Assembly (NCBI GenBank): GCA_012267505.1 | Contig: JAAXGI010000268.1 | Location: 4,351 to 40,577 of the forward strand | Length of the DNA stretch: 36,227 bases | Origin: Gemmatimonadota bacterium | GTDB taxonomy: Bacteria > Gemmatimonadota > Gemmatimonadetes > Longimicrobiales > Gaopeijiaceae | Reading direction: 5' to 3' | Part shown: piece after piece, positions 1-36,227 of the stretch | How positions within the stretch are numbered: position 1 is the stretch's first letter | Layout: every line of letters begins with the position of its first letter | Made by a program: the position numbers and the translations under genes | The notes under the pieces: generated by a model | Seen by the model: the letters and a program-made list of their open reading frames with translations, nothing else | Database searches by the model: none | Told to the model about the DNA's origin: nothing

Positions 1-695
1 GCCGAACCAGAGGATGAAGACGCCGAGGGTGACCACCGGGATGTTGGACGGGGGGGTGCTCGTGACCGTCCCGTCGTCACGGAACTTGTTGCGGCGGGCC
101 CCGACGACGAGCGCGCCCGCCAGCGCGGCGGCGCCGCCCGTGGCGTGCACGACGGTCGAGCCGGCGAAGTCCTGGAACCCCATCGCGCCCAGCCAGCCGC
201 CCCCCAGCTCCAGGCGCCGACGACGGGGTAGATGAAGGCCGTGAGCACCAGCACGAAGACGAAGAACGACCAGAGCCTGACCCGCTCGGCCAGCGCCCCG
301 GAGACGATCGACGCGGTTGTGGCCACGAAGACCATCTGGAAGAACCAGTCCGACATGACCGCGTAGTCGGTGGCGGCGACCGCGTCGCGCGCGCCTTCCG
401 CCCCCGCGAGGAGCGCGAGCTCATCGGGCGACGGGCTCCGGAAAAAGCTCAGGGAACCGATGAAGCTCTCCACATCGACGTACATCAGGTTGTATCCGAT
501 GACGTAGTACGCGATGCCGGCGATGCCGTAGAGGCCGATGTTCTTCAGGCAGATGACGGAGGCGTTCTTCGTGCGGACCGAGCCGGCCTCGAGCATGGTG
601 AAGCCGGCCGCCATCCACATGACGAGAACGCCCCAGAGGAGGAACGAGAATGTGTTGAAGATGAACTGCAGTTCGCCAACGGAAAGCTCAGCCAT
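1..695 (-). pseudogene. amt: Ammonium transporter (Amt/MEP/Rh family), 5' part, frameshifted
   Basis: This is the N-terminal part of an Amt channel for NH4+/NH3 in the inner membrane; the 3' part lies beyond the left edge. ATG at 695-693 is preceded by GGAGG about six bases upstream. The N-terminus (MAELSVGELQF) leads into Amt-typical text: MWMAAGFTMLEAGSVR, a conserved KN, and YYVIGYNLMY in the second helix. Translation is clean down to the WSW codons near base 206. There the expected W-G-G-G-W-L-G needs seven G on the minus strand, but only six are present (C run 200-205). Downstream the Amt frame resumes one base off (AMGFQDFAGSTVVHATGG) to the edge. This is either a sequencing/assembly homopolymer error or a true frameshift. 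No glnK/glnB is seen on the visible side. The family call is firm; whether it is functional is open. Confidence 0.88.
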
Positions 696-955
696 GCTTT
701 ACCTCCATTACCGCCGGCCGGCAGCCGGGGCTGTTTCACGAGCGCCGCGGAAGGCAGGGTCCGCGCACTCCCACACGGGGGATGATCGTAGCTGGCGGGG
801 ACGACCGTCACCAGATTCGCGGCCCGCGGCCCGCGGCCGCCGTGCGCGGCTCTCCCTCTCCCGTTGGTGCAGGCGGCGCGATGCCTTATCATCAGCCGTT
901 CCGGCGCGCGGGGAGAGGGCGCGGCCACCTGGAGACGAAGACCACAGGAAGTGAG

Positions 956-1462
956 ATGATGAAGCTGGACTGCGACACGGCGACCACCGGGAGCGACGCG
1001 AAGGGGCCCGAGTGCGGGACAACGAGCCTCGAGGCGCAGCCCATCGTGGGCATCCGGTCCACCGCTCCGATGAGCGAGCTCGGCAACGTCATGGGAGAGC
1101 TCTTCGGCGAGGTGCACGGATATGTCCAGGGGAACGGCGGAGAGATCGCCGGGATGCCGCTCACGATCTACCACTCGCCGCCCGGCGAGACCATCGAGTT
1201 CGAGTGCGCGATACCCGTGGCGTCGCCGATGGCCGGCGCGGGCCGCGTCCAGGCCGGCGAACTCCCCGCGGGCACGGCCGCTACCGTGACCCACCTCGGT
1301 CCCTACGACGGACTCGGCGCGACGTGGTCGGTGCTCACGGCGTGGATGGAATCGGAGGACCTCGAGGGCGCCGGCGCGCCGTGGGAGGTCTACCAGACGG
1401 ATCCCGGCGCCGAGCCGGACCCGTCCAGGTGGCGGACGGACATCTTCTTCCCGGTGCGCTGA
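956..1462 (+). CDS. GyrI-like / AraC-type effector-binding domain protein
   Basis: A 168-residue stand-alone small-molecule-binding domain of the GyrI-like (SHS2) type, with no DNA-binding region. The family signs are LEAQPIVGIRSTAPMSELG near the N-terminus, then GMPLTIYHS and the C-terminal GPYDGLGATWSVL, APWEVYQTDP and DIFFPVR segments, which form the usual beta-alpha-beta pair around a ligand pocket. ATG at 956 was chosen because AGGAAG lies just upstream and homology begins soon after; the frame is open further upstream but that stretch is not protein-like. A second ATG follows immediately at 959. Family members sense or sequester hydrophobic compounds, and the DNA-gyrase inhibitor role is specific to enterobacterial GyrI, so no ligand can be named. 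It diverges from the Amt gene across about 260 bases. Confidence 0.8.
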   Translation: MMKLDCDTATTGSDAKGPECGTTSLEAQPIVGIRSTAPMSELGNVMGELFGEVHGYVQGNGGEIAGMPLTIYHSPPGETIEFECAIPVASPMAGAGRVQAGELPAGTAATVTHLGPYDGLGATWSVLTAWMESEDLEGAGAPWEVYQTDPGAEPDPSRWRTDIFFPVR

Positions 1463-1484
1463 CCCGCAGCAGGACCCGCGGGGC

Positions 1485-3236
1485 TCACCTCCCCGACCCG
1501 CGCTCCGGGGGCAGCGCGCGGAGGTTCCGGGCGATCCACGCAAAGGCGACGGCCGTGAGGGCGAGGAGCGCCGCGGCCTCGCCCCACGCGCCGAAGATGA
1601 GCTTCCCGGTGCCGAAGAGCGCGGTGTAGACGGCCACCACGCCGGCCACCCAGTTCGTCCAGTTGAGCGTGCCGCCCTCGATCTCCTCCCGGCCGAAGCC
1701 GAGGCGCCGGGAGACCGTGCTCCATCCGGGCCCCCCGGGACGCACCCTCCGGTAGAACCCCTCCAGGACCTCGTCCGGCTCCGGCCGGGTGAGGAAGGTC
1801 ACGGCGAGCCACGCCGCGGTCGAGCACGCGACCGTCACGATCATGATCCCCGCCCACTGCCCGGGATCGTCCGGGTCGAGCCCGGCGCCGAACCAGAGCA
1901 CGAGGCTCACCACGAGCGACGCCACCATCGCCGCGATCTCCGACCAGGCGTTGATCCTCCACCAGTACCAGCGGAGGATCAGGACGAGCCCGGTCCCCGC
2001 GCCGATCGCGAGGAGGAACCGCCAGGCGCCCTCGATCGAGCTCATGAAGTAGGTGACGACGAGGGAGGCGAGCATGAGGACGAGGGTCGCGGCCCGGGAG
2101 ACGCGGATCAGGTGTGCCTCTCCCTTCCCCCGGTCGAGGAACCGCGCGTAGAGGTCGTTTACGAGGTAGCTCGCCCCCCAGTTGAGCTGGGTGGAGATCG
2201 TGGACATGTAGGCGGCGGCGAGTCCGGCGAGGAGAAGCCCGGTGAGGCCCGGCGGGAGGAGGTCCAGGATCGCCATGACGTAGCCCTGCCTCGGGTTCTC
2301 GAGTCCCGGGTAGAGGACCGTCGTCGAGAGCGCGACGAGGATCCACGGCCAGGGCCGCAGCGCGTAGTGGGCCACGTTGAACCAGAGGGTCGCGAGGAGC
2401 CCGTCCCGCTCGGTCCGGGCGGAGAAGATCCGCTGCGCGACGTAGCCGCCCCCGCCCGGCTCGGCGCCGGGATACCACGAGGCCCACCAGTTCATGGCGA
2501 GGTAGACGGCGAAGGTGATCGCCGGCATCCAGGCGACCCCGGTGGCTGGAAGGAGCGACGTCGCCGCCTCGGCGGATCCGTAGACATCGGCAAGCCCCGC
2601 CTCGAGGCCCGAGATCCCCCCCACGGCCTCCACGGCGAAGACGGCCAGCACGACCGCGCCGCCGAGCGCGAGGCCGAACTGGAAGAAGTCCGTCACCACG
2701 ACGCCCCAGAGCCCGGAGAGGACGGAGTAGCCGGCGGCGAGGAGAAAGCAGACGAGGAGCGCTGTGAGCCGCGGGATGTCGAGCGCCACCGAGGCGATCT
2801 CGACCATCGCGAGGTTCACCCACCCCATGACGATCAGGTTCACCGGGAGCGCGAGGTAACCGGCCCGGAAGGCGCGCAGCACGGCCGCGGGCCGCCCCCC
2901 GTAGCGCAGCTCGGTGAACTCGACGTCGGTGAGCACGCCCGCGCGGCGCCAGAGCCGGGCGTAGAAGAAGACGGTGAGGATCCCGCTCATCACCATGTTC
3001 CACCAGAGCCAGTTGCCGGCGACCCCGTACTGCGCGACGAGCTCGGTCACGGCGAGCGGGGTGTCGGCCGCGAAGGTCGTCGCGACCATCGAGGTGCCGG
3101 CGAGCCACCAGGGGAGCGCGCGGCCCCCGACGAAGTAGTCCGCTAAGGAGCGCCCGCCACGGCGGGTGAGCGAGACCCCGATCGTAGTGGCGAGGGCGAA
3201 GTAGGCGAGGATGACAGCCCAGTCGAGCCCCGTCAT
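1485..3236 (-). CDS. Sodium:solute symporter (SSS family)
   Basis: A 583-residue Na+-coupled solute importer of the inner membrane. The N-terminus (MTGLDWAVILAYFALATTIGV) is the usual first SSS helix, followed by GGRSLADYFVGGRALPWWLAGTSM, the typical loop into helix 2 (FVGGR...PWW). About thirteen hydrophobic segments can be counted, including AAAYMSTISTQLNWG, which matches the conserved SSS segment that contributes to the sodium site. Two further helices close the protein. ATG at 3236-3234 overlaps the stop of the upstream NagZ fusion by four bases (ATGA), so the two are probably translationally coupled. Symporters of this kind often sit beside nagZ-type and DUF1343 genes. The inferred cargo is therefore a peptidoglycan-derived sugar such as MurNAc or GlcNAc, but the sequence alone cannot prove the substrate. 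Confidence 0.9.
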   Translation of the reverse strand: MTGLDWAVILAYFALATTIGVSLTRRGGRSLADYFVGGRALPWWLAGTSMVATTFAADTPLAVTELVAQYGVAGNWLWWNMVMSGILTVFFYARLWRRAGVLTDVEFTELRYGGRPAAVLRAFRAGYLALPVNLIVMGWVNLAMVEIASVALDIPRLTALLVCFLLAAGYSVLSGLWGVVVTDFFQFGLALGGAVVLAVFAVEAVGGISGLEAGLADVYGSAEAATSLLPATGVAWMPAITFAVYLAMNWWASWYPGAEPGGGGYVAQRIFSARTERDGLLATLWFNVAHYALRPWPWILVALSTTVLYPGLENPRQGYVMAILDLLPPGLTGLLLAGLAAAYMSTISTQLNWGASYLVNDLYARFLDRGKGEAHLIRVSRAATLVLMLASLVVTYFMSSIEGAWRFLLAIGAGTGLVLILRWYWWRINAWSEIAAMVASLVVSLVLWFGAGLDPDDPGQWAGIMIVTVACSTAAWLAVTFLTRPEPDEVLEGFYRRVRPGGPGWSTVSRRLGFGREEIEGGTLNWTNWVAGVVAVYTALFGTGKLIFGAWGEAAALLALTAVAFAWIARNLRALPPERGSGR

Positions 3237-6200
3237 CCGCCGCCCCGGAGCGGCACGTCACGGTCCGAGATCGCGGCGATCACAAGGTCGTGGACCCTCG
3301 GGCGGAACTCGAAGATGCGGGCGTTCTCCCGGGTCGGATTCACCCGGTTCGTGAGGAGGACCACGAAGAGCTCGTTCTCGGGGTCCACCCAGATCGAGGT
3401 GCCGGTGAAGCCGGTGTGCCCGAAGGAGCGCGCGCTGAAGAAATCCCCCGCGGCGGAGCCCGCCGAGGGCGTGTCCCACCCGAGGGCGCGGCTCGACGCG
3501 GAGGAGGCGCGGGCCGTGAATGAGCCGACCGCCTCCGCCGCGAGGATCCGGCGCCGCACGTCGACGCTCCTCGCCCCGCAGGGAAGCCCGCCTCCGGCCT
3601 CGAACGCGCAGGTCTCGAGCATTCCCCCGCCGGCGAGGAGTCCGACGAAGACGGCGAGGTCGGCGGCCGTCGAGAAGAGGCCGGCGTGACCCGAGACGCC
3701 GCCCATCGCCCAGGCGTTCTCGTCGTGGACCTCGCCGACCACATGGCGGCCCCGGTAGGCCCCGTCGACCTCCGTCGGGGCCGTCCGCGCCCGCTCGGCC
3801 GGGTCGGGGTTGAACCCGGTGTCGGCCATCCCGAGCCGGTCGAAGAGGCGGTCGTCGAGGAAGGCGTCGAGCGGCCGGCCGCCTGCGGCCTCGACGACCC
3901 AGCCGAGCGTCATGAATCCGATATCGGAGTAGATCGTCTCCTCTCCCGGCGCTGTCTCCAGGGGGGTCGAGAACGCCGCCTGGCGGATCGGCTCGAGACC
4001 GGTGAGATCCTCGAAGTAGCGGATGAAGGGGGGAAGCCCTCCGCGGTGGAGGAGGAGATCGCGGATCGTGATCGCAGCCTTCCGCCCGTCGCCGAGCGCG
4101 AATTCCGGGAGGTAGCGGACAACGGGCGCGTCGAGGTCGACCGCTCCCTCTCCGGCGAGCATCATGATCGCCGTCGTTGTCCCGACGACCTTCGTGAGCG
4201 AGGCGAGGTCGTAGAGGGAGTAGGGGGTGACCGCGGCGCTCGAGGGATCCCAGTCGAGCCGGCCGTAGCCCCGGAGCCGGACGAGCCGGCCGCGCCGGCC
4301 CACGGCGAGCGCGGCTCCGGGCGCCACGGAGTCGGCGAGCGCCGCCTCGATGTAGGCGTCGAGCTCACCGAGGGCGCCGGCGTCCATCCCGACGGGGGCC
4401 GGATCGGACTCGAGCGGGGAGACATCGAGGCTGCGCCAGCTCCCCGGCACCGGACGCCCCGGCGGGAGCGGGGGCGGGAGGACGAGCCCCACCTCGCCGG
4501 GGAGAGTGTCGGGAGCGGCTTCCGTCGGGCGCTCCCCGCCCCCCTCCCGGACGAGGCCCGCCTCGTCGAGGAGGTCCCTCCGGGGCCCCCCGAGCGCCGC
4601 GATCGCCGGGATCGCGGCCCGTGGGAGCCCCTCGCCGAGCTCGTGGAGCCCCGGGATCGTGACGGGCAGGCGCCCTCCGATCGGCTCCGCGCCCGCGACG
4701 GCGCGTGCCGCGGCGCGTTGCGAGACCTCGCGGCCGCCCCACGCCAGGAGATAGCTCCCGACCGACGGCGTCGCGCTGAGCAGGTACGGGTTCCCGAGGG
4801 AGATGAGCACGACGGAGCTCTCCCCGGCGAGCGCGGTGATGAACTCCGCGACGGGCTCGGGCAGCGCGACGCTCCCGGCTCCCGCCTGGGGCGCGATGTA
4901 CGCGCCCACGAGCACGGCGTCGAAGTCCGCCGCCCGCCGGAGGAGGGATGCCCGCTCCGCGTCCGGCGTGTCGGGGCCCACCCGGGACGTCCGGAGCTGG
5001 CCCACGAGCCGCGAGAGGATCCCGTTGAACTCGCGCCCGGCCACCAGGTTCGTCGAAGGGGCGTAGGTGACGCTGAGGATCCGGCGGTGGCGGTCCGGAT
5101 CGAGCGGCACGAGCCCGTCGCGGTCGCGAACGAGGGTGATCGAGCGGGCCGCCGCCCCGCGGGCGGCCTCCCGGTGCGCGTCGGTACCCACGCGGGCACT
5201 CACCCCCTCGATCGGGACAGTCGCCTCGCGCTCAAGCCCGACCCGTGCCTTCGCGTGGAGGATCCGGCGGACGGACCGGTCGAGGCGCTCGCGGGAGACG
5301 CGCCCCTCTTCGACGGCCCCGACGATCGCCTCGACGGCGGCCGGGACCGACGCCGGGATCAGGATCACGTCCGAGCCCGCCTCGAGCGCGAGGACGGCGG
5401 CCTCCCCCGCCCCGTACTCGGCGGTGATCGCCCCCATCCGGAGGGCGTCGGTCACGAGAAGCCCCGTGAACCCCAGCTCCTCGCGGAGGAGCCCGGTCAT
5501 GATCTCGGGCGCGAGCGTCGCCGGCGGCGTGCCCTCGCCAAGGAGGCCCGGCAGGGCGATGTGCGCCGTCATCACCGCATCCACGCCCTCCTCGATGGCG
5601 GCCCGGAAGGGAAGGAGTTCGACCCGGTCGAGGCGCTCCCGGTCAGCCCGGATCGCCGGAAGCTCGAGGTGGGAGTCGACCTCCGTGTCCCCATGGCCGG
5701 GGAAGTGCTTCGCGGTCGTCAGGACCCCTCCGGCCCGCGCCCCGCGGATGTAGGCCCGCCCGAGCGTCGCGACCTCCCCGGGGGACTCCCCGAAGGACCG
5801 GGTGTTGATGATCGGGTTCTCCGGGTTCGAGTTCACGTCGAGGACGGGCGCGAAGTTCATGTGCACCCCGACCGCCCGGGCCTCGAGCGCCGTGATCCGC
5901 GCGAACCGCTCGACCTCGGCCTCCGCCCCGACGGCGCCGAAGGCCATGGTCGGGGGAAAGCTCGTTCCGCCCCCCTGGCCGAGGAGGCTCGGGAGCGCGT
6001 AGCTGTGGTTGATGCGCATCGCCGGACCCCCGTTCTCGAAATCGGAGGTCACGAGAAGGGGGACGGCCGCACGCTCCTGGAGCCGGTTCAGCTTCGCGAC
6101 GTAAGCATGCGGCGTTCCGATCGAGATCACGACCCCCCCGATCCCCCACCGCTCGACCCACTCGACCGTCTCGAGGAACTCGGGATCGTCGTCCGCGGCG

Positions 6201-6472
6201 TACCCTCCGGAGATCCAGGGGAAGACGAGCTGCCCGGCAGCCTCGGCGAGGGAGAGCCGGCCCAGGGTATCGTCGACCCACTGCTCGGCCCCGGCGTCCA
6301 GCCCTGAGACGAGGTAGGGCCGCCCCGCCGTCTCCTGCGGGGCGGGAGGCGGCGGGGCGGCTGCGCCGCACCCGGTGAAGAGCGGGAAGACGGCCGAGAG
6401 GAGCGCGGCGGAGGCGAGCGCACGCTCCCGGGCCGCCGGACCTCCCCGCTCGGTCAGCGTGGGACGGCGCAT
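3233..6472 (-). CDS. nagZ: NagZ (GH3 beta-N-acetylglucosaminidase) fused to AmiE-like serine beta-lactamase domain
   Basis: A 1079-residue exported two-enzyme protein. Residues 1-35 form a signal sequence ending LFTGC, a likely though imperfect lipobox. Residues about 55-412 are the GH3 TIM barrel: KHFPGHG (255-261) and the NagZ-specific D-S-H (266-268) carrying the Asp-His dyad, with TDALRMG giving nucleophile Asp342. Residues about 430-620 are the GH3 C-terminal alpha/beta domain. Residues about 695-1079 are a class C beta-lactamase/esterase fold with S-L-T-K (Ser758, Lys761), Y-S-D (848-850) and a late HTG. NagZ removes terminal GlcNAc. In Bacillus subtilis the separate beta-lactamase-fold enzyme AmiE then cleaves MurNAc from peptide, so this fusion probably joins both steps. 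The ATG is preceded by CGGAGA. It overlaps the downstream symporter gene by four bases and diverges from namZ. The second domain could instead be an esterase or transpeptidase-like enzyme. Confidence 0.93.
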   Translation of the reverse strand: MRRPTLTERGGPAARERALASAALLSAVFPLFTGCGAAAPPPPAPQETAGRPYLVSGLDAGAEQWVDDTLGRLSLAEAAGQLVFPWISGGYAADDDPEFLETVEWVERWGIGGVVISIGTPHAYVAKLNRLQERAAVPLLVTSDFENGGPAMRINHSYALPSLLGQGGGTSFPPTMAFGAVGAEAEVERFARITALEARAVGVHMNFAPVLDVNSNPENPIINTRSFGESPGEVATLGRAYIRGARAGGVLTTAKHFPGHGDTEVDSHLELPAIRADRERLDRVELLPFRAAIEEGVDAVMTAHIALPGLLGEGTPPATLAPEIMTGLLREELGFTGLLVTDALRMGAITAEYGAGEAAVLALEAGSDVILIPASVPAAVEAIVGAVEEGRVSRERLDRSVRRILHAKARVGLEREATVPIEGVSARVGTDAHREAARGAAARSITLVRDRDGLVPLDPDRHRRILSVTYAPSTNLVAGREFNGILSRLVGQLRTSRVGPDTPDAERASLLRRAADFDAVLVGAYIAPQAGAGSVALPEPVAEFITALAGESSVVLISLGNPYLLSATPSVGSYLLAWGGREVSQRAAARAVAGAEPIGGRLPVTIPGLHELGEGLPRAAIPAIAALGGPRRDLLDEAGLVREGGGERPTEAAPDTLPGEVGLVLPPPLPPGRPVPGSWRSLDVSPLESDPAPVGMDAGALGELDAYIEAALADSVAPGAALAVGRRGRLVRLRGYGRLDWDPSSAAVTPYSLYDLASLTKVVGTTTAIMMLAGEGAVDLDAPVVRYLPEFALGDGRKAAITIRDLLLHRGGLPPFIRYFEDLTGLEPIRQAAFSTPLETAPGEETIYSDIGFMTLGWVVEAAGGRPLDAFLDDRLFDRLGMADTGFNPDPAERARTAPTEVDGAYRGRHVVGEVHDENAWAMGGVSGHAGLFSTAADLAVFVGLLAGGGMLETCAFEAGGGLPCGARSVDVRRRILAAEAVGSFTARASSASSRALGWDTPSAGSAAGDFFSARSFGHTGFTGTSIWVDPENELFVVLLTNRVNPTRENARIFEFRPRVHDLVIAAISDRDVPLRGGG

Positions 6473-6511
6473 GGGCTATCTCCGGCGGTGGAGCGGCACC
6501 CAGGCCGCTGA

Positions 6512-6540
6512 TTGACCCTGCGGATCCGGGCGCCGATGTT
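6512..6540 (+). promoter_or_regulatory. Candidate sigma70-type promoter for namZ
   Basis: In the 104-base divergent interval between nagZ and namZ, TTGACC (6512-6517) is followed after 17 bases by GATGTT (6535-6540). The -35 is good and the -10 weak. It points to namZ, whose strong AGGAGG site lies at 6565-6570. A matching minus-strand promoter for nagZ was not evident by eye. Confidence 0.3.
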
Positions 6541-6576
6541 CGGAGGAGGAGGCGCGGTCAAGCTAGGAGGATCGGG

Positions 6577-7869
6577 ATGGAGCGACAATCCGCGCGCCGC
6601 GTCCGGAGGCGGACGGGCGTGCTCCTGGTCCTCGGCGCCGCCTTGGCCGCCGCCGGAGCGGCTCTGGCGGGCCCCGGCAGGCAGGCACCCGCCGGCGGCG
6701 GAGCAGCCGGCGGGACGCAGGCGACCCGCCCCGGGATCGACATCCTTCTCGCCGACTCCCTCCACCTCGTCGCGGGCCGCAGGGTCGGGCTCGTGACGAA
6801 CCACACCGGGATCTCGGCGGACGGCACGCCGTCGATCGACCTCCTCTACGGCCACCCGGAGATCGAGCTCGTCGCGCTCTTCTCGCCCGAGCACGGGATC
6901 CGCGGAACGGCGGCGCCGGGCGAGCGCATCGACGATACGGTGGACGCGGCGACGGGGCTTCCCGTCTACTCCCTCTACGGGGCGACGCGCCGGCCCACCC
7001 CGGCGATGCTCGCGGGGATCGAGGTGCTCCTCTTCGACATCCAGGACATCGGCGCCCGCTACTACACCTACGTCTACACGATGGCGTACGCGATGGAGGC
7101 CGCGGGAGAGGCGGGTATCCCCTTCGTCGTTCTCGATCGCCCGAACCCGATCGGGGGCGAGCTCGTGCAGGGCAACGTCCTCGACCCGGCCTTCGCCTCC
7201 TTCGTCGGCCTCTATCCCCTCCCGATGCGCCACGGAATGACGCCCGGCGAGCTCGCCCGCCTCTTCCGCGACCACTTCGGAGTTGAGGCGGAGCTGACCG
7301 TGGTCCCGATGGCGAACTGGCGGCGGGGGATGGACTTCGCCGACACCGGCCTCCCCTGGCGCCCTCCCTCCCCCAACCTCCCGGATCTCGAGAGCGCGTA
7401 CCACTACCCGGGCACCTGCCTCTTCGAGGGCACGAACCTCTCGGTCGGGCGCGGGACGGCGCGGGCGTTCCAGTGGGTCGGCGCCCCCTGGCTCGATGGG
7501 GAACGCCTCGCCGCGCTCCTCTCCGGAGCGGGGCTTCCCGGGGTCCGGTTCCACCCGGCGCGGTTCGTCCCCGAGGATCCGGGGGACGCGAAGTTCGACC
7601 GCACAGAGGTTCGCGGTGTACGACTCGAGGTGACGGATCCGGAAAGCTACGATCCGACGAGGACCGCGGTCGCGATGCTCGTCGAGGCGCGGCGGCTCGC
7701 CGGCGGGGAGTGGGAGTGGAACACCGCCCACTTCGACCGGCTCGCCGGCTCGACCGGACTGCGGGAGGGGATCGAGGCCGGGGTCGCGCCGGACGCCCTG
7801 GTGGCGGAGTGGAGCGCGGCGCTCGAGGGCTTCGCCGGGCCGCGAGAGCGGAGCCTCATCTACCGGTAG
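6577..7869 (+). CDS. namZ: NamZ-type exo-beta-N-acetylmuramidase (DUF1343, GH171)
   Basis: A 430-residue exported glycosidase. An Arg-rich start and hydrophobic stretch (about residues 13-32) form the signal sequence. The DUF1343 landmarks follow in order: GLVTNHTG, FSPEHGIRG, PVYSLYGA, DIQDIGARYYTYVYTM, VLDRPNPIGG, RHGMTPGEL, PPSPNLP and CLFEGTNLSVGRGT. The founding member of this family, YbbC of B. subtilis, releases non-reducing-end MurNAc from peptide-free glycan. NagZ and NamZ acting in turn can therefore take a glycan strand apart one sugar at a time. ATG at 6577 sits six bases after a perfect AGGAGG. The gene diverges from the nagZ fusion and is followed 35 bases later by a DUF3108 gene. 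Length and motifs are complete, so it should be active. Confidence 0.92.
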   Translation: MERQSARRVRRRTGVLLVLGAALAAAGAALAGPGRQAPAGGGAAGGTQATRPGIDILLADSLHLVAGRRVGLVTNHTGISADGTPSIDLLYGHPEIELVALFSPEHGIRGTAAPGERIDDTVDAATGLPVYSLYGATRRPTPAMLAGIEVLLFDIQDIGARYYTYVYTMAYAMEAAGEAGIPFVVLDRPNPIGGELVQGNVLDPAFASFVGLYPLPMRHGMTPGELARLFRDHFGVEAELTVVPMANWRRGMDFADTGLPWRPPSPNLPDLESAYHYPGTCLFEGTNLSVGRGTARAFQWVGAPWLDGERLAALLSGAGLPGVRFHPARFVPEDPGDAKFDRTEVRGVRLEVTDPESYDPTRTAVAMLVEARRLAGGEWEWNTAHFDRLAGSTGLREGIEAGVAPDALVAEWSAALEGFAGPRERSLIYR

Positions 7870-7904
7870 GTAGAGCACAGGGCGGAGGGGAGAAGGGGAA
7901 CGCT

Positions 7905-8768
7905 ATGCGAAGGGCATCCGGGTGGACGCAGCGTGCGGGCGGAGCGGGACGGCGCAGGCCGGCGTCCGCCGCGCTCGCGGCCCTGGCCGGAGCCGCGCTC
8001 CTCACGGCCGGTCCGGAGCCGGCCGGGGGACAGACGCCGGACGCGAGGGGGAGCGTGCCCGTCCCGGAACGTGTGCGGAGCCCGCTCGCCCCGGTCCCCT
8101 TCGGTCCGGGCGAGCAGGCCGAGTACGAGGTGACACTCGGCCCCTTCTCGGTCGGCGGCGCGATCATGCAGGTCGTGACCGTTGAGCCGGTCCGGAGCCG
8201 GCCCTCCTACCACATCTCCTGGCGGATCGAGGCCGGGATCCCCCTAGCGCGCGTCGACGACCACTTCGAGTCATGGGTAGACGTCGAGACGCTCGCCACG
8301 CTCCGGTCGCTCAAGAAGGTGCGGGAGGTAGGCTACAGCGCGGACCGCCACTACGAGATCTACCCCGAGGCGGGCTACTGGGACCGGCTCGACACGGGGG
8401 AGAGCGAGAAGATGATCACCGCCCTTCCGCTCGACGACGTCTCCTTCGTCTACTACGCGCGCTCGCTCCCCCTCGAGGTCGGTGAGACGTATACGCTCGA
8501 CCGCTACTTCATCGCGGACCGGAACCCGGTGATCCTCGAGGTTCTGCGGAAGGAGACGATCGAGGTGCCGGCCGGCACCTTCGAGACGATCGTCGTCCGT
8601 CCGATCATCAAGGCGCGCGGACTCTTCGGCGAGGGGGGCGAGGCGGAGATCTACCTCACCGACGACGACCGCCGCCTTCTCGTCCGGCTGAGTTCCCGCG
8701 TGCCGGTGCTCGGCTCCCTCTCGCTCCACCTCCGGAGCGCCCGCGAGGGCGTGCCGATACGGCGCTGA
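7905..8768 (+). CDS. DUF3108 family periplasmic protein
   Basis: A 287-residue exported protein of unknown biochemical role. An Ala-rich signal segment (about residues 20-42) is followed by PFGPGEQAEYEVTLGPFSVGGA, the usual opening of DUF3108, where the strand pattern of a lipid-binding-like beta barrel begins. Later segments such as VDDHFESWVDVETL, SLPLEVGETYTLDRYF, VPAGTFETIVVRPII and GEAEIYLTDDDRRLLVRLSS also fit the family. ATG at 7905 was chosen because a purine-rich GGAGGGGAGAAGGGG lies just upstream; the reading frame is open far upstream but that stretch runs through namZ in another frame. It is probably co-transcribed with namZ and converges tail to tail with the aminotransferase gene 12 bases away. 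Its function is not known; an envelope role is inferred from export. Confidence 0.8.
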   Translation: MRRASGWTQRAGGAGRRRPASAALAALAGAALLTAGPEPAGGQTPDARGSVPVPERVRSPLAPVPFGPGEQAEYEVTLGPFSVGGAIMQVVTVEPVRSRPSYHISWRIEAGIPLARVDDHFESWVDVETLATLRSLKKVREVGYSADRHYEIYPEAGYWDRLDTGESEKMITALPLDDVSFVYYARSLPLEVGETYTLDRYFIADRNPVILEVLRKETIEVPAGTFETIVVRPIIKARGLFGEGGEAEIYLTDDDRRLLVRLSSRVPVLGSLSLHLRSAREGVPIRR

Positions 8769-8780
8769 ACCCGGCGGCCG

Positions 8781-9641
8781 CTACCCCTCGAGCCGCCCGC
8801 TAGCAACCGCCTCGCGCAACGCCCCGTAGAGCTCCCTCGCGACCGGGCCCGGCGCGCCGTCGCCCACCCGCCGTCCGTCGATCCGGACGACGGACTTGAT
8901 CTCGGTGCTGCTCCCCGTCATGAACACCTCGGAGGCGTCGGCGAGCGCATCGACGGGGGTCGGCATCTCGCGGATCTCGCATCCGCGCTCCGCCGCGAGC
9001 TCGAGGATCATCGCGCGGGTGATCCCGGGGAGGATCTGGTTCGAGGCCGGATGCGTGCGCGCGACCCCGTCGAGCACGGTGAAGAGATTGCTCCGCCCGC
9101 CCTCGAGCGCGAGGCCGTCGCGCACCAGGATCGCCTCGTCGGCCCCGGCCCGCACCGCCGCCTCCTGGGCCAGGACGTTCGGGAGAAGCTGGAGCGTCTT
9201 CAGGTCCACCCGTCCCCACCGGGTGTCCGGGACCGTCACGGCTGTGAGGCCCGCCTCCCACGCCGCGGGGTCCGGGGAGGGAAGCGGAGCGGGGAAGGCG
9301 TAGACGGTGGGGGCGGCCGCCGGGCGTTGGAAGGCATGGGTCCGGGGCCCGGTGCCCCGGGTGACCTGGATGTAGAGCGCCGCCGCCTCGCGCTCCGCGA
9401 GCCGGTTCCGGTCGATGAGCCCGGCGTAGATCCCGGGTACCGCGCCGGCGTCGTAGTCGATCCTGAGGCTCCGGAGCCCGCGCCGGAGCCGCTCGAGCCG
9501 GCTCTCGAGCCGGAGGCTCCGGCCCCGGTAGAGGGGGGTGAACTCGTAGACGCCGTCGCCGAAGACGAACCCGCGGTCGTCGACCGACACGCGCGCCTCC
9601 TCCCGGGGGAGGTAGGCGCCATTCAGGTAGACGATATTCAC
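8781..9641 (-). CDS. dat: D-amino acid aminotransferase (class IV PLP transaminase)
   Basis: A 286-residue fold-type IV transaminase that interconverts D-alanine and D-glutamate with their keto acids. The N-terminal SVDDRGFVFGDGVYE matches the D-amino-acid aminotransferase signature (DRGxxFGDGVYE). DLKTLQLLPNVLAQ carries the PLP lysine (Lys148), followed by EAILVRDGLALEGGRSNLF with the conserved Glu, and ILPGITR. Branched-chain aminotransferases and aminodeoxychorismate lyase share the fold, but the DRG...GDGVYE and LKTLQLLPN text favours the D-specific group. The start is the GTG at 9641, because homology begins at VNIVYLNG; no ATG is available there and the Shine-Dalgarno match is poor. The gene follows the PspA stop by 16 bases and is probably co-transcribed. 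Next to a wall-recycling locus it could use D-amino acids from peptide stems, but that link is inference. Confidence 0.88.
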   Translation of the reverse strand: MNIVYLNGAYLPREEARVSVDDRGFVFGDGVYEFTPLYRGRSLRLESRLERLRRGLRSLRIDYDAGAVPGIYAGLIDRNRLAEREAAALYIQVTRGTGPRTHAFQRPAAAPTVYAFPAPLPSPDPAAWEAGLTAVTVPDTRWGRVDLKTLQLLPNVLAQEAAVRAGADEAILVRDGLALEGGRSNLFTVLDGVARTHPASNQILPGITRAMILELAAERGCEIREMPTPVDALADASEVFMTGSSTEIKSVVRIDGRRVGDGAPGPVARELYGALREAVASGRLEG

Positions 9642-9657
9642 CGCTGCCCGGCCGGCC

Positions 9658-10449
9658 TCAGCCGCCGGCCTCCCGGTCCAGCCGGTCGAACTCCTCGAGG
9701 AGCTTCTCCTCGGCGATCGCCGCTCCGCCGGACGCCGGCAACCCGGAGGGCTTCTTCCCGTCTTCGGGCGCCGGAGGGAGGAGCCCCATCTCCTCCTTGA
9801 GCGAGAGGAGCCGCTCATTCAGCTCGTCGCCGGACTCGAGCTCTGCGAATTCCTGCTCGAGGGAGCTTCCGCCGAGTGCCTCCGATACCTCGCCGACGGC
9901 GGCGGTGCGCCGCTCGGCGTCCTCGATCCGCTCCGCCATCCGGTCGAAAGCACCGAATGCGGATCCTTCGGAGAGCTCGGAGAGCGTCTCCTGGATCCGC
10001 GCCTGCGCCTCCACGCGCTTCTGTTTCGCGATCAGGAGATTGCGCCGCCGGCCGGCCTTGTCGATCCGCTCGGAGAGCTCCGTGAGCGAGGCCTTGAGCT
10101 TTTCGACCTCGTGGGCCTGCGATTCCCAGGTGCGGCGCAGCTCGGCGGCGTGCCCGGCATGCTCCTTCTGCCTGAGGAGCGCCTGCCTGGCCAGATCGTC
10201 GCGTCCCTCCCGGACGGCGAGAACCGCACGTCGCTCCCAGTCGCCCGCCTGCTTGAGCTCCCTCTCGGCGTCGCGGCGGAGCTTCCGCTCGTCGGCGATC
10301 GAGACGGCGACCTCCCGCTTCGCGACGACCAGCTGATCGCGCATCTCGACGATCAGCTGGTCGAGCATCTTCTCGGGGTCCTCGGCCTGGTCGAGCAACC
10401 GGTTGATATAGGACCGGACCACCCTCGAGATCCTCGCGAAGATGCCCAT
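9658..10449 (-). CDS. pspA: PspA/IM30 (phage shock protein A) family protein
   Basis: A 263-residue membrane-associated coiled-coil protein. The N-terminus MGIFARISRVVRSYINRLLDQAEDPEKMLDQ is the classic PspA amphipathic helix and first helix; the D-P-E-K-M motif is diagnostic. Long charged helices (about residues 25-190) with EMRDQLVVAKREVA follow. The tail after about residue 210 is rich in Pro, Gly and Ala, ending in a short acidic helix (LLEEFDRLDREAGG). PspA polymers bind damaged inner membrane and help preserve the proton gradient. ATG at 10449 is preceded by a G-rich site (GGGGGG) two to three bases away. No PspF, PspB or PspC gene is in the window, so regulation differs from the enterobacterial system. 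It probably shares a transcript with the D-amino-acid aminotransferase. Confidence 0.9.
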   Translation of the reverse strand: MGIFARISRVVRSYINRLLDQAEDPEKMLDQLIVEMRDQLVVAKREVAVSIADERKLRRDAERELKQAGDWERRAVLAVREGRDDLARQALLRQKEHAGHAAELRRTWESQAHEVEKLKASLTELSERIDKAGRRRNLLIAKQKRVEAQARIQETLSELSEGSAFGAFDRMAERIEDAERRTAAVGEVSEALGGSSLEQEFAELESGDELNERLLSLKEEMGLLPPAPEDGKKPSGLPASGGAAIAEEKLLEEFDRLDREAGG

Positions 10450-10633
10450 GTCCCCCCTTTTCCGATGCCGGTACCCAGTCGGAAGCCCCTGCTCCCCTGC
10501 GCGGATCCCCACGTCCGGACCGCGGCCGCGCCGCGTCCGGGAAGGATAGGCCCGCACCGGCAGCGAATCAACGTCCGCCGGAGATCGCCGCACGGTCCCC
10601 GGGGAGGGGGCGGGCTCATCCGCCGGAAGCGTC

Positions 10634-13600
<2,967 letters not shown>

Positions 13601-13674
13601 GTACGGTCCCGGACGGAGGGAAAGCGGGTCCGGTGCCCTCCCGCTTCAGCAAAGCGGACGAGCGGCCGGCCCGC

Positions 13675-14520
13675 TCAGAGATTCCGAAGCTGCCTGAGCC
13701 GGGCGATGCGGTCCTCGGTCGGGGGATGTGTGCGGAAGAGTCCGGTGAGCCCTCCGCCGCGGATCCCCGCGAGCGGATTCACGATGGCGAGCTGCGCCGC
13801 CGCAGGATTCACATTCATCGGAAGCTGGCGCGAGTACCTCTCCAGCTTCTGGAGCGCATTCGCAAGACCGTCGGCCCGGCCCGCGATCCTCGCACCCGTG
13901 CGGTCCGCCTGGAACTCGTTCGCGCGGCTGATCGCCATCTGCACGATCATCGCCGCGAGGGGGGCGATGATCGACATCAGGAGGAGCTCGAAGACGTTAC
14001 GGTCCGAGCCCCGGCCGCCGCCGAGGATCGCCCCCCAGCGTGCAACCGACGCCAGGAGCCCGATCGCACCCGCCATCGTGGCGGCGACGGTCGAGACGAG
14101 CATGTGATTGTGCCTGATGTGCGCAAGCTCGTGGGCCACCACACCCTCGAGCTCGCGGGTATTGACAAGCCTGAGAAGCCCCGTGGTCACGCAGACAACG
14201 GCCTTCTTGTGGCTTCGCCCCGTCGCGAAGGCGTTCGGCTGCTCCTTGTCCGCGATCGCGAGCGTGGGCATCGGAAGCCCCGCGCGCCGCCGGAGGTCGT
14301 CGACCATCCGGTAGAGGTGCGGGGCATCATCCGGGCCGATGATGCGCGCCCGGTACATCCGGAGGACTGCACGGTCGCTGAACCAGAACATCCCGAAGTT
14401 CATCGCGGCGGCGATGACGAAGAAGAGCACCGCGCCCTGCTGGCCTCCCAGCCAGCCGCCGAGGACGACGAGGAGCGCCGTGAGACCGGCCATCAGGATG
14501 AAGACTTTCAGCTGCTGCAT
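13675..14520 (-). CDS. htpX: HtpX-like M48 membrane metalloprotease
   Basis: A 281-residue zinc protease of the inner membrane that clips misfolded membrane proteins. Two N-terminal transmembrane segments lie at residues about 5-25 and 28-47. The catalytic H-E-L-A-H is at 130-134, preceded by the typical [19 protein letters not shown] and [17 protein letters not shown]. Two further hydrophobic hairpin segments follow (about 142-163 and 177-197). The third zinc ligand Glu202 lies in SRANEFQAD, and the C-terminal [14 protein letters not shown] is the M48B end motif. ATG at 14520 gives the normal HtpX length; the open frame upstream is not protein-like. The ribosome site is weak. It is probably transcribed from the candidate promoter at 14684-14711. 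A GC-rich inverted repeat (GAGCGG/CCGCTC) directly follows the stop codon but lacks a clear T run. Confidence 0.93.
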
Positions 14521-14683
14521 CTGCTTTCGGATCCGGATTGGAGGAAAAGGCCCGCACCGGGGATCCTCGCCCCGGCCATCTCCCCTACCCCGGCGCGCTC
14601 GGCAGGGTGCCGCCGGGCGGGAGCGCATGCGCCTGATGCCGTGACCCGGACACCGGGTGTGGAGAGCCAGCCGGCCCACGACT

Positions 14684-14711
14684 CGCCTAGGGACCGCGGA
14701 ACGGTTGTCAA
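14684..14711 (-). promoter_or_regulatory. Candidate promoter for htpX
   Basis: On the minus strand a perfect TTGACA (plus-strand bases 14706-14711) is followed after 16 bases by TAGGCG (14684-14689). The -35 is consensus and the -10 poor. It would give an htpX leader of roughly 150 bases. Confidence 0.3.
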
Positions 14712-14889
14712 GTTGCCATCAGAGTGTCGATACGGCTGACTATATGAATAGAGATGTAGGCTGTCTCTCGAGCGCTCGATCCCTAGCCCGGCCGCGTACT
14801 GTCTCCACGGCAAGCGGGGAGGCGGGTCGGAGTTCGTGGAAGAGTTCGACGAGCGTGTGGGGTGGGCCGAGACCCGGAACATTCTGACA

Positions 14890-14906
14890 GCCCGACTATA
14901 TCGGGC
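14890..14906. repeat. Perfect 6-bp inverted repeat with 5-base loop
   Basis: GCCCGA, loop CTATA, then TCGGGC. It lies about 60 bases before the relaxase remnant. The AT loop in GC-rich DNA makes it stand out, but there is no T run, so it is not a typical terminator. A binding or transfer site is possible but not shown. Confidence 0.4.
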
Positions 14907-14962
14907 GGCTCGGGTCATGGTGGCCACTGCGGCCTCGTCCGCGGCGCTCAAGCGCCACCGGA

Positions 14963-15139
14963 GTGAGGCAAGGGGACAAGCGGCTCCGGCAGCCGGTGGA
15001 CCACGTCACGCTCTCCTGGTCACCGGACGAGACACCGAGCCGCGAGGAGATGAGCCGGGCTGTCGGGCAGAGTTTGACGGCACTCGGGCTCCAGTACCTG
15101 GGTCTTGGGGCAGACGAGTTGACTGGTCCTCTTCCTTGA
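14963..15139 (+). pseudogene. Relaxase/mobilisation nuclease remnant
   Basis: A short open stretch reads RLRQPVDHVTLSWSP, then DETPSREEMSRAVGQSLTALGL. This is the pattern of conjugative relaxases of the VirD2/MobP type just ahead of their catalytic histidines: a histidine, then aliphatic-SW-P-x-E-x-P, then an Met-containing helix ending ALGL. The expected continuation (H-Q-A-x-x-x-x-H-x-D-T-x-H-x-H-x-H) is missing. The frame instead runs through unrelated residues to a TGA at 15137-15139. After that TGA the same frame stays open for another 46 codons (ending ...FRQWLERICTNMGGG...) to about 15279, which may be more remnant. GTG at 14963 is an arbitrary start. A full relaxase is many times longer, so this is a relic. 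The match is by recognition only. Confidence 0.5.
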
Positions 15140-15279
15140 GAACTGACCGGTCTCCCCCTAGTGCGTTTCGGCTGGGCAAGCACAGGGCTCCCTGCTCTGC
15201 CTGACGACCACTTCCGGCAATGGCTGGAACGGATTTGCACCAATATGGGGGGCGGACCGTCCTTCCGGGCAGGCTGGCG

Positions 15280-16194
15280 CTAGCGCTGGCCCGCCACCGC
15301 CCCAGCCGCCCGCACCGCCGCCGCCACGTACCCGCCCCCGAATAGCCGCGCGTGCACGAGGAGCGGGTACAGCTCGTACGCGGGACGGCGACGCGCCTGA
15401 CCCGGCTGTGGCGGCCACTCCTCCTCGTAGCCCCGGTAGAAGGAGCGGGGGAAGCCGCCGAACAGCCGCGACATCGCGAGGTCGACCTCCCGGTGCCCCA
15501 AGTAGACGGCCGGGTCGATGAGGACTGGGTCGCCGCCGCCGGACCCATCCTCGCTCCGGGCGAACAGCACGTTGCCGGACCAGAGGTCGCCGTGCAGGAG
15601 CGACGGGCCGTCCGCGGTAGCTGCGGGTGTCAGCAGCGTGCCGACTCCGGCAGCCGCGCTCTCGATGGTTGCGAGCTGCCGGGCGGTGAGGGTGCCACGC
15701 GTGTGGAGTTCCCGCCCGAGGGGGCGGATCCTCAACTCGGCCCAGAATGTGCCCCAGTCCTCCGTCCAGCGATTCGGCTGGGGCAGCGATCCGATCACGT
15801 TGTCGGAGTGCCAGCCGTAGCGGCCGTCACCGCACGGACCCCGGTGGAGCTTGGCGAGCGCCTGTCCCAGCCTGCTCCACGACCCGTCATCCGGCCTCGC
15901 CTCGTGGATCCATTCGAGTAGCAGCCAGGGGATTTCGTCGCCCTTCCGGCTGCGCGCCAACACGGCGGGTGTCCTCACCGCATCGGCAGCCGCGAGAGCC
16001 TCCAGCCCCTCCGCCTCCACGCGAAAGAAATGATGTCCGGCCGCCGCATTCCACTTGAGGAAAAAGTCACCACCGGTGGTGCGTACCTTCAGCCCCTCGT
16101 TGATGCAGCCGCCCCCCATCGGCCGCGTGCCGAGCACCTTCGACCGGTCGATCCCCGCAGCTTCGCAGGCACTGTCCAAGACTGCCCGGTTCAC
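15280..16194 (-). CDS. Fructosamine-3-kinase family protein (ribulosamine/erythrulosamine kinase type)
   Basis: A 304-residue kinase that phosphorylates the 3-hydroxyl of sugar adducts on protein amines, so that the adduct falls off. Family marks: GGGCINEGLKV near the start, FFLKWN with the ATP-binding lysine, HHFFRVEAEGL, GWHSDNVIGSLPQPN and W...F..E.R, then the catalytic HGDLWSGNV (201-209) and LIDPAVYLGHREVDLAM (225-241). All catalytic motifs are intact. The start is taken as GTG at 16194, which gives the normal length and follows the phosphatase stop by 13 bases; an upstream extension would overlap that gene. Bacterial members act mostly on ribulosamine and erythrulosamine rather than fructosamine. 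The neighbouring LMW phosphatase is a known genomic partner, pointing to protein deglycation repair. Confidence 0.92.
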   Translation of the reverse strand: MNRAVLDSACEAAGIDRSKVLGTRPMGGGCINEGLKVRTTGGDFFLKWNAAAGHHFFRVEAEGLEALAAADAVRTPAVLARSRKGDEIPWLLLEWIHEARPDDGSWSRLGQALAKLHRGPCGDGRYGWHSDNVIGSLPQPNRWTEDWGTFWAELRIRPLGRELHTRGTLTARQLATIESAAAGVGTLLTPAATADGPSLLHGDLWSGNVLFARSEDGSGGGDPVLIDPAVYLGHREVDLAMSRLFGGFPRSFYRGYEEEWPPQPGQARRRPAYELYPLLVHARLFGGGYVAAAVRAAGAVAGQR

Positions 16195-16207
16195 TGCGCT
16201 CGTCCGG

Positions 16208-16699
16208 TCACCCCCGGTCGCTGCCCGACAGCTCGTCGAGAAGGCCGTTGCACGCGCGTTCCAGGATGCGGTAGACGCGCTCGAATCCATCGGGCCCGCC
16301 GTAGTAGGGATCCGGCACGTCGGGGTCGGGCGCGCCGGATTCGTAGTCGCGCATCATGACGATCTCCGCGTGGCCGCTCCGGACCCGTCGCTGCAATCGC
16401 TCGAGGGAGCGCCGGTTGCTGGCGTCCATGGCGACGACAAAGTCGAAGCGCTCCAGGTCGCCGGGCGTGACCTGGCGGGCGACCCCGGTCAGGCGGATGC
16501 CGTGAGCCGCGGCCACCGCCGTCGACCGGGAGTCGGGCGGTTCGCCGGCGTGGTAGGCCGCGGTGCCGGCAGAGTCCACATGGAACTGCCCGCCCAGTCC
16601 GCGCTCCCCTGCCAGGGCGGCGAAGATGCCCTCGGCCAGGGGGGAGCGGCAGATGTTTCCGAGGCAGACGAAGAGGACGGAGACGGAGGTGCTTTGCAT
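16208..16699 (-). CDS. Low-molecular-weight protein tyrosine phosphatase family
   Basis: A 163-residue cytosolic phosphatase. The P-loop CLGNICRSP gives nucleophile Cys12 and Arg18. FHVDSAGTAAYHAGEPPDSR is the usual second block, and VPDPYYGG carries the general acid Asp130. The protein has the complete family length. Human LMW-PTP-A was identified as a protein-ribulosamine-5-phosphatase, and bacterial fructosamine-kinase homologues often sit beside such phosphatases. The likely job here is to dephosphorylate sugar-5-phosphate adducts on proteins before the downstream kinase acts, though a tyrosine phosphatase role cannot be excluded. ATG at 16699 was chosen because homology begins at VSVLFVCLGN; the ribosome site is weak. 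The kinase gene starts 13 bases after its stop, so the pair is an operon. About 290 featureless bases precede it. Confidence 0.92.
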   Translation of the reverse strand: MQSTSVSVLFVCLGNICRSPLAEGIFAALAGERGLGGQFHVDSAGTAAYHAGEPPDSRSTAVAAAHGIRLTGVARQVTPGDLERFDFVVAMDASNRRSLERLQRRVRSGHAEIVMMRDYESGAPDPDVPDPYYGGPDGFERVYRILERACNGLLDELSGSDRG

Positions 16700-16987
16700 T
16701 TCTGAAGATGGCGGGACAGTGCCCGGAAGTCATGGTCAAGGGCGTCCGGAGATCCTCGCGGTGGGCTCCCGGGCGGCGCAATTCCCGTGGGTGCAAGGCC
16801 AAGCAGCCTGTAGTGCGTGCTGTATCCTCACGTACCCTAGGTTGTAGGCGCCGACCCTCCCCGCATTCGGCTGGCCATCATGGTCGTGGCGGTGGCGAGC
16901 GGGTGGGGCGAAGAGCCGCCGGAGCCAGAGGTCTGGCGCGGCGCGGGATCGGGCCGACGAGCCCGGGACGAGTCACTCGCATCGTGC

Positions 16988-18124
16988 TCACTGAACAGGG
17001 ACGGCATCGCCCTCCGAAGTAGGGTCTGACGGAGGCGTTTCGGGGGCCTCTTGATCCCGCCGGCGCACCTCCGGAAGCACGTCGCCGTAGGCCTCCGCGA
17101 AGATCTCCCAGACGGTCACGAAAAGCGCGGCGACGATGGGCCCGAGGATGAACCCGACAGCCCCGAAGAAGAGGATTCCGCCGAACGTGCTGAGCAGGAT
17201 CATCAGGTCAGGGAGCCTGGCGTCGCGGCCGATCAGGCGCGGACGCAGGAAGTTGTCGACCGTGCCCACCACGAGCCCACACCAGATACCGACCGAGACG
17301 CCCGCCGCGATCTGGCCGGTGGCGAGCAGCCAGATGACCGCAGGCACCCACACCAGCGCCGCCCCAAGCGCGGGCACGATGGACAGAACCGCCATCACCG
17401 TGGCCCAGAAGGCGGCTCCGGGAACCCCGAAGACGGCGAAGCTGAGGCCGGCGAGTCCGCCCTGGAGGACCCCGATGACAAGCGACCCCTTGATTGTCGC
17501 GCGCGTAACGGAGACGAAGCGGTCGAGCAGCCTCTGTTCGTCCGCCGAGGGAAGGGGAACGAGGTAGAGAACACGATCGAGGATGGCTGGGCCGCTGATG
17601 AGGAAGAAATACATCGCGTACAGCATGACGAAGAGCTGGAACAGGAAGTTGGTGGTGCCGCGCGTGGCGGCGGCCAGGCTGTCGACCAGCACCGCGCCTG
17701 CGCTCTGGGCCAGTTGGCCGGCGAGAGTGATGATGCGCTCGCGGTCGGGCAGCAGGTCACCCACGAGCGGGAATTCGAGCAAGCGGGCCTCAATGGACTC
17801 GACCAGGTTCATGTTGCCGCGCACCCAGGTGGCCGCTGCTTGGGAAACATCCACGGCCTGCGAGACGACCAGCCCCATGAAGCCGATGGCGGGCGCCACC
17901 AGGATGACCAGCACGAGCAGGAGGGTGGCGACCGCGGCGGCCCGCTCGCGCCCCCTCATGCCGGCAGCCAGCCGCAGGTAGAGCGGGCGGGTCATTCCGC
18001 TGAACACCGTGGCCAGCAGGATGGCGACCAGAAACTGGCGGATCATCACAAGGAAGAGGAGCGAGATCCCCAGCGCCAGCACGAGCAGGAAACGGTTCTG
18101 GAAGCGGGTCATGTCGGAGATCAT
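16988..18124 (-). CDS. AI-2E family transporter (PF01594-type permease)
   Basis: A 378-residue polytopic inner-membrane protein. The N-terminus NRFLLVLALGISLLFLVMIRQFLVAILLA gives the first two helices, and about eight hydrophobic segments are visible. The family signs are PLYLRLAAGMRGRERAAAVATLLL, LIGRDARLPDLMILLSTFGG and the end helix GAVGFILGPIVAALFVTVWE. Despite the name, most members are exporters or Na+/H+-antiporter-like proteins with no proven link to autoinducer-2; no luxS is present. ATG at 18124 was chosen because it directly precedes the conserved part; MTRFQNRF four codons later is an alternative, and neither has a clear ribosome site. The C-terminal tail is hydrophilic (RRRDQEAPETPPSDP). 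It stands alone, between 290 featureless bases and a 470-base gap. Confidence 0.88.
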   Translation of the reverse strand: MISDMTRFQNRFLLVLALGISLLFLVMIRQFLVAILLATVFSGMTRPLYLRLAAGMRGRERAAAVATLLLVLVILVAPAIGFMGLVVSQAVDVSQAAATWVRGNMNLVESIEARLLEFPLVGDLLPDRERIITLAGQLAQSAGAVLVDSLAAATRGTTNFLFQLFVMLYAMYFFLISGPAILDRVLYLVPLPSADEQRLLDRFVSVTRATIKGSLVIGVLQGGLAGLSFAVFGVPGAAFWATVMAVLSIVPALGAALVWVPAVIWLLATGQIAAGVSVGIWCGLVVGTVDNFLRPRLIGRDARLPDLMILLSTFGGILFFGAVGFILGPIVAALFVTVWEIFAEAYGDVLPEVRRRDQEAPETPPSDPTSEGDAVPVQ

Positions 18125-18596
18125 ATGGGGTCTCGAGGTACGGGTGGCGGGCTCGGGGTGATCGCGAGTCGACGCTCTCGGGATGTCGCTCCAAACCTTG
18201 CAGAAATGAGTCTTGAAGCTGGCCTTGGGCAACCTCCAGGGCCGCCGTCAACTGCCGTTCCAAATGGGTCGTGCAGCTCGCTCACTTTCTCGACAGCTTC
18301 ATGAAGGGCGGGTCGTCCATGGTGAACGCCGGACGGCCCGCAGTGACGGCCGAACTCGGCAAAATCCAGCACCTGAGATTCTTCAACCTGCCGGCAATAC
18401 GTCGAGGGGTCCGAGTCCGACCGAACTCGGTTGAGTGTCGCCGTCCACCTCTTGCCACCATCGCACACCTCCCTCGCCGGCCGAAAATAGTGTCCATTCC
18501 AGCGGGCCAACCCAACGCAATCTTGCCCCCCCACAGCATCGGGGGTACCGTCGGAAACGTGACTCGAACGATGCCGATCCGACCGGAGAGCGACGG
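18125..18596. other. Gap between AI-2E transporter and M28 peptidase genes
   Basis: About 470 bases with no recognised gene. Overlapping open frames exist on both strands, but none shows a domain, a good ribosome site or the strong GC3 bias of the neighbouring genes. One hairpin (CCGAGT...ACTCGG, about 18412-18431) is present without a T tract. The last 15 bases hold the GGAG ribosome site of the peptidase gene. Confidence 0.5.
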
Positions 18597-20090
18597 ATGA
18601 GAGCCTGGATCCTGCCCGCACTGCTCGGGCTCCTGGCGGTGACCGGAGAGCCGCTTCTCGCACAGACGCGGGGACCGGAGGTGGAAGCCACTTACGGGCT
18701 CGGACTCCCCCGGGACGGAGATGTCCTCTTCGTTCCCGACGCCGACTACCTCGACTGGCCGCTCCGACCCGATCAGTCCGAGTACGCGGGGGTGAGCGGG
18801 GAGCGGATGAAGGAGTGGGTCCGGAGGATTTCCGCGATCTCCCTCCAGAGCCAGGCGGACGGGAACCAGTACTGGGGACGGCTTCCGGGGACCGAATACG
18901 ACCGGATGACGATGGCGCTCATGGTCGACGAGTTCGAGAGGCTCGGCCTCTCGATCGAACGGGTGCCCTTTACGATCCCCGACGACTGGCGTCCCGTCTC
19001 GTGGGAGGCCTCATACTCGTCGCCCGAGGGAACGGTCGAGCTGCTCACCGCCTTTCCGGCCGGCGAGACAGCGGCGACCCCCTCCGGGGGGATCACGGCA
19101 GAGGCCGTGTGGGTGGGGGTGGGGGCCGAGCCGGACTTCCTCGGAAGGGACGTGCGGGGGAAGGCCGTCGTCATCTACAGCACCTTCGTCCCGGGCGGGC
19201 GGAGCCACTCGGCGAGCGACCGGGCCGGGATCTTCGACGCGAACACCCGCGCTTCGGAGCTCGGAGCGGCGATGATCGTAAACGTCATGGCCGTCCCCGG
19301 GAACGCGCATTTCAACCCCCTCGGAGCGCCCCCGGCCGACTACGGCGTTCCGCTCATCACGGTGAGCCAGGACGAGGGATTCGCGCTGAGGGATCTCCTG
19401 GGCACAGGTGCCCGGGTCGAGATCAGCCTCCGGCTCGAGATCGAGATCCTCGAGGACGTCAGGACCGAGAACGTCTTCGCGCGCCTCCCGGGAGCAGGCG
19501 ATGAGGAGATCGTAATTGCCGCGCACACCGACGGATTCTTCCAGGCGTCGATGGACAACGCGAGCGGAATGGCGAGCGCCCTCGAGATCGCCCGCCACTA
19601 CGCGGCCCTCCCGCTGGAGGAGCGCCCCCGCACCCTCGTCTTCCTCCTCTTCCCGGACCACCACCATGGGGAGGTGGGGCTCGACGCCTGGGAGGCGGAC
19701 TACGACTGGGACAATGTGGCGTTCGCGCTCACCCTCGAGCACCCCTCGCAGACCCAGCTCTACTGGTATAACGACGACCTGATGACCTCGAACACGATGG
19801 GTGCCTTCCGTTGGAACGCCTTGGGGAGCCCCGCGTTTCTTGACGTGGTCGCCACCTCACTGCGCGAATTCGGGGTCTCGCGCTACACCGTCATGGATCC
19901 GAATCCTAAGCTCACGCGGCAGGCCCCGGGATTCCACATCATCGACCATGTGATCTATCACACGACGCTAGACACCCCCGAGCTCGTCCCGGCCGAGGGG
20001 ATGGAGCGGGCCACCCGCGCCTTCCTCCAGGTGATCGACCGGGTGAACAGGATGACCCTGGAGGAGCTCCGGCGCCCCCGGAGTCAGTGA
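18597..20090 (+). CDS. Secreted M28-like peptidase with PA-type insert and atypical active site
   Basis: A 497-residue exported hydrolase-like protein. The signal peptide is residues 1-22 (ends LLAQ). Residues about 150-280 resemble a protease-associated insert (LGRDVRGKAVVIYST, GAAMIVNVM, PLITVSQDEG). The catalytic domain follows: HTD (310-312) and MDNASGMASALEIAR (Asp320) are canonical M28 metal ligands, and YHTTLDTPELV gives His455. However, the Glu-Glu pair expected in the next block is not there; that block reads FPDHHHGEVGLDAW (352-365). The following Asp is replaced by Glu381 in LTLEHP. It may bind metal differently, cleave an unusual bond or be inactive. ATG at 18597 has GGAG eight bases upstream. 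It stands alone and converges on the toxin remnant. Confidence 0.8.
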   Translation: MRAWILPALLGLLAVTGEPLLAQTRGPEVEATYGLGLPRDGDVLFVPDADYLDWPLRPDQSEYAGVSGERMKEWVRRISAISLQSQADGNQYWGRLPGTEYDRMTMALMVDEFERLGLSIERVPFTIPDDWRPVSWEASYSSPEGTVELLTAFPAGETAATPSGGITAEAVWVGVGAEPDFLGRDVRGKAVVIYSTFVPGGRSHSASDRAGIFDANTRASELGAAMIVNVMAVPGNAHFNPLGAPPADYGVPLITVSQDEGFALRDLLGTGARVEISLRLEIEILEDVRTENVFARLPGAGDEEIVIAAHTDGFFQASMDNASGMASALEIARHYAALPLEERPRTLVFLLFPDHHHGEVGLDAWEADYDWDNVAFALTLEHPSQTQLYWYNDDLMTSNTMGAFRWNALGSPAFLDVVATSLREFGVSRYTVMDPNPKLTRQAPGFHIIDHVIYHTTLDTPELVPAEGMERATRAFLQVIDRVNRMTLEELRRPRSQ

Positions 20091-20434
20091 CGGCCGGCGT
20101 GGCCCGACTGCCGTCCCGGGCTTCCGGACCACTTCTTCGCCGTACCTCGCACGATCCCTGTCTTCCCCGACAGGCCCGCCGCCCATGGACGACACCGAAC
20201 GCGTCGGCTTGGGCGCGGGAGATCCGGAAGTGGCGTTTCGCGGGCTGGAATGCCCTGCAGGCTCTCAAGGTAGTGCTGCAGGGTGGGGGAGATGCTGCTA
20301 GGACGCCGATCCATTTGGCCCACGGCCGTCAGGTACATCTCCTGCGCATCGCGCTCAGCGATCCAAGCCACCACTGCGGGCGCTAGCTCAGGGCGCATAG
20401 ACTCGGACGCGGTATTCGCGTCCATGACGAACAT
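20091..20434 (-). pseudogene. FitB/VapC-type PIN toxin, degenerate
   Basis: The first 39 codons from ATG 20434 read MFVMDANTASESMRPELAP, then AVVAWIAERDAQEMYLTAVG. This is the standard N-terminus of FitB/VapC PIN ribonucleases, with the first active-site Asp. The next blocks (E-x-R-x-G and L-P-x-G-R-R) are missing, and the frame continues as unrelated sequence. In another minus-strand frame, near 20165-20235, RAQADAFGVVHGRRACRG resembles the middle PIN segment (A-x-A-F/Y...RRAAGRP). The third and fourth acidic residues are not found. An internal deletion plus frameshift therefore broke the toxin. It begins eight bases after the antitoxin stop, the usual FitAB arrangement. Confidence 0.65.
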
Positions 20435-20442
20435 CGAACCGC

Positions 20443-20688
20443 TCAGGAGGAATCCGGAGGTTCGCGTATGGCGCAACGCGTGGGGAGTTCGAGTTCGACG
20501 CCGCCCATAGACGCGAAGCACTCGCGGGTGAATGCAGCGAGATTCCGCGGACCGGCGAGACGGCCGGTCACGGCGTCACGCAGGATGATACGCGCTTCCT
20601 CCTCCATCGAACGGTGATGCTCGGCGGCACGTACGCGAAGGCGCGTCTTCACGTCGTCATCGAGATTACGGATCGTGATGCTTGCCAC
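20443..20688 (-). CDS. FitA-like ribbon-helix-helix antitoxin
   Basis: An 81-residue DNA-binding antitoxin. MASITIRNLDDDVKTRLRVR followed by AAEHHRSMEEEAR is the FitA/VapB ribbon-helix-helix: the TITIRN strand contacts DNA, and the two helices dimerise. The C-terminus (GGVELELPTRCAIREPPD) is the toxin-wrapping tail normal for FitA. The start is GTG at 20688, ten bases after AGGAGG. It appears complete although its toxin gene, eight bases downstream, is broken, so it may now act only as a repressor or as an antidote to a related toxin elsewhere. A candidate promoter lies at 20724-20752. Confidence 0.88.
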   Translation of the reverse strand: MASITIRNLDDDVKTRLRVRAAEHHRSMEEEARIILRDAVTGRLAGPRNLAAFTRECFASMGGVELELPTRCAIREPPDSS

Positions 20689-20723
20689 TGGCCGTGCCTC
20701 CTCATGGTGCGGAATGTGCCGAA

Positions 20724-20752
20724 AGGCTACCGCGTGATTGCAGTGCTATCAA
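20724..20752 (-). promoter_or_regulatory. Candidate promoter of the fitAB-like operon
   Basis: On the minus strand TTGATA (plus-strand bases 20747-20752) and TAGCCT (20724-20729) are 17 bases apart. They lie about 36 bases before the antitoxin GTG. The -10 is weak. The surrounding 210 bases are visibly less GC-rich than the core genes and contain no other feature. Confidence 0.3.
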
Positions 20753-20898
20753 CGCTGCATCTGCTCGCAACACAGCTTCGAGGCAAAGGACAGATGGCAA
20801 TAGCGGGCATCGCGAACGAACCATCCCGACACGGACAGGACGACACGGGATGGCCGGAAGCGGGAAGCCTTGCGGGCGTCACTGTCTGGACAGGCGGC

Positions 20899-21528
20899 CT
20901 ACATCCCTTGGCGCTTCCTGCGGTAGTCCCGCATGTCGAGGCACTGGTCGTAGAGCGCTCGGTCGATGCTGATCCAGTCGGTCTTGTTGATCCCCCTGTG
21001 ATTGCGGGCTGCGGGGCTGTGGGGGAAGGCACTCGCGATCTTGATCCAGCGACGTTGTTCCCGCGCGATTGCCCGGATCTCCTCGGCCACCTCCGAAAGA
21101 TCCTGATCCTGGCTGAAGACGAGCGCCACGTCGTATTCGCGGCGGTGGGCGAGCGCGATCCGCACGTCGATCCCTTTCTCTTCGCCGGTCAGAAAGGAGT
21201 GTTGCGTGCCGTCTGGGAGATTCACCCGGCGGATGCGGTATCGAAGAGGCCTGCTGTACACGACGACGCCCCGCCGTCCCATCGCCGCGAGCTTGTTGGT
21301 CCAGAAGGAGTGCCACCTGGGGTTGTCGCCGACATCGGGGATTCCGGTAAAAAAGCGGACCTGCGTCAGTTTCCATCCCTGCCGCGCGCAAACCTCCTGC
21401 TCGGCGAGCACGGTGACGTCGTAGTTGGGGTACGTGTAGCCGAAAGCCTCGCGCTCGCGGGTGGCATGGAAGAGGTTCTGGCCGTCCACGAAGGCGACAG
21501 CACGCTTGACGGGAGGCTCCCCGCTCAT
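20899..21528 (-). CDS. NYN domain (PIN-like) nuclease, LabA/DUF88 type
   Basis: A 209-residue predicted metal-dependent RNase of the NYN/PIN-like fold. KRAVAFVDGQNLF supplies Asp15 and the conserved Asn, KGIDVRIALA gives Asp121, and VFSQDQDLSEVAEEI gives Asp141 and Asp143, so the acidic cluster is complete. The middle (FFTGIPDVGDNPRW...KLAAMGRRGVVVYSRPLRYR) follows the LabA-type pattern. ATG at 21528 was chosen because homology starts a few residues later. Unusually, the ATG lies only eleven bases after a U7 tract with a strong upstream hairpin. NYN proteins are found in RNA processing and in toxin or defence neighbourhoods; here the neighbours are toxin-antitoxin and nucleotide-sulfur relics. 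Its target is unknown. Confidence 0.85.
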   Translation of the reverse strand: MSGEPPVKRAVAFVDGQNLFHATREREAFGYTYPNYDVTVLAEQEVCARQGWKLTQVRFFTGIPDVGDNPRWHSFWTNKLAAMGRRGVVVYSRPLRYRIRRVNLPDGTQHSFLTGEEKGIDVRIALAHRREYDVALVFSQDQDLSEVAEEIRAIAREQRRWIKIASAFPHSPAARNHRGINKTDWISIDRALYDQCLDMRDYRRKRQGM

Positions 21529-21539
21529 TGACCGATGCG

Positions 21540-21583
21540 AAAAAAATAACCCCGCCCGAGGCCTCTCGGCGTGTCGAGCGGGG
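21540..21583 (-). terminator. Intrinsic-terminator-like hairpin with U7 immediately before the NYN start
   Basis: Read on the minus strand: CCCCGCTCGA, a 14-base loop, then TCGGGCGGGG (10 pairs including one G-U), then TTA and seven T. The plus-strand arms are 21550-21559 and 21574-21583; the T run is 21540-21546. The loop can add a CCGAG/CTCGG alternative pairing. No minus-strand gene lies close upstream, so it may act as a leader attenuator of the NYN gene, or terminate readthrough. Confidence 0.7.
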
Positions 21584-21600
21584 AGCAAGTATACGTAACA

Positions 21601-21628
21601 ATACTACGCCGCCCCGGGCAGCCGTCAA
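21601..21628 (-). promoter_or_regulatory. Candidate promoter for the NYN gene
   Basis: On the minus strand TTGACG (21623-21628) and TAGTAT (21601-21606) are 16 bases apart. A start site some seven bases on would place the hairpin 21540-21583 within the first tens of transcribed bases, ahead of the ATG at 21528. Confidence 0.45.
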
Positions 21629-21756
21629 CCCCGGTCATGCCATGCCGTGGACGCGGACCTGAACCTCTCGACCGGGCAGGCGAGCCGGCAAGGCCCCGCG
21701 AATTCGTGCCACAACGCGTTGCGTCGCCAGCGCCGGTTCGGCTCTGATTACGCTCC

Positions 21757-22044
21757 GTGTCTTCCATCCTTCCCACCCTCGCGAATCCGCCGCATCCTCC
21801 ACCAGAGATTTCCTCCAGGTGGAGCGACCACGAGCACCTCCCGCATGTGCTCAAGTTCTCCGGTGGTCGGGCTTCAGCGACGTTGGCCTTCCTGCTTGCC
21901 GGGGGCGGCCTCCTCCGCCCGGAGCGCGGCGATGTGATCCTGTTCGCACGCACTTCAGCCGAACATCCGGCGATCTACAACTTCGCAACGGAAGCAGATA
22001 CGCCACTGCGCATTGATCCGCATGCCGTGTCGACCGGGGGGTGA
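21757..22044 (+). pseudogene. PAPS reductase/adenine-nucleotide alpha-hydrolase-like gene, truncated
   Basis: The N-terminal 80 or so codons encode HVLKFSGGRASATLAFLLA followed by GLLRPERGDVILFARTSAEHPAIY. This is the start of a PAPS-reductase-like ATP pyrophosphatase: SGG-x-x-S/A-x-A is the P-loop, and the N/R-T-S-A-E-H-P-A-T/I-Y block is characteristic of the accessory-genome subgroup. Homology stops at about FATEADTPLR, and a stop follows at 22042-22044, so the sulfate-donor and C-terminal domains (normally a further 200 or more residues) are missing. The start (GTG 21757) has no clear ribosome site. Related proteins occur in phage and defence contexts, DndC of phosphorothioation being one distant relative. 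This copy is a relic. Confidence 0.65.
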
Positions 22045-22262
22045 ACCGTGGCAAGGCCTTCGCCCCGTGCGTGGGCCAGGACCTCACTGGCGGACCGGAT
22101 CAGGTCTCCGCTGAAGTTGCGCAATCCCTCTCGCCCCCTTGACGCTGGACCACCGCGGCGTGGGCGGCTGCAGGCATGGCTGGCCTCCCTGGCCAGGCAA
22201 CTGAGCACACCCGATCCTTCCCGCCGCGGCCGCGGACTCCGAAGACGGGCAAGAGGCGGTGC

Positions 22263-22430
22263 CTATCTCCTGATGAACCCAATGTAGACGTAGAAAGCGG
22301 CCAAGCCGGCAACGGCCCCGACGGCGATGTTGCCGTAGAGGGGACGTACCTGAAGCCCGAGGAAGAGGGCGAACGAAAAGGCGAGATACAGTCCGATCAG
22401 GGCAGCGGCGTGCGCCAGGATCTTACGCAT
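22263..22430 (-). CDS. Small two-helix membrane protein, unknown
   Basis: A 55-residue hydrophobic peptide. MRKILAHAAALIGLYLAFSFALFLGLQ forms the first helix and AVGAVAGLAAFYVYIGFIRR the second, with a short RPLYGN turn between; charges at both ends suggest both termini are cytoplasmic. ATG at 22430 follows GGGGA by about six bases. It is not recognised as a known family and could be a stress-response or structural membrane peptide. About 220 empty bases lie on each side. The hydrophobic pattern and ribosome site make it credible. Confidence 0.55.
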   Translation of the reverse strand: MRKILAHAAALIGLYLAFSFALFLGLQVRPLYGNIAVGAVAGLAAFYVYIGFIRR

Positions 22431-22653
22431 GGCATGTCCCCGTTCGTCCTCGTTGAAGCCGTCCATCTACTGTGCGCCGTTCGGCGCCCACGCTTCCCGG
22501 GAACCAATGCGGAGGACCCGCCTTTTCCCGTGGCCTGCCCCGTCGGCTTCCATCACCGCCGGCGCGAGCCTTCCACGAGCCGGACCGCATGCAAACTGCC
22601 GGAGCGGGACCTCGGGCCGGACCGCCACGAAGCGGCCGCTCCCGGCCCGTGCT

Positions 22654-23922
22654 TCAGGAGAGGGTGAGCATCACGGCGTGATCACGCCAGCTCGTGTTCC
22701 CGTAGCCCCTCTCGTTCTCGACCCGGTCGCGCGGCTGCGTGTTCCCGGCGACATCCGTCGCCCTGCTCACGAGCAGGTGTCGTCCGGCAGGCAGCGTCAT
22801 GGCCGCTACGAAGGGCCGCCACGCATACGGGCCCAGATCCGGTCCGACCAACCGTGCCTCATCCCAGCTCCGGCCCCGGTTCACCGATACTTCCACGCGG
22901 CGGACCGCTCGCGCGCCGCCGAACGCGACCCCGTGCACGACGACCGGCCCCGCCCGCTGGACCGTCGCGTCCGCCCCGGAAGGGTGGTTGATCCAGGACT
23001 TCACGCTCATCTCCCACATGGTCGGCTGGCCTGGAGCTCCCTCCTCCCCCACCGCGCGCAGCCGGTAGCCGGTCCGCATGATCGCGGCCGCACTCTCCCT
23101 CCGCGTGAAGGCGAGCCGCGCCAGATACTTCACCTGGTTGATGCCGAAGTACCCGGGCACGACGAGCCGAAGCGGGCCGCCATGCACGAGCGGTAGAGGC
23201 TCGCCGTTCATCTCCCAGGCCAGGAGCGCATCGGTCATCCCCTTCTCGAGGGGGATCGACCGCTCGACGACCGCATCGTCACGGTCGAGTCCCGCGGGGA
23301 TCGCCTCCCCGCCCGTTCCCGTCGTGAACCGCGCACCCGGATCGACGCCGCCCAGCGCTTCCGCCACGCTCCGTACCGGGACTCCGCTCCATACGACGCA
23401 GCCCGCCGCCCCCACACCCCACTGCGACCCGCCCGCGCCGTGCGGGAAGAAGATCCGGCCGTTTCCCGAGCACTGGAGCACGGCCGCAACCGTCTCGACC
23501 CCGAGCGTCTTCAGCTCCCGGAGGGTGAGTGTGCGCGGGTTCCTCACACCGTCGACCGCCAGCTGCCATCCGTCCCGGTCCTCCACGACCGAAGCGTCGG
23601 GCGTCGGAAGATTGCTTCGGACGAAGAGTCGTTCGTAGGGAACGATCCCGCTCGTGCCGAAGGCCTCCCGCCTTGTCTCGAATTCGAGCGGGGAGTGCCG
23701 TATGAATGCCTCGGGGTCCTTCCCCGCCGGCAGAACCAGCTCCTCCGGGGGGGAAGTTCCGGGTCCGAGCGGGCTCTGGACCTCGCTGCAGCCCGGGATC
23801 GCGATGGCCGCCGCACCCAGGCCGAGTCGCCTGACGAACTCCCGCCGGCTGATATGGGGCGACCCTGCGCCGGCCTCCTGCCGGCGGGACCACCGCGCGG
23901 GCGGGATGACCGGATCAGGCAC
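22654..23922 (-). CDS. Sulfite oxidase-family molybdopterin enzyme, Tat-exported
   Basis: A roughly 422-residue periplasmic oxidoreductase. The leader contains the Tat motif SRREF (25-29) and a hydrophobic run ending IPGC, a possible lipobox, so it may be a Tat lipoprotein. The molybdenum-ligand cysteine is Cys151 in LQCSGNGR, followed by W-G-x-G-A-A-G and LVHGGPLRLVVPGYFGINQVKYL, the pterin-binding stretch of the sulfite oxidase fold. The second half has the dimerisation domain (VHGVAFGGARAVRRVEVSVNRGRSWDEARL). It resembles SorA/SoxC-type enzymes, but no cytochrome subunit gene is adjacent. The start is uncertain: GTG 23922 gives a normal Tat leader, while ATG 24045, preceded by AGGAAG, would add 41 residues. 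It is separated from the tamB gene by about 270 bases. Confidence 0.88.
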   Translation of the reverse strand: MPDPVIPPARWSRRQEAGAGSPHISRREFVRRLGLGAAAIAIPGCSEVQSPLGPGTSPPEELVLPAGKDPEAFIRHSPLEFETRREAFGTSGIVPYERLFVRSNLPTPDASVVEDRDGWQLAVDGVRNPRTLTLRELKTLGVETVAAVLQCSGNGRIFFPHGAGGSQWGVGAAGCVVWSGVPVRSVAEALGGVDPGARFTTGTGGEAIPAGLDRDDAVVERSIPLEKGMTDALLAWEMNGEPLPLVHGGPLRLVVPGYFGINQVKYLARLAFTRRESAAAIMRTGYRLRAVGEEGAPGQPTMWEMSVKSWINHPSGADATVQRAGPVVVHGVAFGGARAVRRVEVSVNRGRSWDEARLVGPDLGPYAWRPFVAAMTLPAGRHLLVSRATDVAGNTQPRDRVENERGYGNTSWRDHAVMLTLS

Positions 23923-24192
23923 CGGGCGACCGGGTCCGGAACGTGAACGACCGAGCGGTCGTGGTGGCCGGACCGCCCCGGACCGCTCCCGGGCGTCCGG
24001 GAGCGCGGGCCGGGTCGCCGGTAGAGCCGCGGGATGAACGTCCATGCTTCCTGACCGGCTCCCCACCGAAGTCGAAGAACAGACCTCCGCTCCCTTCCGT
24101 GCATTGGGACGCGCCCAGGCCGCGGCACCCGCGCGAACGACTCAGAACCCTGCGGGCATCCCCCGGGCCATCGGCCGGAGGGCCGGCCCGCC

Positions 24193-27100
24193 TCAGTACC
24201 CCCAGTCCCGGAACACCGAGATCCCGAAGACGCGCCGCGTGTCGTTGTCCAGCTCGCCGAACGATGAACGCCCCTGGCGGGCGAGCCGGTCCTCGATGAA
24301 CGACTCCGTGGACCAGTCCTCTCGGAATCTCCACTCGAGCCTCGCGCTCGGGAGCTGGACGCGGCGCGCGGCGGTGCTCCCCGTGACCGGGCGGATCGTC
24401 ACGGCGAGGAAGACGTTCTCGCCCATATAGCGGCCCATCTCGATCTGGGTGTCCGAGAACAGCCCCGCCGTGCGCCCGAGCGAGGCGAGGTTGCCGGCCT
24501 GCTGGGCCTGGCTCACCGAGAGGTAGTCGACCCCGAGGCTCCGGCTGAACGTCGTGCCGAGCTGGCTGACCCCGAGGTTGAGGAGGGCGCTGCTGAGGCC
24601 GGCCGCCGCACCCTCCACGACCGACACCTCGCCGGACGCGAGCGCGTAGGAGGGACGCCCGAAGAGCATGTAGCTGATGAGATCGGACTCCGGGATCGGG
24701 GGCTGCGCATCGCTCGAAAGCGTCACTGCGGGCGCCTGGAGCGTCCCGCCGACATTCGCGATGACGTTCAGCGGCTCGCCGACCTCCCGCCGGAACCGGT
24801 GCACCGCCTGGATCGCGAGGGAGGGATCGATCCCGGGGGTCCCGATGAAGTCGAGCGTTCCAGACTCGACGTCGAAGATCCGGCCGAACTGCGCGTAGGA
24901 GCCGCGCACCGCCTCAAGGCTCCCGGCCAGCCGGAGTTCCCGCTGCGGCCGGTCGAAGCTGAGCCCGAGCTCGCCGGCGAGCTCGACGTCCATCCCCTGC
25001 GTGGAGTCGAAGCTCCGGATCCAGAAATCCTGCTCGAGGGAGAGCACGACGTCGACGCGCAGGTTGTCGAGGAACGCGCTCCCCGGCCTCCCGGCGGCGG
25101 CGCTCACCGCCACGGCCGTCGTGTCCACCACATCCACGAGGAGGGGGTTCGAGAGATCGATGGCCATCGCCTCCTGGACGAACTCCTCGAGAAAGAGCTC
25201 GCCCTCGTCGAAGCTCGCCGCGCCCCCGACGAGCGGCTCCCGGAACGAGCCCCCGAGCGTGAGCTCTCCGCCGACCGACGCGGTGAGGTCCCGCCGGTCG
25301 ACCGCCTGGAACCCCTCGAGCCCGAACCGGAGATCGAAGCCGGGATCGGTGAGCTCGGTGAGGTCCATGCTTCCGGAGACCGAGGCGAGCCCTCCACCTC
25401 TCGCCTCGCCCTCCACCTCGACGTGCCGGTCCTCCCGTACACGGAGATCCATCCGGATCTCGCGCGGCCGGAGTCCGAGCGCGGGGATCCCGAACGCTCC
25501 CCCCTCGAGCGTGAGCTGACCGCCGGGCTCGGGCCGGCCGACGGTTCCCCCGACGCGCACCCGGCCGCTCAGTGCGCCCTCGACCCCATCGATCCCCTGG
25601 AGGGTCCCGAAGACCATCGCCGCCGGAAGGGAGTCGACGACCGCCGTGAGATCGATCGCCCGGTCCGGGACGCGGCGCTCCACCCCGCCCGCGATCGAGA
25701 GATCCGCGGGGAGGCGCCCGGAGAGGGCGAGGAGGCGCCGGTCCCCGGACTCCGCATCGATCTCGCCCGCGAGGACCTGGTCCTCGTAGCCGAACCGGCC
25801 GGCAAGCCGTGCGAGCGCGACGGCCCCATATGCGAAGTCGGCGATCTCGATCTCGCCCGTGATCACCGGGCGTTCGGCCGCGCCGCGGAGCCGGCCTCTG
25901 AGAGCGGCGACGCCGCGCGGCGGCCCCTCGAACTGGAAGAGCCGGCCGAGACGCTCGATGTCGACGCCCGAGAGGCGGAGGTCGAGGTCCGAGTCCCCCC
26001 GCCGGTCGAGCCGTCCGTTCGCGGCGATCACCGCCTGCGGCGCGTCTCCCTCCGGTCCCCCCGCGCCGGGGCCCGCGAGCTCGACGGTCCCGGAGAGTCC
26101 TCCCGCATCCTCGAGGCGGAACCCCGCCGGCCCCGCGAGCTCCCACGTCTCGGAGCCGGAGGCGAGGCGTAGGACATCCAGCTCGAAGCCTGTCCCCCCA
26201 TCGCCGCGGGCGATCCCGCCCCCGGCCGCGTAGCTCCGGTCCCCCGGGGCCTCGGCCTCGAAGGCAAACTCCCCCGCCCCCTCCGCATCGATCCGCGCCT
26301 CCCCGCTCGCACGCGTCACCTCGAACCCCTGGCGGAGCCGGAGGCTGTCGAGCTCCACGGCCGCCTCGGCTTCCCACGATCCCCGGTTCCGCCACCCGCC
26401 GCTCATCTCCACCCGCGAGCGGGCGATCGCCGACCCGCCGAAGACGCCGCCGGCCACCTCGAGGAACCCCTCCCCCCGGAGCCCGGCGAGACCGCCCCGG
26501 AGCACGAGACCCCCATCGGCGCTCCCGGCGAAGGCGACCTCCTCGGCCACGGCCAGTGTGTCGGGGTCGATACCCTCGAGCCGGAGGATCCCGGCCTCGA
26601 GCGCCGTGAGGGTGTCGGCCGCGATCACCTCGCCTCCCTGGACCACGGGGCCGAGCGCCGCGAGCGAGTCGGCCGAGAACACCACCTCGACACGCCCCGG
26701 GGGGGCACCCTCGGCAAGCGCCAGCTCCCCGGACCCGGAGACCCGGAAGAGGGGGGAGGACGCCTCGATCTCCTCCACGCGGAGCCGTCCGGCCCCGGCG
26801 CTGATCCGCGAGGTGACGCGCCCGAGCGGGACCCCTCCGACCTCCCCCCGGGCAAGGATGAGCGACCCGGTCCCCTCGAGAGCGGCGGGTTCGATCCCCG
26901 ACCCGTCCACGAGGAGCGCACCGGAGAGGACCGTCGGTTCCGGAACCCCGGGCACGACCCGGTCGAGCCGGAACTCCTCGGCAGTCGCCGCGAGGCGGTA
27001 GGCGCGCGCGGGATCGGAGGGATCGATCCGGCCCGCGGCCTCGAGCGCGCCCCCGGGCGTCCCGAGCAAAGCGGAGAGCTCGAGGCCGGAGAGCGATCCG

Positions 27101-28704
27101 GCAGCCCGGACCTCGCCCGTGAGCTCTCCGGTGAAGGGAGAGCTCCCCCCCGCGGCGAGCGCCGCCCCCTCGAGGCTCAGGCGGTCGAGCGCCATCTCGA
27201 GGTCGAGCACCGGATCCCCTCCCGCAGGCCGGACCGTGCCGGAGAGGCGGACCCTCGAGGGGGGGAGCCCCCCGGCTGCGTGCTCGATCTCGCCCGCGAC
27301 GGCGAGATCCCCCTCCAGCTCCCCGGAGGCCTCGAGCCGGACGCGCCCCTCTCCGGCCCACTCCACCCCGGGGAAGAACGTCCGGAGCGCCTCGTAGCGA
27401 AGCGGCTCGAGAGAGACGGCGATCTCTCCGGACGGGACGGCGGCGAGTGCGAGCGTTCCCGCGACGACCGCCGGGAAGGGCGCGATCCCCGAGGCCCGGT
27501 CCTCGAACGCGAGATCGGCCCGCACCTCGAGCGCCCCGGCGGGGCCTTCCACCGAGACCGGTCCGGCGACACTCCCCCCGGCTTCCGCCAGGAGCGGGAC
27601 CCAGGGCGCGAGGTCCGCGAGTCCGAGCGGGTCCAGGGCGAGATCCGCCTCCACGACCGCCGGGCCACCCCCGAACCCGGCGGCCAATTCGCCCGTGATG
27701 CGGCTCCCGCCCGACCGGAGATCCAGCGCCGCCGCCCGGAAGGCGAGCCGGCCGGCCTCGAGGGAGATCTCCCCGGCCACGCTCCCCGCCGCGGCCGGAA
27801 GCGCAGGCTCGAGCCAGCGGAAGTCCGGGAGATCCAGGGTGGGGACGTCGACGACGAACCGCCCGCTGACACCCTCCGGGTTCCCCCACTCGAGCGAGCC
27901 GGCAGCGGACATCTCGGTGGCTCCGACACGCAGCCGCCCGAGATCGAGCTCGAGAGCGGGGCCCTCCCTCCGGATCCGGCCCGCGAGCCCGGTGACGGTG
28001 AACGGCTCCCCTACGATCTCGGCCGTGACCGCAAGCGACTCCACCTCGAACGTCTCTCCGGGCGCCTCCGGGTCCAGGAGGTCGGCTGCCCAGATCTCGG
28101 CGTCGATCCCCCGGAAGCGGAGCACGCGGTAGTCGCCCGCCCAGGGACCCTCGAGGCGCTCGTGGAAGCCGCGCCCCTCCGGCGGGCGCTCCGCGAGGGG
28201 ACGCCGGATGACGAGCTCGCCCCCATGCACCCTCGTGTTCCTGACCGCGAGGGCGATCCCGCCGGTCCCCTCCCCGCTCCCGGCGTCCGACCCGCCCCCG
28301 GGGAAGATCCGGCCGACATTCGAGTCCGCCATCCCGTGGAGCGACTCGATCACGACGCGCGGGTTCCAGATGTCGACGGGAACGAGCACGATGTTCCGGC
28401 GGATGAGCTCCGCGACGGCGTAGCGGACCCGGACCGAGTCCGCGGTGACGAAGGGCCGCCCTTCGGGATCGGCCAGCCTGACTCCGTGGAGCGTGAACCC
28501 GCCGAGGAGGCCGTCGGTGGTGAGGGCGCCGACGGCAAGCTCCCCCTCGAGGAGGGCCTCAGCGCGTGCAAGCGCCGTACGGAGGAACAGGGCGTGGCCG
28601 GTCCGCGTCCCCGTGAGGAGGAGCACGCCGAGGACGAGCGAGGCGAGGAGCACGCCGAGAACGAGTGCTCCGGTCAGGCGGAGGCGGCGGCCGGTGATCG
28701 CCAC
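24193..28704 (-). CDS. tamB: TamB-like translocation/assembly module protein
   Basis: A protein of about 1503 residues anchored by one N-terminal helix (LTGALVLGVLLASLVLGVLLL). It continues as a long periplasmic beta-rich rod of repeated segments typical of the AsmA/TamB/YhdP lipid-transfer family; an early VTADSVRVRYAVAELIRRNIVLVPV is typical. The last 350 residues hold the TamB domain: LRVDVVLSLEQDFWIRS, LRLAGSLEAVRGSYAQFGRIFDVESGTLDF, PALAIQAVHRF-like text, and SDLISYMLFGRPSY, the motif that pairs with TamA. The terminal RVFGISVFRDWGY ends in aromatic residues. GTG at 28704 lies two bases after the TamA stop codon; a start at 28755 would overlap that gene. TamA and TamB cooperate in outer-membrane protein insertion and probably phospholipid movement. 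Confidence 0.92.
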   Translation of the reverse strand: MAITGRRLRLTGALVLGVLLASLVLGVLLLTGTRTGHALFLRTALARAEALLEGELAVGALTTDGLLGGFTLHGVRLADPEGRPFVTADSVRVRYAVAELIRRNIVLVPVDIWNPRVVIESLHGMADSNVGRIFPGGGSDAGSGEGTGGIALAVRNTRVHGGELVIRRPLAERPPEGRGFHERLEGPWAGDYRVLRFRGIDAEIWAADLLDPEAPGETFEVESLAVTAEIVGEPFTVTGLAGRIRREGPALELDLGRLRVGATEMSAAGSLEWGNPEGVSGRFVVDVPTLDLPDFRWLEPALPAAAGSVAGEISLEAGRLAFRAAALDLRSGGSRITGELAAGFGGGPAVVEADLALDPLGLADLAPWVPLLAEAGGSVAGPVSVEGPAGALEVRADLAFEDRASGIAPFPAVVAGTLALAAVPSGEIAVSLEPLRYEALRTFFPGVEWAGEGRVRLEASGELEGDLAVAGEIEHAAGGLPPSRVRLSGTVRPAGGDPVLDLEMALDRLSLEGAALAAGGSSPFTGELTGEVRAAGSLSGLELSALLGTPGGALEAAGRIDPSDPARAYRLAATAEEFRLDRVVPGVPEPTVLSGALLVDGSGIEPAALEGTGSLILARGEVGGVPLGRVTSRISAGAGRLRVEEIEASSPLFRVSGSGELALAEGAPPGRVEVVFSADSLAALGPVVQGGEVIAADTLTALEAGILRLEGIDPDTLAVAEEVAFAGSADGGLVLRGGLAGLRGEGFLEVAGGVFGGSAIARSRVEMSGGWRNRGSWEAEAAVELDSLRLRQGFEVTRASGEARIDAEGAGEFAFEAEAPGDRSYAAGGGIARGDGGTGFELDVLRLASGSETWELAGPAGFRLEDAGGLSGTVELAGPGAGGPEGDAPQAVIAANGRLDRRGDSDLDLRLSGVDIERLGRLFQFEGPPRGVAALRGRLRGAAERPVITGEIEIADFAYGAVALARLAGRFGYEDQVLAGEIDAESGDRRLLALSGRLPADLSIAGGVERRVPDRAIDLTAVVDSLPAAMVFGTLQGIDGVEGALSGRVRVGGTVGRPEPGGQLTLEGGAFGIPALGLRPREIRMDLRVREDRHVEVEGEARGGGLASVSGSMDLTELTDPGFDLRFGLEGFQAVDRRDLTASVGGELTLGGSFREPLVGGAASFDEGELFLEEFVQEAMAIDLSNPLLVDVVDTTAVAVSAAAGRPGSAFLDNLRVDVVLSLEQDFWIRSFDSTQGMDVELAGELGLSFDRPQRELRLAGSLEAVRGSYAQFGRIFDVESGTLDFIGTPGIDPSLAIQAVHRFRREVGEPLNVIANVGGTLQAPAVTLSSDAQPPIPESDLISYMLFGRPSYALASGEVSVVEGAAAGLSSALLNLGVSQLGTTFSRSLGVDYLSVSQAQQAGNLASLGRTAGLFSDTQIEMGRYMGENVFLAVTIRPVTGSTAARRVQLPSARLEWRFREDWSTESFIEDRLARQGRSSFGELDNDTRRVFGISVFRDWGY

Positions 28705-28706
28705 CG

Positions 28707-31049
28707 CTAGAACGCCTGTCCGATGGAGAAGTGGAGCTGGAGCCCGCGCCACCAAGCGACGCGGCTCCCGCCCCGGAAGCGGATCGTCGGCTCGAGGAGC
28801 GCGAGGTCGTCCGCCTCGACCCAGTCGAGCCCGAGCTCGCCCGCGGCGTCCGCGCCGATCCGGTCCGCGGGCACGTCACCCCGCGCGGGGTCGAAGGGAC
28901 GGATCTGGGAGGTCACGACCGGCACATCCCGGACCGGCGTTCCCCGGTAGCCGACGTCCACACGGACGGGTCCGATCGGCGTGTCGTAGCGGAGCCCGCC
29001 CCCGGGCGTGTACTCGAAGGCCGGGGGTGCGGCGGCGCCCGCCGGGTCCCAGACGCGCCCGAAATCGAGAAAGGCCGCACCCCCGAGCACGCTCCCCCAG
29101 AGGGGAAAGCGGAGCTCGAGGCTCCCCTCGACGAGGCGGGTGCCCCCGGTCGGGCGGGCGAGGAACGCCGTCTCGGCGAGGAACGCCGCGCTGCAGGTGA
29201 GCGCGACGACCTCCCCGGGGGCGCAGACGGGGGCGGTGGCTGTGTCCTGCGGGAGGAGGAGGCGGTCGACGGGGACCGAGACGACCTGCGCGCCGAGCTC
29301 GTTCTGGGCGTAGCCGCGCACGGAGTTCGAGCCGCCCGCGTAGAAGCGCATCTCCGGGTGCGCGATCCGCCGGCCGCTCCCCGCATGCGCGCCCGAGAGC
29401 CCGTGGAAGGTCCCCGCCTGGAGCCGGCCGCCCCGCAGCCGGGCGGCCACCACGACATCCCGTCCGAGCCCGAGGTAGGCCGAGACGTCGGCGACGAGGC
29501 GGTGGTAGGTGAAGTCCGAGCCGGCCCACCGCGGGGCGGACTCGAGATCGATGAGGGCGCGGTAGCCGCTCTGAGGGGAGAGGAACGCGCCCGTCCGGTC
29601 GCGGAGGAGGGTGAGACCGAAGGGGACGAGCCGGTTCGAGGCCTGGAGGAGCTCGATGTCGAGGGGGTCGCAGACGAAGAAGCTCGCGCAGAAGAAGACT
29701 TCGGCGGCATCGAGGCTCGCGATCTCGGGCTCGACCGAGAGGGTGAGCGGCGTCTCGCGCCCGACGAGGCGGGTGAGCGCGAGGTTCACGCCGAACGCCT
29801 CGCGGACGAAGACGTTCCGGAGGCTCTGCCGCTCGGCGTAGACGGACGCCGAGAGCGAGTTCCTCGGGGTGAAGACGAACGGCTGCGTGAATTCCGCCGA
29901 GACCACCCAGTCGAGCTCCCCGTAGACGCCCCGGCCCACCCCCTGGCAGACCGACTCCCCGAGCGGGCCGGCCAGGAGGTTCAGGAGGCGGCCCCGGAAG
30001 GTGAGCTCCCTCGCGCCTCCGAGGTAGTTCCGGTTCGACCAGCTCGCCTCCGCGCTGAGGCAGTCCTCCCGGTTCCACCCGCCGCCGGCGCGGACCCGGC
30101 GGCGGTCCCCCTCGTTCACCTGGACGAGGAGAGGGACGACGCTGTCGGGCTGGCTGGCGAGATCCTCGCTGATCGCGGCGTCGAGGATGATCTCGAGGTT
30201 GTAGATGTTGCGCTGGGCGTCGAGGAGGAGGTCGCGGCGGTAGAGCCCCCCCTCGCCGAAGGGGAGCATTCGGAGGATCACCCCGTCGTCGACCTCCTCG
30301 TTGCCAACCACCTCGATCGGGCCGAACCGGGTGACCGGTCCGGGAAAGATGTCGAACTCCACCTCGGCGTCGAGGGTGCCGGCCGGAACGAAGATGCTGC
30401 GGAGCACCTGGGCGTGGGCGTAGCCGCGGTTGCCGAGCCGGCGGGCGAGGGTGTCGCGGACCATCTCGAGCGCGACGAGGTCGAGGGGGTCGCCCGCCTG
30501 GACGGGGAGGTCCTCCCCGAGCGCGGGCTCGCCGAGCTCCCCGGCGCCGCGGAGCGAGAAGGCCGTGATCCGGTGCGGCTCCCCCTCCTCGAGCTCGAAG
30601 TGGACGGCCGCCGTCCCGGCCTCGCTCCGGGTGACGAGGGTGTCCACCCGGACCGCGCGGAACCCCCGCTGGCGGTAGAAGAGGTGGAGGCGGGCATGGT
30701 CGTCGCGGACCGTCCCCGGGAGGAGGTAGCTCCGGTCGATCGCGAACGCCGCCCCCACCCAGCAGAAGGGGCGGAGGAGAAGGGACCGGCACTCCGTCTG
30801 GCGGGCGCGGATCGAGGCCGCGAGCTCGCTCTCCGAGAAGCTCGCGTTGCCCCCGAAGGTGAGGCTCGTCACCTCCGGGCGCAGGGGACCCTGGAGCGCC
30901 CGGAGCGCGAAGGCCTCCACCGCGCCCCCGGGCCCCGGGCCGGACCCGGAGAGGAGCGGGAGGGAAAGGGAGGCGAGCAGCGCGAGCGCCGGCGCGGAGA
31001 GGTGCCGCCGGACGGAGGGGGGGGAGAGGCGGGCGGTGGACGGGCTCAC
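28707..31049 (-). CDS. tamA: TamA/BamA-like Omp85 outer-membrane assembly protein
   Basis: A protein of about 780 residues. The signal segment is about residues 16-35 (LALLASLSLPLLSG). Residues about 58-156, 157-237 and 240-314 are POTRA domains (SLTFGGNASFSESELAASI; ITAFSLRGAG; FGPIEVVGNEEVDDGVI). The remainder is a 16-strand barrel with the VRGYAQNELG motif of the Omp85 strand-lock loop, GGLRYDTPIGPVRVDVGYR near the end and a C-terminal Phe, the signal for barrel insertion. GTG at 31049 overlaps the metallophosphoesterase stop by four bases, with GGGGAGG seven bases upstream. The tamB gene follows two bases after its stop, confirming a TamA-TamB pair rather than BamA; distant BamA resemblance is not excluded. 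Confidence 0.93.
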   Translation of the reverse strand: MSPSTARLSPPSVRRHLSAPALALLASLSLPLLSGSGPGPGGAVEAFALRALQGPLRPEVTSLTFGGNASFSESELAASIRARQTECRSLLLRPFCWVGAAFAIDRSYLLPGTVRDDHARLHLFYRQRGFRAVRVDTLVTRSEAGTAAVHFELEEGEPHRITAFSLRGAGELGEPALGEDLPVQAGDPLDLVALEMVRDTLARRLGNRGYAHAQVLRSIFVPAGTLDAEVEFDIFPGPVTRFGPIEVVGNEEVDDGVILRMLPFGEGGLYRRDLLLDAQRNIYNLEIILDAAISEDLASQPDSVVPLLVQVNEGDRRRVRAGGGWNREDCLSAEASWSNRNYLGGARELTFRGRLLNLLAGPLGESVCQGVGRGVYGELDWVVSAEFTQPFVFTPRNSLSASVYAERQSLRNVFVREAFGVNLALTRLVGRETPLTLSVEPEIASLDAAEVFFCASFFVCDPLDIELLQASNRLVPFGLTLLRDRTGAFLSPQSGYRALIDLESAPRWAGSDFTYHRLVADVSAYLGLGRDVVVAARLRGGRLQAGTFHGLSGAHAGSGRRIAHPEMRFYAGGSNSVRGYAQNELGAQVVSVPVDRLLLPQDTATAPVCAPGEVVALTCSAAFLAETAFLARPTGGTRLVEGSLELRFPLWGSVLGGAAFLDFGRVWDPAGAAAPPAFEYTPGGGLRYDTPIGPVRVDVGYRGTPVRDVPVVTSQIRPFDPARGDVPADRIGADAAGELGLDWVEADDLALLEPTIRFRGGSRVAWWRGLQLHFSIGQAF

Positions 31050-31864
31050 CGGGACGCCTCCCCGGCGGCGCGCGGGGCGGCGCGCGGGAACCGCTCCGGC
31101 GCCGTGGGGACGAAGGCGGCCTCCCCCGGCCCCCGGAGGAAGCGCGTCACCTCGAGCATCCCGCGGCCGGCCCTGATCAGGTTGAAGGAGTTCGCGCGCC
31201 TCTCCTCCCCCCGCCCGCGGGCGGAGGTCGTGGTGCCGCACTGGACGACCAGCGCCCCGGGGGCGCCGGCACGCGCCGTGTATGCGCGGTGCAGGTGGCC
31301 GCCCAAGATGAGATCGACCCCCATCCCGTCGAGTGCCGCGAGGATCCCGGCGGCACCGGGCACCGGCCGCTCGGTCTCCCGCTCCGGGGCGGTGGCGAGG
31401 GGGTGGTGGGCGACGAGGATCCTGAGGTCCCCCCCGGCGGCGGCCCCGAACGCGCACTCCGCGAACCGGACCTGCCGGTCGTGGATGCGGCCCTGGACGA
31501 TGGCGCGCCACGGGGCCGTCGAGTTCAGCGCGACGACCGTTGCCCCCGGGATCCGGGTCACGGCGTCGCCTTCCGGCCCGATGTGGCGCCGGTAGTTCCG
31601 GTAGGGCCCGAGCCAGCGCTCGAGAACGCGGTAGAGCGGGACGTCGTGGTTGCCGGGGGTGAGCACGACCGGCACCCGGGGGAGCCGCTCGAGGAAGGCC
31701 CGGGCCGCCCTGTACTCCCGGATCTTCGCCCGCTGCGTCAGGTCGCCCGAGAGAACGATGAGACCCGGCCGGGCCGCCTCGAGAGCGGCGAGGAAGGCCC
31801 GGGCCGCCCCGGGATCGTGGAACCGTCCGAAGTGGAGGTCGGATCCATGGATGACGGCGAGCAT
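31046..31864 (-). CDS. Metallophosphoesterase (calcineurin-like)
   Basis: A 272-residue phosphoesterase. SDLHFGRF supplies the first Asp and His (Asp9, His11), LSGDLTQRA the bridging Asp41, TPGNHD the Asn72-His73 pair, VAHHPLA the next metal His and LGGHLHRA the last two. The metal centre is complete. This pattern is of the CpdA/Icc type (cyclic nucleotide phosphodiesterases) but is shared with many phosphomonoesterases and the UDP-diacylglucosamine hydrolase LpxH. No LpxH-specific cap was recognised, so the substrate stays open. The start is ATG 31864. It sits ten bases from the tsaD stop and overlaps the tamA start, so it is part of the long cluster. The Pro/Ala-rich tail (RFPRAAPRAAGEASR) is not conserved-looking. 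Confidence 0.9.
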   Translation of the reverse strand: MLAVIHGSDLHFGRFHDPGAARAFLAALEAARPGLIVLSGDLTQRAKIREYRAARAFLERLPRVPVVLTPGNHDVPLYRVLERWLGPYRNYRRHIGPEGDAVTRIPGATVVALNSTAPWRAIVQGRIHDRQVRFAECAFGAAAGGDLRILVAHHPLATAPERETERPVPGAAGILAALDGMGVDLILGGHLHRAYTARAGAPGALVVQCGTTTSARGRGEERRANSFNLIRAGRGMLEVTRFLRGPGEAAFVPTAPERFPRAAPRAAGEASR

Positions 31865-31873
31865 CGCCGGTGG

Positions 31874-32926
31874 CTACGCCTCGGCCTCGACGAGCCCGGG
31901 AAACGGCATCGATGCGTGCGCCGTGAGCTCCGGCCCGGCCACCTCGCCCCGCCCTAGCCGGAACGCCGCGCAGCGGGCGACCATCACCCCGTTGTCCAAG
32001 GCGAGGCGCGGGGTCGAGTGGAAGAGCTCGCCCCCGGGTCCGAGCCGCGAGCGCATCCGCTCCCGGAGGCGCCCGTTCGCCGAGACTCCGCCGCCGAGGA
32101 GGACGCGCCGCTCCCCCGTGGCCCCGACGGCCCGCGCGGTCTTGCCGACGAGGGTATCAACGGCGGCCTCCTGGAAGGAGGCGGCGAGGTGGGCCCGCTC
32201 CGCCTCGAGCCTCCCGGCCTCCGCGAGCGCGCGGACCTCCCCGGCGACGGCCGTCTTCAGCCCCGAGAAGGAGAAGTCGAGGTAGTCGGCGTCTCCCGGC
32301 GCCGCATTGCCGCGGAGCATCGGGCGCGGGAAGGCGTGCCTCGATCCGTCCCCCTCGCGCGCGAGCGCCTCGATCGCGGGGCCGCCCGGGTAGGGGAGGC
32401 CGAGGAGCCTTGCCACCTTGTCGAACGCCTCGCCGGCCGCGTCGTCGCGTGTCTCGCCGAGGAGCCGGTAGCGCCCCCACTCGGTCGCGTGCACGAGGAG
32501 GGTGTGGCCGCCCGAGACGAGGAGCGCGACGAAGGGGGGCGCCGCGCGCGGGTCCTCGACGGCGGGGGCGAAGAGGTGCGCCTCCATATGGTGCACGGGG
32601 ACGACGGGGAGGCCGAGCGCGAAGGCGGCACCCTTCGCCCAGGCGACGCCGACGAGGAGCGCGCCGATGAGCCCGGGGCCGGCGGTGACGCCGATCGCGT
32701 CGACCTCTGCGAGGGTGACGCCCGCCTCCGCGAGCGCCCCGGAGACGACATCGCCGATCACCCCCAGGTGCGCCCTCGCCGCCAGCTCCGGGACGACGCC
32801 CCCGTAGAGCCGGTGCACGTCCTGGGAGAGGATCACATGGCCGAGGATCTCCTCCTCCCCGAGGAGCACCGCCGCCGAGGTCTCGTCGCACGAGGTCTCG
32901 ATCCCGAGCACGAGCCGGCCGCTCAC
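31874..32926 (-). CDS. tsaD: TsaD, tRNA N6-threonylcarbamoyltransferase subunit
   Basis: A 350-residue ASKHA-fold enzyme that transfers threonylcarbamoyl to A37 of ANN-decoding tRNAs. LGIETSCDETSAAV starts the protein, and VHHMEAH (111-117) holds the iron-binding HxxxH (His113, His117). LLVSGGHTLL, LGETRDDAAGEAFDKVARLLGLPYPGGP, FSFSGLKTAV, and LLGGGVSANGRLRERM with a late DNGVM are the family blocks in order. Length is normal. GTG at 32926 overlaps the YbbR gene stop by four bases (GTGA). Its partners tsaB, tsaC and tsaE are not in the window, as is common. Call is firm. Confidence 0.97.
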   Translation of the reverse strand: MSGRLVLGIETSCDETSAAVLLGEEEILGHVILSQDVHRLYGGVVPELAARAHLGVIGDVVSGALAEAGVTLAEVDAIGVTAGPGLIGALLVGVAWAKGAAFALGLPVVPVHHMEAHLFAPAVEDPRAAPPFVALLVSGGHTLLVHATEWGRYRLLGETRDDAAGEAFDKVARLLGLPYPGGPAIEALAREGDGSRHAFPRPMLRGNAAPGDADYLDFSFSGLKTAVAGEVRALAEAGRLEAERAHLAASFQEAAVDTLVGKTARAVGATGERRVLLGGGVSANGRLRERMRSRLGPGGELFHSTPRLALDNGVMVARCAAFRLGRGEVAGPELTAHASMPFPGLVEAEA

Positions 32927-33903
32927 GGACCGCTCCCCGCCCCCAGGTTCCGGAGGGTGACGACCGGCCGGTCCGCCTCGCCCCCGAGCAGCGGAGGGAG
33001 GCCGGCGAGGGCGATGGGGAACTCGGCCTCCGACCCCGGCGGGGGAAGCTCGCCCGGGGTGATCCGGACCACGAGGGAGAAGAGCGTCGGATCCGTCCGG
33101 TCGACGACCGAGCGGGCGCCCCGGACGATGGCCGACGCCGACGCCGGGCGGAGTTCGACGCGGGGGGGGAAGGCGTCGCCGTCATCCCACCCCTCCGGGG
33201 GGAGCACGACCGGGATCCCGCTCACGACCCGCTCCACCCGCTCCTCGACCGGGAGTTCGAGCTCGACGGCGGCGGGCCGGATCACGAGGCCCCCGAGCCC
33301 GGCGGTGTCCACCGCGACCGGGATCCGTCCGGGCCCGTTGACGCCCGCCAGGTCGACCGGGAGGAGGCGGGCCGAGTCGAGGCCCGCGAGGCGGCCCGCC
33401 GGGCCCGAGACGCGCACCCCCTCGGGAAACGCCTGCGGGGGCGCGGCGAGCGCCCACTGCAGGGGGAGCTCGCCGCGCACCCTGACCGCCGCGGGAAGGA
33501 TCCTCCCCTCGAGCGGCTCGAGGGCGACGGTGACGGCCGACGGCTCGATCCCCTCGACGACGACCCCGGGCCGGTCGCCGTAGCGGACCCAGGCGTTCTG
33601 GAGCGGGACGGTCGTGTCGGCCGCCGTGACCTCGTCGATCGGGACGACGACGGCCGGCCGGTCGGCGGTGACGCCGAGAAGCTCCCGCGACGGCCCGGCC
33701 ATCCTGAGGATCACCGTGGCCGGGGTCGGCCCGTCCACGACCACCCATCCGGGATCGGCCAGCACCACCTCCACCGGGATCCCGAAGAGCTCCTGGCGGC
33801 TCGGGGCCTCGGCCCGCACCGCGAACCAGAGGAGGAGTGCGACCGCGAAGGCCGAGAGCTTGAGCGACCAGTTGCGCGTGAGGACCCCGGTGAGGGAAGC
33901 CAC
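32923..33903 (-). CDS. YbbR-domain protein (CdaR-like)
   Basis: A 326-residue membrane-anchored protein. One N-terminal helix (LKLSAFAVALLLWFAVRAE) with the typical N-W-S-L-K-L-S start leads into YbbR repeats: FGIPVEVV...PGWVVV, LPLQWALAAPP...GVRVSGPAGRL, and a third with GIPVVLPPEGW. The YbbR fold binds outside the membrane. In Firmicutes and others CdaR sits beside and tunes the c-di-AMP synthase CdaA, but no cdaA gene is visible here, so that role is uncertain. GTG 33903 lies four bases after the TlpA stop, with GAGG about ten bases upstream; GTG is supported by spacing. It overlaps tsaD. Confidence 0.85.
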   Translation of the reverse strand: MASLTGVLTRNWSLKLSAFAVALLLWFAVRAEAPSRQELFGIPVEVVLADPGWVVVDGPTPATVILRMAGPSRELLGVTADRPAVVVPIDEVTAADTTVPLQNAWVRYGDRPGVVVEGIEPSAVTVALEPLEGRILPAAVRVRGELPLQWALAAPPQAFPEGVRVSGPAGRLAGLDSARLLPVDLAGVNGPGRIPVAVDTAGLGGLVIRPAAVELELPVEERVERVVSGIPVVLPPEGWDDGDAFPPRVELRPASASAIVRGARSVVDRTDPTLFSLVVRITPGELPPPGSEAEFPIALAGLPPLLGGEADRPVVTLRNLGAGSGP

Positions 33904-33907
33904 CCGC

Positions 33908-34477
33908 TCAGGCCTCTTCGCCGAGCAGCCGCCGGAAGAACGCGACGTATTCCGGCCGGTCCCACTCCGTCGGGCCGATCAGCTTCCGGTAGATGACACC
34001 GTCGCGTCCCACGACGAACGACTCCGGCACGCCCGTCGTCTGGTAGGTGCGCTGGATCAGGCCGTCCGGGTCGTGGAGGATCGGGAAGGTGAGGCCGAGC
34101 GAGTCGGCGAAGGCCGCCACATCGCCCCCGGGGTTGCCCACGGCGTCCGTCTCACCGACCGGCGCGTCGACGCTCACCGCCACGATCTCGAAGTCCTCGC
34201 CCTCCATCTCTCGGTAGAGCCGCTCCATCGAGGGCATCTCGACCAGGCAGGGAAGGCACCACGTCGCCCAGATGTTGACCAGCACGACCTGGCCCTCGTA
34301 GTCGGCGAGCGAGCGCGGCGTCCCGTCCGTCGCCGTGGCCCGGAAGTCGGGGGCGCTCGTCCCCGGCCGGACCGACTGCTCCTCGATCCAGTCCCGGCCG
34401 AGCCATGCGCCGACGATGAGGGCGAAGGCGCCGAGACCGGTGAGCAGATAGGGGTAGTTCGATGGCTTCCTCTTCAT
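33908..34477 (-). CDS. TlpA-like membrane-anchored thioredoxin
   Basis: A 189-residue disulfide oxidoreductase. An N-terminal anchor (LLTGLGAFALIVGAWLG, residues 11-27) is followed by the thioredoxin fold: G-T-S-A-P-D-F, VVLVNIWATWCLPCLVEMPSME with the C-L-P-C active site (Cys74, Cys77), FEIVAVSVDAP, LTFPILHDPDGLI and the cis-Pro segment TTGVPESFVV. The WC-x-P-C motif is typical of periplasmic reductases such as TlpA, ResA and CcmG, so reduction of cytochrome c cysteines or of envelope proteins is likely. ATG 34477 has GGAG five to eight bases upstream. It follows the PASTA gene by 17 bases. No cytochrome maturation gene lies nearby. Confidence 0.9.
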   Translation of the reverse strand: MKRKPSNYPYLLTGLGAFALIVGAWLGRDWIEEQSVRPGTSAPDFRATATDGTPRSLADYEGQVVLVNIWATWCLPCLVEMPSMERLYREMEGEDFEIVAVSVDAPVGETDAVGNPGGDVAAFADSLGLTFPILHDPDGLIQRTYQTTGVPESFVVGRDGVIYRKLIGPTEWDRPEYVAFFRRLLGEEA

Positions 34478-34494
34478 GACGTCTCCGTCCCTCT

Positions 34495-35319
34495 TCAGTT
34501 CGGGAAGAACCCCCGCCGGCCGATCACGAGCCGCACCTCCGTCCCCTCGGCCACCAGGGAGTCCGGCGGGGGGAAGTGCTCGAGCACCTCGCCCTGGTTG
34601 AACCCGAAGCGGAACCGCGTCTCGACCTCCCCCACCGTGAGGCCGAGCGAGTCGAGGAGCACGAGGGCCTCCTCCTCGGCGAGCCCGGCGAGCGCCGGCA
34701 TCGCGATGAGCGGGGGGCCGAGGCTCACCGAGACGAGGATGCTCGCCGGGATGGGAAGCATGACCCCGCCCTCCGGAAAGGTCGACGCGATGCGGCCTGC
34801 CCGGACCGCGGACTCGACCGAGTCGAAGGCGACCTGGAAGCCGCTCGCCTCGAGGAGCGCCGTCGCCTGCACCACGCCGAGATCGGTCACGTCCGGCACG
34901 GGCCGGCGCTCCGGACCCAGGCTGTAGGTGAGGGTGAGCGCCGCCCCGGGGAGCGCGAGCTGGCCCGGGAGCGGAGACTGGCCGAGGATCCGTCCCGGCG
35001 GCGTCTCCGGGTGACTGATAGAGTCGACCGCGCCCTCCTGCAACCCCGCGGCGGCGAGGACCTCGAGCGCCTCCTCCGCGACCATCCCGCTCAGGTCCGG
35101 AACCGCGACGAACTCCCCCGGGGACGCGCGCTCGACGGGGAAGACCACGCGGGTCGCGTAGTAGTATCCGGCGCCGGCGGCGAGGACCATGAGGAGGAGG
35201 AGACGGAGGCGCCCGCGACCGCGCCGCCTCTCCTTCCGGCGCCGCTTCGGGGACCTGCGGCGCGAGGCGGCCCTCCGCTTCCGTGCCGCCTTCCGCCGGC
35301 GCCGGCGCGGGCCCTTCAC
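34495..35319 (-). CDS. PASTA-domain membrane protein with highly basic N-terminus
   Basis: A 274-residue protein. Residues 1-38 are almost all Arg, Lys and Ala and must be cytoplasmic; residues about 39-56 form one transmembrane helix. Three PASTA domains lie outside: about 72-135 (VPDLSGMVAEEALEVLAAAGL), 139-202 (PVPDVTDLGVVQATALLEASGF) and 206-267 (MPALAGLAEEEALVLLDSLGL). PASTA modules bind peptidoglycan or beta-lactams in penicillin-binding proteins and PknB-type kinases. No kinase or transpeptidase domain is present, so the basic head may instead bind nucleic acid, ribosome or acidic lipid. GTG 35319 overlaps the rsmB stop by four bases. The gene is the second of the long minus-strand cluster. 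Function unknown. Confidence 0.88.
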   Translation of the reverse strand: MKGPRRRRRKAARKRRAASRRRSPKRRRKERRRGRGRLRLLLLMVLAAGAGYYYATRVVFPVERASPGEFVAVPDLSGMVAEEALEVLAAAGLQEGAVDSISHPETPPGRILGQSPLPGQLALPGAALTLTYSLGPERRPVPDVTDLGVVQATALLEASGFQVAFDSVESAVRAGRIASTFPEGGVMLPIPASILVSVSLGPPLIAMPALAGLAEEEALVLLDSLGLTVGEVETRFRFGFNQGEVLEHFPPPDSLVAEGTEVRLVIGRRGFFPN

Positions 35320-36227
35320 GCGCGCCTCGCGAGCCGCGCGGCGAAGGCGCCGTCGGTGCTCCGCTCCCCCGGGCGGATCCGGAGCACGTCCTCCAGCTCG
35401 AACTGCGGGTGCCGCGAAAGGAACGACGCCACGGTCTCCTCGTTCTCCTCCGCCTCAAGCGTGCATGTGGAGTAGAGCAGGCGCCCCCCGGGCCGGACGA
35501 TCCCGGCCGCACCCTCGAGGATGCACGCCTGTACCCTGCTCATCCGGGCCGGGTCCTTCGGACCGAGGCGCCAGCGGGCATCCGGGCGCCGCGCGAAGGT
35601 CGCCGTTCCCGTGCAGGGTGCGTCGACCAGAACGGCGTCGTGCGGGCCGAGCGGAGGGGCCTCGCCGCGGGCCACGACAACGCGCTCGGGGAGAGCGAGG
35701 CGGCGGAGCGTCGTCTGGAGGAGCGCGAGCCGCTCCGCCGAGGCGTCGAGGGCCACGACCCGCGCGCCGGCATCGAGAAGCGCGACGGCCTTCCCGCCGG
35801 GAGCGGCGCAGAGATCGGCGACGCGCTCCCCGGCGGCGACCGGGAGGAAGTCGGCGGCCGCGGCGGCCGCGGGATCCTGGATGATCCCGGGCGCGGCCCG
35901 CAGCACCCGGAGGGGATCGGCCCCCCGGGGGAGGCGGAGCATCCGGGGGGAGTCGGGAACGGTCTCCGCGGCGAACCCCGCCCGGCCCAGCCGGCGCCGG
36001 GCCTCCGCGGCGTCCGTCCCGACGGGGCGGAGGTAGAGGTCCGGGACGCGGTTGCCCGCCCGGACGACCGAGCGCGCCCCCTCGGGGCCGAACCTCCGGA
36101 TCCAGCGCTCGACGAGCCACCGGGGATGGGAGCCCCAGGTCGAGAGGTGCCGCGCCGGATCGGCCGCGAAGGGGGGGAACGCCGAAGGCTCCGCGCCGTC
36201 GCGCGCGAGGGCGCGCAGCACGGCGTT
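35316..36227 (-). CDS. rsmB: RsmB-like 16S rRNA m5C methyltransferase, 5' end outside window
   Basis: The C-terminal 303 residues of an RsmB/Sun/NOP2-type RNA cytosine-5 methyltransferase. The first visible residues (NAVLRALAR) are the end of the NusB-like N-terminal domain. The SAM site is DLCAAPGGK, followed by ARVVALDASAERL. The catalytic pair is the Cys in DAPCTGTATFARRPDARW and the Cys in LLYSTCTLEAEENE. The family modifies C967 of 16S rRNA in E. coli; other NOP-type specificity cannot be fully ruled out. No start is assigned because the gene continues beyond the right edge. It is upstream of the PASTA gene with a GTGA overlap and so heads, or sits near the head of, the long cluster. Confidence 0.92.
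   Translation of the reverse strand, partial: NAVLRALARDGAEPSAFPPFAADPARHLSTWGSHPRWLVERWIRRFGPEGARSVVRAGNRVPDLYLRPVGTDAAEARRRLGRAGFAAETVPDSPRMLRLPRGADPLRVLRAAPGIIQDPAAAAAADFLPVAAGERVADLCAAPGGKAVALLDAGARVVALDASAERLALLQTTLRRLALPERVVVARGEAPPLGPHDAVLVDAPCTGTATFARRPDARWRLGPKDPARMSRVQACILEGAAGIVRPGGRLLYSTCTLEAEENEETVASFLSRHPQFELEDVLRIRPGERSTDGAFAARLARRA

Follow-up and report, generated by a model that had tools for sequence, protein, structure and literature searches.

A self-terminating hairpin RNA conserved across more than 20 bacterial phyla upstream of NYN nuclease genes: a candidate RNA-protein toxin-antitoxin module

Type III toxin-antitoxin systems (ToxIN, CptIN and TenpIN) have antitoxin RNAs that are tandem repeats. 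The locus described here, a hairpin RNA followed by an NYN nuclease gene, shares with these systems one promoter, a small structured RNA, an intrinsic terminator and a single RNase gene, together with mobility and the lack of a protein antitoxin. As in type III loci, a terminator (hairpin and U-tract) precedes the nuclease gene. The two arrangements differ in the nuclease, which is NYN/PIN-like here (best PDB match 2qip) instead of having the ToxN fold, in the usual presence of one hairpin instead of tandem repeats, and in that the candidate antitoxin and the terminator are the same hairpin. Because both tandem repeats and the ToxN fold are absent, the locus is not type III by definition; by analogy, the hairpin-NYN pair may work like such a system.

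The AbiF system of C. difficile offers a second comparison. There, a promoter, the RCd22 ncRNA and a terminator precede the toxin gene, which is expressed by read-through, and the protein is bound by the ncRNA and neutralised, in cis as well as in trans (PMC12373285). The present locus resembles it in that the gene for a toxic protein (predicted to be toxic in the case of NYN) is preceded by a conserved ncRNA equipped with a promoter and a terminator of its own. In place of an NYN nuclease, the AbiF system has an Abi_2/AbiD-F protein linked to Cas13, and its abiF-motif RNA is longer (about 100-130 nt), contains two motifs and has its terminator as a separate element. Among proteins, the nearest named family is PADLOC HEC-09, a candidate NYN defence gene whose strong members lack the hairpin. 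VPA0982 (PDB 2qip) has the NYN fold in common at 19% identity, and we know of no RNA partner for it.

The window, the whole 36,227-nt stretch of Gemmatimonadota DNA that was analyzed, carries the NYN (PIN-like) nuclease gene (209 aa) on the minus strand at 20899..21528, as identified by homolog alignment, Pfam and fold. An earlier note on this DNA had placed a promoter, a 10-bp hairpin and a U7 tract just ahead of this gene, and all of them were recovered on the minus strand between 21628 and 21540. A motif scan and the upstream regions of homologous loci point to a sigma-70-type promoter, TTGACG-16-TAGTAT (21601..21628), with the -35 element TTGACG at 21628-21623, a 16-nt spacer and the -10 element TAGTAT at 21606-21601. 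It matches 9 of 12 consensus positions, is the only such match in 4.5 kb (0.3 expected), and predicts a transcription start at about 21590-21594. As the note had also said, there is no minus-strand gene just upstream: the next plausible one, encoding a molybdopterin oxidoreductase (22654-24066), is more than 1 kb away.

The conserved hairpin RNA, about 50 nt long, occupies 21540..21590 of the minus strand and was delimited by its match to a covariance model (R1, 78 bits), covariation and sharp conservation boundaries. Read from 21590 to 21540, its order is ACUUGCU-CCCCGCUCGA-CAC-GCC-GAGA-GGC-C-UCGGGCGGGG-UUA-UUUUUUU. The 5′ arm CCCCGCUCGA (21574..21583) pairs with the 3′ arm UCGGGCGGGG (21550..21559) in a 10-bp outer stem defined by fold and covariation. 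A CAC/C asymmetric internal loop follows, then an inner stem of three base pairs (GCC/GGC) capped by a GAGA tetraloop. The U7 tract found by a pattern scan (21540..21546) completes an intrinsic terminator, and an 11-nt spacer separates its end at 21540 from the NYN ATG at 21528. The hairpin folds with a minimum free energy of -25.9 kcal/mol (z -3.3), a stability equalled by none of 200 shuffles. By itself, the terminator-pattern scan was not significant for the window (1 found, 2.1 expected); we count the hairpin as real because it is conserved, being found genome-wide by R1 at an E-value of 1.7e-16 and present at 79 of 80 homologous NYN genes. We also considered whether the 5′ arm (21586-21576), which is complementary over 11 nt to the start-codon region (21526-21516), might form a start-sequestering switch; the complementarity does not hold in close relatives (L005, for one) and was rejected as chance.

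Conservation upstream of homologous genes, which the earlier note had proposed as a check, was assessed in 80 homologous NYN loci from more than 20 phyla, obtained by a protein-relative search, by reading 130 nt upstream of each start codon. R1 was built from an alignment of 54 of these upstream hairpins, and it matched directly upstream of NYN in 79 of the 80 loci, including 26 of the 27 that lay outside model building. The sole locus with no detectable copy was L060, whose NYN is 60% identical. In the most diverged locus, L095 (NYN 49% identical), the match scored only 15.7 bits, and the same architecture was present with a different stem sequence. Within the alignment, 96.7% of pair cells were paired and six helix pairs showed compensatory changes on both sides. 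Double-change cells numbered 45 versus 11.2 in shuffles, and covariation was 0.289 versus 0.146; none of 500 shuffles was as high by either measure, and slid registers collapsed. One hairpin per locus was the norm, with possible degenerate second copies only in L024 and L076. Separately, L075 has a second hairpin copy (2001-2054) upstream of a gene that by eye is AbiEi/DUF6088-like, just before its hairpin-NYN unit.

The boundaries of the conserved unit are sharp. Information content, near zero upstream, rises abruptly to 1.9 bits at an A that lies seven bases 5′ of the stem. Most positions in the flanking ends, the stem arms and UUAU carry 1-1.9 bits, and values just outside are below 0.3. 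The stem arms and GGGG-UUAU stay high, and information drops past the U-tract. Upstream of the hairpins, promoter scores had a median of 9.7 bits versus 4.5 in shuffles, with 84% of regions scoring at least 7 bits versus 12% of shuffles, and the -10 element mostly ended 6-10 nt ahead of the first conserved A. This spacing, together with the sharp boundary, predicts that transcription begins at the first conserved base or immediately ahead of it, so that the conserved motif corresponds to the terminated transcript. Thus, as judged by comparative sequence analysis, the conserved unit is a discrete terminated RNA of about 50 nt. The earlier note would have been contradicted by an unconserved structure or by a start downstream of the hairpin; the structure proved to be conserved, and the start set by the promoter coincides with the first conserved base.

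An ordinary terminator, not specifically recognised and serving to hold NYN expression down, would account for the strength of the hairpin and U-tract. We regard this as very improbable, since unpaired bases (the 5′ A in 97% of aligned loci, the U three bases on in 100% and UUAU in 91-100%) are conserved beyond what a terminator needs, and the conservation of the internal loop over more than 20 phyla likewise exceeds such a requirement.

The layout had been read in the earlier note as built-in attenuation of a potentially toxic RNase. That part of the claim in which a promoter-hairpin-terminator leader acts as a restraint is supported, whereas classical attenuation is not well supported. Only about 7 nt separate the stem from the point at which conservation and the predicted transcript begin, and no alternative anti-terminator structure was found upstream; because these few nucleotides leave no space for an anti-terminator, classical or ligand-type attenuation is unlikely. 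The anatomy suits a discrete small RNA that acts on the nuclease in a type III-like manner at least as well as it suits a cis leader.

The main rival explanation is autoregulation in cis, in which NYN would bind or cleave the terminator in its own leader to set its expression and the released RNA would have no function. The constant cis arrangement of hairpin and gene is consistent with it, as are the terminator formed by the hairpin and U-tract and an internal loop whose conservation could reflect recognition by the nuclease. The distance from hairpin to start codon, however, varies from about 5 to 80 nt across loci, a further hairpin or terminator precedes the NYN gene in some of them, and in loci where the U-tract is weak (L030 and L072, for example) the hairpin and the UUAU that follows it persist. 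Weak U-tracts with a retained hairpin, the lack of room for an anti-terminator and the variable start distance together suggest that the RNA itself is recognised, and we consider cis autoregulation possible but doubtful. Conservation as such does not tell an inhibitor RNA apart from a protein-bound hairpin used only for feedback.

Our preferred reading, to which we assign a probability of roughly 0.55, is based on these sequence comparisons: the hairpin and the nuclease would form a mobile two-part module in which the single hairpin serves both as terminator and as NYN-binding inhibitor. One promoter would transcribe the hairpin RNA and the NYN ribonuclease; most transcripts would end at the U-tract, releasing the small RNA, and occasional read-through would yield NYN mRNA. 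NYN would recognise the stem with its conserved asymmetric internal loop, the 5′ A-Y-Y-U and the 3′ UUAU, and would stay inactive while bound. Loss of the short-lived RNA, for instance upon phage transcription shut-off, would free the RNase. Binding of the hairpin by NYN, inhibition of NYN, toxicity of the RNase and a role in defence are what we infer from the pattern of conservation. Alternatively, the hairpin RNA could be a substrate or an activating cofactor of NYN (a processed RNA directed at another target) and not an inhibitor. Such a role would suit a discrete RNA whose partner comes from a family of RNases; a guide-like variable segment is absent and the whole RNA is conserved, and we find this alternative improbable.

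The chance is about even that the inhibitor module represents a new toxin-antitoxin or phage-defence family, composed of an NYN/PIN-like RNase and a neutralising, self-terminating hairpin RNA of about 50 nt and spread horizontally over more than 20 phyla. If so, the PIN/NYN fold would join the few kinds of toxin held by RNA, and the inhibitor would be a very small RNA, with one hairpin being transcript, terminator and inhibitor together. No Rfam 15 family matched at gathering threshold in the window or in the hairpin of 18 related loci, and no described NYN-RNA pairing was found in Rfam or in the literature covered (mostly open-access journal papers). R1 is a ready model of an RNA family new to Rfam, with which further hairpin RNAs can be found, and the NYN subfamily, a relative of the uncharacterised defence candidate HEC-09, gains in the hairpin a likely RNA partner.

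All 62 aligned NYN homologs match Pfam NYN (PF01936; best 1.1e-15), the window copy weakly and below the curated cut-off. The AlphaFold model has a pLDDT of 89, and the best solved structural match is the NYN-type protein VPA0982 (PDB 2qip). The window NYN retains the Asp/Glu motifs DGQN, EKGID and DQD. It has also lost five residues in frame (DVIAL, after RIAL), including an Asp that over 90% of homologs share, and carries insertions of two and one residues relative to them. Judging from the alignment, the five-residue loss may impair its activity. The protein is mostly constrained (omega 0.15 versus L005), and purifying selection was seen on NYN wherever dS was measurable (omega 0.03-0.23).

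HEC-09 was matched by all 62 homologs, weakly (best 2.2e-17); the window NYN matched PDLC04163 at 1.5e-11 over 156 of 203 positions, whereas strong members match at 1e-40 to 1e-58. No hairpin accompanies such strong HEC-09 proteins in the same phylum as the window. The weaker match, and the lack of the RNA in true members, suggest that the hairpin-bearing NYNs are a sister subfamily. An NYN of 44% identity was also without the hairpin, as were LabA-type NYNs except in L176/L177, and by these comparisons the hairpin marks one NYN subfamily near-exclusively. In L176/L177, the hairpin (1430-1481) lies ahead of a LabA-type NYN from a different subfamily, one in which related proteins have no hairpin; this may be a partner swap or a chance neighbour.

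Loss of the two parts is uneven. Among 298 genomes of the window's phylum, an RNA search found 22 hairpins in 18 genomes, and a protein search found seven intact close NYNs and NYN remnants in five genomes, all with the hairpin. About ten hairpins in this phylum had no recognisable NYN, and several of these orphans were followed by only the first 10-20 NYN codons and then by unrelated DNA. In Omnitrophota (the phylum of L026), an intact NYN follows 8 of the 14 matches that score 42 bits or more. With one possible exception, no intact close NYN lacking the hairpin was found. The NYN is thus rarely seen without the RNA, and the RNA commonly lacks an NYN, a pattern that would be expected of a nuclease unsafe on its own. 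Part of the orphan excess is accounted for by target size, a 50-nt RNA surviving by chance more readily than a 630-nt gene, and by relic status: by sequence, hairpins without NYN look like relics. Constraint on them was not supported, since in one orthologous pair the hairpin diverges no slower than its flanks. In L138 (downstream of 1550), an HTH antitoxin gene that by eye is HigA-like comes after an orphan hairpin that has no NYN.

The hairpin-NYN unit is distributed patchily over more than 20 bacterial phyla, including mobile contexts. The NYN protein tree crosses phyla (34 label changes, minimum 20) and the gene is mostly absent from close relatives of the window's genome; the pair thus appears to travel as a unit. 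RNA distances are correlated with protein distances (Mantel rho 0.34; 0 of 1000 permutations as high). Comparative sequence data show co-inheritance, as they do the RNA unit, its boundaries, structure and promoter, and its near-exclusive pairing with this NYN subfamily. No match was found in phage records, and one relative, with hairpin, is on a plasmid. Across lineages, no neighbouring protein family was kept within 3 kb, and no conserved protein partner for NYN was found there. The window neighbours are housekeeping-like (TamB, Omp85, molybdopterin oxidoreductase and M28 peptidase), which fits a passenger unit.

In several sponge-associated bins, the unit has as its divergent upstream neighbour a gene with a PAPS-reductase-like motif (LKFSGGR), seen in the window (21757-22044, plus strand) and in the upstream flanks of L005-L011 and L019; the window copy looks truncated and has no Pfam match. 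NYN proteins are identical or near-identical between Gammaproteobacteria-titled records and the window's own family (L007, L010 and L019 versus L126 and L127), and some of these submitter titles are probably wrong. In the Brevundimonas loci L033, L050 and L051, the unit is immediately 5′ of a gene identified by eye as purA (adenylosuccinate synthetase). In six alphaproteobacterial, sphingomonad-like loci (L034, L087, L088, L091, L092 and L094), it adjoins a phage/gene-transfer-agent-like portal gene, mostly directly upstream of it.
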